DNA of 64,000 nucleotides, from assembly GCA_030949325.1 (NCBI GenBank), contig JAUZSQ010000104.1, positions 18,827-82,826 on the forward strand. The letters run 5' to 3'. Positions 1 through 64,000 of the stretch are shown in pieces; the stretch's first letter is position 1, and every line of letters starts with the position of its first letter. The DNA is from Sulfurovum sp. Lineage in GTDB: Bacteria > Campylobacterota > Campylobacteria > Campylobacterales > Sulfurovaceae. The translations under genes were made by a program, and so were the position numbers. The notes beneath the pieces were generated by a model, which was not told where the DNA came from, did not search any database, and saw only the letters and a program-made list of their open reading frames with translations.

Positions 1-2009
1 CAATCTAGTGCTGATTCAAAAGGATTGTTATCAGAGACCGACCCATGTCCTACAATAGTAAAAAACTTAGGGAAATCCTTGACCTGACCTATCATCTTTA
101 AAAAATTTTCGAGGTACATTACCTTTTCATCTAAGGTAAATCCAACCCGAGAAAGCTTTTCTTTTTGAATCAAATAATCTTCTTGACTGATATGATATTC
201 AACTTTTAATGCGTATAAAATCTTCTCAGGGAGTTCTATAGTAAGCCTAGCATCAAACACCAAATGTTTCCACAGATGCTCTACCTCTTCTTCGCTTAGA
301 ACGATGTGTACACTATTGAGCTTCTCTTTTATGATTTTGATATGTAGTTTTCTGACATAAATTTCAATCGTAGATTTGGACAATTTATCAAGGGTGTACG
401 TCGTTTTAGGTTTTTTGGCTTTGAGGTTTTCAAAAAAAGCATTGGTCTTTTTGGGAAAAAAGGTTTTACCAAAGAGGTTAATACTAAATATCCATCCAAT
501 CGCTTCCACCATAATATACGGAGTATAAGGATTATTCTTCAGGTCAGACAAGACTTTTTTGCTTGTTTTATTCATCGTATTTTTGGTTGAGTATTCATGA
601 TAGTCTTCTAATGGTACTTCAAAGACTATATTTTGGGGTTTGACTATAGCAGGGGCTAACAGTAACTCGTGTGCTTTGTCAAATTCTACAAAAGCAATAG
701 GAATACCCAAAAAGCCTCCTGCTCCAAAAGTAATATACGCTCCAGATTCTTCTATTTTTCTACGAATAGTCTCTGACCTTACATCCAAACAAAAAGTCGC
801 AGCAGAAAGGGGCTTTTCTTGGGGTTTGGGTGCTTGTATAAAAGCATCGACATAGGTATAAATATAAGAATCTTCCAAGGACTTAAGCCAAATAAACCCT
901 TCTTCACGTCTGAGCACCTGAATAAAGATTTCTAAGAAAGTGAGTGTAGCATTGAGTGTAGGCAAGGCATTTTGTACTTCTTGAATTTGCAAGGCATCAA
1001 GACGTATCTCTTCACCAACATAGGCTTCTAATATTTTGGTATAGCCTTTATGCTCTTCCATATCATCAATATACTTACCCGATAGTTTCCCTTTGTTTTG
1101 CAAGAGTTTCAGACAGGCATAGGCATGATTATCCTCAATATATTTGTCTAGTTTCTCAAAGTCATTGAGCTTGGTTTTTTCTGTGTATTTTAGTTCAAAA
1201 TAGAGACGAATTGCCAAATAATCAATGAGCGAAGAAGGATGTTCTTTTTGAGAAAAATAGTTCTCATCTTGTGAACGGTACTTAATAAATCCTGCCCAGC
1301 CATGAAGCTTGAGGATATGTGTAAGGAAATAGGCTTCTACGTCTTTAATTTTGAGTGTTTCAAGGGCTGATTCCACATAACTTTGGGCATCTCCCTTATA
1401 AGACATACCTTCATAGATTTTGAAGGTATTAAACATACCTAAATCTCTATTGTCCATGTGAATAGTCGCTTGTGCTTCATCTAAAAAACGGGAAATATAT
1501 TCGATAATTTCTTTTTCGATGATTTCTTTTTCATTGGTATCAAACATCGCATCATGGATTTCATAAAGGGTCATATCTGCTAATAACTTTTCTACATACG
1601 CCTTTTTATTATTATAAAGAGACTCTACTTCCAAGTGTCTGACTAAATCCATATCCAACTGGGCTACTTTGAGCTTCTTATAGCTTCTAAAGCTTTCCCA
1701 TTGGGGACTCACTTCCATCAGAAATTGTTTGGCTTCTTCTTCGTGGGCTTCAAAAGAATACTCTTTGAGCATTTTCAAGAGGTTCTTTTCAAAACAAGGA
1801 AGTTGTATTTTACCTTCATCATACAAACCAAGGTAATACGCAGGTTCCATATACACCCTACCCCCAAAGATGGATTGTGCCTTAGCAAGAGCATCTTTGA
1901 AATGCATATCTTCAAAACCTTTTAGAGGGTTATGATGGATGAATGAGCCAATAGGCCAATAATGTGGTATGGTATCTTGTATGGCTGTAAGTTTGTCTAT
2001 AATGCTCAT
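1..2009 (-). CDS. dabA: DabA-type inorganic carbon transporter subunit (DUF2309), 3' end outside window
   Basis: Own reverse translation (not in ORF track because it runs off the edge): starts MSIIDKLTAIQDTIPHYWPIGSFIHHNPLKG, contains FCLDVRSE and ends ...TIVGHGSVSDNNPFESALD at the edge; these match DabA/DUF2309 active-site motifs. Start overlaps upstream stop (ATGA). Confidence 0.9.
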   Translation of the reverse strand, partial: MSIIDKLTAIQDTIPHYWPIGSFIHHNPLKGFEDMHFKDALAKAQSIFGGRVYMEPAYYLGLYDEGKIQLPCFEKNLLKMLKEYSFEAHEEEAKQFLMEVSPQWESFRSYKKLKVAQLDMDLVRHLEVESLYNNKKAYVEKLLADMTLYEIHDAMFDTNEKEIIEKEIIEYISRFLDEAQATIHMDNRDLGMFNTFKIYEGMSYKGDAQSYVESALETLKIKDVEAYFLTHILKLHGWAGFIKYRSQDENYFSQKEHPSSLIDYLAIRLYFELKYTEKTKLNDFEKLDKYIEDNHAYACLKLLQNKGKLSGKYIDDMEEHKGYTKILEAYVGEEIRLDALQIQEVQNALPTLNATLTFLEIFIQVLRREEGFIWLKSLEDSYIYTYVDAFIQAPKPQEKPLSAATFCLDVRSETIRRKIEESGAYITFGAGGFLGIPIAFVEFDKAHELLLAPAIVKPQNIVFEVPLEDYHEYSTKNTMNKTSKKVLSDLKNNPYTPYIMVEAIGWIFSINLFGKTFFPKKTNAFFENLKAKKPKTTYTLDKLSKSTIEIYVRKLHIKIIKEKLNSVHIVLSEEEVEHLWKHLVFDARLTIELPEKILYALKVEYHISQEDYLIQKEKLSRVGFTLDEKVMYLENFLKMIGQVKDFPKFFTIVGHGSVSDNNPFESALD

Positions 2010-2740
2010 TTAAATATCTCCTTAAATTCCCAAATAGTAAGTATAAATAATAGTATAAAAATAAGAAAATGCACCGTCTTCTCACCTCTGGTCAAATCGA
2101 CATAGTGAATCTTACCATTGGGTTTTCCAAACACTGTTTTGCCCATTACACGCATCGCTAAAATAAAGTTAGCAAAAAAGATAAACAATACGACCACATA
2201 CCATAAGACGCTGATATCTGCTACAAAAATAGTATGTAGAAAAAATAACGCACTAGGAAAGGGTGGATACAGTGCTAAAGTAATCAAATAAATACTTAAA
2301 AAACCTCCTACAAAAGGGGTAATGACAATCACCCCTGTCACCGAGTGGTAATTGGCAGAACCATAATTCTTCTCATAATGCTTCGCTATAGAATAGACAC
2401 CCATCAGTGTGAGGATTAAGGCTATAAAATATAAGGCACTTTGTTCCAAACTAAAGAGTATCAAAATAGGTGCATTGACAAAGAGTAAATAATAAGCAAA
2501 CTTATAAAAATTCGTTGTTCTACTGGCTTTATAAAAAGAAAACACCGCACTGAGCAATGAGACAATCACAAAAGGAGTCCCAAATTCATGAGGATAAGAG
2601 TATGCTACATACATACCCGTCAAAACAAGCATCACAGAAAGAAAAAATATCTTTTCATGACTTATCATCTTGGTTTTTTCAAATAGTAGATAATAGGGTA
2701 TTCCTGCGAATAAAAAAAGTAGGGTAATATTGATTAACAT
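2006..2740 (-). CDS. Polytopic membrane protein encoded between dabB and dabA
   Basis: 244-aa ORF with many hydrophobic segments, 4-bp ATGA overlap with dabA. Confidence 0.75.
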   Translation of the reverse strand: MLINITLLFLFAGIPYYLLFEKTKMISHEKIFFLSVMLVLTGMYVAYSYPHEFGTPFVIVSLLSAVFSFYKASRTTNFYKFAYYLLFVNAPILILFSLEQSALYFIALILTLMGVYSIAKHYEKNYGSANYHSVTGVIVITPFVGGFLSIYLITLALYPPFPSALFFLHTIFVADISVLWYVVVLFIFFANFILAMRVMGKTVFGKPNGKIHYVDLTRGEKTVHFLIFILLFILTIWEFKEIFK

Positions 2741-2753
2741 AGGCTACTCCTCC

Positions 2754-4379
2754 TTAAAAGATTTTGATGTATTTAATAAAAAATTTGGGAAAATATGCTT
2801 CTTTTGCCAAAATTCTATAAAATAACCATTTAATTTTACTAGGTTCTTTGCGACTTTTAGGTGCATCAAAAAAATGCTTTTTGTACATAAAAAACCAACC
2901 AACAAGCATAATGAGTACCAAAAGTATCACTCCCATAGCAAGACTTACATTGATAGTAGCTGCTTGAAAAAACAGCTGTGCATACTCACCATACAGATAA
3001 TGTTCTAGTGCCAAGCCTAGCACTTCGTAAGTAAATATCACAAAGGTAAACGAGCCAAAAAGTACCAACAATACTTTCATAGAATCTTCTTTAGAAACTT
3101 TCAAGAAAGACAAGAATAGTTGTGTTCCTGTTAAAGAGGCAAATGCCAAGATAAGAATGGCTGCATTAAACTGAAAGAAATCTTCACCAATGAGTAATTT
3201 GACACCAATAAAGACCACAATAGGAATAATAGTAAAGAGTGCAATCAGACGAATCATTTTCTTCTTCGCCTTAGGATTAGGCTTTGCTTTCCAAAAGAGT
3301 TCATAAGAGAGACGTCTTGGTACATGAGGGTCACGCCGTGCTTGATTAATAATACTTCCTGAACTCAAAAAGAACGTTGCCTTAAAGATACCATGTAGCA
3401 TAAGGTGATAAATAGCCAAACTAAATGCCCCTAGACCCACTTCCATAATCATATATCCCATTTGTCCCACGGTTGAATACCCTAAGGAACGCTTGATATC
3501 TGATACCACCAGCATCAACAATGAAGCAAAAATCGCTGTAAACAGCCCCATAACAAAAGCCACATTCAGTACCATTGGTGAGAGTATAAGTAAAAATGCC
3601 AATTTATTTAACAAAATAGCACCTACATTGACTACTCCTGCATGCATGAGTGCTGAGACAGGGGTAGGTGCTTCAGAGGTATAAGGTAACCAATGGTGAA
3701 AAGGCATAATCGCCGATTTCATCATCGCTGCAAATAAGAAAAGAAACCCTATGATATAAATCATAGGGTCATTGGCTGTGCCATTTTCATACATCAACAA
3801 CCATTTTTCGCTCAATACAGTCAAATCAAAGCTATCAAAGGTTTTATAGGTCAGTACAATCGCGATGATAAACAATATATCTGCTACCTTATGCGTAATC
3901 ATCGTCCATCCACCATTTTTGACCGCAGACTTGGACGAGACATTAAAGGAGACAAGCAAATAAAGTGCAATACTCATCAACTGCCACCCCAAGGTAAGGA
4001 CGATAAGGTTATTACTCATCACCAACAAATAAATAGCTGAAAATATGAAGTTAAGCAAGATAAAGAATCTTTTGTATCCTGCTTCATCCCACATATATTT
4101 GGTCGCATACTTACGAATGACAAGCCCCAAAATCGCTACATACACGACCAAGATGGAAGAGAGTTCATTGTAAACAAGCAAACCTCCAAATCCTGTAATG
4201 GCTTCATCATATTTCATCACATAGTAGGTACCATACATCCCCAAAAGTGCCACGATAGATGAAAAGAAAATACTAATTCTTGGCATTAAGGATTTTTTAT
4301 TAAAAAATACCAACAAAAGTGCTATTAAGACTGGTATAAAAGGAATACATAAAACAATTTTTTCCACTGAATACTCCAT
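2754..4379 (-). CDS. dabB: DabB-like proton-conducting subunit (NuoL/MrpA-type)
   Basis: 541 aa; PFHHWLPYTSEAPTPVSALMHAGVVNVGAILLNKLAFL is the NuoL-family core; adjacent to dabA. Confidence 0.85.
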   Translation of the reverse strand: MEYSVEKIVLCIPFIPVLIALLLVFFNKKSLMPRISIFFSSIVALLGMYGTYYVMKYDEAITGFGGLLVYNELSSILVVYVAILGLVIRKYATKYMWDEAGYKRFFILLNFIFSAIYLLVMSNNLIVLTLGWQLMSIALYLLVSFNVSSKSAVKNGGWTMITHKVADILFIIAIVLTYKTFDSFDLTVLSEKWLLMYENGTANDPMIYIIGFLFLFAAMMKSAIMPFHHWLPYTSEAPTPVSALMHAGVVNVGAILLNKLAFLLILSPMVLNVAFVMGLFTAIFASLLMLVVSDIKRSLGYSTVGQMGYMIMEVGLGAFSLAIYHLMLHGIFKATFFLSSGSIINQARRDPHVPRRLSYELFWKAKPNPKAKKKMIRLIALFTIIPIVVFIGVKLLIGEDFFQFNAAILILAFASLTGTQLFLSFLKVSKEDSMKVLLVLFGSFTFVIFTYEVLGLALEHYLYGEYAQLFFQAATINVSLAMGVILLVLIMLVGWFFMYKKHFFDAPKSRKEPSKIKWLFYRILAKEAYFPKFFIKYIKIF

Positions 4380-4538
4380 TGTATATAAATTATAGGTATT
4401 AAACCTAAGGCTAAAAGTATCATAACAAAATTTATAAATAGAGATTCAGAGATGCACAAAGAAGCTACTACTATTCTCTAGTATGCGATAAATTGAAACA
4501 CGAAAAAATAGGTTTTTTAGAAAGAAAAGTCTCGATGA

Positions 4539-4991
4539 CTAATATAAGTCCAATTTACGCATAAAATTCTGAGCAATATTAGTACTTTTCTCTTTGAAGT
4601 ACTCACCAATAGAAGCAATATACACCTCATCTACTGTCGTATGAAAGAGTTTGAGCCACGCAGAAAAAGCCTCAGGTGTTAGCCCTGATATATGGAAATG
4701 TGGAGCTAGAGGATTGCCAGTATAATCATCATATCCCAAAGCAACAAATTGCCAAAACTGACTAATAAGTACCAAATGTTCTTCCCACAACGGACTCTGT
4801 ATATCTTCTCCTAGCTTTTCTATAAAGAAGGGCGCTAGGAGTGTATCCTTGAGTACTTCAGGGTAAAACTTTCTTACCAGTATCTCAATATTTTCTTCAT
4901 TGATACTTTTATATAGCAAACGACTACTCCCCTGTACCTTTGTAGATAGCATCATAATGTTCAGCCAATTCAGAGGTATATACAGCAGCAC
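4539..4991 (-). CDS. Truncated hemoglobin (group III-like)
   Basis: ILVRKFYPEVLKDTLLAPFF...LWEEHLVLISQFWQFVALG...Y.GNPLAPHFHISGLTPEAFSAWLKLF matches group III truncated globins; true start probably internal because the ORF overlaps the upstream gene. Confidence 0.75.
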   Translation of the reverse strand: MLLYIPLNWLNIMMLSTKVQGSSRLLYKSINEENIEILVRKFYPEVLKDTLLAPFFIEKLGEDIQSPLWEEHLVLISQFWQFVALGYDDYTGNPLAPHFHISGLTPEAFSAWLKLFHTTVDEVYIASIGEYFKEKSTNIAQNFMRKLDLY

Positions 4992-5649
4992 TCATCACAT
5001 CACAGTTAAATAAATTACTATAACAAAAAGGCTCTTCAAAAAGTTCTGCACTTTGTTCTATGACCTTCGACGCTTCCAACAAGCCTTGATTATTTTTACT
5101 CGCATACTTCAACGCAGCCAAGAAGACTTCTATCTTACGCCCTGTAAACTGCTCTTCCAAAAGCTCTTTGATAAAGCCATCATTTTCATAATCATGTAAA
5201 AGTTGTTTGACTTGTATATCAGAAATATACGCTCCAGCACTGTATGCTCCATTGAGTGTAGAATCAACATCCAAATCTTCTAAATACTCTTGGGGTACGA
5301 CATGTTCCCATGGAGTAATATAGGTTTTCTTGAATTCCAAATCATGAATACTAGACAAAGCACAACCATGTACAAAATAGAACTTATCAAAAAAGCCTTG
5401 TACAATAGCGATAAAGTATCCATGCCATTTGTTGAAGTTACCATAGTCGAGGTCTCTTGAACGCTTAATCATATCTATATATTTTTTATGATAATACACT
5501 TCAAGCTCTTCACGGCTGTTCTTTCTTAATTGCTGTTCTGGTATAGTGACTGACAATGATTGAGCCACACCCAAATCTTCAAAGGCATCAAAATACCACT
5601 CTCTCATTTGCTCTTGTGAAATAGGATGATAACTTACACTCAGATCCAT
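4924..5649 (-). CDS. Hypothetical protein
   Basis: 241-aa ORF directly upstream of the truncated globin, same strand. Confidence 0.6.
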   Translation of the reverse strand: MDLSVSYHPISQEQMREWYFDAFEDLGVAQSLSVTIPEQQLRKNSREELEVYYHKKYIDMIKRSRDLDYGNFNKWHGYFIAIVQGFFDKFYFVHGCALSSIHDLEFKKTYITPWEHVVPQEYLEDLDVDSTLNGAYSAGAYISDIQVKQLLHDYENDGFIKELLEEQFTGRKIEVFLAALKYASKNNQGLLEASKVIEQSAELFEEPFCYSNLFNCDVMSAAVYTSELAEHYDAIYKGTGE

Positions 5650-5752
5650 ATTAAAACCTTTTAATTATTTTATTTGATAATACTTATAGGGAAGCATTAT
5701 ATCATAAGTTGGCTATAATCTATTTTATGTTTATACACCACAAAGGATAGAT

Positions 5753-7180
5753 ATGTTTGATGTCGCAAAAGCCCAAATATTTTTTGGTTCAACAGAAAAA
5801 AACAAACCCTTACAACAAGAACGAAAAAGCCCTTTTGATGCCCAAGTCGTGAGTACTGCCCCTATCTGTAATGCAGAAGATACACTAAAAGCCTTAAAGA
5901 TAGCCAAGTCTGCTACCAAAGAAGCGTCTAAATCTCCTCTTTCTCAACGTATCTTATGGCTAGAAGATGTAGCCCTACAACTCCACACACAAAAAGAAGC
6001 CTTTGCGATGATGCTCACCAAAGAAGTAGCCAAACCCATTGCTTTTTCACGCATAGAAGTAGAACGTTGTATAGAGACTATCAAACTCACAGCCATGGAA
6101 CTAGCCCACCTACACGGAGAGACTATCCCCACCGATATTATGCCTAGTGGCAAAAAAACCTTAGCCTACTTTAGACGGGAACCTGTAGGCGTAGTGGCGT
6201 GTATTACCCCTTTTAACTTCCCTCTCAATCTCGTAGCCCACAAAATAGCCCCTGCCCTAGGTGCTGGAAATACTGTCGTACTCAAACCCACACCCGAAGC
6301 CCCCATGATAGCCTATATGTTTGTCAAGCTTTTTGTAGAATCAAAATATGCCATCAAAGATGCCATCAGCCTCGTCTATGGTGATGCCGAAGTAGGCTCT
6401 ACTATGGTACAAAGTGATATACCAAGAGTCATCAGCTTCACAGGCTCTGTCACGGTAGGCAATATCATTACAAAACAAGCAGGTATCAAAAAAGTCAGCC
6501 TAGAACTAGGAGGCAATGCAGCAACCTACATAGATACCTCAGCCGATTTGGCTTTCTCTGCAAAACGCTGTGCCTTTGGAGCATTTTATAACTCAGGACA
6601 AGTCTGTATCTCCTTACAACGTATTTATGTCCATGCCTCAGTCTATGATGAGTTTGCCACACTCATAGCCCATGAAACCCAGCAACTCAAAGTAGGCTCA
6701 CCCTACGAAGAAGATACCTTCTTAGGTCCCCTCATTGATGCAGAAAGCAAAAAACGTGCCAACGGTTGGATAGCCTCTGCCCTCTCAGAAGGAGCTATAG
6801 CACTCACAGGTGGTGGACAAGACGACAATATCTTCTTACCCACCATCATGGCTGATGTGACCGATGAGATGAAAATTATCTGCGAAGAAGTCTTTGCCCC
6901 CATCGTAAGTCTCATCAAAGTCCCTAGCTACGAAATAGCCATAGAAAAGATGAACAATTCACCCTATGGATTACAATTTTCTATCTTTACCAATGATTTA
7001 CGACTCACACAAGCCTTTATAGAAGATGCCCAATGTGGTGGTGTAGTCATCAATGACATCCCCACCCTTCGCTTCGATGTCCAACCCTACGGAGGTTCCA
7101 AACTCTCAGGTGTAGGAAGAGAAGGTCCCAAATGGGCATTAGAAGAATTTACGGAAGTGAAATCTATTGTGATTTGCTGA
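5753..7180 (+). CDS. Aldehyde dehydrogenase family protein
   Basis: 475 aa; PFNFPLNLVAHKIAPALGAGNTVVLKP, SFTGSVTVG, VSLELGGNAA, FYNSGQVCIS motifs with catalytic Cys. Confidence 0.93.
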   Translation: MFDVAKAQIFFGSTEKNKPLQQERKSPFDAQVVSTAPICNAEDTLKALKIAKSATKEASKSPLSQRILWLEDVALQLHTQKEAFAMMLTKEVAKPIAFSRIEVERCIETIKLTAMELAHLHGETIPTDIMPSGKKTLAYFRREPVGVVACITPFNFPLNLVAHKIAPALGAGNTVVLKPTPEAPMIAYMFVKLFVESKYAIKDAISLVYGDAEVGSTMVQSDIPRVISFTGSVTVGNIITKQAGIKKVSLELGGNAATYIDTSADLAFSAKRCAFGAFYNSGQVCISLQRIYVHASVYDEFATLIAHETQQLKVGSPYEEDTFLGPLIDAESKKRANGWIASALSEGAIALTGGGQDDNIFLPTIMADVTDEMKIICEEVFAPIVSLIKVPSYEIAIEKMNNSPYGLQFSIFTNDLRLTQAFIEDAQCGGVVINDIPTLRFDVQPYGGSKLSGVGREGPKWALEEFTEVKSIVIC

Positions 7181-7190
7181 GGTACACCAC

Positions 7191-8075
7191 CTAGCCATCA
7201 AAAAGTGAGCCTTGTATTCTTTGCTCATTTCTATCTATATTTGGTGGTGTATGATTTAAAATCAACGCCTCCAACATAGCATTTCTATTTCCCTCACTTC
7301 CTCCCAAATGATAAAAATGTTCTTTAGTCACTATCTCAAACTTCTTCCAAATTGTTTTGAGATATTCATTCTCTCTATATTTATTAGAATGCCAAGTAGA
7401 TAAGATAAATTTACCCTCAAAATTATCTAAAAGTGCATTCAAACTATTTTCATCTTCTGCATTCCACCCATTATAATAATCCACATATCTATCAATATAA
7501 GGAGGGTCACAATAAATAATATCTTCTTTTTTTGCCATCTTTATAGTCTCTTGAAATCCTTGATGAAGAAAAGTATAATCGCTACTTTTGATAATACGAT
7601 GTATATTATCCACTTGATTGACTATTTTGGTCACATAAGACTTAGCAAAACGATTGGGCTTTTTGCAAAATGGCACATTATGACCACCTTTTTTATTAAA
7701 GCGTATCATGCCATTAAATCCTGCCCTATTAATAAACAAAAAATCCAAAGGATTATGATGCTCATTAAAGCGTTTTCTCACTTCATAATAATAATCTTCA
7801 ATTCTCAGAAGTTTCTCTCCCTCTTCTTCCAAAAAAGCCCTCACGACATTGGGATTAATACTATCATCTTTAATTCCATTATAGAAGTTAATCAAATGAG
7901 GATTACTATCAGCAAGTATCGCCTTATCAGGACGAATATTAAAAGCCACCACACCAGTACCCATAAAAGGCTCTATCCAAGTACCCTCAATCTTAGAAGG
8001 CACAATATCTTTTATCCACGGTACAAGCTTAGTTTTAATCCCTTGTGATTTTATGGGAGGTACGAATATTTTCAT
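7191..8075 (-). CDS. DNA adenine methyltransferase, M.EcoRV-like
   Basis: [17 protein letters not shown]-like N-terminus, [15 protein letters not shown] motif, [17 protein letters not shown] catalytic motif; closely resembles recalled M.EcoRV sequence. Confidence 0.93.
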
Positions 8076-8911
8076 TCTTCACTCTTATTATTCTTAGCAA
8101 CAATTAGAGAACTATCACCTTTTCTATATTCCACAAAATCTTTAAGCGTATTTATCTTTTTGGTTGTTCCATCTTCTTTGCTGATAGTGATTTTATTAAA
8201 ATTCATCCAATAATCATCAAACCATTTTTCACCTAATTTTGAAAACATCCCATTTCCATTAGAGATATCTTTGATGTTATTGATACTTCCAATATTGGCA
8301 GTGTTTCCACTTCCACCTTTATCACTTGCTATTTTCCATTTTTCTACAGCAAAAAAATGAAAGTTATTTACCACTGATTCAATAGAATCCAGTTCATTAA
8401 GTTGATATGATTTTGTCTCATCTATCGTGGCTTTTTCATTTCTATCATAAATAATACCCAAACAAAAGTGTCCTAGATAGTGACTATAGGGAAATTGAAT
8501 ATTTTTTGTGCTTCTTCTATCTTCAAAATATTTACCATGAGAGCCTAGCGTAAATCCATTACACAAAAAAGGTTTTTTAGGATTACGATAAGTGGTTTTA
8601 AAATCAAGGGCAAATTTTATTTTTGCATTGTCTATTTTCACCAAAGAAACATCAGGATAATAGTTTTGATGTTCTGCCAAGACTACTTTATAGCCATGCG
8701 TTTGAGCAAATTCAACTATTTTTGGGAAGAGGTGTATTTCTAATATTTTTGAGACTATTTTCGTGTCATTTGAGATAGTATAAATATTTTTATAGGTATC
8801 TATAAATCCCTTGATAGACCATTGACCGTCTTCTGTACTAATATGATTGGAGAGTGTTTTTACAAATAGCTTTAAATGTTGTTCAAAATCTTTTTTATAC
8901 TTTACACTCAT
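8072..8911 (-). CDS. Type II restriction endonuclease, EcoRV-like
   Basis: [28 protein letters not shown] (PD...DxK core plus Q-loop QN) and [13 protein letters not shown] (R-loop) align with EcoRV QQNHYPDFTLYK...AIDIKTTY and AGSGNTTNIGSI. Track ORF extends to 9001; MSVKYKK at 8911 is the likelier start. Confidence 0.92.
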
Positions 8912-9031
8912 ACTATCTATCCTTTTATTTTTTGAGATTATAGCAAAAATGGACTTTGTATTACAGTGAGTAAGAACGTAAAACCCATTCCTCAACAACA
9001 ATAGAGTACACTACATCAAAAAGAATATACA

Positions 9032-10007
9032 ATGAAAACTACGATAAAACTCCTACTCTCACTCCTTATCACTCAATCCCTCATAGCCAAAGAGATAAGC
9101 TACAGCATAGATAACAAGCCTTTTCAAGCAAAGTCTTCTGTCTATGTAACCCCTGCACAAAAGCTCACGCTAAAGTTTGATGTCCAAAATGCAAAAAGTA
9201 TTAAGTGGTATCAGATTATCCCTGATACTTCAAAATTTTATAAAAATGCAAATCACCCTTGGGAGAAGAATCCTTATCAATGGTCTGACTATGGTACTAT
9301 TGATTATGCTAGAGTAGAAATTAGTTCTTTTGAAAATCAAAGCAAAGTAATGATAACGCAGAAGATTTTAGAAGAGAATAGACCCCAAAGTGATAATTAC
9401 TACAACAGTACATTAGGAAGCTTTTGGTTTGAAGTAGAAGCGACTTTAGCTAATGGAAAGAGTACTACGAAGTAAAGGGATAAAAGACATAGGTCAGCAA
9501 AGGACTTTCTCCTAAAGTACTGCGTATCTCGTACATCTCAGACAAAAGCTACATTGGGTATTTGACAAGCTTTTTTAATGTACCAGGTATTTTTGGTTCT
9601 ATGCCTTACCAAAGTCGTAACTATATTGGTGTGGACTGTGCTGATGTGTTAATCGCTACTTCCAAAATAATGAATAAACAGAAGAATACCAAAAACTATA
9701 ATGTCGTGATGTTGGTAGCTATGTTTAAAACAAAGCTCAAAACAAAAATACTAAATGGAACACCAAGCAAAAAGTTAAGATGGGGAAAAGCCTTTAAAAA
9801 AGGTGATTTTATTGCTGTAAAATACAGCAGAATATGGACGTTATGCACATATTGGAATGCTCTATGGCTGATGAGAATAACAATGGAATCTTAGACAAGG
9901 AAGACACTATCATAAACGCTGGACCCAATGCCTTACATTTGACACCTTTGGGTCAAGGTGCTTTTGATGGAACGGTTGTTATTTTGGAAAATGAGGATGT
10001 TAATTAA
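9032..10007 (+). pseudogene. Secreted hypothetical protein, frameshifted
   Basis: Signal-peptide-like start at 9032; reading continues in other frames through 9562-9894 (RNYIGVDCADVLIA) to DENNNGILDKEDTIINAGPNALHLTPLGQGAFDGTVVILENEDVN ending at 10007. Confidence 0.6.
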
Positions 10008-11386
10008 TGTTTGACAAGCTTTTCAAGACGCCTTACATCTCCCACTTTTTCATACCAAAAGAGTAGTGTATCCCTTAGCTTAGAAGAGGATTCACTAGGC
10101 TCTAAGAGTTCATCAAAGTATTGATTGACCTCTTTTTGTAAGGCTTCATTTGCAAAAATAGCCTCTGCTTTTTCTTCATCTTTGTCATATTCTACAATAT
10201 ACTTATATTGCTCTATGAGGACTTCAAAGAGTATAATCTTAAGAGAATTACCATAGCTACTGTGTGCTACAACTTCTCTAGCCCATGCCAAACTCTCTTG
10301 ATGACTGCCACCCCAACGGGCTTTTTTCATGTGAGAGACACGTTGTATGCAAAAAGCATTGTCCATGGCATTTTCTTTGATGAGTGTATATAAATCCTCT
10401 TCGAGGTGGTCGGAGTCTTTGTTTTTGAAATGCTTGACCAAATTGTATAGCTCAGCCCAATAGGTTTGTTCATGGGGGGAGAGTGCATAGGCTTTTTTGA
10501 GGTCAGCTCTGGCGTAGCGTAAGCGTTCATAAAACAGAGCATAGTTCTTTTGACCTACCGTATTGGTAAGCCCCAAACCTCTAGCCTCCCAAGCATAATG
10601 GTAAAAGTACACAGCTCTTAGATAGTGGGCATAAGAGACATCAGGATAAAGAGCAGGAAGTTCGAGGTAATCTTCGGCTGTGATAGATTTTTTATCTACA
10701 TAGAGCTGGTGTAACGATGCATTACGTTCTTCTTGTGTAAAACTATCTATGAGTTCCCATAGCTTGGTTTTGTCTTCTTGGGCTAAAAGATGCTGCATGG
10801 CAATAATTTGGTTTTGATGGGCATCAGGTTTTGCTACCTTTAAGGTTGTAAATATCTCTTCTTCTAACCAAAAGAGTGCTACTTCACTCCTTTCATACAA
10901 AGCTTGAAACAAGGCATCAAACCTTTGTACTTTCTCTTCTCTGTCTTCCTCATCACTTTGAAAAAGAATATCATAAAAAAGTGCTCCTTTTAAGAAGGAT
11001 TTTGTAAACGATTTGGCATTATCAAAAGTATCTTGAACACGTTGGGCATTCAAAAATAATAATCCCCAAGCTTCTTTTTCTTCAATGAGTTTGAGCTTTA
11101 GCACTTCAAGTACCAACTTGACAAAACGTGCGGCATCAAACGCCACCAAGTCTTTGACTTCGAGTGTATCCCTTAAGATATTGTTTCGTATAAACACTTC
11201 AAGGACTCCCTCTGTCCATGCTTTCTTGAGGACATAATACACTTTGGTAGAAGCATGGTCATCGTTGATATTAAATGAAAACTCCTCTGTGAGATAGCGT
11301 TCTACCTCGTAGGGCTGAGTCGTATTTTTGAGACGCTGGGTTTCTAGTTTGGCAAAACCTAAGGCAAATTCTTCTTCTTTATTCAT
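10004..11386 (-). CDS. DUF1266-like plus DUF4034-like two-domain protein
   Basis: 460 aa; FDAARFVKLVLEVLKLKLIEEKEAWGLLFLNAQ...SFLKGALFYD resembles DUF1266; AHYLRAVYFYHYAWEARGLG...KKARWGGSHQESLAWAREV resembles DUF4034. Confidence 0.5.
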   Translation of the reverse strand: MNKEEEFALGFAKLETQRLKNTTQPYEVERYLTEEFSFNINDDHASTKVYYVLKKAWTEGVLEVFIRNNILRDTLEVKDLVAFDAARFVKLVLEVLKLKLIEEKEAWGLLFLNAQRVQDTFDNAKSFTKSFLKGALFYDILFQSDEEDREEKVQRFDALFQALYERSEVALFWLEEEIFTTLKVAKPDAHQNQIIAMQHLLAQEDKTKLWELIDSFTQEERNASLHQLYVDKKSITAEDYLELPALYPDVSYAHYLRAVYFYHYAWEARGLGLTNTVGQKNYALFYERLRYARADLKKAYALSPHEQTYWAELYNLVKHFKNKDSDHLEEDLYTLIKENAMDNAFCIQRVSHMKKARWGGSHQESLAWAREVVAHSSYGNSLKIILFEVLIEQYKYIVEYDKDEEKAEAIFANEALQKEVNQYFDELLEPSESSSKLRDTLLFWYEKVGDVRRLEKLVKH

Positions 11387-11389
11387 AAA

Positions 11390-12565
11390 CTAAATCCTCG
11401 TTACTTCAAGTTTGGGAAAGACAAAAAGACGTTTGCCAATGCTATAGTCTTCATTTTGTTGTAAGATATTTTTGGCTTTTAGCCCATGAGAAAACGTTAG
11501 TTCATTTAGGAGTAAAGGATATTGGATGAGGGCAGAGGTCTTCATGGCATCGCTAGTATGTTCTACTGTTCCCATGTTTTTAGGGTCTCGCAAGGAGGCT
11601 AACCATAAGCTACTTTTACTAGGGTTTGGTAACTGCTCAATGAAAGAAGAATCATAAGCAATAAGCTCTTGTTGCATAGATTCATCGGTGATTGTGGACA
11701 GTTGTCTTGATTGACCTTTGGCAAAAACCACCCCCATCGCCAAACAGTCTTGATGATAATGTTGCTGTAGCTTAATATGGTTAAAAAAGGCAATAGACGC
11801 AGGGACATAACGTGCTATGGGAGCGAGGTTTTGTTTGCCTTTGATTTGGTCTAAGTGAAGTTGTCCATGTTTGAGACTTATCGAAATCGTAGCATGTGGC
11901 ATATTTTTGTCATCACGCAAGGAGTAGAGGATTATCTTTTCTTTTTGAATAAGCTCATGATAGTAAGACCCATAACCTCCCTCAGCTTTGGCAACATTGT
12001 CAAACTCACCCAAACAATGTTGCATGAGGGCTGATTCTCTTGCCATTTCTAAAGAAAGCTCTTCATGATGGGCTAAGAACTTGACTATATGTAAGTTATC
12101 AAAAGTAAACACTTTTTCTAGGGCTTTGGCAGAAGTCTCTGTATAGGCTCTTTGTTTCTTTTGCATACGGAGATGTTCTTGTTGAGACTTTTCCATAATA
12201 TGCTCCACGGTCATACGAGGAAATTTGTGCACTATGTCTCCATGACGGCTAGACAAAAACTCTACACAGGTACTTAGGGTATCTACAAAGGTAGGGTTTT
12301 TAATATGGATATAAATAAATACTGTCTGACTATAAGGCGTAAACCAAGTAGGCACCTCACTGGCTACTAAAGCTTGATAACGTTCTACAGAATCTACGAC
12401 TTCAACTTCCCTAAAATGATTAATCATCCAGCGTACAAACGCTTTTTGTAGCCAAGTATTTATCGCGATAGAAAGCGTTTTTTCTTTCGCATAGAGTGTT
12501 AGATATATTTTGAGTTCATCAATATTTATGACATTTCTGCCTTTGTTTTTTTGTGATATTTCCAT
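11390..12565 (-). CDS. PcfJ-like protein
   Basis: 391 aa; LMQHCLGEFDNVA..GGYGSYYHELIQKEKIILYSLRD...PHATISIS...LDQIKGKQNLAPI is PcfJ-like; 3 bp upstream of the partner gene. Confidence 0.5.
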   Translation of the reverse strand: MEISQKNKGRNVINIDELKIYLTLYAKEKTLSIAINTWLQKAFVRWMINHFREVEVVDSVERYQALVASEVPTWFTPYSQTVFIYIHIKNPTFVDTLSTCVEFLSSRHGDIVHKFPRMTVEHIMEKSQQEHLRMQKKQRAYTETSAKALEKVFTFDNLHIVKFLAHHEELSLEMARESALMQHCLGEFDNVAKAEGGYGSYYHELIQKEKIILYSLRDDKNMPHATISISLKHGQLHLDQIKGKQNLAPIARYVPASIAFFNHIKLQQHYHQDCLAMGVVFAKGQSRQLSTITDESMQQELIAYDSSFIEQLPNPSKSSLWLASLRDPKNMGTVEHTSDAMKTSALIQYPLLLNELTFSHGLKAKNILQQNEDYSIGKRLFVFPKLEVTRI

Positions 12566-12641
12566 GAGATTATTATAGCGAGTAGTTTAGATATTAAAGA
12601 GAAAAAACATATTATTTGCTATAGTATGCTTACGTTAATTT

Positions 12642-13133
12642 TTGGAGAATAGTATGAATTATATGTTTGAAGCTGGTTTTTTGGGTACACGCGCACCTTT
12701 TTTTATGGATTTTGTGATGATTATGGTAGCACTATTGCCTCTACTTGTACTCATTGCTATTTCCTTTGCGAAAAAGCAAAACTATAGACTACATGGGATT
12801 ACTCAGACTATTTTGTATGTCATCGCTGTGATTGTAGTGAGTTATTTTGAATATGGTGTACGTGCAGGTGGTGGATATGAAGGCTTTGTTGAAGGCTCTT
12901 CTGTGTCTCATCAGTATGCTTTTTATGTCCTTATCTTTCATATTGCAGTCGCTGTTATTGGCTTTGTCATTTGGACACATACACTGATTATGGCACGGAA
13001 ACACAATAAAACCCATACACTAGTCGGTAGCTATTCAGCCACACACAAAAAAGCAGGAAAACGCGCCTTTATAGGGATAGTCCTTACCTCCATTACAGGT
13101 CTTTGGGTCTATGTCTTACTCTTTATGGTCTAG
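12642..13133 (+). CDS. DUF420-like membrane protein
   Basis: 163 aa, four TM segments, conserved His residues; family by inspection. Confidence 0.65.
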   Translation: MENSMNYMFEAGFLGTRAPFFMDFVMIMVALLPLLVLIAISFAKKQNYRLHGITQTILYVIAVIVVSYFEYGVRAGGGYEGFVEGSSVSHQYAFYVLIFHIAVAVIGFVIWTHTLIMARKHNKTHTLVGSYSATHKKAGKRAFIGIVLTSITGLWVYVLLFMV

Positions 13134-13136
13134 GCT

Positions 13137-14586
13137 ATGCATCTCCTCTTTCTTTGGCTAGGATGTACCTTTCTACTCCTAGCAAACCCCTCACAAGACA
13201 ACCTCAGCAAAAGAGCCATTGTCAAGATTTATACCACTGCTAAAGTACCGAACTATCAAGAACCGTGGAGTAGCTCCATGCGAAGTAGCACAGGTTCAGG
13301 GGCGATTATCGAAGGAGGTTATATCCTCACCAATGCCCATGTTGTAGCCAATCAAGCCTTTATAGAAGTCCAACGTTATGGACAACGCAAAACGCTATGT
13401 AGCCTCAGTCTATGCAGTGTCTCATCAAGTCGATTTGGCACTGCTTAAAGTCGAAGAAGCACCCTTTATGGAAGGGGTAAAACCTTTGGCTTTTGGCTCC
13501 GTACCTCAGATGGAAGAAAAGATTGTCGTCTATGGATACCCTATGGGAGGAAGTACACTCTCAGCGACGAGTGGTGTAGTCTCTCGTGTAGAGCATCATA
13601 CCTATGCACACAGTGGTGAATCCTTTTTGGCTGTACAAGTCGATGCGGCAGTCAACCCTAGGAATTCAGGAGGTCCTGCTCTTTCCCAAGGCAAGATAGT
13701 AGGTGTGGTCATGCAAAGCATCAGTACCTCTCAAAATATTGGGTATTTAGTCCCTGTAGATTTGGTCAAGCATTTTATCAAAGATATGCAAGATGGTCAC
13801 TATGATGGCATGGCAGATATTGGACTCTCTACACAAAAGCTTGAAAACCCTGCGATGAGACGATACTATGGTTTTGATGAGAATACCACAGGAAAGCTTA
13901 TCAACAAAGTCACCTATCACCCTAGCCTAAGAAGTAAAATTCAAGAAGGAGATATCCTCACAGCAGTCAATGGACATACTATCCAAAATGATGGTACAGT
14001 AGAATTTAGACAAGAAGAATATACCTATTTTCATTATATTATAGATAAGTATCAGATGGGAGAGAGTGTAAGACTTGACATCATTCGTGATACCAAACCC
14101 CTACAGATTCAAGCGACCCTACGATATACCCCCGATGATATGTATCTTGTCAAAACCACACGTTATGATACCATGCCTAGTTATTTTGTCTATGGAAGTT
14201 ATATCTTTTCACCTCTAACGAGAAATCTGATACGTTCGAGTAAGAAGAATCGTCTAGCCCTTAGCCATTTGGCTTCACAATGGCAAGAAGAAGACAAAGA
14301 AGAAGTGGTAGTACTACTAAAGGTCTTGGCATCAGATATGAGTAGAGGTGACCACAATTTTGGTATGTGGGCTATTGATACACTCAATGGTAAATCTTTC
14401 AAGAATTTTAGAGAATTTTATGAAAGGGTACACAACAATACAGAACCTTATCTTCTCTTGGAAGACACACAAGGTATCAAGCTCATTATTGACCCCAAAG
14501 AAGCCAAAGCAGAACAGAAAAAGGTTTTGAAGAAGTACAATATTGAGTTTCCTACGTCTATTGAACTTCGGAAAGGGTCAAACTAG
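13137..14586 (+). CDS. HtrA/Deg-like trypsin-type serine protease with PDZ region, single +1 frameshift near 13384
   Basis: ORF 13137-13448 (TNAHVVANQAFIEVQRYG) continues in ORF 13378-14586 (NAKRYVASVYAVSHQVDLALLKVE...NPRNSGGPALSQGKIVGVVMQ). Confidence 0.85.
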
Positions 14587-14652
14587 CCCCCCTTTCAAGT
14601 CTATTTAAGTAACTCTAGCTATTATCAAGCAAATTAACCCCAAAGGATTACC

Positions 14653-14913
14653 ATGTCAACAATAGTAATAGATAAAGAATGTGGATGCTTCAAAAGAAGT
14701 AGTTTAGAAAACAATGTCACTTTTGACAATAAAGATGATGCACTTATCAAAGCACAAAGTATGATTAGTCACATGAATGAAAAATTCTGTGGGAAACATG
14801 GTTTTGGACTTAGTGAAAATGGTGATGACTTTTCTATCTCTATGAATGCACCACAACAACCACAAGCACAAGCGAGTTCAGGTGGATGCTGTGGTGGTGG
14901 ACACTGTAGTTAG
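14653..14913 (+). CDS. Small Cys-rich protein with CCGGGHCS tail
   Basis: 86-aa ORF; ends SSGGCCGGGHCS. Confidence 0.7.
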   Translation: MSTIVIDKECGCFKRSSLENNVTFDNKDDALIKAQSMISHMNEKFCGKHGFGLSENGDDFSISMNAPQQPQAQASSGGCCGGGHCS

Positions 14914-14915
14914 TA

Positions 14916-15383
14916 TTGACTAAAGGAGAAAGCATGGAAAATGGAAAAGTATTGGCACTTTATATGACTATACCTGCACTTGTACGTGCAGGTCATCGTA
15001 TGAAATGTGAAGATATTGAATGTGACCCTGATGGGATTATTGGAGATATGAATTATGAAAGTGCCAATAAACACATCATGTTACTCACTTCTAAAAAAAG
15101 TTATGACCTCGTAGCAGAAGCAGGATTGGTTATTCATGAAGGTGTTTTATTAGAAAGCATCTATGTCGATATCGATTTGTATCATCTCAAAGAAGGCTCT
15201 GTTATTGAGTTAGGGGAAACCTTACTTACGGTGACAGGTGCATGTGAGTCTTATGGTTATTTAGCTGCCCTAGACCCTGAATTACCTGAAATACTCAAAG
15301 GCAATAGAGGTCTTTTCGTACGTCCTATAGACTATGGAAGAATTGTTCTTGGAGATACAGTAAAAGTCATTAGCGAAGCCTAA
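14916..15383 (+). CDS. MOSC domain-containing protein
   Basis: 155 aa; GDMNYESANKHIMLLT...GVLLESIYVDI...GRIVLGDTVKV pattern; likely start at 14934 (MENGKV). Confidence 0.75.
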   Translation: MTKGESMENGKVLALYMTIPALVRAGHRMKCEDIECDPDGIIGDMNYESANKHIMLLTSKKSYDLVAEAGLVIHEGVLLESIYVDIDLYHLKEGSVIELGETLLTVTGACESYGYLAALDPELPEILKGNRGLFVRPIDYGRIVLGDTVKVISEA

Positions 15384-15394
15384 GCTTCTGCTGA

Positions 15395-15892
15395 TTATTT
15401 AAAATTACCAAACACTAAAGGAGCTTTTAAATCAAGCTTCTTTATTTCACTCATCACAGACTGTAAATCATCTATCTTTTTACCCGTAACACGGACCTCA
15501 TCCCCTTGAATAGAAGGCGTAACTTTGAGTTTCAATCCTTTAATGGCTTTGACTATCTCTTTGGCTTCATCTTTTTCGATACTATCGACTATTTTATAAA
15601 TAATTTTGGTATTCCCCCCAGATATGCCCTCCGTTTTAACCTCTTCGAGAGATTTCCCTGCGATATTACGTTTAATCAATTTAGAGATGAGAATATCTTT
15701 GAGTGCATCTATCTTATCTTCACTAGATGAACTAAGAGAAAGGGTTTTTCCTGCTTCATTGAGAGTAATCTCTGCGATGACACCCTTGAAATCAAAACGT
15801 GTTTTGATTTCTTTTTGTGCCATAATCACAGCATTTTTCATTTCCATCATATCAAGCTTGGCTGTAATATCAAAATAGTGGTCTTTTGCCAT
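15395..15892 (-). CDS. YajQ family protein
   Basis: 165 aa; FDITAKLDMMEMKNAV...EIKTRFDFKG...VRVTGKKIDDLQ. Confidence 0.93.
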   Translation of the reverse strand: MAKDHYFDITAKLDMMEMKNAVIMAQKEIKTRFDFKGVIAEITLNEAGKTLSLSSSSEDKIDALKDILISKLIKRNIAGKSLEEVKTEGISGGNTKIIYKIVDSIEKDEAKEIVKAIKGLKLKVTPSIQGDEVRVTGKKIDDLQSVMSEIKKLDLKAPLVFGNFK

Positions 15893-15895
15893 ATC

Positions 15896-17158
15896 TTACT
15901 TCTCCATTCTTATCATTGCAATCTCACCATGAACGACATCTAATGTACCTAGAGACTTCATCGCATCTTGCATCGTACTTTCTTTACATGAATACGTCGT
16001 AAAGAGTAAGTTAGCTCGTGAAGCATCACTTGTTGGTTTTTGCAACATAGATTCTATAGAGATACCAAATTTACCCAAGGTAGCAGTAATAATCGCTAGT
16101 ACACCACTTTGGTCATCGACTTCTAATCTGAGATAATATTGTGTGACTATCTCTGCTTTGGGCAAGAGTGTTAAGCCTGATTCTAAGCCTTTTTTATAGC
16201 CCAACATTGGTCCTTGATTACCACGAACGATATCTACAATATCCGAAATCACAGCAGAAGCCGTAGCATCGCCCCCTGCTCCTGCTCCATAATACATCGT
16301 CTCACCTACACGGTCTCCAATGACAGTCACAGCATTCATCACACCATCGACTTTGGCAATCATACTCTCACTTGGAATCATCGTAGCATGGACTCTAAGC
16401 TCTACGCCATTGCCTACTTTTTTGGCAATACCCAAAGATTTGATTTCGTAGCCAAACTCTTTGGCAAAATCTACATCGGTTTGTGTAATATTCTCTATAC
16501 CCTCAATGAGTATATCTTCGGGTTTGGCATCAATACCATAAGCAATACTTGCCAAGATAAGCAATTTGTGAGAGGCATCAAATCCACCTACATCAAAAGT
16601 AGGGTCAGCTTCTGCGTAACCTAACTCTTGGGATTCTTTAAGGATATCTTCATACTTTGCTCCATGATTTATCATGTTGGTGAGCATATAATTACACGTG
16701 CCATTCATGATACCTTGTATAGAATCAATATGATTCGCACTTAGTCCATTACGCAAAGCACCAATAATAGGGATACCTCCTGCTGTACTGGCTTCATACA
16801 TCAAAGGAATATCACCTGCAATCTCTTGGAGTTCATAACGATGATATGCCAATAGTGCTTTGTTGGCAGTGACCACTGCTTTGCCATTTTCTAAAGCTTT
16901 TTTGACAAGAGCATAAGGCTCTTCAATCCCACCCATAAGCTCTACTACAATATCTATCTCTGGGTCATTGACCACATCAAGAGGATTATCACAAAGGCTA
17001 ATACTTACGTCTCTTTCTTTGGCTAGGTTTTTGACCACACCCAATTTGACGACAATCTTTTTTCCTGCTCGTGCTTCAATAATATCGGCATTTTCTTCCA
17101 ATATTTTGGCTACACTTGTACCTACGGTACCGACTCCAAGTATTCCTATTTTTACCAT
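15896..17158 (-). CDS. hom: Homoserine dehydrogenase
   Basis: 420 aa; GVGTVGTSVAKIL, GIMNGTCNYMLT, EADPTFDVGGFDASHKL, C-terminal ACT region. Confidence 0.95.
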   Translation of the reverse strand: MVKIGILGVGTVGTSVAKILEENADIIEARAGKKIVVKLGVVKNLAKERDVSISLCDNPLDVVNDPEIDIVVELMGGIEEPYALVKKALENGKAVVTANKALLAYHRYELQEIAGDIPLMYEASTAGGIPIIGALRNGLSANHIDSIQGIMNGTCNYMLTNMINHGAKYEDILKESQELGYAEADPTFDVGGFDASHKLLILASIAYGIDAKPEDILIEGIENITQTDVDFAKEFGYEIKSLGIAKKVGNGVELRVHATMIPSESMIAKVDGVMNAVTVIGDRVGETMYYGAGAGGDATASAVISDIVDIVRGNQGPMLGYKKGLESGLTLLPKAEIVTQYYLRLEVDDQSGVLAIITATLGKFGISIESMLQKPTSDASRANLLFTTYSCKESTMQDAMKSLGTLDVVHGEIAMIRMEK

Positions 17159-18384
17159 TATGCTTTACTCTCTTCGAGTTCTTTAAGGAACTTCTTTATA
17201 TTTCTAGCTGCTTGACGGATACGATTTTCATTTTCAATCAAAGCAATCCGTACATACATATCTCCATATTTACCAAATCCTATCCCTGGACTCACAGCCA
17301 CACCAGCTTTGAGTAGTAATTGTTTGGCAAATTCCAATGAACCTAAATGCTGTGCTGAGGGGGGGATTTTGCCCCAAATAAACATCGAAGCATTGGGTTT
17401 ACCCATCTTCCATCCAGCATTGGCAAAGGCTTCAAGCATCACATCACGTCTCTTTTGATAACGAGGGATAATCTCCTCATCAGGAATAGTATGATAGTCA
17501 TCCAATGCCACAGTCGCGGCGACTTGAATAGGCGTAAACATCCCATAATCCAGCCAAGACTTGATACTTTGCAATGCCCCAATAAGCTTTTTATTTCCTA
17601 CAATAAACCCTACTCTCCATCCTGCCATATTGTAAGACTTCGAGAGTGTATAGGCTTCTACTGCCACATCTTTGGCACCTTCGACTTCCATGATAGAAGG
17701 TGTTTTATAGCCATCAAAAGTAATATCAGCATAGGCAATATCAGAAATGATATAAAAACGTTTCTCTCTTGCAATAGCCACCAACTTTTCATAAAATTGA
17801 GGGGTCACTGTAGCTGTCGTTGGATTATGAGGGAAGTTTACCACCAAGAATTTGGCTTGGGGAACGGAGTTGTCTAAGGCATCAATGAGGTCAGACAAAA
17901 ATTGCTCTTCATCAACTTCAAAAGTCTCTTCATCAAAGATGAGTTGCATTTTCTCAACATTGGCTCCTGCTAAGATAAATGCTTGTGAATGAATAGGATA
18001 CGTAGGGTCAGGTACAATCGCCACATCTCCAGGGTTGGAAATAGCTTGTACCAAATGTACATAGCCCTCTTTGCTTCCCATCGTAGCGACCACTTCCGTA
18101 TCGGGGTCCAAATCTACATTATATTTACGCTTGTACCAGTTACTCATCGCCAAACGCAATTTATAGATACCTTTACTCGCAGAATAGCCATGTGTTTTGG
18201 GCTTGTTTGCCGTTTCACATAGTTTATCTATAATGGGCTGTGGTGTGGGGGCATCGGGGTTTCCCATGGAGAAGTCTATAATGTCTGCACCATCACGTCT
18301 TAGTTGCATCTTTAGTTCATTAATCTCTGCAAAGAGGTATTTGGGTAATCGGTTTATCTTATCAAATTGAATTTCATCAAACAT
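17158..18384 (-). CDS. Class I/II aminotransferase (LL-DAP/alanine aminotransferase-like)
   Basis: 408 aa; IDFSMGNPDAPTP, NFPHNPTTATV, YTLSKSYNMAGWRVGF (PLP Lys). Confidence 0.9.
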   Translation of the reverse strand: MFDEIQFDKINRLPKYLFAEINELKMQLRRDGADIIDFSMGNPDAPTPQPIIDKLCETANKPKTHGYSASKGIYKLRLAMSNWYKRKYNVDLDPDTEVVATMGSKEGYVHLVQAISNPGDVAIVPDPTYPIHSQAFILAGANVEKMQLIFDEETFEVDEEQFLSDLIDALDNSVPQAKFLVVNFPHNPTTATVTPQFYEKLVAIAREKRFYIISDIAYADITFDGYKTPSIMEVEGAKDVAVEAYTLSKSYNMAGWRVGFIVGNKKLIGALQSIKSWLDYGMFTPIQVAATVALDDYHTIPDEEIIPRYQKRRDVMLEAFANAGWKMGKPNASMFIWGKIPPSAQHLGSLEFAKQLLLKAGVAVSPGIGFGKYGDMYVRIALIENENRIRQAARNIKKFLKELEESKA

Positions 18385-18387
18385 GAT

Positions 18388-19247
18388 TTACCACTGATCC
18401 CAACCACCGAGGGAAACATATTCCTCTTTGGTCAATACCTTAATCCCTTTTTTGTCCATGCTGAAATAATGTTCTTTATTGTCATTAAACTCTTCTATAC
18501 CGTTGGTCAGATTCTATACTAAAAGAAGCTGAAGAAGTAGCAATCAACCATGTTTTCAGAGGAAACATCTATATCAAAACTCTTAGCTATAGAAAAATGG
18601 TCTCGTTTTTTAGAAGGCAGTTCAATCGTACCAAACCACAAACGATTGACAGGTATAATAGAAATCACATCTTTAATTACAATGATTTCCTCAACTACAG
18701 TCTTATTATTTTCAACAGCTTCTACTTTGATTGGGGCTACTTTTCTAGCCTCAATCAGTGTGGCTGTAGTTTCAATAGGAGTAGTCACCTCTACTTTAGT
18801 AATATCTAAAGCTTCCACAGTACTGGTATCTTCATCAAAGGTAGATACAAACTGCTCTACAGTGGCTTCATCAATAAAAGGAACGAGTTCACCCAAATGT
18901 TTTTTATCAAACTGTGTCAAAAAGTACCATGTAGCATAGCCCAACAACAAAAAGATAAATATAGGAAGTATCCTAGACTTTTCTTTCTTTTCATGCGCTA
19001 AACTTCCACTTACGATACTCGTTTTTTGATTCCCAAGTTGTCTATAATACTCTTCTGCTTCCTTATGTAAATCCCCTAAGTCTGCTTTATATTCTCTTGC
19101 GACAATAGAAATAAATCCAAAAGTTTTTACCCTCTTGAGTACTTCAAAGTCTTTGTTAAAAAGGCTTTCCAAATTTTCTTCAGATATTTTGGTTTGGTAA
19201 CTTATTTCTTTTATCGTGTACTTTTCACATATCTCATTTAATTGCAT
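18388..19247 (-). CDS. Membrane-anchored helix-turn-helix-type protein, C-terminus disrupted by frameshifts
   Basis: ORF 18519-19247 (one TM); downstream in other frames NDNKEHYFSMDKKGIKVLTKEEYVSLGGWDQW ending at 18388 looks like the native C-terminus. Confidence 0.65.
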
Positions 19248-19920
19248 AACCCATCCTGTGTATTAATATCGCCGCAGCTGCACTCACATTGAGTGAATCA
19301 AAGGCATGTTGCATTTCTATGCTGACTTTGAAGTCCAATTTGGAAGTGACTTTCTTAGACAGCCCCTTACCCTCACTACCCAGAACCAAAACACGCTTGG
19401 GTTCAAAGGTAAACGCTTCTACTTTTTGACCCTCTGTGGATGCACCATAAAAAGTAAAGCCTAATTGTTTGAGTTCATTTACTGTATCTAAGATATTCTT
19501 CTCAACCATAAAAGGCATATCAAGCATCGCCCCAGAACTTGTACGCGTAATAGCCGAAAGGTTCAGCTGTTTCACGCCTGTAGCAATAATCGCTTCTGCT
19601 CCTAAAGCATAAGCTGTCCGTACGATTGCACCAATATTTCCCACATCTGTGAGTCCATCTAGTATGACAATAAAATTATTCTTTTTGATTTCGTTCAAAT
19701 GGCTAAGCTTATACTCATCTATCTCAAGGAGTAAGCCTTGGTGATTGCCACCTTTGCTCATAGATTGAGCCCATTTTTCTTCCAAAAATTTAATTTGATC
19801 ATGATACTGATGAAACAACTCCTGAGGGAGTATGTTTTTTTTGGCTACATAAACTGTTTTTATTTTATCTGTGTGATGCGTTAAGGCATGAAGGCATACC
19901 TGTTTTCCATATATAATCAT
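19234..19920 (-). CDS. rlmB: 23S rRNA (guanosine-2'-O-)-methyltransferase RlmB-like
   Basis: LDGLTDVGNIGAIVRTAYALG...LGSEGKGLSKKV...LNVSAAAAILIHRM SpoU motifs; likely start MIIYGKQ at 19920. Confidence 0.9.
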   Translation of the reverse strand: MIIYGKQVCLHALTHHTDKIKTVYVAKKNILPQELFHQYHDQIKFLEEKWAQSMSKGGNHQGLLLEIDEYKLSHLNEIKKNNFIVILDGLTDVGNIGAIVRTAYALGAEAIIATGVKQLNLSAITRTSSGAMLDMPFMVEKNILDTVNELKQLGFTFYGASTEGQKVEAFTFEPKRVLVLGSEGKGLSKKVTSKLDFKVSIEMQHAFDSLNVSAAAAILIHRMGYAIK

Positions 19921-19945
19921 AAGATAGATTTTATCCAATTTCTTC

Positions 19946-20758
19946 TTAATGCTTAATAAGCACTTCATACCACTCTTTGACTGATTTATCACTCAATTGT
20001 GCCAAAAGTTTAGCTTTGGGCTTAGGTGGTAAATCCAAATGAAGGACTTCGGTAAAGCTTAGACTTTTTTCTTTTACCTCTTTCGCTGAGATAACCACAA
20101 CCCATTCACCTCGTATGGTCAAGGTTTCTAAAGTTTCTTTGATAGTTTGGGCTGAACCTCTATAATAGCTTTGGTATTTTTTGCTGATTTCTTTTGCTAA
20201 AAAGAGTTCTCTTTGCGCATCTATGGCTTCTATCTCATCCAAAAGCTTTGCCAAACGGTGTGGAGATTCATACAAGACCGTATTATAGCCATTGTCCATC
20301 GCCCCACTCAGTGCCGTCACACGTTCTTTGCCTTTGTGTGGCAAAAAAGCATAAAACAAAAACTTGCCTTCTTCGAACCCCGAGGCAGCATAGGCTGTAG
20401 TCACAGCCGAAGCCCCAGGGAAGACATCATAGGCAATATCATGCTTTTGACAAAAGGCTACGAGTAATTGCCCAGGGTCAGAAATAATAGGCATCCCTGC
20501 GTCACTCACATAGACTACTTCATGAGAAGCAAAAGTAGAAGCCAATTCATCGAGCCTTGCTTGTCCATTATGCTCATTAAACGAATAAAATTGTGCCTTA
20601 GGATACATCATATCAAATCGCTCTTCTAAAAGACGCAAAAGCCGTTTGGTCTGACGTGTATCTTCACACAAAAAAAGGGTGGTTTTTTCAAAAGCCTTGA
20701 TAGCTCTAATAGTAATGTCTTGGGGATTTCCAATAGGAGTAGGGATAAAAGTAATCAT
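19946..20758 (-). CDS. rsmI: 16S rRNA (cytidine-2'-O)-methyltransferase RsmI
   Basis: FIPTPIGNPQDITIRAI, LCEDTR, YVSDAGMPIISDPG, DVFPGASAVTTA. Confidence 0.94.
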   Translation of the reverse strand: MITFIPTPIGNPQDITIRAIKAFEKTTLFLCEDTRQTKRLLRLLEERFDMMYPKAQFYSFNEHNGQARLDELASTFASHEVVYVSDAGMPIISDPGQLLVAFCQKHDIAYDVFPGASAVTTAYAASGFEEGKFLFYAFLPHKGKERVTALSGAMDNGYNTVLYESPHRLAKLLDEIEAIDAQRELFLAKEISKKYQSYYRGSAQTIKETLETLTIRGEWVVVISAKEVKEKSLSFTEVLHLDLPPKPKAKLLAQLSDKSVKEWYEVLIKH

Positions 20759-20767
20759 AATAGTAAG

Positions 20768-20785
20768 TAGGGACTTTCGTCCCTA
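20768..20785 (-). terminator. Hairpin between rpmE and rsmI (7-bp stem, GAAA loop)
   Basis: TAGGGAC-TTTC-GTCCCTA on +; on the transcribed strand UAGGGAC-GAAA-GUCCCUA; no strong U tract. Confidence 0.4.
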
Positions 20786-20790
20786 GTCTC

Positions 20791-20991
20791 TTAAGAAAGT
20801 TTATATTTGTTTTTAAACTTCTCAACTCTACCAGCAGCATCAAGAATCTTCTCTGAACCTGTAAAGAATGGGTGACATTCGTTACAAATATCGATAGACA
20901 TATCAGCTTTATTGGTTTTGATTTCAAACTTGTTTCCACAAGCACATGTTACATTACATTCTACGTAATTTGGGTGAATTTCTTTTCTCAT
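20791..20991 (-). CDS. rpmE: 50S ribosomal protein L31
   Basis: [28 protein letters not shown]...[12 protein letters not shown]. Confidence 0.97.
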
Positions 20992-21153
20992 TGTTTTTCC
21001 TATTTATAATAATATGTGACAGATAACCAATCTATTCTGGCATAAAGCCCTTCCTTGCTCAAGTCGTTACAGCAAAGGGATATTACAACGCTCTAAGGCG
21101 AGATAATAAAAACATCGTATTCTATCCAAATAATTATCATAAAACGTTGATAG

Positions 21154-21822
21154 CTACAACAAGACCTTAGAAGCCACCGCACAAACGGCTGTCTCAGATT
21201 TGAGTACCAAAGGGGTATCAAAACCCATAATATGCTCTGCATCAAAAAGCGCTACTTCTTCTTCACTAAACCCTCCTTCACATCCTATAAGCATCGTCTC
21301 CGATTGCAAAGAAGAGACAAAGTGATTGTCAGAAAAATTGAGCATCTTCGTCTGAGGATAGGTGAGTAAAAAACCTTTGAGGTCGGAGACGATTTCGAGT
21401 TCCATCATTTCACTTCTGCCTGATTGCTGTGAAGAGTTGCGTAATATCTTTTCAAAACGCCCCATATCTATCTTGAAAGAACGCTGAGAACGCTTACAAT
21501 AAATGAAGCTTAGTTTATTGACTCCCATTTCATTGAGTGCAGGTAGCACTTTTTCTATGCTCTTGGGGTCAACGATACACCATGCAATATGTAAGTATTT
21601 TGATGCCTTAATCTCATGTGTCACACTCTCTTGCAATGCCAAATGGACAGATTTTTTGTCAATATGGGTAATAAAATAACGATGCAAAAGCCTATCATGA
21701 AGATTGCGTAAGTAAATTGTCTCTTCGGCTTTATGCCTACGCACCTTAAAGATATAACGGTGGGCATCCCCCTCTAACAATAAAGAAGTCTTCCCTGCTT
21801 TTGCATGATAGAGATATAACAT
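21154..21822 (-). CDS. rsmE: 16S rRNA (uracil-N3)-methyltransferase RsmE
   Basis: 222 aa; HRYIFKVRRHK, SQQSGRSEMMELE, LIGCEGGFSEEEV, LKSETAV. Confidence 0.9.
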   Translation of the reverse strand: MLYLYHAKAGKTSLLLEGDAHRYIFKVRRHKAEETIYLRNLHDRLLHRYFITHIDKKSVHLALQESVTHEIKASKYLHIAWCIVDPKSIEKVLPALNEMGVNKLSFIYCKRSQRSFKIDMGRFEKILRNSSQQSGRSEMMELEIVSDLKGFLLTYPQTKMLNFSDNHFVSSLQSETMLIGCEGGFSEEEVALFDAEHIMGFDTPLVLKSETAVCAVASKVLL

Positions 21823-21825
21823 CGA

Positions 21826-22254
21826 CTAAAGGTTCACAGTCCCTTGGGCTTTGAGCATCATAATACCCATCATAATCGCCAAAAGAAAGATTTGTACCAA
21901 AGAGATTTTAACAGAAGCACCTCTGAGTACCTTGTGTGTTTGAGCATTCTGAACATTGGCAATTTTAATCACCTTATGCTTTTGAATCTCTATATACATC
22001 ATAATTGCCCACAGCACAACCATAAGAATCGTCGTAAGAGACCAACCCAAATCCCCTGTAAAGACTGCTACAAGACCTGCAAAAGCTACCATAGTTATAA
22101 TCGCTTGAAACATCATGGTATAAATAAAACTCGCCTTCTTGAATCCTGCTGGACTTTTGGCTGTAACAAAAGGCAGGAGTAATCCTCCTAGCAAAAATCC
22201 TAAAAAAGCATTAATCAAAAAACTATGTGTTGCTAACATTTGTGTAACTTCCAT
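21826..22254 (-). CDS. Conserved membrane protein, unknown function
   Basis: 142 aa, four predicted TM segments. Confidence 0.7.
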   Translation of the reverse strand: MEVTQMLATHSFLINAFLGFLLGGLLLPFVTAKSPAGFKKASFIYTMMFQAIITMVAFAGLVAVFTGDLGWSLTTILMVVLWAIMMYIEIQKHKVIKIANVQNAQTHKVLRGASVKISLVQIFLLAIMMGIMMLKAQGTVNL

Positions 22255-22342
22255 CGTTCATTCCCTTTATTTGACTCTGTTTAATACTGATTATACCCTA
22301 ATTTGTTATAATCACTCTATTAAAACCTAGGAGTGTTACCTC

Positions 22343-22771
22343 ATGAATATAAATATTGTCTGCCCCCATTGTCTCAAAGAAACTATTGTTGAAAAAAAAG
22401 CGTCTTATAGTGAAGAAAACTGTACAGCCTGTGGAGAATCCCTATTGGATACAGCCCTCATTGAAGGAAATGCTGTCATCTTAGACAACTATATTACCCA
22501 TTCACAATTGCCTGTCATTGTCGATTTCTGGGCACCTTGGTGTGGACCTTGTTTACAAATGATGCCCAATTTTACAAAAACAGCCCAATCCATGCTTTTA
22601 AAAGCCCAATTTCTCAAAATCAATAACGACGACGAACAATCGTTAGGTGCCAAGCTCCAAATAGCCAGTATCCCTGCTGTACTTGTCTTCCAAAATGGCA
22701 AAGAAATAGATAGATTTGTAGGTGCTAAAAATAGTAAACAAATACAAAAATGGGTGGAACAGTATATTTAG
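22343..22771 (+). CDS. trxC: Thioredoxin (TrxC-like, N-terminal zinc-binding motif)
   Basis: CPHC...CTACGE zinc motif and VDFWAPWCGPCLQMMP active site. Confidence 0.9.
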   Translation: MNINIVCPHCLKETIVEKKASYSEENCTACGESLLDTALIEGNAVILDNYITHSQLPVIVDFWAPWCGPCLQMMPNFTKTAQSMLLKAQFLKINNDDEQSLGAKLQIASIPAVLVFQNGKEIDRFVGAKNSKQIQKWVEQYI

Positions 22772-22787
22772 TAGATACCTCATAACA

Positions 22788-24482
22788 TCAAGAAGAACAG
22801 GTAATATGTGATATTCCAGCAATGTCAAAAAATTCACTAGGCTTTAGGGCATAGTATTTCTCTTCTATCTCTTTAGACTGTTCCTCATAAGGTTTTGTCA
22901 TCACTTCTTGTAATTCTCTAATGAGCGTATAGTCTCCTTGATTGGCTTGTTCGTAGGCAGGGACTAAATGCCATTCTCTGAGTGTGTATTTTGGGTTTAC
23001 TCGCTTTCATTTGTTTTGAAAGTGTTTCATGTGACTTAGGGTTGCTTGTTTGAATAAGTGCATTCCACTTTTCTAGCCACTGTGACCAACGCTGTCATCA
23101 AGGCTTGATTTTCTGAGGCATCCCCATAAAAGCTTTCTATGAGTGGAGCTCATCTCTTCGAGGTGATGTAGGAGAGTTCACGAAAGAAAATTGTATAATC
23201 TACAGAAGTTTCTACCATCAATAAAAAAAGCTCTTTATAGAGTTCGGCATCAAAAGTTTGGAGTCCAAGCTTCGAAGCCCACATCTTTTGCATCTCTTTT
23301 TGCATGACTTGTGAAAAACCTCTTTTTGTCTCTTCTAGTCTGCGTAAATCCTCTTTGTTTGATTGAAGTAATGGGGCTAAAGCATTACAGAATACAGCAA
23401 AATTTCGTTCTCCTGCTAAGGGTTGATTGAGGAAAGAAAAATGTACCCCACCTCCTGTCCAAGGCTGATATTTGGGGTTAAATATATCTATAAATCCAAA
23501 AGGACCATAATCTAAGGTAAATCCTCCTGCTGGACAATTGTCACTATTGAAATTTCCTTGACAATAGCCCACACGCACCCAATTGGCTATAAGTGCAGTC
23601 AAACGCGTACGAAATTCGTTTGCGAGTAAGAGGACTTTTTGGCTCATAGGTAAATTTTTATCAATGACTTCACTGTATTCACGCTCAATCAAGTGCAAGA
23701 CGATTTGTTCTAGCTCTTCCATCGCTTTGGGATGCTCATTTTTTCTAGCACGACGAGCAAAAAGTTCTATTTGTCCTACACGAAGAAATGAGGGAGCCAC
23801 GCGTGTGGAGATAGCAATACTTTCATCTATCATGAGTTCGGGGTCTTTGGAGTATGAGCCTTTGTGAAACCACGGACGCTTGACGGTTTGCGTTTGTGAA
23901 GTAAACAAACTTAAAGAACGAGAAGTCGGAACGCTCAGGGCATACATCTGTTCTTGTGCCAAAAACTCACGAACACTAGAACGCAAGACTGCACTCCCGT
24001 CTGCACCACGACAATAAGGCGTTCTGCCCTCCTCCTTTGAGTTGCATTTCCCATCGTTTACCCTTTAGCACCCCTTCAAAGATAGAAATCGCACGACCAT
24101 CCCCATACCCATTGCCTGTCTTAAAAGGACATTGCTCATAATATTCTGTACCATAAATAGAAAGTGCATACCCACAAGCCCAACCGACTTTAGACATACC
24201 TTCTGGAGTCTGAGAAATATCCCCTGAAAACATACGAACAAAATCCTCAGATTGGGCTAAAACCTCATCAAAACCTAGCTCAGCAAACAACTGTTTACTG
24301 TGTGCAATATATTGTGGTTGTTCTATAGGTGTTGGTGTAACAGGCACATAATGTCCAGAAAAGACTTGCCGTGGGTCGTGGTCTATACCGTCTTTGGTAG
24401 CTTGTGGGTCAGAGTTGAGGGTTTTCATGAGTGAGTAATCTGCCAAAGTTGCTAAATCGTTGAGTGTTTTTATGCCTTGCAT
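22788..24482 (-). pseudogene. selO: SelO/YdiU-type protein adenylyltransferase, frameshifted
   Basis: ORFs 23976-24482 ([11 protein letters not shown]...[12 protein letters not shown]...[24 protein letters not shown]) and 23150-23986 ([26 protein letters not shown]...[29 protein letters not shown]); C-terminal remnant ...[15 protein letters not shown] in other frames to 22788. Confidence 0.85.
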
Positions 24483-24543
24483 TGTGTTTCCTTCGTGTAG
24501 AAATATAGTGGATTATACACTTCTTTTATATGTTCATACCTAA

Positions 24544-24584
24544 CAATACCTTAGCCAAAAAGCAAAGCCAAAAATAATATATAA
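24544..24584. mobile_element. Remnant of the left end of the IS4-superfamily element found at 27704
   Basis: CAATACCTTAGCCAAAAAGCAAAGCCAAAAATAA is near-identical to the 27704 terminus; abuts IS3-type copy A. Confidence 0.6.
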
Positions 24585-25943
24585 TGTACCCCATAACCAG
24601 TACCAAAAAAGTAAATCATTATTCCAAAAAGCAATAAAATGCTAAAATATAAATAATAAAGCAAGGGGTATAAAATGAGTAGAAAAAGAAGAAAACATAT
24701 AGTGCAGAGTATAAAGCCAAATTAGTAGTGGAAGTTCTGAGAGAGGAAAGGACCCTCAATGAGATAGCCAGTGAGTTATGGAAGTTTCCACCTAAGAGTC
24801 TCCTAAAATTGGAAAAGCAATTTTTAGAAAATGCTTCACTAGCATTTGATAAAAGTGCAGTGGTCAAAGAGTATAAAGAACAGATTGGAAACTCTTGAAA
24901 GAGAGAAAGATGCAACTTCAGAAAAGCTGGGTGAAGTGGATAGTAGAAAGAGACTTCAGCCGGGAAAGCTAAAAGCTCTCGGTATCCTCTAAAAGTAGAA
25001 AAGAACTACTGGAAACTGGGCTTGAAATATCCAAAAATACACAGCTAAAACTATTGAGTATTCCTAAGAGTTCAATCTATTATAAAGCCAGTAGTACCAT
25101 TCAGTAGTGATATGAGATCAAGAGATACTCAATGTGATAGATAAAATCTATACAAAGTATCCCTATTATGGACATAGAAGAGTGCATAAACTGTTAGGTA
25201 GATTTAACTTTACCATCGGACGAAAGAAGGTTAGGAGTGCAATGAAGCTCATGGGTATCATCGCCTTATATCCGAAGCCTAAGACAAGCCGTAGCGTAAT
25301 AAGGAGCATCAGAAATATCCATATTTATTGAAGGCAATTTAAGAATGATAAAAATCAAGTGGTTATTGATAAACCCAATCAAGTTTGGAGTACCGATATT
25401 CACCTATATCAAATTGGACAAAGGCTTTGTCTATTTGGCTGCAGTCATTGATTGGAACACCAAAAAGATACTCTCTTGGAAGCTCTCAAATACGATGGAT
25501 GTATCACTCACAACTGGGGTACTGAAAGAAGCCTTGGAGAAGTATGATAAACCTGAGATATTTAACACAGACCAAGGTTCTCAATATACAGCAAAAGAGC
25601 ATATTCAAATATTAGTTGATAACAATATTTCTATTTCAATGGATGGAAAGGGAAGAGCCACTGACAATACTGTGATTGAGCGTTTTTGGAGGTCACTTAA
25701 ATATGAAGATGTTTATCCTCAAAGCTACTCGACCATCATAAGAAGCTAGAACGGGGATAGGAAAGTATATCAATATTTACAACACAGAAAGACTTCATCA
25801 AACTTTGGACTATGCTACTCCTGATGAAATGTATTTTAAAGGGGTGAATAATCAGGTATTTCAGAGTAGGGAAATGTTACTAGATGTAGCATCCTGAGGT
25901 GGAATAAGGAATTGGATTTTATTGGTCTTGACTTTGGGGTACA
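24585..25943 (+). mobile_element. IS3-type insertion sequence, copy A (frameshifted orfA/orfB)
   Basis: Terminal repeats TGTACCCCATAACCAG... and ...CTTGACTTTGGGGTACA; orfA fragments (MSRKRR...), orfB DDE pieces 25134-25331 and 25345-25749. Confidence 0.88.
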
Positions 25944-27579
25944 TTTTAGTTGTACCATCAAAACTATTACACCCTTTTTTAAACAACTTAGGTAAATATC
26001 GTATAGCTAAACCTACACCAATTACTGTACCCAATAACGCAGGAATGTCATCCAAACTAACCCCATCCCAACCACCAGTAATCACATTGGTAAAGTTAGA
26101 ATAAGCCCCTATTTGCATATTTTGTAAAGTATTTTGTATCCCCATAGCCCCGGAAACACTCATCATAGAAAAATACCCACTAGGGTCAATATTCATCACA
26201 GGATTCCCATTCGCATACAGATACTTATGAAGCGTAATAGGGTCTTGTGAGTTACCCATATAACTATCTTGTTGGGTAAAGCCTCCTCTTAGAGGGCTGA
26301 AATATCTTGAACGGAGGTAATAGTTTTGTGTTTCCTCGTCTAGTTGTTCTCCTGTGAACTTGTAGTGGTTTGTGGTGTTTCCTTCGCTATTGAGGAGCTT
26401 TCCAAAGGCTTCGTAGTTGTAGCTATCGGTAAATGTTCCGTTTTGGTCTGATAAATATCTCGCCGAGCCTAAGCCGTCATAGTGATAGTCGTAGGTTTTG
26501 TTTTGTCTTGTTTGGCTGAGTAAATCGTGTCCATAAGTGTAGCTTACGCTTAGGCTCTCGTCTTCTATCTCTTGGACGACTTGTGCGTAGGCTTGGTTTG
26601 AGTCTATGATGTATTGGGTAGTTTGGTCTGTTTTGCTTTTGGCTGTTCTTATGCCTTTTAGATTGTAGCTGTAGGTAATGGTATCGCTGTCTGTGGCTAC
26701 AACTATCAGTTGATTTTTGGCATTGTAGCTATAGTCTGTCACATTATAATCAAGGGTTTGGCTTAGGGTGTTTCCTTGCTCGTCATAGGTGTAGATTGTC
26801 CCACCTTGTTGGAGCAGTCTATCGTTATCATCATAATCATATTGTGTCGTCACTCCGTCTATGGTACTTGCAATCGTATTACTCACTTCATCGTAAGTGT
26901 AGCTAGACGTGTAATCACCGTTTTTACTGTCTGTTATCTCTTCGCTTATCACGCGTGAGAGGTCATCATAGTTGTAGTGTGTGCTTCTGTTGTCTTCTAC
27001 TATCTCTACTCTTTCACCTAGTGGGCTAAGGGTATAAGCAAAAGTAGCCAATGTGTTTGCATTGGCATCTTGATGTATGAGTGAAGTAAGTCTATTGAGA
27101 TTGTCATAGCTGTAAATCTCTTGGGTTCCATTGGCATGGGTGAGTGTTTTGAGATTTCCTAGGTCATCATAGCTGTAGTTTGTGGGTTCTCCTTGTGGAG
27201 AGATGACGGTTTTGAGACGGTTGAGTGTGTCGTATTGGTATTGGGTAGTGCTTACTTCATTGTTGGCATTGCTAAGTGTAAAGGTAAGTAGATTTCCTAC
27301 ACTATCATATTCATATTCCAGTATTGCAGCACTTGGCTGTACTTCTTTTGTGAGTCTGCCTAAGGTGTTGTGGTAGCTGTAGCTTGTGATGAATGTCTCT
27401 GTGCCTATGGTCATGGTCGTTTGTGTGGTTTGACCTAAAGCATTATAGACAAATTCTTCTTTTTGATTATCTGCGTAAGTGATGGTTTGGATTCTGTCAT
27501 TGCTATCGTAGCTGTAGCTTGTGGTCTGTTTGTTAAAGTCTGTTTTGGTGGCAACTTTTCCGAAGGCATCATAATAAAA
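25861..27579 (-). pseudogene. Rhs/YD-repeat polymorphic-toxin core fragment, truncated at both ends by IS copies
   Basis: YD repeats (YDSVGNLLTF, YDDLGNLKTLTHANG, YDEQGNTLSQT), YHYDGLGSARYLSDQNG, YLRSRYFSPLRGGFTQQDSYMG...YLYANGNPVMNIDPSGYF; reading frame enters IS A at its 3' end; in-frame upstream of M27414 to the IS B end at 27580. Confidence 0.9.
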
Positions 27580-30500
27580 TGTACCCCAAAGTCAAGACCA
27601 ATAAAATCCAATTCCTTATTCCAGCTCAGGATGCTACATCTAGTAACATTTCCCTACTCTGAAATACCTGATTATTCACCCCTTTAAAATACATTTCATC
27701 AGGCAATACCTTAGCCAAAAAGCAAAGGCAAAAATAAAGAGAGGTGATGAGATAACTGCTATAATCTTAAACCAAAAAAACATAAAGTTATCCCATGACA
27801 GAAATTATAACACTCTTAAGATGTATCGCACCTATAATTGCAAAAACAAGCATAAACAACTAGAAATAATCATCCAAGCCTTGCTCTCAATGCGAGGAAG
27901 AATCACAATGTTAGGATTGAGCAGATGGAGTGAAAAAGGAGGGAGTTATCGGACAATTACACGGTTCTTTCATTCAAAGATAAATTGGGAAGAAATCAAT
28001 TGGATGTTTATCAAAACGCATTTAACAAAGAAGGGTTCAATCTATCTTTTGGGTGGAGATGAAGTAGTAGTAAGCAAAAGTGGGAAGCATACTTATGGGG
28101 TAGATAGGTTTTATTCTTCTATCCAAAATCAAGTGATAAAAAGTTTGGCATTTCTCAATCTTTCGTTGATAAGCGTAGAGACAAGAAAAGCCTATCCACT
28201 AAGTACACAACAGATAGTGCGAGACAAAAAAAGAAGGTTGTATCAAAGATAAAAGTGTGAAGAAGAGTAAGAAAAAAAGGATGCTAAAGTCGGAAGACCT
28301 AAAGGAAGTGGGAATCAAGATAAAAAGATATTGAACTCTCACCCTATCTAAAAATTTGTCAAAGAGTCCGTAAATAAGGCACTTAAACGGATTGACAAGC
28401 ATATTGATATTGTCTATTTTGTCTTTGATGGAGCATTTGGAAATAATCCTGCTGTACAAATGGTTAGGCAATGTGGATTGCATATCATTTCTAAACTTCA
28501 AAAAAATTCTGCACTGGTATTTCCTTATAGTGGAGAGTATGCAGGAAGAGGAGCTCCTAGGAAATATGGAGATGCTATTGACTATGATAATCTTCCTGAA
28601 CCCTATCTAAAAATCAGATAGCATAGACGAAGATAAAAATATCCAAACAAGAATTTATCAAATGGAAATGTCCCATCGTAAATTTTCTGATACTCTCAAT
28701 GTTGTGATTATCCAAAAGAGAAATTTAAGCACAGGTAAAATCTCTCATGTGAATCTCTTTTCTACCGATGTAACATTGGATTATGAAAAGGTTATTGATT
28801 ACTATTCACTTCGCTTTCAGATTGAATTTGTCTTTAGAGATGCCAAGCAGTATTGGGGAATGGAGGATTCTATGAACATTAAGAAAATACCTATCCATAA
28901 TTGGGCAAATCTCTCTACTTTTATGGTCAATTTCTCTCATGGATTACGCCAAAATTCTGATATGAATGAGATGAGTATTCTTGACCTTAAAGCCCACTAC
29001 CACGGCTTAAATACGTCAAAGAGGTATTTAAATTGCTTCCCCATTTAGCTAAGCGAGTATTTAATTCAGAAGGTAATCCTATTAAGATAATGCTGAATTT
29101 AGGGGACGATTCATAGCACTCGTGAGAGGTGTGCGCTTAAGAGGGCAGCTTTTGGCTACAGGTATTGATCAGGAGTAGCATCAGCTCTCACAAGTTTGAT
29201 GAAGTACAATTTCTGTGTTGAGTAGATGGATTGATATACGGTGTTCCTATCCCTGTTACTACGCTTCTTTGATGGTCAGAGATAGCTTTGAGGATAGAAC
29301 ATCAATTCATATTTATAGATGACCTCTAACAAAGAATCGTTCAATTATCTTTTGGGTGGAGATAAGTAGTAGTGCAAAAGTGGGACGCATACTGCATACC
29401 TTTCTCCAATAACCAATTGAAATAGAAAGTATTGTTATACAACTAATATTTGAGATATGACTCTTTGACTGTATGATATGAGAACCTTGGTCTGTGTTGA
29501 AATGAATCTCAGGTTTATAATACTGCTCCAAAGCTGGTCTGATTCTAGTACCCCAGATTGATGAGTCGATACATCCATCGTATTTGATAGCTTCCAAGAG
29601 AGTATCTTTTGGTGTTCCAATCAATGACTGCAGCCAAATAGACAAAGCCTTTGTCCAATTTGATATAGGTAATATCGGTACTCCAAACTTGATTGGGTTT
29701 ATCAATAACCACTTGATTATTATCATTCTTAAATGCCTTCAATAAATAGTGGGATATTTCTGATGCTCTTTGATTGGCTATGGTTGTCTTAGGCTTCGGA
29801 TGATAAGGCGATGATACCCATGAGCTTCATTGCAGTCCTAACCTTCTTTCGTCCGATGGTAAAGCCAAATCTACCTAACAGTTTTATGCACTCTTCTATG
29901 TCCATAATAGGGATACTTTGTATAGATTTTATCTATCACATTGAGTATCTCTTGACCTGTATCACTACTGAATGGTACTACTGCTTTATAATAGATTGAA
30001 CTCTTAGGAATACTCAATAGTGTTTAGCTGTGTATTTTTGGATATTTCAAGCCCAGTTTCCAGTAGTTCTTTTCTACTTTTAGAGGATACCGAGCTCGTT
30101 TAGCTCTCCCACGACGAAGTCTCTCTTCTACTATCACTTCACCCAGCTTCATATGAAAGATTGCATCTGTTCTCTCTCTCAAGAGTTTCAATCATGTTCT
30201 TTATACTACTTTATGACCACTGCACTTTTATCAAATGCTAGTGAAGCTATTTTCTCAGAAAAAATTGCTTTTTCCAATTTTGGAGACTCTTAGGTAAAAA
30301 CTTCATAACTACTTGGCTATCTCATTGAGGGTCTTTTCTTCTCTCAGAACTTCCACTACTAATTTGGCTTTATACTCTGCACTATATGTTTTTCTTTTTC
30401 TACTCATTTTATACACCTTAGCTTTATTATTTATATTTTAGCATTTTATTGCTTTTTTGGAATAATGATTTACTATTTTTGGTGCTGGTTATGGGGTACA
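27580..30500 (-). mobile_element. IS3-type insertion sequence, copy B (degenerate), interrupted by an IS4-superfamily element
   Basis: Ends TGTACCCCAAAGTCAAGACC at 27580 and GGTTATGGGGTACA ending 30500; interior matches copies A/C in reverse complement with many indels. Confidence 0.88.
27704..29167 (+). mobile_element. IS4-superfamily insertion sequence nested in IS3 copy B; transposase frameshifted
   Basis: Inverted ends CAATACCTTAGCCAAAA / TTTTGGCTACAGGTATTG; 6-bp direct repeat ATCAGG at 27698-27703 and 29168-29173; transposase pieces 27821-28252, 28392-28610, 28662-29048 with YSLRFQIEFVFRDAK (Y-x2-R-x3-E-x6-K). Confidence 0.88.
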
Positions 30501-30516
30501 TTGATAGCGTGAGAAG

Positions 30517-31734
30517 TTGGATTATTCTGGTGCTAGTACTATCGGTAGAAGTTTATCAGCGATGGGTGCATTAATCCCAAGTATAGAATCCATACCTATG
30601 GATAAAAGCTTTCAAATCACAGCGCTTCTTGATGAGATATTTATAGGTTCAACTCCGATTCTTATAATGGTTGAGCCTAAAAGTACCGCGATACTCAATA
30701 TACAATTGGCTGAGGATAGAAGTGCTAAGACTTGGTCAAAACATATTAACTATTTGACATCTAACCGAGATATAGAAATCAATAATACAGTAAGTGACCA
30801 AGGAACAGGATTACTTACAGGAATCAAAGATAGCTTGATTGGGGTTCACCGACAGCCTGATACATTTCATGCCCTCTCCCATAGATTAGGTGACTTTGTA
30901 CGGATATTTAGGGCAAAGGCTTATGGCTCTATAGCAAGTGAATACGAGCGTGAAGAGGTATGTTTATCCAGAATTAAGCCAAAAAGTATTTGATGAAAAA
31001 GCAAAGCTATACGATGAGGCTTGTGTGAAGACAATTGAAGCGATTGAATTGTATGAAAACTTTAGCTATTTATACAAATATGCGATAAAACAACTTAATC
31101 CCTTTCACTCCAATGGAGAGATTCGTGATGCTAATTGGGCAAGAGGAGAGATAGAGACAGCCATTGAACTGATGGAACTCTTAGAACATACAAAGGTAAA
31201 TAAAGAGGTTAAGAGTATCAAAAGATTCTTCCTGATTTGCTAGACTACTTTGAGCAGACGAAAGAGGCTATAAAAGTCTGCAAAGCATTAGGGGTAAGTA
31301 ATGATGCGATAAAGAATCTTAGCTTAGAGTGGCAATGGAATAAGGCTGTTATCAAAGCTAAAAAGAGTGATAGAAAGAGAAGAGCAAAAGAGAAAAGAGC
31401 TATATATACTGAAAATTCTAAGCAAATCTTAGGTGATACATATGAGGATATTAAACAAAAAGTATTTGATGAGCTAGATAATATCATTCAAGCTTCATCT
31501 ATAGTTGAGAACATCAACTCTATCTTACGCCCCTATTTAGACCGAGCAAGAAATCAGGTGACCCAAGAGTTTCTCAATCTTTTTGCATTTTATCATAATC
31601 ATAGACGATATGTTCAGGGCAAACGAAAAGGTAAAACACCGATGGAGATACTCACCCATAAAAAGCAAGATAAAGATTGGATAGAGCTTTTGACTGAGGC
31701 TATTGAGAGTAAAAATAAAGATTTCTTTCTTTAG
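30517..31734 (+). pseudogene. Transposase-like gene of another IS, 5'-truncated by IS3 copy B and frameshifted
   Basis: Three consecutive ORFs (30517-30993, 30938-31243, 31237-31734); DDE-like context VSDQGTGLLTGI; C-term EFLNLFAFYHNHRRYVQGKRKGKTPMEILT typical of transposases. Confidence 0.6.
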
Positions 31735-31949
31735 TTAGATAGTTGCTTTTAGAATAGATTATTGTTAATTTTTTAGATTTCCTCTGGTACTTAGGGGGAG
31801 GTATGGTCTATTTTAAGTGTGCACTACTTTTAGGGGGTTGGGGAGGATGCCCATTTTCTTAATATAAAAGACGATTTTTTCATTTCCAACAATACTTGCA
31901 ATTGTGATTTATATGCATATTCAAAGTTTTAAAGTCTAAACTAGCAATA

Positions 31950-32070
31950 CAATACCTTAGCCAATTTGTATTTTTACTAAAAAATAGCTATTTTCTTCTT
32001 CTCTAACCCTCCTATTTACGGGGTTTGAACTTTTCAAAATATGCTCATTTTCATTTTGGCGAAGGTATTG
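31950..32070. mobile_element. MITE-like 121-bp element with IS4-like termini
   Basis: CAATACCTTAGCCAA at the left end and TTTTGGCGAAGGTATTG at the right end (inverted), no ORF; termini match the IS at 27704-29167. No target duplication seen. Confidence 0.5.
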
Positions 32071-32074
32071 TTCC

Positions 32075-32692
32075 TTACTTTGATAATCTATTCATTGTAC
32101 TTTCCTCTCCCATAAGCCTTGGCTTATAGTTTATGAGAAAATCCCCTTTTCCTTTTCCTTTTGCAAAACTACTTCTATAACCCAAACCTTCTAGTATGAA
32201 TCTTGTGTGACTCCTAGCTTCTTCATTACTCCATTGCTCATATTCTATTCTGTAAAGAGCAGAATAAATTTGTGCACGACCTGTTCCATGATAACAGTGT
32301 ATTAATACTGGATAATTTGATATATCATCAAGAGCTTCAAAAAATTTAACTAAAGTCTCTTTAGTTGGTACTTGTAAAGAAGGTATTCGTATATGTTTTA
32401 CCTTTTTATCATACTTCTTATTATAAGCTAAAATAGCCTCATCTTCTAAAAGAATATCATTGATAAATGCTGGGTTCAAGTTATCTTGAATATGTGGATT
32501 AAGTAAATTAATAACAGTATTTATTTTATTTTCTTCTAGGTAATACCCCAATTTATTTGGGTCTATAAGACCAGACTTATAAACTTTATTTTCTGTAATC
32601 GTTTTAAAGTTAAAATTATATTCTATCATCCAGATATAATATATTAGGCTAATCGCTACCCCACTTAACAGTATTTTTAAAACATTTTTCAT
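32075..32692 (-). CDS. Dual-specificity/tyrosine phosphatase-like protein, membrane-anchored
   Basis: N-terminal TM, VLIHCYHGTGRAQIYSALYR = HCx5R phosphatase signature. Confidence 0.8.
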   Translation of the reverse strand: MKNVLKILLSGVAISLIYYIWMIEYNFNFKTITENKVYKSGLIDPNKLGYYLEENKINTVINLLNPHIQDNLNPAFINDILLEDEAILAYNKKYDKKVKHIRIPSLQVPTKETLVKFFEALDDISNYPVLIHCYHGTGRAQIYSALYRIEYEQWSNEEARSHTRFILEGLGYRSSFAKGKGKGDFLINYKPRLMGEESTMNRLSK

Positions 32693-32778
32693 GACTATCC
32701 TTATATTATAACTCTAAGATTATATCCAAAAATACTTTCAGTTACATCTATAATGTCAGCAATTCTAACTCACTATAA

Positions 32779-34030
32779 TGTACCCCATAACCAGCACCAA
32801 AAAAAGTAAATCATTATTCCAAAAAAGCAATAAAATGCTAAAATATAAATAATAAAGCAAGGGGTATAAAATGAGTAGAAAAAGAAAAACATATAGTGCA
32901 GAGTATAAAGCCAAATTAGTAGTGGAAGTTCTGAGAGAAGAAAAGACCCTCAATGAGATAGCCAGTAGTTATGAAGTTTTACCCAAGAGTCTCCAAAATT
33001 GGAAAAAGCAATTTTTAGAAAATGCTTCACTAGCATTTGATAAGAGTGCAATAGTTAAAGAGTATAAAGAGCAGATTGAAACTCTTGAAAGAGAGAAAGA
33101 TGCTACATCAAAAAAGCTAGGTGAAGTGATAGTAGAGAGAGACTTTGTTGTGGGAAACTCGGCGTTCACCCTAACGGCTTCACTTTAAAAGTAGAAAAGA
33201 ACTACTAGAGACTGGGCTTAAAATATCCAAAAATACACAACTAAAACTATTGAGTATTCCTAAGAGTTCAAGCTATTATAAAGCAGTAGTACCATTCAGT
33301 AGTGATGTAGATCAAGAGATACTCAATGTGATAGATAAAATCTATACAAAGTATCCTTATTATGGACATAGAAGAGTGCATAAACTGTTAGAGAGATTTG
33401 GCTTTAATATAGGACGAAAGAAGGTCAGGACTGCGATGAAGCTCATGGGTATCATCGCCTTATATCCGAAGCCTAAGACAACCATAGCCAATAAAGAGCA
33501 TCAGAAATATCCATATTTATTGAAGGCATTTAAGAATGATAAAAATCAAGTGGTTATTGATAAACCCAATCAAGTTTGGGTACCGATATTACCTATATCA
33601 AATTGGACAAAGGCTTTGTCTATTTGGCTGCAGTCATTGATTGGAACACCAAAAAGATACTCTCTTGGAAGCTCTCAAATACGATGGATGTATCACTCAC
33701 AACTGGGGTACTGAAAGAAGCCTTGGAGCAGTATGATAAACCTGAGATATTTAACACAGACCAAGGTTCTCAATATACAGCAAAAGAGCATATTCAAATA
33801 TTAGTTGATAACAATATTTCTATTTCAATGGATGGAAAAGGAAGAGCGACTGACAATATTGTAATTGAACGATTTTGGAGGTCACTTAAATATGAAGATG
33901 TTTATCCTCAAAGCTACTCGACCATCAAAGAAGCTAGAACAGGGATAGGAAAGTATATCAATATTTACAACACAGAAAGACTTCATCAAACTTTGGACTA
34001 TGCTACTCCTGATGAAATGTATTTTAAAGG
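32779..34030 (+). mobile_element. IS3-type insertion sequence, copy C (least degenerate), right end missing
   Basis: Left end TGTACCCCATAACCAGCACC; orfA 32871-33188, orfB 33250-33714/33576-34082 with TDITYIKL, FNTDQGSQYT, IVIERFWRSLKYEDVY; ends at TTTTAAAGG where the next IS begins. Confidence 0.9.
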
Positions 34031-35429
34031 CATACCTTTCTACACAACTAACTCAAAAGAAAAAGTGCTATTATTCAAGTAAAAGAAAAGACATGAATCA
34101 AAGACTAAAAAAAGATATCAGAAGTTAGTAAGAGGTGAGATGAATACAAAACATAGAAGCCAAAGTGGAATGAACCTAGTATTAGAGACTGATGGATGGA
34201 GTCAAGTTCAAGCGTCATGGCGATTTTATAATAATGAAGAAGTAACAATTCCCTCACTCAATGACCCCATCATAGAAGAAGTGGTAGAGCAAAGTAACAA
34301 AAGAGCAGGTAACTATACCTTGGTAGCCTATGATTGGTCACATTTAGACTATAAAAAGCATACAAAGAAACAGGAACTTGTGACTAAGAATAAGAAAGGG
34401 AATGCGAAACAGATAGGATATGATTTGCAAGGTTCATTGGCAATGGATGAGAAAGGAAATCCTTTGGGTGCCTTAGCCCAAAACTTGGCAACAAGTGAGA
34501 AGATATACTCCACTTATGATAGCAATATTGATACAGACTTGACGCATTTAGAGGAGTTGATTCAAAGAACTAAATACATACGAGAAAATTATAAGTTTGA
34601 AAAAGAGTTGGTTGATATTATTGACCGAGAAGGAGATAGTGTAGCCTTAATGAGAGAGTATGAAGCCAATGGTTGGTGCTATCTGATTCGAGCTAAATCA
34701 AATCACAAAGTTTACCTGCCTGACGAGGATAGAGAGGTAAAACAAGGAGATTTGGCAAAAGAATTAACGCTAGGAAGCTACCTTAAAACCATTAAATATA
34801 AAGTGGATAAAAAGATGCAAAAGGTGAAGATATTTGTCAATGAAATAGAGGTAAATATAAAAAGAGATGCCACGAAATCGGTACTTGGCGAGGACGGTAA
34901 GCGAAAAACTATCTTCACAGAAGGAAAAAGTATTAAGGCAAGGTTTGTGGTGGAGAGATTGGTTGATGAAGACAATAATATTGTTGCCCAATGGATGCTT
35001 TTGAGTAATGTCCCCAAAAAGGTAACAGCCACAACTATTGGTACTTGGTATTATCATAGATGGAAAATAGAAAGCTATTTTAAACTTTTAAAATCTTCTG
35101 GATTTAATCTTGAAAGTTGGCAACAAGAAACTCCAATGGCTCTGTTTAGAAGACTTCTTGTGGTCTCCTATGCTACATTGTTTGTTTGGAAGATTGAGCG
35201 TTCGGAAGAAAAAAATGCTCCTGCTGTTAGAAAGTTTTTAGTGCAACTCTCAGGACGACTTATTGAAAAGAACAAAGAATTTACAACACCTGCTTTACTA
35301 TCAGGTCTTTGGGTTTTTATGAAGATGATGAATGTTTTAAAGATCTACGATGTTGAATCTCTTTTTGCCTTTAAAGAGCAAATCGGGGATATGATGGGCA
35401 TGGAACTTTGAGTTGTGTAGAAAGGTATG
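34031..35429 (+). mobile_element. IS4-family insertion sequence with intact transposase
   Basis: Inverted ends CATACCTTTCTACACAACT / AGTTGTGTAGAAAGGTATG; 423-aa ORF 34140-35411 with YYHRWKIESYFKLLK (Y-x2-R-x3-E-x6-K). Confidence 0.93.
34140..35411 (+). CDS. IS4 family transposase
   Basis: 423 aa, YREK signature, IVDREGDS and WMLLSNVP motifs. Confidence 0.92.
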   Translation: MNTKHRSQSGMNLVLETDGWSQVQASWRFYNNEEVTIPSLNDPIIEEVVEQSNKRAGNYTLVAYDWSHLDYKKHTKKQELVTKNKKGNAKQIGYDLQGSLAMDEKGNPLGALAQNLATSEKIYSTYDSNIDTDLTHLEELIQRTKYIRENYKFEKELVDIIDREGDSVALMREYEANGWCYLIRAKSNHKVYLPDEDREVKQGDLAKELTLGSYLKTIKYKVDKKMQKVKIFVNEIEVNIKRDATKSVLGEDGKRKTIFTEGKSIKARFVVERLVDEDNNIVAQWMLLSNVPKKVTATTIGTWYYHRWKIESYFKLLKSSGFNLESWQQETPMALFRRLLVVSYATLFVWKIERSEEKNAPAVRKFLVQLSGRLIEKNKEFTTPALLSGLWVFMKMMNVLKIYDVESLFAFKEQIGDMMGMEL

Positions 35430-35590
35430 GTTAATGGTCATAATGGGTTAGTTGTAACTCTACGAAATAAAAATTAGATATGAGACAAGGGAAGTTAGGG
35501 AAATTATAGATGTATTTTATTTTGAGGGAGTGCGAAGGCTACGACGCAGAGCCGTTTCTTCGGCGATAAGAAGGAGCGAAGCGACTTCCC

Positions 35591-35612
35591 TAGTCTAGTC
35601 TAGTCTAGTTAG
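35591..35612. repeat. Short tandem repeat (TAGTC)n
   Basis: tagtctagtctagtctagttag. Confidence 0.7.
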
Positions 35613-35734
35613 GCTATCACAACATAATAATCATCAAACTTATGCTCAAACTACCTAAGATACAGGATATTTCACAACAAAAGTTATAGTATTATTTCAT
35701 TGGGATAGCCTTATCAAAAGTTGTTGGGATTGAT

Positions 35735-36211
35735 TTAGTACACATGCTTCTTATCCAGTGTAAGATTTCTAGCTTTCATCAATCGATGTAAAATCTTATT
35801 AGTATTGGTTTCTTCTGCTATTCTTTTTTCTTTTTGGATGATTTGCTCAAAATACTCTTGTGAGCATGATTTTTTTCTCAAATTATTAATATCTACTTTT
35901 ATATTTCTATTCTTTCCTTTGAGTATTACAGCATAATTTATAAGTTTTTTTCTAAGTATATTTTTCATGCTAATATTTTCTTTGTTTAAGTCGTATATTT
36001 TTTTACTTGAATAGTTGAAGTAGTCCCACCAAGCCGTTATACATTTCTCTTTAGGTGTTTTAGTTTTACTCAGTCTTCTAAAGGCTGATGCTGTTTCTGC
36101 ACCAAGGGAGGATACAGCTTTACCCATGCTATCATATATCATTTCACTTGTTAACATCGTTTGTGCATTTAGCATAGAGGCTAAAATTAGGGGGATTAGG
36201 TAGTATTTCAT
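35735..36211 (-). CDS. Secreted hypothetical protein
   Basis: 158 aa with N-terminal signal peptide MKYYLIPLILASMLNAQ. Confidence 0.6.
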   Translation of the reverse strand: MKYYLIPLILASMLNAQTMLTSEMIYDSMGKAVSSLGAETASAFRRLSKTKTPKEKCITAWWDYFNYSSKKIYDLNKENISMKNILRKKLINYAVILKGKNRNIKVDINNLRKKSCSQEYFEQIIQKEKRIAEETNTNKILHRLMKARNLTLDKKHVY

Positions 36212-36225
36212 TTTTTTCCTTTTAT

Positions 36226-36648
36226 TTATCTTTTTTGCTGAAAGGGAATAGACTTCTTTATATCTTCTTGAACCTTATCCATGATAGTTGGGAATATAAA
36301 GAATATGACAATGATTATAAATCCAATAGGTACAATGACTTTATTCATAAAAGCTTTTTCTATAGGCTGTGGTGATAGCTCTCCACAATGTGGGCAGTTT
36401 TCTGCATTTATAGATATATTTTGCTTACAGGTTCTACATTCCATAATTCTCTTATTTTTTTCAACAGGCTTATCTACTTTCTCTATCTTTTTCTCATAGG
36501 GTATTTTATTACCCTTGTATGTAGTTATTTTATTGACTCTACTTTGTTTATATTTCTTTTTATTTGGCTTCCTTATAAGATAGGTACACTTATCACACAT
36601 AGATTCATTATAAGTAATATTTTTACAGTTTGGACATGTTATTGACAT
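36226..36648 (-). CDS. Double zinc-ribbon membrane protein
   Basis: CPNCKNITYNESMCDKC and CRTCKQNISINAENCPHCGE, C-terminal TM. Confidence 0.75.
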   Translation of the reverse strand: MSITCPNCKNITYNESMCDKCTYLIRKPNKKKYKQSRVNKITTYKGNKIPYEKKIEKVDKPVEKNKRIMECRTCKQNISINAENCPHCGELSPQPIEKAFMNKVIVPIGFIIIVIFFIFPTIMDKVQEDIKKSIPFQQKR

Positions 36649-36738
36649 TTATTTCACCCTATCTTTTACAAAAACTTTTACTAATATTATAATTATAATT
36701 AATGTTAGGCTCATATATAGTGCATTCATTTCTTATCC

Positions 36739-37044
36739 TTAAATTATGGACAGCTTTTTAAACTGTTCTAATCTGTCTTGAATCTGCATAAGAAAGTTTG
36801 AGGGTGCATAGTCTAACAACGTAACAATATTTTTAATATCATTGCTATGATTAAAGTTTGAGGTGTTTATCTCTATGGTATTTGTACCTTGTACGACATT
36901 ATTTTTTAGTTCAATCCCTAAATCATCAAGCGAAGTAAGGTTAAGTAGGAAGTTCTCCACATCACTTTCAATATTTTTGTATTTTTTAGAAAGTTTTTTA
37001 CATGCTTTAAGATAAAGGTCTTGTTCTACAATAGTATATGACAT
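36739..37044 (-). CDS. Hypothetical protein, possible RelE/ParE-like toxin
   Basis: 101 aa; LYLKACKKLSKKYKNIESDVENFLLNL resembles the N-terminus of RelE-like toxins; overlaps the small upstream gene. Confidence 0.35.
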   Translation of the reverse strand: MSYTIVEQDLYLKACKKLSKKYKNIESDVENFLLNLTSLDDLGIELKNNVVQGTNTIEINTSNFNHSNDIKNIVTLLDYAPSNFLMQIQDRLEQFKKLSII

Positions 37045-37271
37045 TAAAAATCAAGGGTAATATTTTTTTTGATGCCTTGTTTATTATTGGCATTATGGAT
37101 AGCTTTAGGAATTTGTTTTATATCTTGAAGTAGCTCTTTTTCATAGCTAGTGAGTTTGTTTGGAGTGGTTACAACTTGAAAATCGTTAATCATATTATCT
37201 TTTTTAAGTACATTGAGTAAATCCAAAAAAATGTTTGACTTAGAAGTGTCAATATCTATGTTTAAATGCAT
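37044..37271 (-). CDS. Small hypothetical protein, possible antitoxin
   Basis: 75 aa, directly upstream of and overlapping the putative toxin gene. Confidence 0.35.
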   Translation of the reverse strand: MHLNIDIDTSKSNIFLDLLNVLKKDNMINDFQVVTTPNKLTSYEKELLQDIKQIPKAIHNANNKQGIKKNITLDF

Positions 37272-37361
37272 GTAAAAACCCCTTTTTGAGATAAAAAATT
37301 ATAACATAATCACTAATGTTACGCACTTAAAGAAAAAAGCTATTAAATCTTCCAAGTTTTA

Positions 37362-37428
37362 GGGTAACCACAAGGGATTGCCCCTACATAAGCATGATTA
37401 GCCGTAGGGGTAGGTCTTGTGCCTACCC
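37362..37428. repeat. REP-like intergenic palindromic element
   Basis: GGGTAACCACAAGGGATTGCCCCTAC ... GTAGGGGTAGGTCTTGTGCCTACCC: two inverted arms, right arm contains GGGTAGG-TCTTGTG-CCTACCC hairpin. Confidence 0.6.
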
Positions 37429-37504
37429 TTGATATGTAATAAAACCTAAATACAACACATCCTTTTACGCTATAATTCATATTACTTAATCATAAAGGTC
37501 ACAC

Positions 37505-38716
37505 ATGGCTAGTTCTATCCTCGAAGCATTAGATATTATCGCAACTCAGATTACCCCTGTGGGGAAAGAGCTTATCCCTATCGAATTGGCATTGGGGCGT
37601 ATTAGTACTCAAGAATATATTGCCTCTTTTGATTTGCCTAGGTTTGATAATTCTGCTATGGATGGCTATGCTGTCAAGGTGGCTGATGCCCAAAGCCAAG
37701 TCTCTTGTACTGAGGTTATTTTCGCAGGAGACAATCCTACGATGACACTACAAGAGCATACTGCTATCAAGATTATGACAGGGGCTCCTATACCTAAGGG
37801 CTGTGAGGCGATTGTACCTATAGAACAAGTATCTCTCAAAGGCAGAGATATTAGCCTACCCAAAGACATCAAACTCCATGGTTTTATTCGTATAGCAGGA
37901 GAAGACATCAAAAAGGGGTCGGTATTTTTAAGAAAAGGCTCACGTATCAATGCCTATACTATTGCCTCCTTGGCCAGTCAAGGGGTGAGTCATATCGCTG
38001 TCTATAGACAAATCAAAGTCGCCGTATTTGCTACAGGTGATGAGCTACGTCCTCATTATGAAAGCATAGAACCTCATCAGCTCTATAATTCTAATAGTCC
38101 TATGTTTATGGCACGAAGCAAAGAACTAGGAGCAGATGTGAGACTCATTCAAACCTCAGCAGACAGTATTGAGGCATTACAAAGCTGTATTCATACGGTC
38201 TTGGATGCCGATATTATCATCACATCAGGAGGAGTGAGTGTAGGAGACAAAGACTTTACCAAAGAGGCATTTACCAACCTAGGTATGGAAGTACTCATTG
38301 ACAAAATCGACATTAAACCAGGGCGACCTACCATTATAGGTAAGATTGCACATACTATAGTTATCAATCTTGCAGGAAATCCTCTCGCGTCCATGATCAA
38401 CTATGAACTCTTTGTCCGTGCAGTGTTACGCAAGATGTCTGGTATACATAGCTATCATCATGGAGTCATAGAAACCAAAATGGCAGAAGACTTTTGCGTA
38501 CGAGGAGGTAAACATGCGGTGGTATTAGGAAGCTTTGATGGTCAAGCCTTTAGAGCCTTAGCTTCCCAAATGCCAGGTATGGTCTCTCCTATGGACAAGG
38601 CTGAGGGCATGGTACTCATCACCCCTGAGACAAGCATACTCAAAAAAGGCACTGGTGGTCAAAATGTTGCCTATATTATGGGAACTACAAAAAGAAGAAT
38701 CCGAAGTGTTATTTAG
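37505..38716 (+). CDS. moeA: Molybdopterin molybdenumtransferase
   Basis: 403 aa; RFDNSAMDGYAV, IMTGAPIPKG, TSGGVSVGDKDF, KPGRPTIIG, NLAGNPLASMINYELFV. Confidence 0.95.
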   Translation: MASSILEALDIIATQITPVGKELIPIELALGRISTQEYIASFDLPRFDNSAMDGYAVKVADAQSQVSCTEVIFAGDNPTMTLQEHTAIKIMTGAPIPKGCEAIVPIEQVSLKGRDISLPKDIKLHGFIRIAGEDIKKGSVFLRKGSRINAYTIASLASQGVSHIAVYRQIKVAVFATGDELRPHYESIEPHQLYNSNSPMFMARSKELGADVRLIQTSADSIEALQSCIHTVLDADIIITSGGVSVGDKDFTKEAFTNLGMEVLIDKIDIKPGRPTIIGKIAHTIVINLAGNPLASMINYELFVRAVLRKMSGIHSYHHGVIETKMAEDFCVRGGKHAVVLGSFDGQAFRALASQMPGMVSPMDKAEGMVLITPETSILKKGTGGQNVAYIMGTTKRRIRSVI

Positions 38717-38821
38717 CTATATATATCCTTAACTTATAATAATTATAAGACTTTATGTTAATTTAAGGTTGGGTGGTTATACTATCATCACCAAAACAAA
38801 TAATTAACATAAGGATTACAA

Positions 38822-39382
38822 ATGAAAAAAATATTTATTACAGCACTATTGACAACACTAGCACTATTAAACCTAGAGGCAAACAGTAACTCGGTAGAAA
38901 CATGTAAGAACTATATCAGCGAAGCAAAAAGCTTCCAATCTACTATGCACAATGACAAAATTTCTCAAGCCACCATGGTTTTATATAAAGAGAAAGTCGT
39001 AGCTCACTGTGGTAACATAGTAGCTAGTCTCCCTTACAAAAAAGAGTTTTTTGTCAAAGAGTTAGTGAAAAAAGATACGCAAACCGTAGCCCAATGTAAA
39101 TTGGCGATACAAATAGCAAAAGCCTATACCAACAACGATAAACGCTCTACCTTTATGGCACAAACACACAAAGAGAATATGATAGACAACTGTGGGAATC
39201 TCGTAGCCCAAAAAACCCCTGCTTTTTGTCTTTTTGACAAAGTAGCTGACTCAACAGATGTCCTCAAAGAAAGATGTATCACAGCCATACAAGATGCACA
39301 TAAAACAGTAGATGTAAAACAAATGCTTACACACAAAAAAGCGATTGTCTTTAACTGTGGTAAACTACACGAACAACTATAG
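38822..39382 (+). CDS. Secreted hypothetical protein with repeated CK/HCGN motifs
   Basis: 186 aa, signal peptide; repeated ...VVAHCGNIVAS, MIDNCGNLVAQ, VFNCGKLHEQ. Confidence 0.65.
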   Translation: MKKIFITALLTTLALLNLEANSNSVETCKNYISEAKSFQSTMHNDKISQATMVLYKEKVVAHCGNIVASLPYKKEFFVKELVKKDTQTVAQCKLAIQIAKAYTNNDKRSTFMAQTHKENMIDNCGNLVAQKTPAFCLFDKVADSTDVLKERCITAIQDAHKTVDVKQMLTHKKAIVFNCGKLHEQL

Positions 39383-39454
39383 GAGGCTTAGGTCTTCCAT
39401 TTAATAAAATTTTGCTATCATTACTTATCTAATCTATACACAAAGAACCTATTT

Positions 39455-40468
39455 ATGATTTTAAGTATTGAATCTAGTTGTGATGATAGCTCTATAGCCA
39501 TTACACAAATAGACAACAAAAAACTCCTCTACCACAAAAAAATCTCTCAAGAAGAAGCACACTCTTGCTATGGTGGTGTCGTGCCTGAATTGGCTTCACG
39601 ACTTCATGCTGTGGCATTGCCTGAGATACTTCAAGAGACCAAGCAGTACTTCTCCAAGCTCAAAGCCATCGCGGTGACCAATCAACCAGGGCTAAGTGTG
39701 ACACTCCTAGAAGGGATTGCTATGGCAAAGACCTTGGCAGTCTTACACGATATTCCTCTCATCCCTGTGCATCATCTCAAAGGACATATCTATTCATTAT
39801 TTATAGAAAAAGAAGTGATATTTCCTCTGTTGGTGCTTCTCATCTCTGGAGGACATACGCAAATCATACGCGTAAGAGACTTTCATCACATGGAAATACT
39901 TGCTACGAGTATTGATGATTCTGTAGGAGAAAGCTTTGATAAATGTGCCAAGATGATGGGACTAGGCTATCCTGGGGGTCCTTTGGTAGAAGCCCTTGCA
40001 CTCCAAGGTGACGAAAACCGTTTTGATTTACCTATTCCTTTGCGTCACTCACCATTAATTGCCTTTTCTCTATCAGGACTCAAAAATGCTGTACGTCTCA
40101 AAGTAGAAGCCTGTGGAGGCAAAGAAAATATGAGTCAACAAGATAGGGCTGACCTGTCTGCTTCTTTTCAAAAAGCTGTGAAGCTTCACCTCTTGCAAAA
40201 AAGTAAGAAAATATTTGCCAAAGAATCTATCAAAGATTTTGCTATTGTAGGAGGAGCCTCTGCCAACGTATACATACGTTCTGCGTATCTAACACTCTGT
40301 CAAGAATTTGACAAGAATTTACATGTAGCCCCCCTCGCCTATTGTTCTGATAATGCAGCCATGATTGGACGCTACGCCCTTGATGCCTATGCACAAAAAG
40401 CCTTTGTCAACCCCCATAAAATTGATATTATTCGTACCAAAAAACAACAAGCAGGAATGCTACTTTAG
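39455..40468 (+). CDS. tsaD: tRNA N6-adenosine threonylcarbamoyltransferase
   Basis: 337 aa; [63 protein letters not shown]. Confidence 0.95.
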
Positions 40469-40583
40469 GAGACAATACACACTCAACCCTCATAGCGTCA
40501 TAAATCACGCCATTTAGCCCCCTTTCTAAGCCAAATTTGGCTAAAATAGATACCTTTATAAACCACTAAATACGGAGTAACTC

Positions 40584-43500
40584 ATGGCAGAATATGGTGC
40601 AAGTAATATCAAAGTCCTCAAAGGACTAGAAGCAGTAAGAAAACGACCAGGTATGTACATTGGTGATACTTCCACAAGAGGACTTCATCACCTCGTCTAT
40701 GAAGTTGTAGATAACTCTATTGATGAAGCAATGGCAGGGTATTGTGATACGATTAAAGTAATCATTACCAAAGCAGGTTCGGTCATTGTCGAAGACAATG
40801 GTAGAGGGATTCCTGTAGCCATTCATCCTACAGAAGGCATCTCAGCCGCGACGGTGGTTATGACCGTACTTCACGCAGGGGGGAAGTTTGACAAAGACAC
40901 CTACAAAGTCTCTGGTGGACTTCATGGTGTGGGTGTTTCTGTGGTCAATGCACTTTCTAAAGATTTGCATCTCACGGTCTTTAGGGAAGGTGCTTCTTTT
41001 GAACAAGATTTTAAAGCAGGTATTCCACAAGAAGCCTTGGTCAATACGGGCAATTCTCGTAAGCATGGAACCAAAATAGAATTTTGGCCAGATGATTCTA
41101 TTTTTACAGAAACCGTAGATTTCAAAAAAGAAATTTTGATGAAGCGTTTCAAAGAACTCTGTTACCTCGAATCCTAAAATTAGTATTGATTTTAGAGATG
41201 AGCGTGATGGTAGCAAAGAAGTGTATCATTTTGAAGGTGGTATCAAACAATTTGTAGAAGATATGAATACCAAAGAACCTCTTACTACGGCTCAATTCTT
41301 TCAAGGGAAAGCTGATGATATAGAAATTGATATTGCTTTGATGTATTGTGACGCAGACAGCGAAAAATCTCTCTCTTTTGTCAACAACATCAAAACAGCT
41401 GATGGTGGTACACACGAAGCAGGATTTAGAGCAGGACTTACGCGTTCAATGTCTAGCTATATCTCCAAAAATGCCAATGCCAAAGAAAAAGGTACGAAAG
41501 ATTACAGGAGATGACTGTAAAGAGGGATCTGATTGTCATCGTCTCTGTGCGTGTACCTGAACCACAATTTGAAGGGCAAACCAAAGGAAAACTAGGCTCT
41601 AGCTATGTACGTCCCTTGGTACACAAATTCTTCTCTGAAAATTTCAATAAATATTTGGAAGAAAATCCCATTGAAGCCAAAGCCATCATGGGTCAAGTCT
41701 TACTCGCAGCAAGAGGAAGAGACGCAGCCAAACGTGCCAAAGACTTGGTCAAACGCAAAGACTCAATGAGCATCGGAACCTTACCAGGGAAACTAGCAGA
41801 TTGTCAGAGTAAAGACCCTGCTATTTCGGAGATTTATTTAGTGGAAGGTGATTCGGCCGGGGGGTGTTGGTCAGCAGAAACTAAGGTAAAATGTGCTAAT
41901 GGGGAAGAAGTTCGAATGGATATTCTAGCCAAAGAACACTTAGAAGGCAAAGAGAATTTTATCTATACTTATAATCATCAAACAGATAAAATTGAATTAC
42001 AAAAAGTAAAAAATGCTTGGGAAACTAAAATTACGGATGATTTGCTTTATATTACCTTAGATAATGGGAAAAAAGAGTTGTGTACTTCTGACCATAAATG
42101 GCTTTGTAGAGATGGTTCTTATGTGGAAGCTAAGGATTTAAAAGAGGGTATGTCCATGATGCCTTTATACACAGAAATGAGAAAGTTTGGTACACATTAC
42201 CGAAAGCATACAAAAGAATTGAAAATTCATGAATATGAAATGGTTTCACATCCAAATAAAGGTGAAGACTTTACACATCATTTAGCCAATAATTGGAATT
42301 TAAAAAACAACATTTATATTCAAAGAGATGAAAAAGAAATCCATAGACACCATATTGATAAAAATCCTTTGAATAATAATCCATCCAATATAGAACAATT
42401 AACGCCAAAAGAACATATTTTTAAGCATCATGATGATTTTGATAAACAAACGCCTGAATATAAAGCGTATATGTCTAAAAAAATGAAAGAACAATCTAGT
42501 GAAATTTCTGAAAGAGTGATTAAAGATTGGGAAAATCCAGAATATCGTGCAAAATTTGATGGTCAACACAAAAGAATGCGAAAAATTCAAATTGAAAATG
42601 GGCAAATGAACACAGAACATTTTGCTGAATATTGGGCTAATGACACACATAGAGAAGAACAAAGTCAAAGAGTTACAAAATATTTTCAAGATAATCCTAA
42701 TGCAGTTGAAAACAATAGAAAGAAAGGAATCGCACAGTGGGATAACGAAGAACTCAAAGCATGGAGAGCCGAAGAAACTAGAAAACAGATGTCTAATCCC
42801 GATAATATAAAAAGAAAATTAGCCACAGAAAGAGAAACAAGGATTAAAAACTCTTTGGCACTTTTGAATACTGTGGGTATAGATAATTATGAGCAAGAAA
42901 GAAGTGAAACAAAAAATAGAAAAGTATTTATTATTAAAACACTTTTAGATAAAATTGATGAAAGTGAAAATTATCCATCATTTATCACTCCTCATGCCTT
43001 AATCCAAAGTAATTTATATACTTATAATCATCAAGTCCTAAAAGTAGAAAAATATACAGGAGAGCCTATAGCTGTATATGATATTGAAGTACCAAATACC
43101 CATAACTTTGCTTTGGCTTCTGGTGTCTTTGTGCATAATTCGGCCAAACAAGGAAGAGACAGAGTGTTTCCAAGCAATTCTGCCTCTCAAAGGTAAGATT
43201 CTTAAATGTTGAGAAAGCACGTTTAGAGAAGATACTCAAATCTGAAGAGATTAAAAATATGATTACAGCTTTGGGTTGTGGTATTGGGGAAGAATTTAAT
43301 GAAAGTAAACTCCGTTATCACAAAGTCATTATTATGACCGATGCCGATGTGGATGGAAGTCATATTCAGACACTGCTTCTTACCTTTTTCTTTAGATTTT
43401 TGAAGCCTATTATTGAAAAAGGCTATTTATATCTTGCCCAACCTCCTTTGTATCGTTACAAAAAAGGAAAGAATGAGATATATCTTAAAGATGAAAAATC

Positions 43501-44179
43501 TTTGAATGATTATTTGATTGAAACAGGTATTTCTGCTATTGAATCTAATACTATGGGACATAATGACTTGGTGGATTTGTTTAAACTTGTAGCCTATTAT
43601 CGTATGACACTCAAAGAGATTGAAAAGCGTTTTGCCTTGCCTGAGGTCTTGCGTTATATGATTGAAAATCCTGATGTCGCTGGTCAAAGTATCTCAGAAC
43701 TCTCTGAGACTATTGAAAACTATATCGCTACACTAGGCTATAATATTTTGAATAAAAGTACCAATGAAGAGAGTATTCACCTCTTTGTACAAACCAAAGA
43801 TGGGCTAGAAGAGTTGATTGTGGATGATATTCTCTTTAGTAATCCTCATTATAATGAAGCGATTAATATCAACCAAAAGATACAAGCACATATTACCGAT
43901 GAATTTAAAGACAAAGATTTATTGACACTCTTTGAGCTTGTAGAAAGTTCAGCCAAAAAAGGTGCGTATATCCAACGCTACAAAGGTCTAGGAGAGATGA
44001 ATCCTGAACAACTTTGGGAGACTACGATGACCCCTGAGAACAGAAGACTACTTCAAGTCAAAATTGGTGATGATGAAGAAGCCTCTGATACTTTTGTCCT
44101 CTTTATGGGTGATGAAGTTGAACCAAGAAGAAACTACATTGAAAGCCATGCCAAAGATGTCAAGCATTTGGATGTCTAA
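40584..44179 (+). CDS. gyrB: DNA gyrase subunit B with in-frame intein; several +1 frameshifts in the exteins
   Basis: [27 protein letters not shown]...[12 protein letters not shown] [intein] SAKQGRDR...[14 protein letters not shown]...[11 protein letters not shown]...[13 protein letters not shown]. Frame breaks near 41170, 41498, 41530, 43172, 43206. Confidence 0.95.
41865..43139 (+). mobile_element. GyrB intein, 425 aa, with HNH homing endonuclease
   Basis: Starts [15 protein letters not shown], block B CTSDHKW, block [23 protein letters not shown], +1 Ser; HNH region [31 protein letters not shown]. Confidence 0.95.
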
Positions 44180-45606
44180 TGTTAATATCACAAAAAGAAG
44201 AACGTGAAAGACGCTTTACCCTTGCACTCCGTGCAGGGATTCCTCTACTTACGCTTATTGCTTTGGTTTTTTTTAGTACTTTTACTCAGGATGATGTCTT
44301 TGTATTGACCATTAGAGATGGGGTACTGCTTACGGCTATTACTTTTATTACTATTTATTTTATCTACTTCTTAATGAACCTTTCTGTACAAGAGAGTCTT
44401 ATAGATGAAGCCACGCAAGGCTTCAACAAAAAGGCTTTTATTCAACGATTGGCACAGTATAAACCTACGACTTTGGCTTGTATCAATATTGAGAACCTAC
44501 AAGTTTTGAGTGAACATTATAGTGCTGAACAAATAGATAATCTGCTCTATAGTATTACCCAAAAGATTCACTTACTCTTTAAGCAACATGGTCTCAATAA
44601 CGTACTTATTGGGCGACAAAGAGGCTCGGAGTTCGTCATCGCTTTGCAAGAAGAAAATCAAGATGTCCTCACACTCTTGGATAAGATGGTCAATCAAAAT
44701 AGCCATATTAATGATATAGAAATAGAGTATAAATTTTCAGTCATCAGTAATAGTAACAATGATTTTGAAAAGATGATTATACAACTCAGAGATATAATTG
44801 CCAGTCAATCCTTGGATAAATCCCAAGAAATCACCCAAGAAGAACCCAAAGATGCAAAAGAACTTTCACTCATAGAAAAAGATGTCATTCACGCCATTCA
44901 AAACAAAACCTTACTTCTTTCTTTTCGTCCTTTACTCAATACCAAAACGAATGATATTGATACCTATGAGATTGCTGTGAAGCTCAAATCCTTGGGTAAT
45001 CCACATATCTTACCACGCGTATTTTTACCTATTGTCAACCGTTTGGGTCTAGGCAGAGAATATGATTTTATGCTCACCCAACATATTATGACACTCCTTC
45101 CCCTTGTAGATGAACGTATTGCATTTACCTTTAACCTCTCTCCTTTTTCATTGAGAGATAAAGGGTTTCAAGAGAAGTTATTTACCCACCTACAAACTAC
45201 CAAGGTCAATCCTTCTAGGCTCATTATCCAACTCTATGAGCGTAAAACCCACCATGATTTGAGTGGATATCTCAAAACACTCAAAGACTTTAGGCGTAAA
45301 GGGATGCGTATTTGTATTGATAACTTTGGTTCATCCAATGCCTCTATGGAATATATCAAACATTTCAAATTTGATGTGGTACAGTTTGATAGGGATTATG
45401 TCACAGACTTAAACAATGAAACCAGCTATGCCATGCTACAATCACTCATCAAAATGTCCAAAGACTTAAAAGTTATTACCGTTGCCAAATGGGTAGATAA
45501 TGATACTCAAAAAGACAAGCTCTACCAATTAGGGATTGACTATATCCAAGGTTTTGGGGTCAGTAAACCTCTCAATGAGACAGAACTTATTCAACGATAT
45601 AATTAA
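44179..45606 (+). CDS. Membrane protein with degenerate GGDEF and EAL domains
   Basis: Two TMs, GFNKKAF, GRQRGSEFVIA (GGDEF to RGSEF), YEIAVKLKS in place of EAL, IDNFGSSNASMEYIKHFKFDVVQFDRDYV. Confidence 0.85.
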   Translation: MLISQKEERERRFTLALRAGIPLLTLIALVFFSTFTQDDVFVLTIRDGVLLTAITFITIYFIYFLMNLSVQESLIDEATQGFNKKAFIQRLAQYKPTTLACINIENLQVLSEHYSAEQIDNLLYSITQKIHLLFKQHGLNNVLIGRQRGSEFVIALQEENQDVLTLLDKMVNQNSHINDIEIEYKFSVISNSNNDFEKMIIQLRDIIASQSLDKSQEITQEEPKDAKELSLIEKDVIHAIQNKTLLLSFRPLLNTKTNDIDTYEIAVKLKSLGNPHILPRVFLPIVNRLGLGREYDFMLTQHIMTLLPLVDERIAFTFNLSPFSLRDKGFQEKLFTHLQTTKVNPSRLIIQLYERKTHHDLSGYLKTLKDFRRKGMRICIDNFGSSNASMEYIKHFKFDVVQFDRDYVTDLNNETSYAMLQSLIKMSKDLKVITVAKWVDNDTQKDKLYQLGIDYIQGFGVSKPLNETELIQRYN

Positions 45607-45615
45607 AGGAATAGT

Positions 45616-45993
45616 ATGAAATACGGTGCACAAGAAATAGCAGATTTTAATATCAACCATGAGGACAACTTTTGGCCCAATACCCACAAGAAGAACTATA
45701 GCATTCGCATAGAGCTTCCTGAGTTTATGTGTCTATGTCCACGTTCTGGCTATCCTGACTTTGCTACACTTACCCTCATCTATCAGCCAGACACGCTCGT
45801 CATAGAACTCAAAGCCCTCAAAATTTATATCAATTCCTTTATGCACAGACAGGTCTCACACGAAAATGTAGTCAATGAGATATATGATGCACTCCACAGT
45901 AAACTCTCCCCCAAATCTATGAAACTCATCGCAAACTTTAATCCTAGAGGCAACGTACATACCGTCATAGAAATAGACAGTAAAGACAACTAA
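45616..45993 (+). CDS. queF: NADPH-dependent 7-cyano-7-deazaguanine reductase
   Basis: PEFMCLCPRSGYPDFATLTLIYQPD, ELKALKIYINSF. Confidence 0.95.
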   Translation: MKYGAQEIADFNINHEDNFWPNTHKKNYSIRIELPEFMCLCPRSGYPDFATLTLIYQPDTLVIELKALKIYINSFMHRQVSHENVVNEIYDALHSKLSPKSMKLIANFNPRGNVHTVIEIDSKDN

Positions 45994-46010
45994 GCATTAT
46001 CCCTTACGCT

Positions 46011-46376
46011 TTATATCTTGATAAACAAGATATATCGCTTTTGCTCTTCATTCTTACCAAACCCTACGATTTCCATATTTTGATACTCGCTATTGACATC
46101 TATACTAAGTCTATACATCATAGCCTCCATATCAAGTATCAACAGTGAGGGGATAAGTGCTTGGATAGTCAAGCTCTTTTGCTTAGTGTCTATAGAAAAC
46201 TGTAAGACCTTACGCTCTGTATCTACCACAAAGGTATGCAGTGCTGCTTCTCCTGCGTAAATGAGTTTGGAGCTATCATTGACATCTTCTTTGAGTAATC
46301 CAGCAGTCACACTATACGAAGCATTATTACTTATGGTTTCACGAATATCTTCTATTAAGTCTATGATATATTTCAT
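46011..46376 (-). CDS. Hypothetical protein
   Basis: 121 aa, ATGA overlap with the upstream gene. Confidence 0.6.
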   Translation of the reverse strand: MKYIIDLIEDIRETISNNASYSVTAGLLKEDVNDSSKLIYAGEAALHTFVVDTERKVLQFSIDTKQKSLTIQALIPSLLILDMEAMMYRLSIDVNSEYQNMEIVGFGKNEEQKRYILFIKI

Positions 46377-47257
46377 ATTTTTCCTAGTGATGTAATTTCA
46401 TCTTCACTCAAACCTGTAATCATTATAATAGTCTCCATATCAAGACCCTTGAGTAAAGATTTTTGGGCTATTTCTAAAGATTTGTTTTTTGCTCCTTCTT
46501 CTTTGCCTTCTTCTCTGCCTTCTTCTTTACTCTCATTTTTTGCAGTACTCAGTACATTCACCCAATCTCGATAGTGCTTGAGGCTTATCTCATATTCTTT
46601 GCGTGTTTGGGGTTTCATTTTGGCTAATTCGGAGATGATAAATGCTTCTTCAATAATATCCCCTTTAAAACTCTCTGGAATTTCATCTAAGTCTGTCAAT
46701 GTATTAAAAAACCAAAGCCACATTTCTAAGTGTGTAGAAAGTTCTTTTTCTTTTTTCTTAAACTTGGGAAGTTCAATATAAATGAAGTTGAGTTTATCAT
46801 ACATCAAAGCATCACTGTATTTATCTCTAATTTGTCCATGATGGATATAATTATCTCCAAATGCTTCTACTTCAAAATCCAAAATACCTATAAAATAAAT
46901 AGGGGTAAGATTAAAATTCCATGTCCCTCTTATCGCTTGTTCTTGTACAGGAAAAGAGGTATAATATAAAGCTCTATCTTGAAAATATTCTTGCTTCACC
47001 CTTTGGAGTTCTACGATAAAAAGTGAGCCTTTTTCATCGGTACAAGAAATGTCATAAATCGCTTTTCTATCTTCATTACTCATCCCTACATATTCATTTT
47101 TATTAAAAATAATAGAAACTATTTTCTCTTCTAAATCCAATAAATCATTCAAAAAACTAATCAAAAGTGGTTTAGACTCTTCACTTCCAAATATTCTTTT
47201 AAATCCAAAGTCTGTAAAGGGATTGACAAAAGTACCTAAGTTTGAACACATAATCAC
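46373..47257 (-). CDS. Rpn/PD-(D/E)XK nuclease family protein
   Basis: NPFTDFGFKRIFGSEESKPLLISFLNDLL...YDISCTDEKGSLFIVELQR; EEGREEGKEEG low-complexity near C-terminus. Confidence 0.88.
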   Translation of the reverse strand: MIMCSNLGTFVNPFTDFGFKRIFGSEESKPLLISFLNDLLDLEEKIVSIIFNKNEYVGMSNEDRKAIYDISCTDEKGSLFIVELQRVKQEYFQDRALYYTSFPVQEQAIRGTWNFNLTPIYFIGILDFEVEAFGDNYIHHGQIRDKYSDALMYDKLNFIYIELPKFKKKEKELSTHLEMWLWFFNTLTDLDEIPESFKGDIIEEAFIISELAKMKPQTRKEYEISLKHYRDWVNVLSTAKNESKEEGREEGKEEGAKNKSLEIAQKSLLKGLDMETIIMITGLSEDEITSLGKI

Positions 47258-47263
47258 TCCTAT

Positions 47264-49234
47264 TTATAAAAATTTAGATAAATCTTCTACTAAATGCTGT
47301 GCATCTTTGCTACGGATATAAAGTACCCTAGCATCATGCAAAGTTACTTTTAACAAAGGTTTCCAAAAGCGTATGCCTATACCATAAGTATGGCTCACTT
47401 TATTCCAAGACCAAGGTACAACGCTGAGCGTATCAATTTTATTTTTGGCGATAAACACAGAAGTACTTCCCCGAAAGAACATACCCTCTTTGAGCATATC
47501 AAGACGAGACAATGATTTGATACAACAGACTCTTACTATAACGATAAAAAGAATCAGATAATAGCTAAACGAACCAATACTATATACATAACTATAGGGT
47601 GTATCTACAGAAGAAGCATAATAAGGATTGTCAAATATCCACATAAAAAGGAAGTATTCACTCCATTCGGATAAAAGCACGGCTATCATAAAAATGACTA
47701 TAAATTTCCAAAATAAGACAAAACGATTGCCTATTCTTCTCGTTAACAGCACATCCCTTTGGGTATAGTAGATAGGTATGCCTTTTTGCTTAGATACTAT
47801 GATACCTCCTCGAATATAAATAACGATAACTACAAAGAACATAAGTAGCGTGAGTATCAATATATCAAAAGGAAAGAAATAATAATCGCTATAGATATAA
47901 CTATAGGCATTTTGCTTTGTAAATGCTTCAGAAATACTCTCTTGAAACTCTTCTTTTGTAATACTAGAAAAAATAGCAAAAGGAGTACTGTCAAAAATTT
48001 GATGATACTCTTGTAGATATTCTTGAGCAGATATTAACTCCAATAAAGTCGCACTATCATGTTCTAATGCGCTATAATACACAGAAGATTGCTTTAATGC
48101 CTCTGCTATTTCCTTATCCTCTATCTTGAGACTATCTGCATATATCTTCTTTTGTACTAACTGTATATTCTCATCAAGCGATGCATGTAAAGACCCAAAA
48201 TTCACCCCTGTCATCACAGCATTAGCACGGCTATGATAAAAATCATTGACACTATAGGTTTGTCCTAAGGTATTGCGTAAAAGTTGTTGCATTTTAGTGG
48301 CTAAGTATTCACTGTACGCATCAAGAATCAAATACTTTTTATAGTCATCCAAAATATACTTGGTACCAAGGTACGCATAGTTTTTGGATGCACCTATCTT
48401 ATAACTCTGGTGGGGTTTGTTGTTGAGTGTTGCATTATAAGGAGGTTCTTTAGCTGTTTTTGTTCCTTGTTTCTGAGATGTTCCAAATTCTTTTTCTATC
48501 AATAATCGCATCTTTTTGGCTTCAAAGTTACCCACCACTTTGAGTAGCATATTTTGAGGATAATAATAAGTATTATAATGATGCATTACTTCTTCTAAGC
48601 TAAAGTCTGTATTATTCTTCCTGTAAAAATAGCTATCTAGGTATTCTTTTCGCTGGGTTAATCCAAATTCATTGGTATAAATATCTTCCTTGTTGGGGAA
48701 GATTTTAGCCAAGTATTTCAATGTTGATTTGAGGCTATAACCCAAGTGATGATACCAGTGGAATGCTCCTATTTCAACTTGTAATGCCTTTTTTTCTATC
48801 TCCAAATCACTATCAGAGACTACTTTATCCAACAACATTTGTGCAAAAATTTCTACCAACCAATAAGATTTATTACTGTCTATCGTTGCTTCATACGATG
48901 TTTCATACTGACTCGTATATCCATTGATATAAGTCGCCCCTTCTTCTTTGATATAGTCTAAGTAATCATGATAGGGGATTCTCTCATCACGAAAGATAAG
49001 ATGTTCAAGAAGATGTGAGATACCTGCATTTGCCTTATCTTCAATATCCATACCAACTTTTACACTAAGGATGATTTGGGTATTACTGACTTGCTTATCA
49101 CTGAGCATATAGACTTGTAACCCATTAGAGAGTTTAAAGTATTCAATATTTTTATAAGGGTCATCTATGCCTTGTCCCAAAAGCATTATCGGTAAAATTA
49201 ACAATGAGAAAAGTCTCTGTATAAGTATATTCAT
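47264..49234 (-). CDS. M16 family metallopeptidase with C-terminal transmembrane region
   Basis: GISHLLEHLIFRDER (HxxEH), signal peptide; after about residue 455 several TM segments and a soluble tail. Confidence 0.85.
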   Translation of the reverse strand: MNILIQRLFSLLILPIMLLGQGIDDPYKNIEYFKLSNGLQVYMLSDKQVSNTQIILSVKVGMDIEDKANAGISHLLEHLIFRDERIPYHDYLDYIKEEGATYINGYTSQYETSYEATIDSNKSYWLVEIFAQMLLDKVVSDSDLEIEKKALQVEIGAFHWYHHLGYSLKSTLKYLAKIFPNKEDIYTNEFGLTQRKEYLDSYFYRKNNTDFSLEEVMHHYNTYYYPQNMLLKVVGNFEAKKMRLLIEKEFGTSQKQGTKTAKEPPYNATLNNKPHQSYKIGASKNYAYLGTKYILDDYKKYLILDAYSEYLATKMQQLLRNTLGQTYSVNDFYHSRANAVMTGVNFGSLHASLDENIQLVQKKIYADSLKIEDKEIAEALKQSSVYYSALEHDSATLLELISAQEYLQEYHQIFDSTPFAIFSSITKEEFQESISEAFTKQNAYSYIYSDYYFFPFDILILTLLMFFVVIVIYIRGGIIVSKQKGIPIYYTQRDVLLTRRIGNRFVLFWKFIVIFMIAVLLSEWSEYFLFMWIFDNPYYASSVDTPYSYVYSIGSFSYYLILFIVIVRVCCIKSLSRLDMLKEGMFFRGSTSVFIAKNKIDTLSVVPWSWNKVSHTYGIGIRFWKPLLKVTLHDARVLYIRSKDAQHLVEDLSKFL

Positions 49235-49265
49235 AACACAGAGTGTACAATAAAAAGCCTCCTAT

Positions 49266-51999
49266 TTACGCAAGATGCCCCAAAATAATCTCATCTTTGA
49301 GTAGATAGAGTATCATACCTTGGGTGGGTTTGCCTGTAATACTTTGAATGGCTTGTTGATAAAACCTCACTTGACTTTGATGTTTGAGTGCATATTTTTG
49401 GGAACTTTTATAATCAATCACTAGGTTATACGTCTCGTATTCCAAAAGTAAATCTATCTGTTTGAGTTCTCCTTCATAGGACAAAGATTGTTCTTTGGAT
49501 ATACTGGCATTTTTGAGCAGTGCCTGAAAGGGTTGATGTGCCAAAAGCCTCTCTAAAATATGTGCAATTTTTTGTATATTTTCTTGCCCTAGTTCCTGAG
49601 CATATTTATGTTGCATAGACAAGAGTGAAGCTTCTATATAACTAGGGCTAAAATCTCCTAGCATCTCCAAAGCATAATGCAATGCCGTACCAAAGAGCAT
49701 GGCTTCATAGTCTTTTTCTTCTTCCTCTGCTTCTACTAGGGACTCTTGTGTACCATAATGGGTCAAGACTACGGAGACTTTCTCTAGTGATTCTAATTGC
49801 CTAGGGCTTTGGGGGATGATGTGTGTACCGACACTCATACATTCCATCCCTAGGATATCAAAGATAGAATCCTTGGGCTTACGAATGACTATCAAGCCAT
49901 CTACGGCACGAGTGAGTGCCACATAGAGTACATTCATACGGTCTTTGGCTTCGGATACCTTACGTTTGGCAAGTATCTCTGCATAATAGCTGTCCAAATG
50001 CTCTCTTCCTTTGGTACGATACAAGATACTCTCAATCATCAAATCATCACTATAATGATACAGTAGTGCCGATTTATCTGAATTTTTGCGTGTCAACTTG
50101 TCTAAAACGATGACATAATCAAATTCCAAACCTTTGGAACCATGAATCGTCATAATCTTTGCCCCATGCATACTGTTGGAAGCTACAGAGATACTAGAGC
50201 TGTCAAATTCTTCTATAAAAGTAGGAATATTTGAGAAATGTGAAGCAAACTCCAAAAGCTTCAAGATATTTAAATCATCCCCAAAGTATCCAAATTCACG
50301 CACCAATCTGTCTAGTACTTGCAACGGTGACATAAAAGCAGAAAACCATCCCACATTGAGTGTATCCATACTTTTGCCTGTTTTTATGAGCATCGCTTGG
50401 GCATCTATCTTTTCTCCAAAAAAGAGGTAGCGACACATCGTGACAAGCGAGGCAATTTTGGGAATATGTTTTAAAGAAGAAGAGGTTTTGAGTAGGGTAT
50501 TAATGCCTTCCTCTTCACATCTCTCTTGCAAGGTTTGCCCATCTTTATTGGTACTAACCAAAAAGGCAATACTATCAACGGCTATCCCCAAATCTAACAA
50601 AGCCTTCGCTTGTACCACGGCTTCATCTATTAAGGTGTCTGATTGGACTACAGACACATACCCTTGGGGGGCATTGTCTCTGCTTTTTTGGGGTATATAG
50701 CCTTGCATCGAAGGCTCAAACCAATGGTTGACTTGGCTTGTGATGGCTTTGGCACTTCGATAATTGGTATCCATCTGCTCGACAGTAATGCCATAATTTT
50801 GAGCCACTTTATCAAACAATTCTTCTACCCCTCCACGAAAACGGTACAAAGATTGCTTCGTATCTCCTACATAAAAAAAGCTCTTAAAATCCCCTGCCCC
50901 TTGACCTGCGAATATTTCATCTATCAAAGGCTTCAGCAGTAAAAATTGTAAGGTCGAAGTATCTTGAAATTCATCCAATAAAATATGTTTAAACTTCGCA
51001 TCTATCTTAAAGTACAAAAATTCTTTACTCATACTCTCATGTAATAAACGATAAGTAAAATACGTCAAATCATCAAAGGTCAAAACTTTTGATGACTTCG
51101 CCGTTGTAATCGTCGCATTTTTATAATAATCATAGACTTTAAAAAGATTATAGAATACCACACGTTCTTTGGTCTTGACCCAATCATACAACAAGGCTTT
51201 AAGGGCTAAGAATCCTACCTCTATCTCTGGGTCTTTTGCTATATATTTTTTATAAAGATTGTGTAATAATAAACTCTCTTTTTGAAAAACGGTCTTGGAA
51301 GAGAGCTGTTTGATGGACATAGGCATGAAATTATTCATCGCCGTTTTAGATGCACCTGAAGCGATGACACGTTGATAAAGACTGTCACGAAGCGTCTCAA
51401 TCTGCTTTTCCAAGGTTGCCATATCTCCTAAACTATGGTCTTGCTCTGGCAAAAGAGGGTCAACTTTATAAAAATTTTGCAATAAATCAAAAATCTTGAC
51501 AAAACGCTTGTCTTCTATATCTATGGCTAAATGTACCAAAGAAGAGAGTAATCCTTGTGCTTTTATCTCATCCAAAAAGTGGGTCTCAAACTTCTCATGT
51601 CCTTGAATCTTGGTCACAAAATCAGGCTCTAATCCCAACTCCAAAGACGCAGAACGTAAGATAGAAGAAAAGAAGCTATCAAGGGTGACAATATGTGAAG
51701 AAGAAGCCAAAAAAAGTAGCCAAGACTTCGGGCTGTTTTGCCAAAAGTTCGCTAGGACTCATATCTACTTGCACACAAATAGCTTCCATAAAAGGCTTGG
51801 TATCTTTGTGTATTAAAGAGCGTAAGGAATCAACGACCCTCTGTCTCATCTCTGCTGCTGCTTTGTTGGTAAAGGTAGCTGCTAGGATATTGGACGCAGA
51901 TTCTCCCATAAATAACAAAGAGATATACCGTACAGAAAGGGCAAAAGTCTTGCCACTTCCTGCTGATGCAGAATACGCCAAATAGGGGGTAAAACTCAT
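49266..51999 (-). CDS. addA: AddA/RecB-like helicase-nuclease, one +1 frameshift near 51710
   Basis: ORF 51679-51999 ([16 protein letters not shown]...[16 protein letters not shown]) continues in 49266-51710 ([19 protein letters not shown]...LLDEFQDTS...[14 protein letters not shown]...[16 protein letters not shown]...VALTRA...LVIDYKSS). Confidence 0.9.
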
Positions 52000-54356
52000 A
52001 AATATTCTCCTCTGTCACATAATAAAGTAAACTCACACCATTGACATTGACTCAAAGTCTCACAACGAGAAGCCACAAAAGACTCTGTCTCTTTTAACGC
52101 CATAATATGCTCTGCTAAATACGCATTTTTCTCTTCTAATAGTGTAATCTCTTCTATCTCTCCCTTTTCAAATATCTTAACAAAAGCCAAATTGAGATTG
52201 GAGTATTTGGGGGATAAAAGTTGATGATAAATACTCATTTGCAGGTCTGTGAGTGTCTCTAAATTCTTGGTCTTTTGTGCTTCTTTGGTCGAACCACTTT
52301 TATAATCTATTAGCAAAGTATGCGTACTATTTTGGTCTATCCTATCGACACGCCCCTTAAAGCGTAATCCTCCTATCTCTCCTTGAAATTCTTTTTCTCT
52401 TTCTACTACTTTCCAATCGGTCTTGAAATAGGCGACTTGTGAAGCCACATAGCCTTTGAGTTTGGCTTTCCATAAGAGCTTTTGATAGTCAATCTTCGAA
52501 GAGCTATAAGGCAACAAACTATCTAAGAGCATATCGAGATTTTTTTGCATGGCTTCTATACTAGCATAGCTATCATGCTCACGATGCAGATGGTCTAAAA
52601 GACTATGCAAAAAGGCACCTTCATTGAGTTCTGATTCTTTTTGGGCTTGAATCTTTTGGATATAACGATAATAATACTTACGCTTACACTCCAAATAGGT
52701 CTTAAGCCGTGAGGCTGACCATGTAATATCATAGGCATTAAAGCCTTCTACTATAGGGTCTTCTATTATGCTTAACAGTTGAGACGGTTGTGCATAGAGT
52801 AAGTCAAATTGAGCCTTAGACGCTTGGGCTTTGGGTACACCTAATTCATAGAGGAACTTTGAAGGCAGGGTATTATCAGCCGTACAATAGAGTATAATAG
52901 CCGTCTGAGACTCTTCTAAGAGACGTTTATAATACTGCTTTTGTAAGGCTTCTCTATCGGCTTTGGTAGGGAGATTGGCAAACATCCGTACAGAAGAATT
53001 GAGAAATTGGTCTTTACTCGAACTCGCAGGTACAATCCCTTCATTGAAATCCACAATCACCACACCCTTGAAATGCACCCCCCTAGTCTCAAGTACACCC
53101 ATTACCGTAATCTTGCCACCACGCACATCATCATGTGTCACAGTAGAGAGACTCTTTAGCCACAAAAATAACCACTCTTTGACTGATAACTTCTCCTTTG
53201 CCAAAACCTTGACAAAATGGATATACGCTTCATACACACGTTCATCAAACTTCTCTTGGCTCACCGTACCTAACAAAGGTGTTTTGTGTAATCCCCACTG
53301 CACAAGAAGCAAGAAGAAATCTTCTACACCCAATACTTTACTAGCAGAAATACCTTCTATCTGTTCCTTGTCTACGCCATAACGTTCAAGCAATACCCCA
53401 CTGGCACTATCACGCACCTGCCAATGCACATATACAGCATCCAAAGATTTATACAAATACCCCTTACTATAATCATATCCCATAGCAAAGTTAAGATTAT
53501 GATGTTGGTCAAAAAGGCTAAAATGTTCCTTGAAAGTCTCATCAGGTAGTATGAGTACAATCTCATCAGGAGACAGACCCGAAGCTACCATCGTTTCTAT
53601 CTCTGCAAAAGCCACAGCGATTTGCTCATCTCTTTCTTCTACCCCATAGACCTTCGCTTCAATCGTAGCCGTATTGCTTACGCTCTCCAATATTTTTTTG
53701 TCACTTAACGAAAATACGACATGAGCATCATTGGGCAAAGGCATCCCTATAGCTTCAAAGCGTTCTTGCATCTTGATATTAAAAGTACTGGTAGTATAAT
53801 GAATAAGCAAAGGCACAACAGCCGATATTTCATCAAGTAAAGAAAGCTCAAAATGACTCAAATACCCCTCAATATGTATCCTAATCTCTTCATAATCTTG
53901 CAAAAAACCTATATTAAGTCTATAGCCCTGAGGCATCAATACTTTATCCGTCATCCCTTTGGAATGCAAAAGCTCTGTATAATTGCGTAAAAGTTGTTGC
54001 AAAATATCTAAGTGCTGACTAAACTCTGCATACGCATCAGCTTCTCCCAATTGCTCAAACGTGACATTTTCAGTAGCCAACTCTTCAAAAAACTTAAAAA
54101 GGGCATCACTCTTGGTAAAAAACTGTACCAAAGACAAATCCATCTTCAAAAGAGAAAACTGCGAAAAATGTGCTGATTTACGCAGAAGTAAAATACGTTG
54201 AAGAGGGTCAATTTGCAGACTATTTTTCAAAATAACAGCACGTTGTTCAAAGGCATCCATACGCATAAGCGTCGGATGAAATCCATCTTCCAAAGCATAC
54301 CCTTTACGGATACTTCGTAAGACTCTTGCAGTAGGGTAAATGTGTAATGTATTCAT
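51996..54356 (-). CDS. addB: AddB-like PD-(D/E)XK nuclease
   Basis: 786 aa; [21 protein letters not shown]...[10 protein letters not shown]...GRVDRIDQ...LLIDYKSG...[10 protein letters not shown]; adjacent to addA. Confidence 0.85.
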
Positions 54357-54439
54357 GCTAAAAGTATAGCATAGTTATCATCAAATCCTTAGAGAAGCAT
54401 TCTAAAGCTTCTCTACTTCTCTCTCATCAAACAATGCTT

Positions 54440-54877
54440 CTATTTCTTTCTTATTTTTACATTAAGTAAAGGCAAAAAGATAGGAGAAAAAAATATATCT
54501 GTCCAAGAATATGTCATGAAAGAAAATATTCGTATAGAAAGAAGTAGGGGCAATAATAAGAGAATATAAGTAATAAAAGCAAAAATAAATCTCTTTATAG
54601 AGGCTTTGACATCTAAAGGTTCTAAGGTTTTTGTGAGTACTTTGAGACCTAAGATTTTCTTACCTAAAGTAGCATTCCACGAAGATGAAAGCATGATAAC
54701 ACTATAAATTCCCCATAAAACAAGAAAGATAAAAATACTTTCAATATGTAAAATACTCCATATATCAAATAGCATCACTATAAGTATAAAAGGCTGTACT
54801 AACACGATGATGTCTATCAAAGAAGCTATACTTCTCACCCAAAAACCTGCGTATATATTTGTTTTTTTATCTTCCAT
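54440..54877 (-). CDS. RDD family membrane protein
   Basis: AGFWVRSIASLIDIIVL, NATLGKKILGLKVL. Confidence 0.85.
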   Translation of the reverse strand: MEDKKTNIYAGFWVRSIASLIDIIVLVQPFILIVMLFDIWSILHIESIFIFLVLWGIYSVIMLSSSWNATLGKKILGLKVLTKTLEPLDVKASIKRFIFAFITYILLLLPLLLSIRIFSFMTYSWTDIFFSPIFLPLLNVKIRKK

Positions 54878-54955
54878 AGTAATTTTCCTTTAACTTAAAA
54901 TACAATGCTGTTTGGTTAGATACGAGGTGATAATGATAATCTAAAGTTTTTCCCT

Positions 54956-54983
54956 CATTCACATTCCGTCCTCAATGTGAATG
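54956..54983. repeat. Intergenic hairpin (10-bp stem, 8-nt loop)
   Basis: CATTCACATT-CCGTCCTC-AATGTGAATG. Confidence 0.6.
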
Positions 54984-55026
54984 GATACTAGACAATATGT
55001 TAGAAAAGTTAAAAGAGTAAACTTAC

Positions 55027-55590
55027 CTACAGTTTTAAATAAGCAGCTAACTCTGAGTAGCCTATGGTATTGCCTATGATGGCACGAAATTGTAAGGTGT
55101 ATCTTCCTTCTTTTTGTATATCAATGACTGGGGTAACATATCTTTGCTTTGTGAATGCTATCTGTGATACAGGTACATCATCTTTGCGTGTGTGGGGGCG
55201 TGTAAGGACGAAGCTTACTTTGGCATCTTTGATGACTTTGCCTTCTTTGCTTACGACACTATAGGAAAATTGATTTGCACCTAGAGAGAGTGTGATAGGG
55301 TTGGGTTGAGGACGATTGGAATTGATATTATCTATCATGACCATCGTAGTCGTATCTTCAATCCTAATGGTATAGGCTTTATCAAATGCCTTTTTTCTTT
55401 CTAGAATATCGTTCATGTGTATATCTGCTTCTTGGTATTTCAACATATAATCATTGGATTCTTGTACGGGTAAGGCATTGGCAGATTTAATTGTCCAATA
55501 TCCCAAAGTAATCCCTATCGCTAGAAATCCTAATATCATGTGAGGCCAGTAGGTTTTGTTATTTTTGTCTGTTGTGTTATTATTTGACAT
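55027..55590 (-). CDS. FixH-like protein
   Basis: One N-terminal TM, periplasmic beta-rich domain, downstream of the cco operon. Confidence 0.65.
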   Translation of the reverse strand: MSNNNTTDKNNKTYWPHMILGFLAIGITLGYWTIKSANALPVQESNDYMLKYQEADIHMNDILERKKAFDKAYTIRIEDTTTMVMIDNINSNRPQPNPITLSLGANQFSYSVVSKEGKVIKDAKVSFVLTRPHTRKDDVPVSQIAFTKQRYVTPVIDIQKEGRYTLQFRAIIGNTIGYSELAAYLKL

Positions 55591-56218
55591 CTTTTTCCCT
55601 TGTCCAAAATCGTCTTAATACAAATATCCATAGTAATATGGCTGTACCTGTATAAATGAGTATTCTCAATATCATAATCATTGTACCCATCTCATCTTTG
55701 ATGCTTTCATCCAAAATCATACCTTTGCTCTGTGCAATATTATCAGCTAATACAGAATACGCTTGTAATACACCTATATTGAATTTGTCTTCATCACTAT
55801 TACTGTCTTTTATCGCGATAATATCAATCCCTGCATCTCGAACCTCTTCATAATCATACCAAGTTCTCACCGTATCAGAGGAAGGAATGATACCAATACG
55901 TCCTCGTGCATTAGACTTCTTGGTAATCGTTGCATAAGGGGCAAAGATATAGATGACATAAGGCTTTGTGAGATTACTTTCATACTTTTGGCTATAGCTT
56001 ACGAGGTTAAAGCCTTCGGGGAAATGTTCATTGGTCGCTATTACATACGCGTTGACAGCTGTTTTAGTATGTAGTTCTTGACCGATAGTATCAATAATCT
56101 TTACAGCTTCTAATTTGATGAGGTCATTTTTGAGGAGCTGTGTTGCGTGAAGAAAGAGGGGAAGTATAGCCAAAGCAAGTACGGCAAGAAATCTTGCCTT
56201 GAACTTTACTTTATGCAT
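55580..56218 (-). CDS. Membrane-anchored periplasmic hypothetical protein in cco operon
   Basis: 212 aa, signal peptide and C-terminal TM. Confidence 0.65.
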   Translation of the reverse strand: MHKVKFKARFLAVLALAILPLFLHATQLLKNDLIKLEAVKIIDTIGQELHTKTAVNAYVIATNEHFPEGFNLVSYSQKYESNLTKPYVIYIFAPYATITKKSNARGRIGIIPSSDTVRTWYDYEEVRDAGIDIIAIKDSNSDEDKFNIGVLQAYSVLADNIAQSKGMILDESIKDEMGTMIMILRILIYTGTAILLWIFVLRRFWTREKDVK

Positions 56219-56219
56219 A

Positions 56220-56327
56220 TTAACCTACATACAAGAGGTATTTTGTACCATTGAGTGACAAAAATATTGCTGCTGCTGCTGCAAGAGCAAGACATCCGAG
56301 AAGTACTTTATCCATATATTTAATCAT
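56220..56327 (-). CDS. 35-aa single-TM peptide (not in ORF track)
   Basis: MIKYMDKVLLGCLALAAAAAIFLSLNGTKYLLYVG; ATGA overlap with the stop of the 56324-56563 gene. Confidence 0.65.
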   Translation of the reverse strand: MIKYMDKVLLGCLALAAAAAIFLSLNGTKYLLYVG

Positions 56328-56563
56328 TCTTTATCCTTTGTTTGAAATGCGAAGTTTTTATTATCTACTGAACGCATTTTTAAGTTTGCTACATCTCTAA
56401 TAGGTGCAGGGTCATAGGCTTTTTTGACTGAACTTTGCTGTACAAGAATCGCTTGTGACATCAATATTGCCCAGATAAAAAACAAACCAAAAATGGAGAT
56501 GAACACTCCAAAGATACCATGAAATCCAAATAGTGACCTTTTTGTATTTTCTGCCATAATCAC
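56324..56563 (-). CDS. DUF4006-like small membrane protein
   Basis: LFGFHGIFGVFISIFGLFFIWAILMSQAILVQ; follows ccoP. Confidence 0.7.
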   Translation of the reverse strand: MIMAENTKRSLFGFHGIFGVFISIFGLFFIWAILMSQAILVQQSSVKKAYDPAPIRDVANLKMRSVDNKNFAFQTKDKE

Positions 56564-56566
56564 TCC

Positions 56567-57487
56567 TTAGTTTGACAATGACTGAATATAAACAGTCAAA
56601 GCTTTTTCTTGTATCGGGGTAATCAAGGTATTAAACGCTGGCATTTCACCAATGAGTCCTTTTTTCCCTTTTGCTAGTGTATTTTTCATATCAAAACCAT
56701 TGATACGAGGTCCTACCATCTCTACACCCTCACCATTGGCACCATGACAACCTCCACAAACTGCATACATAGGAGGCTCTGTTCCTTTGAATCCAGAAGC
56801 TACATATTTGGCAATATCTTCAGCATCTTGACCCGAAGCCATACCTCCTGGCATACCTCCCGGGAATGAATGTAAAGCATTTTGCCCTTCATTAATGATT
56901 TTCAAGATACTTTCTGTACTTTTTTGTGTAAAGTCTTCTGCTCGACCAGAAAGTCCATCACCTTTTTCACCGTGACACTGAGAACATTGTACTGAAAAGA
57001 TAGATTCACCCATCTTTTTGAGTGTTTCTTCATCAGCATTCTTATGCTTGTGTTCAAACTTTTTATTATATGCTAATACTTCTTCATTATATTCACCTAT
57101 TTGACTATAGGCATTGATAGGATAACCAATGAATCCATACCACATAGACCAGATAAAAAGTCCCAAGAAAGTATAAGCCCAACCAGAAGGCAATTCATTT
57201 TTGTACTCTCCAATACCATCCCAACTCTCTTCTGCTAACTTACCCGTTGCTGTATCTGTTTTCATTTGGTGAATATACTTTCCTGTCACCATGGAAGTAA
57301 TCACCGCAATAGCAATTGCTCCTGCCATCGTTAGCATATTGATTGACAAGGGTATGACGATACCAAAAATGGTTAAAGTATTGGTCGTATCCTCAAATAT
57401 TTCAATATCCAAACTCATCACAACTGAAATTGTGGCAGTCATTAGTATGGCTGAAAATGCCAAGAATTTTATCGTTACTGTATTCAT
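56567..57487 (-). CDS. ccoP: cbb3 oxidase diheme cytochrome c subunit
   Basis: CSQCHGEKGDG and CGGCHGANGEG heme c motifs, N-terminal TMs. Confidence 0.94.
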   Translation of the reverse strand: MNTVTIKFLAFSAILMTATISVVMSLDIEIFEDTTNTLTIFGIVIPLSINMLTMAGAIAIAVITSMVTGKYIHQMKTDTATGKLAEESWDGIGEYKNELPSGWAYTFLGLFIWSMWYGFIGYPINAYSQIGEYNEEVLAYNKKFEHKHKNADEETLKKMGESIFSVQCSQCHGEKGDGLSGRAEDFTQKSTESILKIINEGQNALHSFPGGMPGGMASGQDAEDIAKYVASGFKGTEPPMYAVCGGCHGANGEGVEMVGPRINGFDMKNTLAKGKKGLIGEMPAFNTLITPIQEKALTVYIQSLSN

Positions 57488-57702
57488 TTACTCTGCTCCT
57501 TATACTCTCTTTGTGAAGCGGGTTTATCTTCTATGGGGGTACTTGTGATATTATCATCAAGTGCAATCTTCCCATATTTTTCATAATCGCGTTCACCTTT
57601 TTTTTCAGACCTGTAGAGGTGTATAATATACCCATACAAGATAAGCACCAAAATAATGGTCATAAAGAAGTTGGCGTAGCCTTGCATTTCTCTAATATCC
57701 AT
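57484..57702 (-). CDS. ccoQ: cbb3 oxidase small subunit CcoQ
   Basis: 72 aa single TM between ccoO and ccoP. Confidence 0.85.
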   Translation of the reverse strand: MDIREMQGYANFFMTIILVLILYGYIIHLYRSEKKGERDYEKYGKIALDDNITSTPIEDKPASQREYKEQSK

Positions 57703-57712
57703 CTGTATCTCC

Positions 57713-58378
57713 TTACTTCAAACTATTCATATAAGCGATTAAGGCTACGACTTCAGGTACATCACCTTTTTTCATTGCTTCAATCACACGTGGGTCTTTC
57801 ATATCAGATGCAATTTTTCTTGCTTCTTCAATGAGTGTAGGCTTATAGGCTTCCCATGCTTCTCTACCTCTTCTGACTTCTGGACCATAAGGAGTATGAA
57901 ATACATTTTTGACCGTGACCGCTTCAGCATAGGCAGTTTCAATATCTGCTAGGTTAACAAACTGATGGTCGTAAGCAGGCATAATAGAACCAGGTACAAT
58001 GAGTGGAGGATTGAGCATATGTGCCTCATGCCAATCTGTTGTACGATAATTACCAATACGGTGTAAGTCTGGACCTGTTCTTTTACTTCCCCAAAGGAAA
58101 GGTCTGTCATAGGCATATTCTCCTGAGAGTGAATAGGCACCATAACGGTCTGTCTCAGACTTAAATGGACGAATCATTTGTGAATGACAGGCCATACAGT
58201 TGTCTTTCATATACACATTTTTACCTGCAATTTCTAAGACCGTGCGTGGCTTCATATCAATCAGAGGTCGCCCTGCTTGGGTAAAGTTTGGCACGATTTC
58301 GATTAATCCAGCAAATGAAATAACAATAGATATCGCCGCAGCGAAAAAGAATGGGTTTTTTTCCAACCAATGAAACAT
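57713..58378 (-). CDS. ccoO: cbb3 oxidase monoheme subunit
   Basis: YMKDNCMACHSQMIRPFKSETDRYG. Confidence 0.95.
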   Translation of the reverse strand: MFHWLEKNPFFFAAAISIVISFAGLIEIVPNFTQAGRPLIDMKPRTVLEIAGKNVYMKDNCMACHSQMIRPFKSETDRYGAYSLSGEYAYDRPFLWGSKRTGPDLHRIGNYRTTDWHEAHMLNPPLIVPGSIMPAYDHQFVNLADIETAYAEAVTVKNVFHTPYGPEVRRGREAWEAYKPTLIEEARKIASDMKDPRVIEAMKKGDVPEVVALIAYMNSLK

Positions 58379-58393
58379 AATACTCTACCTCCC

Positions 58394-59860
58394 TTACGCC
58401 ATAGGCGTTCTAAACTGTGGCTCAGTAGAAAGTTTTCTACCTGCAGTCACAGTTTTATAAATGTTGTAAGCAAACATCATAAATCCAATAAGATACATCA
58501 CACCTGAGAGTGTACGAATCATATAATAAGGTTCTAATATAACTACCGTCTCAATAAATGAATACATCAAGTTACCATACTCATCAACAGCTCTCCACAT
58601 CATACCTTGTGTAATCCCTGCAATCCACATAGAAGTGAAATACAAGACCACAGCAATAGTTTGTAACCAAAATTGAAATTCCATCAATTTTCTGGAATAA
58701 ATTTCTCTTTTGAACATCCGTGGAGTCATATGAAAAATAGCTGCCATCATCATAAAGACGACCCAACCTAAGACACCATCATGTACATGCCCTGGAATCC
58801 AGTCTGTAAAGTGTGCAATAGCATTGACTGAACGAATCGCTTGGATAGGTCCTTCGATAGTGGAGAGCATATAGAAAGTAGAAGCTAGAACCATAAACTT
58901 AATAAGTGGATTTTCAGTGAGCTGATTCCATTCACCTTTCATAGTAAGAAGCATATTAATAGCCGACCCCCATGAAGGTAAAATCAATACAATAGAAAAG
59001 GCTGAACCCATAGTCTGCATCCAATCAGGAACGGTTGTCCACAATAGGTGATGAGACCCTGCCCAAAGATAAACAAACATCAATCCCCAAAAAGAAAGTA
59101 AGGAGAGTTTATATGAATAAATCGCTTGTCCTGATTCTTTGGGAAGAAAGTAGTAAATCATCCCAACAATCGGTACAGTAAATCCAAATGCCACAGCATT
59201 ATGTCCGTACCACCATTGTACGAGTGCATCATTGGTACCTGAGTACATAGAGACTGAGTGCATAGGATTACCTAAGCCACCCGAAGCAAAGTAGGTAGGG
59301 ATTTCCATATTGTTAAAAAGGTAAAGCATAGCAATACCAAGAAAACATGCAAGATAGTACCATACAGAAATATAAAGGGCTTTTTCTCTTCTAATACCGA
59401 TGAGTCCCATCATATTGATACCCCAAAGTACCCAAACAAGGATAATCACAATATCAAAAGGCCACTCATACTGTGCATACTCTTTGGAAGTTGAATATCC
59501 TAACACCAAAGACACGGTAGCTGCCAACACACCTACAAGATAGAGCCAAAACTGAATATTTCCAAGTACCATCAAAAATCTTGATTCAGCAAGGGAAACT
59601 TTGAGTACCCTCTGTCCCAAGTAAAACCATGTAGCAAATATCCCCGATACAGTAAATCCAAAGACTACCGTATTGGTGTGTACTGGTCTTAATCTTGAAA
59701 ACGTGCCATATTCCCCCAATAAATAATTGAGTTCAGGAAATGCCATTTGTGCGGCAATAAGTGTCCCCACGAGCATACCCAAAAATCCAAACAAAATTGT
59801 TAAATAGGTAAACTTTTTTGCTAATGAATAATCATATTCTAATGATGCATTTGATTGCAT
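58394..59860 (-). CDS. ccoN: cbb3 oxidase catalytic subunit I
   Basis: RPVHTNTVVFGF, WWYGHNAVAFGFTVPIVG, GSHHLLWTTVPDW, HFTDWIPGHVHDGVLGW. Confidence 0.96.
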   Translation of the reverse strand: MQSNASLEYDYSLAKKFTYLTILFGFLGMLVGTLIAAQMAFPELNYLLGEYGTFSRLRPVHTNTVVFGFTVSGIFATWFYLGQRVLKVSLAESRFLMVLGNIQFWLYLVGVLAATVSLVLGYSTSKEYAQYEWPFDIVIILVWVLWGINMMGLIGIRREKALYISVWYYLACFLGIAMLYLFNNMEIPTYFASGGLGNPMHSVSMYSGTNDALVQWWYGHNAVAFGFTVPIVGMIYYFLPKESGQAIYSYKLSLLSFWGLMFVYLWAGSHHLLWTTVPDWMQTMGSAFSIVLILPSWGSAINMLLTMKGEWNQLTENPLIKFMVLASTFYMLSTIEGPIQAIRSVNAIAHFTDWIPGHVHDGVLGWVVFMMMAAIFHMTPRMFKREIYSRKLMEFQFWLQTIAVVLYFTSMWIAGITQGMMWRAVDEYGNLMYSFIETVVILEPYYMIRTLSGVMYLIGFMMFAYNIYKTVTAGRKLSTEPQFRTPMA

Positions 59861-60059
59861 ACATACCCCTTTGTATTAATTCTATGTTATAAACACAACA
59901 TTTACTTATAATTATAAGGTTTTTAATGCATCAAAAGCTTAATACGTATCAAGATATGCATATTTAGAGCCAATTCTTAAAAGTGACGTTTTAATGATAA
60001 TCTACTATCGTAAAAACTTATACTTTAAAAAATATTATCTATCAATTATTTTGATAACC

Positions 60060-60674
60060 TTATTTCCACCATGCTTTAATATCCACCCAAAGACCTGTTT
60101 CAATCCCTTTATCTTCGTTGTCCAAATCCGTAAAACGCTCACATCCTACCACCAGTCCTAGGTCACAGCCTTTTTGATAAAAACGCTTCTCTTGTTCTCT
60201 ACTTTTTGTTACACCAAATCCACCTCGATACATAATGGCTACATTGTGACAAGCATCGCCACTTTGGAGGTCACAAGCTTTGGTGTAAAACTCTCTTGCT
60301 TTGACATCATTTTGTCTAATGTCATGTCCATCACGAAAAATCGTTCCTACAGCTTCACAAGCCGTCTTGATACCTCTATTACACGCATCGACAAGATAAG
60401 GTCTGGCTGCTCCATAACTTTTGTTTTTGAGATAATTTTCTCCAAGTTTATCACAGGCTTTTTTCTCACCATAGACACAGGCTTTTCGCATATAGCCTAA
60501 GCCCTCTTTCATGGTCTCTTGGTTCTCACCATTGGCTCCTGTAGTCAAATGTGTAGCCAGAGCGTAACAGACAGTGATATTGTCCTCTTTACATCCTGCT
60601 ATAGCTTGGATTTTATCAAAAGCCTGTACCCATCCCATACTCAATACGAACATCATAATTATTATTTTAGGCAT
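60060..60674 (-). CDS. Sel1-repeat, Cys-rich secreted protein (Hcp-like)
   Basis: Repeats YTKACDLQSGDACHNVAIMYRGGFGV, YQKGCDLGLVVGCERF; signal peptide. Confidence 0.85.
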   Translation of the reverse strand: MPKIIIMMFVLSMGWVQAFDKIQAIAGCKEDNITVCYALATHLTTGANGENQETMKEGLGYMRKACVYGEKKACDKLGENYLKNKSYGAARPYLVDACNRGIKTACEAVGTIFRDGHDIRQNDVKAREFYTKACDLQSGDACHNVAIMYRGGFGVTKSREQEKRFYQKGCDLGLVVGCERFTDLDNEDKGIETGLWVDIKAWWK

Positions 60675-61197
60675 TGGCTTTTCCTTTGGCTTGATGCATC
60701 GCTTCGAGTAAATCTTTGTTTTCGTCTTGCATGATGATAAATCCTTCTTCTAATCCTGCGATAAGTGCCTCTTGGCTCATACCTTCTTCATAGATACGGT
60801 CATAGTGTATAAAGAAATCTTTATAGGGTGTCGTACCCGAAGCGATAACAAGTGTAAAATCTATCTCAGGGAAGTACGTATTCCATGAAGCCGTGATACT
60901 GCGAATGACTTTGGTATTATTGATAAAAGTAAGTGTAATCACCATAATCATCAACATAGACAAGAAAATAATATAAAAGATAATCGCTTGAGCGATACCT
61001 AATAAAGCAAACATAATAGGATTAAAGATACCTATATATAATAAAATAGGCAAAGAGATATAAAAGGCTATCACCCATTTTACCCCTAAGCCCTCTATAG
61101 GGGCTTGGTCAAAAATGAGTCGTTTTTTAATCCTATTATTTTTTCTTTTTGTCATAGTATCAAGGAGAGAAGGAAGTGAATAAAGTTTTTCTTGCAT
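60667..61197 (-). CDS. Hypothetical membrane protein
   Basis: 176 aa, two TMs. Confidence 0.6.
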   Translation of the reverse strand: MQEKLYSLPSLLDTMTKRKNNRIKKRLIFDQAPIEGLGVKWVIAFYISLPILLYIGIFNPIMFALLGIAQAIIFYIIFLSMLMIMVITLTFINNTKVIRSITASWNTYFPEIDFTLVIASGTTPYKDFFIHYDRIYEEGMSQEALIAGLEEGFIIMQDENKDLLEAMHQAKGKANA

Positions 61198-61241
61198 AAG
61201 AAGCCTTTGGAAGTAAAGCCAAAGGCTTTACTAATATAGTG

Positions 61242-62109
61242 TTAAGAAATATGGTGCTTGATATACTCGTCTATACTCAAGAGAATAATAATCGCTAAAA
61301 ACGCAGCATTTATTTTCCAAAATACAGAACGTGCATTGATGTAAGTTGAAAGCTCTTCGCGTAAGAGTTCCAAAGAACTGACAAAAGCAAAGATAGCTAC
61401 AACGATAGACGCCATCAATAGTCGGCATATAAGGTTCAAAAATAGAAACCAAAAAGATACCTGCTTGAATGGTAAAGATAAGCCAAACAAAGGTCAACCT
61501 CTGAAGACTCGCTTGTCCAAAGAGACGCATAGCCGTGGGATATCCTCCATCTTTAAAATCTCCATGAAAGAGCATCACAAGTAACCAAAAATGAGGCACT
61601 TGCCAAATAAAGAAATACAGTGCCAACGCAATGAATTCTAATTCCATCAAGGAGTTACCTGCTACCAACCAACCAATCGCTGGTGGTATGACCCCAAGAA
61701 TCGCTCCAGGAACGACAGCCAATGCTGAACGTTTCTTCAAAGGTGTGTACATCGCGTTGTACCAAATAAAGGCAAACATAAAGATATTGACACCCGTGAG
61801 TCCAAGAAGAGAATAAATGAGTATCATAGATAAGAGGATAAGCACAGCAGAGATAATATATCCCGTACGAGGAAGCATACGCCCTATAGCAATAGGACGA
61901 TTTTTGGTTCTTTCCATTTTGGCATCAGATTTGTACTCTTGTACTTGATTGAGTGTTGAGACACCCATTGCCACAAGTAGTACAGAAAATGTTGCTAGTA
62001 GCATATCAAGTCCCACATCCCCTTTTGCCATAATGTAGGCAAAGAGGGCAGAAAGACTCACTGCAAAAGAGAGAACAAATTTGGTAACTACAAAAAAGTC
62101 TTTTATCAT
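61242..62109 (-). CDS. ctaB: Heme O synthase (protoheme IX farnesyltransferase), +1 frameshift near 61420
   Basis: ATFSVLLVAMGVSTLNQVQEYKSDAKMERTKNRPIAIGRM...ILGVIPPAIGWL; C-terminus continues in ORF 61242-61490 (MASIVVAIFAFVSSLELLREEL). Confidence 0.9.
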
Positions 62110-63101
62110 TACTTCGCTGACTGCATATATTTGACAATCTCAGCGACATCTGCATCAGGAAGTGCAAATGGAGGCATAATCCCTGGATAGAAACCTTCAG
62201 GTATATCTTTGTCTGGTGCGGTAATAGCATCGGCTAAATACTTCGTATCATATTTTGCACCAATACCTTTAAGCGATGGACCTACAAGTATTGAATCTGT
62301 ATCAATCGAGTGACATCCTGCACAACCATTGTCTTCATAGAGTGATTGACCTTTAGTCATTTGAGGGGCTGAGGCATCTTCAAATGGTGATTTCTCAGTA
62401 CCTTCGAACCACTTATCATAATCGGCTTGTTCCATGACAACAATTTTGGAATACATATAAGAGTGTGCTGTACCACAGTACTCTGCACATTCTACCACAT
62501 ACTCACCTGCCACATCTGCTTGAAACCATTGTTTTGTCATACGACCAGGAACGATATCTTCTTTCATACGAAAGGCTGGAACATAATAGGCATGAAGTAC
62601 ATCATTCAACGGTGCTGTCATTTTTAAAAGTACTTTTTGTCCTACAGGAACATAAAGACCTCTTTTAACATTCTCAATTTTTTTGTCATACACCGAAGTA
62701 ATTTTATGGACATGACCTGCTTTGTTTGCTGGGTATTCATATTTCCATTTCCACTTAGATGCTTCAAGCTGAATCACAAGACTTTCAGATTCTGCTGGCA
62801 TGGTTCGAAGTGTTTTCATCGTTGTATAACCATAATAAAAAAGTACCATCATCAGTGCCGTTGGAATTAAAGTCCAAGCGATTTCTAACGGTGTGTTATG
62901 TGAACTATTTGAAATATCTTCATCTTTGACATTAGATTCTCTATATTTCCATGCGAAATAGAACATTGGTGCAAGAACCGAAAGACCAAGTACGATTGAA
63001 ATCCAAAAGTTTATCCAAAATGCTTGGTCAATATCAGCAGCAAAACTTACTGCTCCTGAATGAAAACCACTGAGTGCATTTAATGTATTATTAGTATCCA
63101 T
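62109..63101 (-). CDS. coxB: Cytochrome c oxidase subunit II with fused cytochrome c (caa3-type)
   Basis: VECAEYCGTAHSYM CuA motif; CAGCHSIDTDSILVGPSLKGIG heme c domain. Confidence 0.94.
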   Translation of the reverse strand: MDTNNTLNALSGFHSGAVSFAADIDQAFWINFWISIVLGLSVLAPMFYFAWKYRESNVKDEDISNSSHNTPLEIAWTLIPTALMMVLFYYGYTTMKTLRTMPAESESLVIQLEASKWKWKYEYPANKAGHVHKITSVYDKKIENVKRGLYVPVGQKVLLKMTAPLNDVLHAYYVPAFRMKEDIVPGRMTKQWFQADVAGEYVVECAEYCGTAHSYMYSKIVVMEQADYDKWFEGTEKSPFEDASAPQMTKGQSLYEDNGCAGCHSIDTDSILVGPSLKGIGAKYDTKYLADAITAPDKDIPEGFYPGIMPPFALPDADVAEIVKYMQSAK

Positions 63102-63110
63102 AGTACCTCC

Positions 63111-63464
63111 TTAGTGTGCAGCAGTTGCTGAAGCAACGACTGGGTTGGGTTGTGTAATATAATTTTCATCTGTATATTGAAACTTTTGTACATCGACACC
63201 AATAACAATCGAAAAAAATGTTAAGACAATAAAAAGGGAAAAACCTGCCATCCATGTGATAAGTCTTTCTCCTTTTAAGTGCATATAAAACATAATAATT
63301 AACCAAGCTTTAACTACAGCAATAAGCATTTGAGCCAAGAATGTTGATTCAGTCATAAATAAATGTGGTTGAATAAATGTTACGGCTGTGAGTAAAAGTA
63401 ATCCTAAAAGCACCTTATAATAATTTGCTCTTTCTTTTTTATAATCTATAATATTAGTGTCCAC
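63111..63464 (-). CDS. Cytochrome c oxidase subunit IV-like
   Basis: 117 aa, three TMs, between subunits II and III. Confidence 0.8.
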   Translation of the reverse strand: MDTNIIDYKKERANYYKVLLGLLLLTAVTFIQPHLFMTESTFLAQMLIAVVKAWLIIMFYMHLKGERLITWMAGFSLFIVLTFFSIVIGVDVQKFQYTDENYITQPNPVVASATAAH

Positions 63465-64000
63465 CTGCTACTCCTCCTGCGCCAATCATGTAATAATAAG
63501 GAAATACGAATACCCAAATAAGGTGTACGATGTCCCAGTATAGTGCGATATTCCAATATAAGATGTGATGCTCTGGACTGACTTTTCCTGCATTAATACG
63601 CTTAATCAACCAAATCATAAGACCAATACCAATAATAATATGAAAACCGTGAAGTCCCGTCATGGTAAAGTACATTCCAAAGAATAACTTTTTGACCAAA
63701 TGGCAATGCGGATTCTGCTAAAAGTTGGTCATGCGTCAAGAAGATACCATGATTATACTCGGCTGTCCACTCAAAGCCTTTAATCACAAGAAAGGCAATA
63801 GCCAAGAGTATCGTTGCCCATATCATAAGCTTCGCACCTTTAACATCGCACTGTTCTCATTTTAAGTAACCCTAGTCCCATAGTCAGTGCAGAGCAAGAA
63901 GAATCACAGGTGTGTGGTTCCACCAAGAAGATCTGTTTAAAGAGGCGGAAGCATCCTATAAAATCTTCGAGGTGCAAAGTATTATAATAAGCAAGTGCCA
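63454..64000 (-). CDS. coxC: Cytochrome c oxidase subunit III, several frameshifts, 5' end outside window
   Basis: FFGMYFTMTGLHGFHIIIGIGLMIWLI; 63602-63826 GFEWTAEYNHGIF; further N-terminal frames LAYYNTLHLEDFIG / SASLNRSSWWNHTPVILL / TMGLGLLKMRTV. Confidence 0.88.

What the first reader, a model, noticed from the sequence alone, without database searches (positions are those of the whole stretch)
25861..27579. Rhs polymorphic toxin decapitated at both ends by inverted IS3 copies; new C-terminus encoded by the IS
The YD-repeat core and RHS hyperconserved end are intact up to ...KKGCNSFDGTT, which looks like the start of a pretoxin HINT region, then the frame enters the IS end and reads KMYPKVKTNKIQFLIPPQDATSSNISLL. 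The N-terminal side begins exactly at the other IS copy's end. Both IS copies point their right ends inward. The toxin tip and its immunity gene are absent here.
Basis: partly seen in the sequence, partly recalled or inferred. Interest (0 to 1): 0.6.

Follow-up and report, generated by a model that had tools for sequence, protein, structure and literature searches.

The report
Rhs toxin gene wrecked by IS elements
This is a leftover middle piece of a bacterial Rhs toxin gene in a Sulfurovum-like genome, cut off at both ends by copies of a jumping gene; it is an ordinary broken gene, not a new kind of toxin.

Summary
In detail: window 25949-27574 (minus strand) is a 542-codon open piece of an rhs/YD-repeat gene. 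It is bounded at the exact base on both sides by right ends of the same IS3-family element, pointing inward. The IS inserted in the first codons of that domain; the 28-residue C-terminus is IS read-in found in no homologue. The missing N-terminus was not found in the assembly (93% complete). A second rhs tip with HINT, candidate toxin and candidate immunity gene lies on another contig. It overlaps the fragment (91% DNA), so it is a paralogue or displaced tip, not the severed half; it too is truncated, beside an IS66 element. Corrections: the right IS copy is a full-span copy split by an IS701-like element. The IS interiors are garbled (IS3 and IS701 words interleaved at 29175-29580), so linkage across the IS copies is unsafe, although the two junctions look clean. 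Most likely an IS-inactivated rhs pseudogene whose other parts were lost or are unassembled. Low interest.

The parts
25949..27574 (-). Rhs fragment: YD repeats, Rhs-associated core, first codons of PT-HINT (542 codons, no stop)
25861..25948 (-). Read-in to the IS3 right end giving the 28-aa terminal peptide and the stop codon
24580..25948 (+). Left IS3-family copy; both termini present, interior frameshifted (23 gap openings)
27575..27703 (-). Right IS3 copy, its right-end part abutting the rhs fragment
27704..29174 (+). IS701-like (DDE_5) element splitting the right IS3 copy
29165..30502 (-). Remainder of the right IS3 copy (89% identity, 53 gap openings); 29175-29580 is a garbled IS3/IS701 blend
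24544..24577 (+). 34-nt IS701-like end relic beside the left IS3 copy

Best explanation
An rhs polymorphic-toxin gene of a Sulfurovum-like bacterium was hit by two copies of a 1359-bp IS3-family element in opposite orientations: one in the core (N-terminal side), one in the first codons of the PT-HINT domain. The parts beyond both insertions (secretion and N-terminal region; HINT, toxin tip and immunity gene) were then lost or separated by IS-mediated deletion or recombination. What remains is a non-functional core relic in an IS graveyard. The insertions are shown. Loss versus non-assembly of the flanking parts, the route of the rearrangement, and loss of function are inferred.
For: Both junctions are exact canonical IS right ends. 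The fragment aligns over its whole length to residues 1061-1613 of a full-length same-genus homologue with PKD, RHS, PT-HINT and EndoU domains. The HINT-side junction is confirmed at base level by the sister copy. The rhs N-terminal part was not found elsewhere in the assembly (the only other hits are PKD-like). The flanks of each window IS copy lack the 3-bp duplications seen at C114, C46 and C90, as expected after rearrangement. The core diverged from the sister under constraint (dN/dS about 0.12 over 126 codons). Other close rhs copies are also damaged: C52 is truncated beside IS66 and frameshifted, and the Sulfurovum MAG G050 carries an ISAs1 element in its rhs.
Against: IS interiors in this contig are poorly assembled (differences crowd the interior of the left copy with none in the last ~180 nt), so what lies beyond each IS copy may be misjoined, and the gene could be less rearranged in the real chromosome. 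Missing duplications alone do not prove deletion: only about half of the full IS copies elsewhere show them.
Confidence: 0.8

Rival explanations
1. Assembly artefact in part: the IS junctions are real, but the contig wrongly joins through IS repeats; in the real genome the rhs gene is interrupted by IS copies and its other parts lie right behind them or on unassembled pieces.
For: Interleaved IS3/IS701 sequence at 29175-29580; IS interiors in the window are much worse than copies on other contigs and clean only near the unique flank; the assembly is 93% complete in 115 contigs.
Against: Junctions sit at exact IS termini rather than inside shared repeats; both are right-end junctions, so they need two IS copies; no contig was found to carry the expected left-end/rhs junctions.
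Confidence: 0.25
2. A displaced core fragment of the ordinary rhs tip-displacement kind that was later trimmed by IS elements, never having been the head gene of the locus.
For: Dissociated core-plus-tip fragments are normal in rhs loci (PMC2935791); the sister tip on C52 is of that shape.
Against: The fragment carries a long core (542 codons) with many YD repeats, and no full-length partner gene is found in the assembly.
Confidence: 0.15
3. The truncated core is expressed and does something, using a hybrid promoter made of the IS end (TTGACT at 27595) and rhs sequence (TATGAT ending 27568).
For: A 10-of-12 promoter-like match straddles the junction; the frame is still open.
Against: The number of promoter-like matches is not above chance (9 found, 6.1 +/- 3.2 expected); the first ATG is inside the YD repeats at 27414; no signal peptide, HINT or toxin.
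Confidence: 0.04

Closest known systems
Dissociated rhs fragments and relics (Jackson et al. 2009, PMC2935791)
   Same: Silent core pieces separated from full-length genes, without a proper start, decaying
   Different: Those have a partial core plus a recognisable tip and arise by tip displacement; this one has lost its tip and is bounded by IS ends
Rhs/YD-repeat polymorphic toxin with PT-HINT and EndoU tip, full length in G073 (L033)
   Same: 59-61% identical over the whole fragment; same YD core, Rhs-associated core and HINT start
   Different: G073 keeps the PKD N-terminal region, HINT, toxin tip and a following candidate immunity gene
IS3 family (NCBIfam NF033516)
   Same: Intact C11 copy encodes a 402-aa IS3 transposase (287 bits, cut-off 160); TGTACCCC...GGGGTACA ends; 3-bp duplications at some copies
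   Different: Transposase in a single frame, without the usual orfA/orfB frameshift (usual arrangement recalled from general knowledge)

Membership tests
Rhs / YD-repeat polymorphic toxin | YD/RHS repeats | tested here: met
   PF05593 8.1e-19, TIGR01643 6.6e-18
Rhs / YD-repeat polymorphic toxin | Rhs-associated core domain | tested here: met
   TIGR03696, positions 1-75 of 76
Rhs / YD-repeat polymorphic toxin | N-terminal export region and complete shell | tested here: not met
   Fragment starts at the IS end, corresponding to residue about 1061 of the homologue
Rhs / YD-repeat polymorphic toxin | C-terminal toxin tip with downstream immunity gene | tested here: not met
   IS sequence follows NSFDGTT; a tip and candidate immunity gene exist only on C52
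IS3 family (flanking elements) | IS3-type transposase with rve core | tested here: met
   C11 copy: PF00665 3e-26, NF033516 1.8e-85
IS3 family (flanking elements) | Terminal inverted repeats and short target duplication | tested here: met
   TATAATGTACCCC / TAAAATGTACCCC; 3-bp duplications at C114, C46 and C90, absent at the window copies
Composite transposon carrying rhs | Two intact outer IS ends with one target duplication around the whole unit | tested here: not met
   Outer flanks of the two copies do not match; right copy is split and its left end altered

The most novel reading that the evidence does not exclude
The core shell without tip is kept and expressed from an IS-made promoter as an exapted or decoy Rhs shell, or serves as a recombination reservoir for catching new tips.
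Probability: 0.03. Interest if true: 0.5.

Novelty: new member of a known kind. Interest (0 to 1): 0.12.

Why it matters
It is a clear example of IS elements dismantling a large polymorphic-toxin locus in a Sulfurovum-like genome, and a caution about reading gene structure across IS copies in draft assemblies. It does not change understanding of Rhs toxins.

Tried and rejected
Natural C-terminus with the IS-like peptide: rejected, no homologue matches beyond query residue 491 of 517 among 78 genus genomes. C52 tip as the severed half of this gene: rejected, because it overlaps the fragment over 386 nt at 91%. Composite transposon: outer flanks do not fit. Right IS as a mere 129-nt remnant (my own first reading): rejected, it continues beyond the IS701-like insertion. 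One Pfam call failed on wrong coordinates and was repeated. The genome-contig scan gave one close named relative only, a Sulfurovum MAG. Literature searches found no report of this locus.

Full report
What is there. The minus-strand frame from just inside the right IS end to 25861 is open and reads YD repeats, the Rhs-associated core and the start of a HINT domain. The rhs part proper is 25949-27574, 542 codons. The first ATG is at 27414, inside the repeats; the frame upstream is closed by a stop within the IS end and shows no start codon at the junction. The genome is a Sulfurovum-like draft, inferred from the closest named relative, a Sulfurovum MAG whose contig is the same-genus genome G050; it has 2.53 Mb in 115 contigs, 93.4% complete.

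The IS element. The same right end lies on both sides, facing inward. Copies elsewhere in the genome define a 1359-bp element with ends TATAATGTACCCC and GGGGTACATTTTA, and C114, C46 and C90 show 3-bp duplications. The copy on C11 encodes an intact 402-aa IS3-family transposase. The left window copy spans 24580-25948. The right window copy is not a remnant: it continues at 29165-30502 beyond an IS701-like DDE_5 element inserted at about 27704-29174.

What is missing. In the same-genus genome G073 a homologue aligns to the whole fragment (residues 1061-1613 of the 1881 examined) and has PKD repeats, sixteen RHS repeat stretches, PT-HINT starting at the NSFDG motif, and an EndoU-like tip followed by a small gene in immunity position. 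In the window's own genome a sister copy on C52 shares the DNA up to GATGGTACAAC and then continues into HINT, whereas the window enters the IS. The C52 copy has one apparent frameshift in HINT, a tip of unknown family and a candidate immunity gene, and is truncated on its N side next to an IS66 element. It overlaps the window fragment, so it is a paralogue or displaced tip. No second copy of the window's N-terminal region or tip was found.

Mechanism. Two insertions of one IS in opposite orientations are shown by the junctions. Neither window copy has matching flanks, which fits later deletion or recombination between IS copies; that step is inferred. The core was under purifying selection before it was cut (dN/dS 0.12 against C52, 126 codons). 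Its frame is still open, so the damage is probably recent (inference). A product is unlikely to function: no start at the 5' end, no export signal, no toxin. A promoter-like match spans the junction, but such matches are at chance level.

Reliability. The IS interiors in this contig are poor. At 29175-29580 short words of the IS3 and the IS701-like element alternate, which natural decay would hardly produce. The left copy differs from the other copies at 55 positions, crowded in the interior, with none in the last ~180 nt next to the rhs fragment. This looks like gap filling between unique flanks. The two rhs/IS junctions are therefore credible; the neighbours beyond each IS copy are not certain.

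Known context. Silent rhs fragments with core pieces are common, and relics are reported (PMC2935791). E. coli rhs tips can carry H-repeats, which are IS-like (PMC3032704). The finding is an ordinary IS-inactivated rhs relic.

Noticed in passing
window 29175-29580: Sequence alternates between words of the IS3-family and the IS701-like element, probably a blended consensus in the assembly.
   Followed up: yes
L034:3508-5734 (G050, Sulfurovum): The closest named relative's rhs is broken by an ISAs1-family element (kin of the E. coli H-repeat, from general knowledge) inside the core; an Rpn-family-like gene lies beside it, as beside the C52 tip.
   Followed up: partly
L033:10119-10409 (G073): Small ORF joining a signal-peptide-like start directly to a HINT start, downstream of the full-length rhs; looks like an orphan tip cassette.
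   Followed up: no
L035:9759-10523 (C52): Candidate Rhs toxin tip and candidate immunity gene without any Pfam or NCBIfam match.
   Followed up: partly
window 23150-24482: SelO (ydiU-like) gene split into two overlapping frames by an apparent frameshift.
   Followed up: no
window 32075-32692: DSP-PTPase-like protein with a match above cut-off to Pfam Tc-R-P (polymorphic toxin system phosphatase), among IS copies.
   Followed up: no
L049:1713-2921 (C11): IS3-family transposase encoded in one continuous frame, apparently without programmed frameshifting.
   Followed up: no
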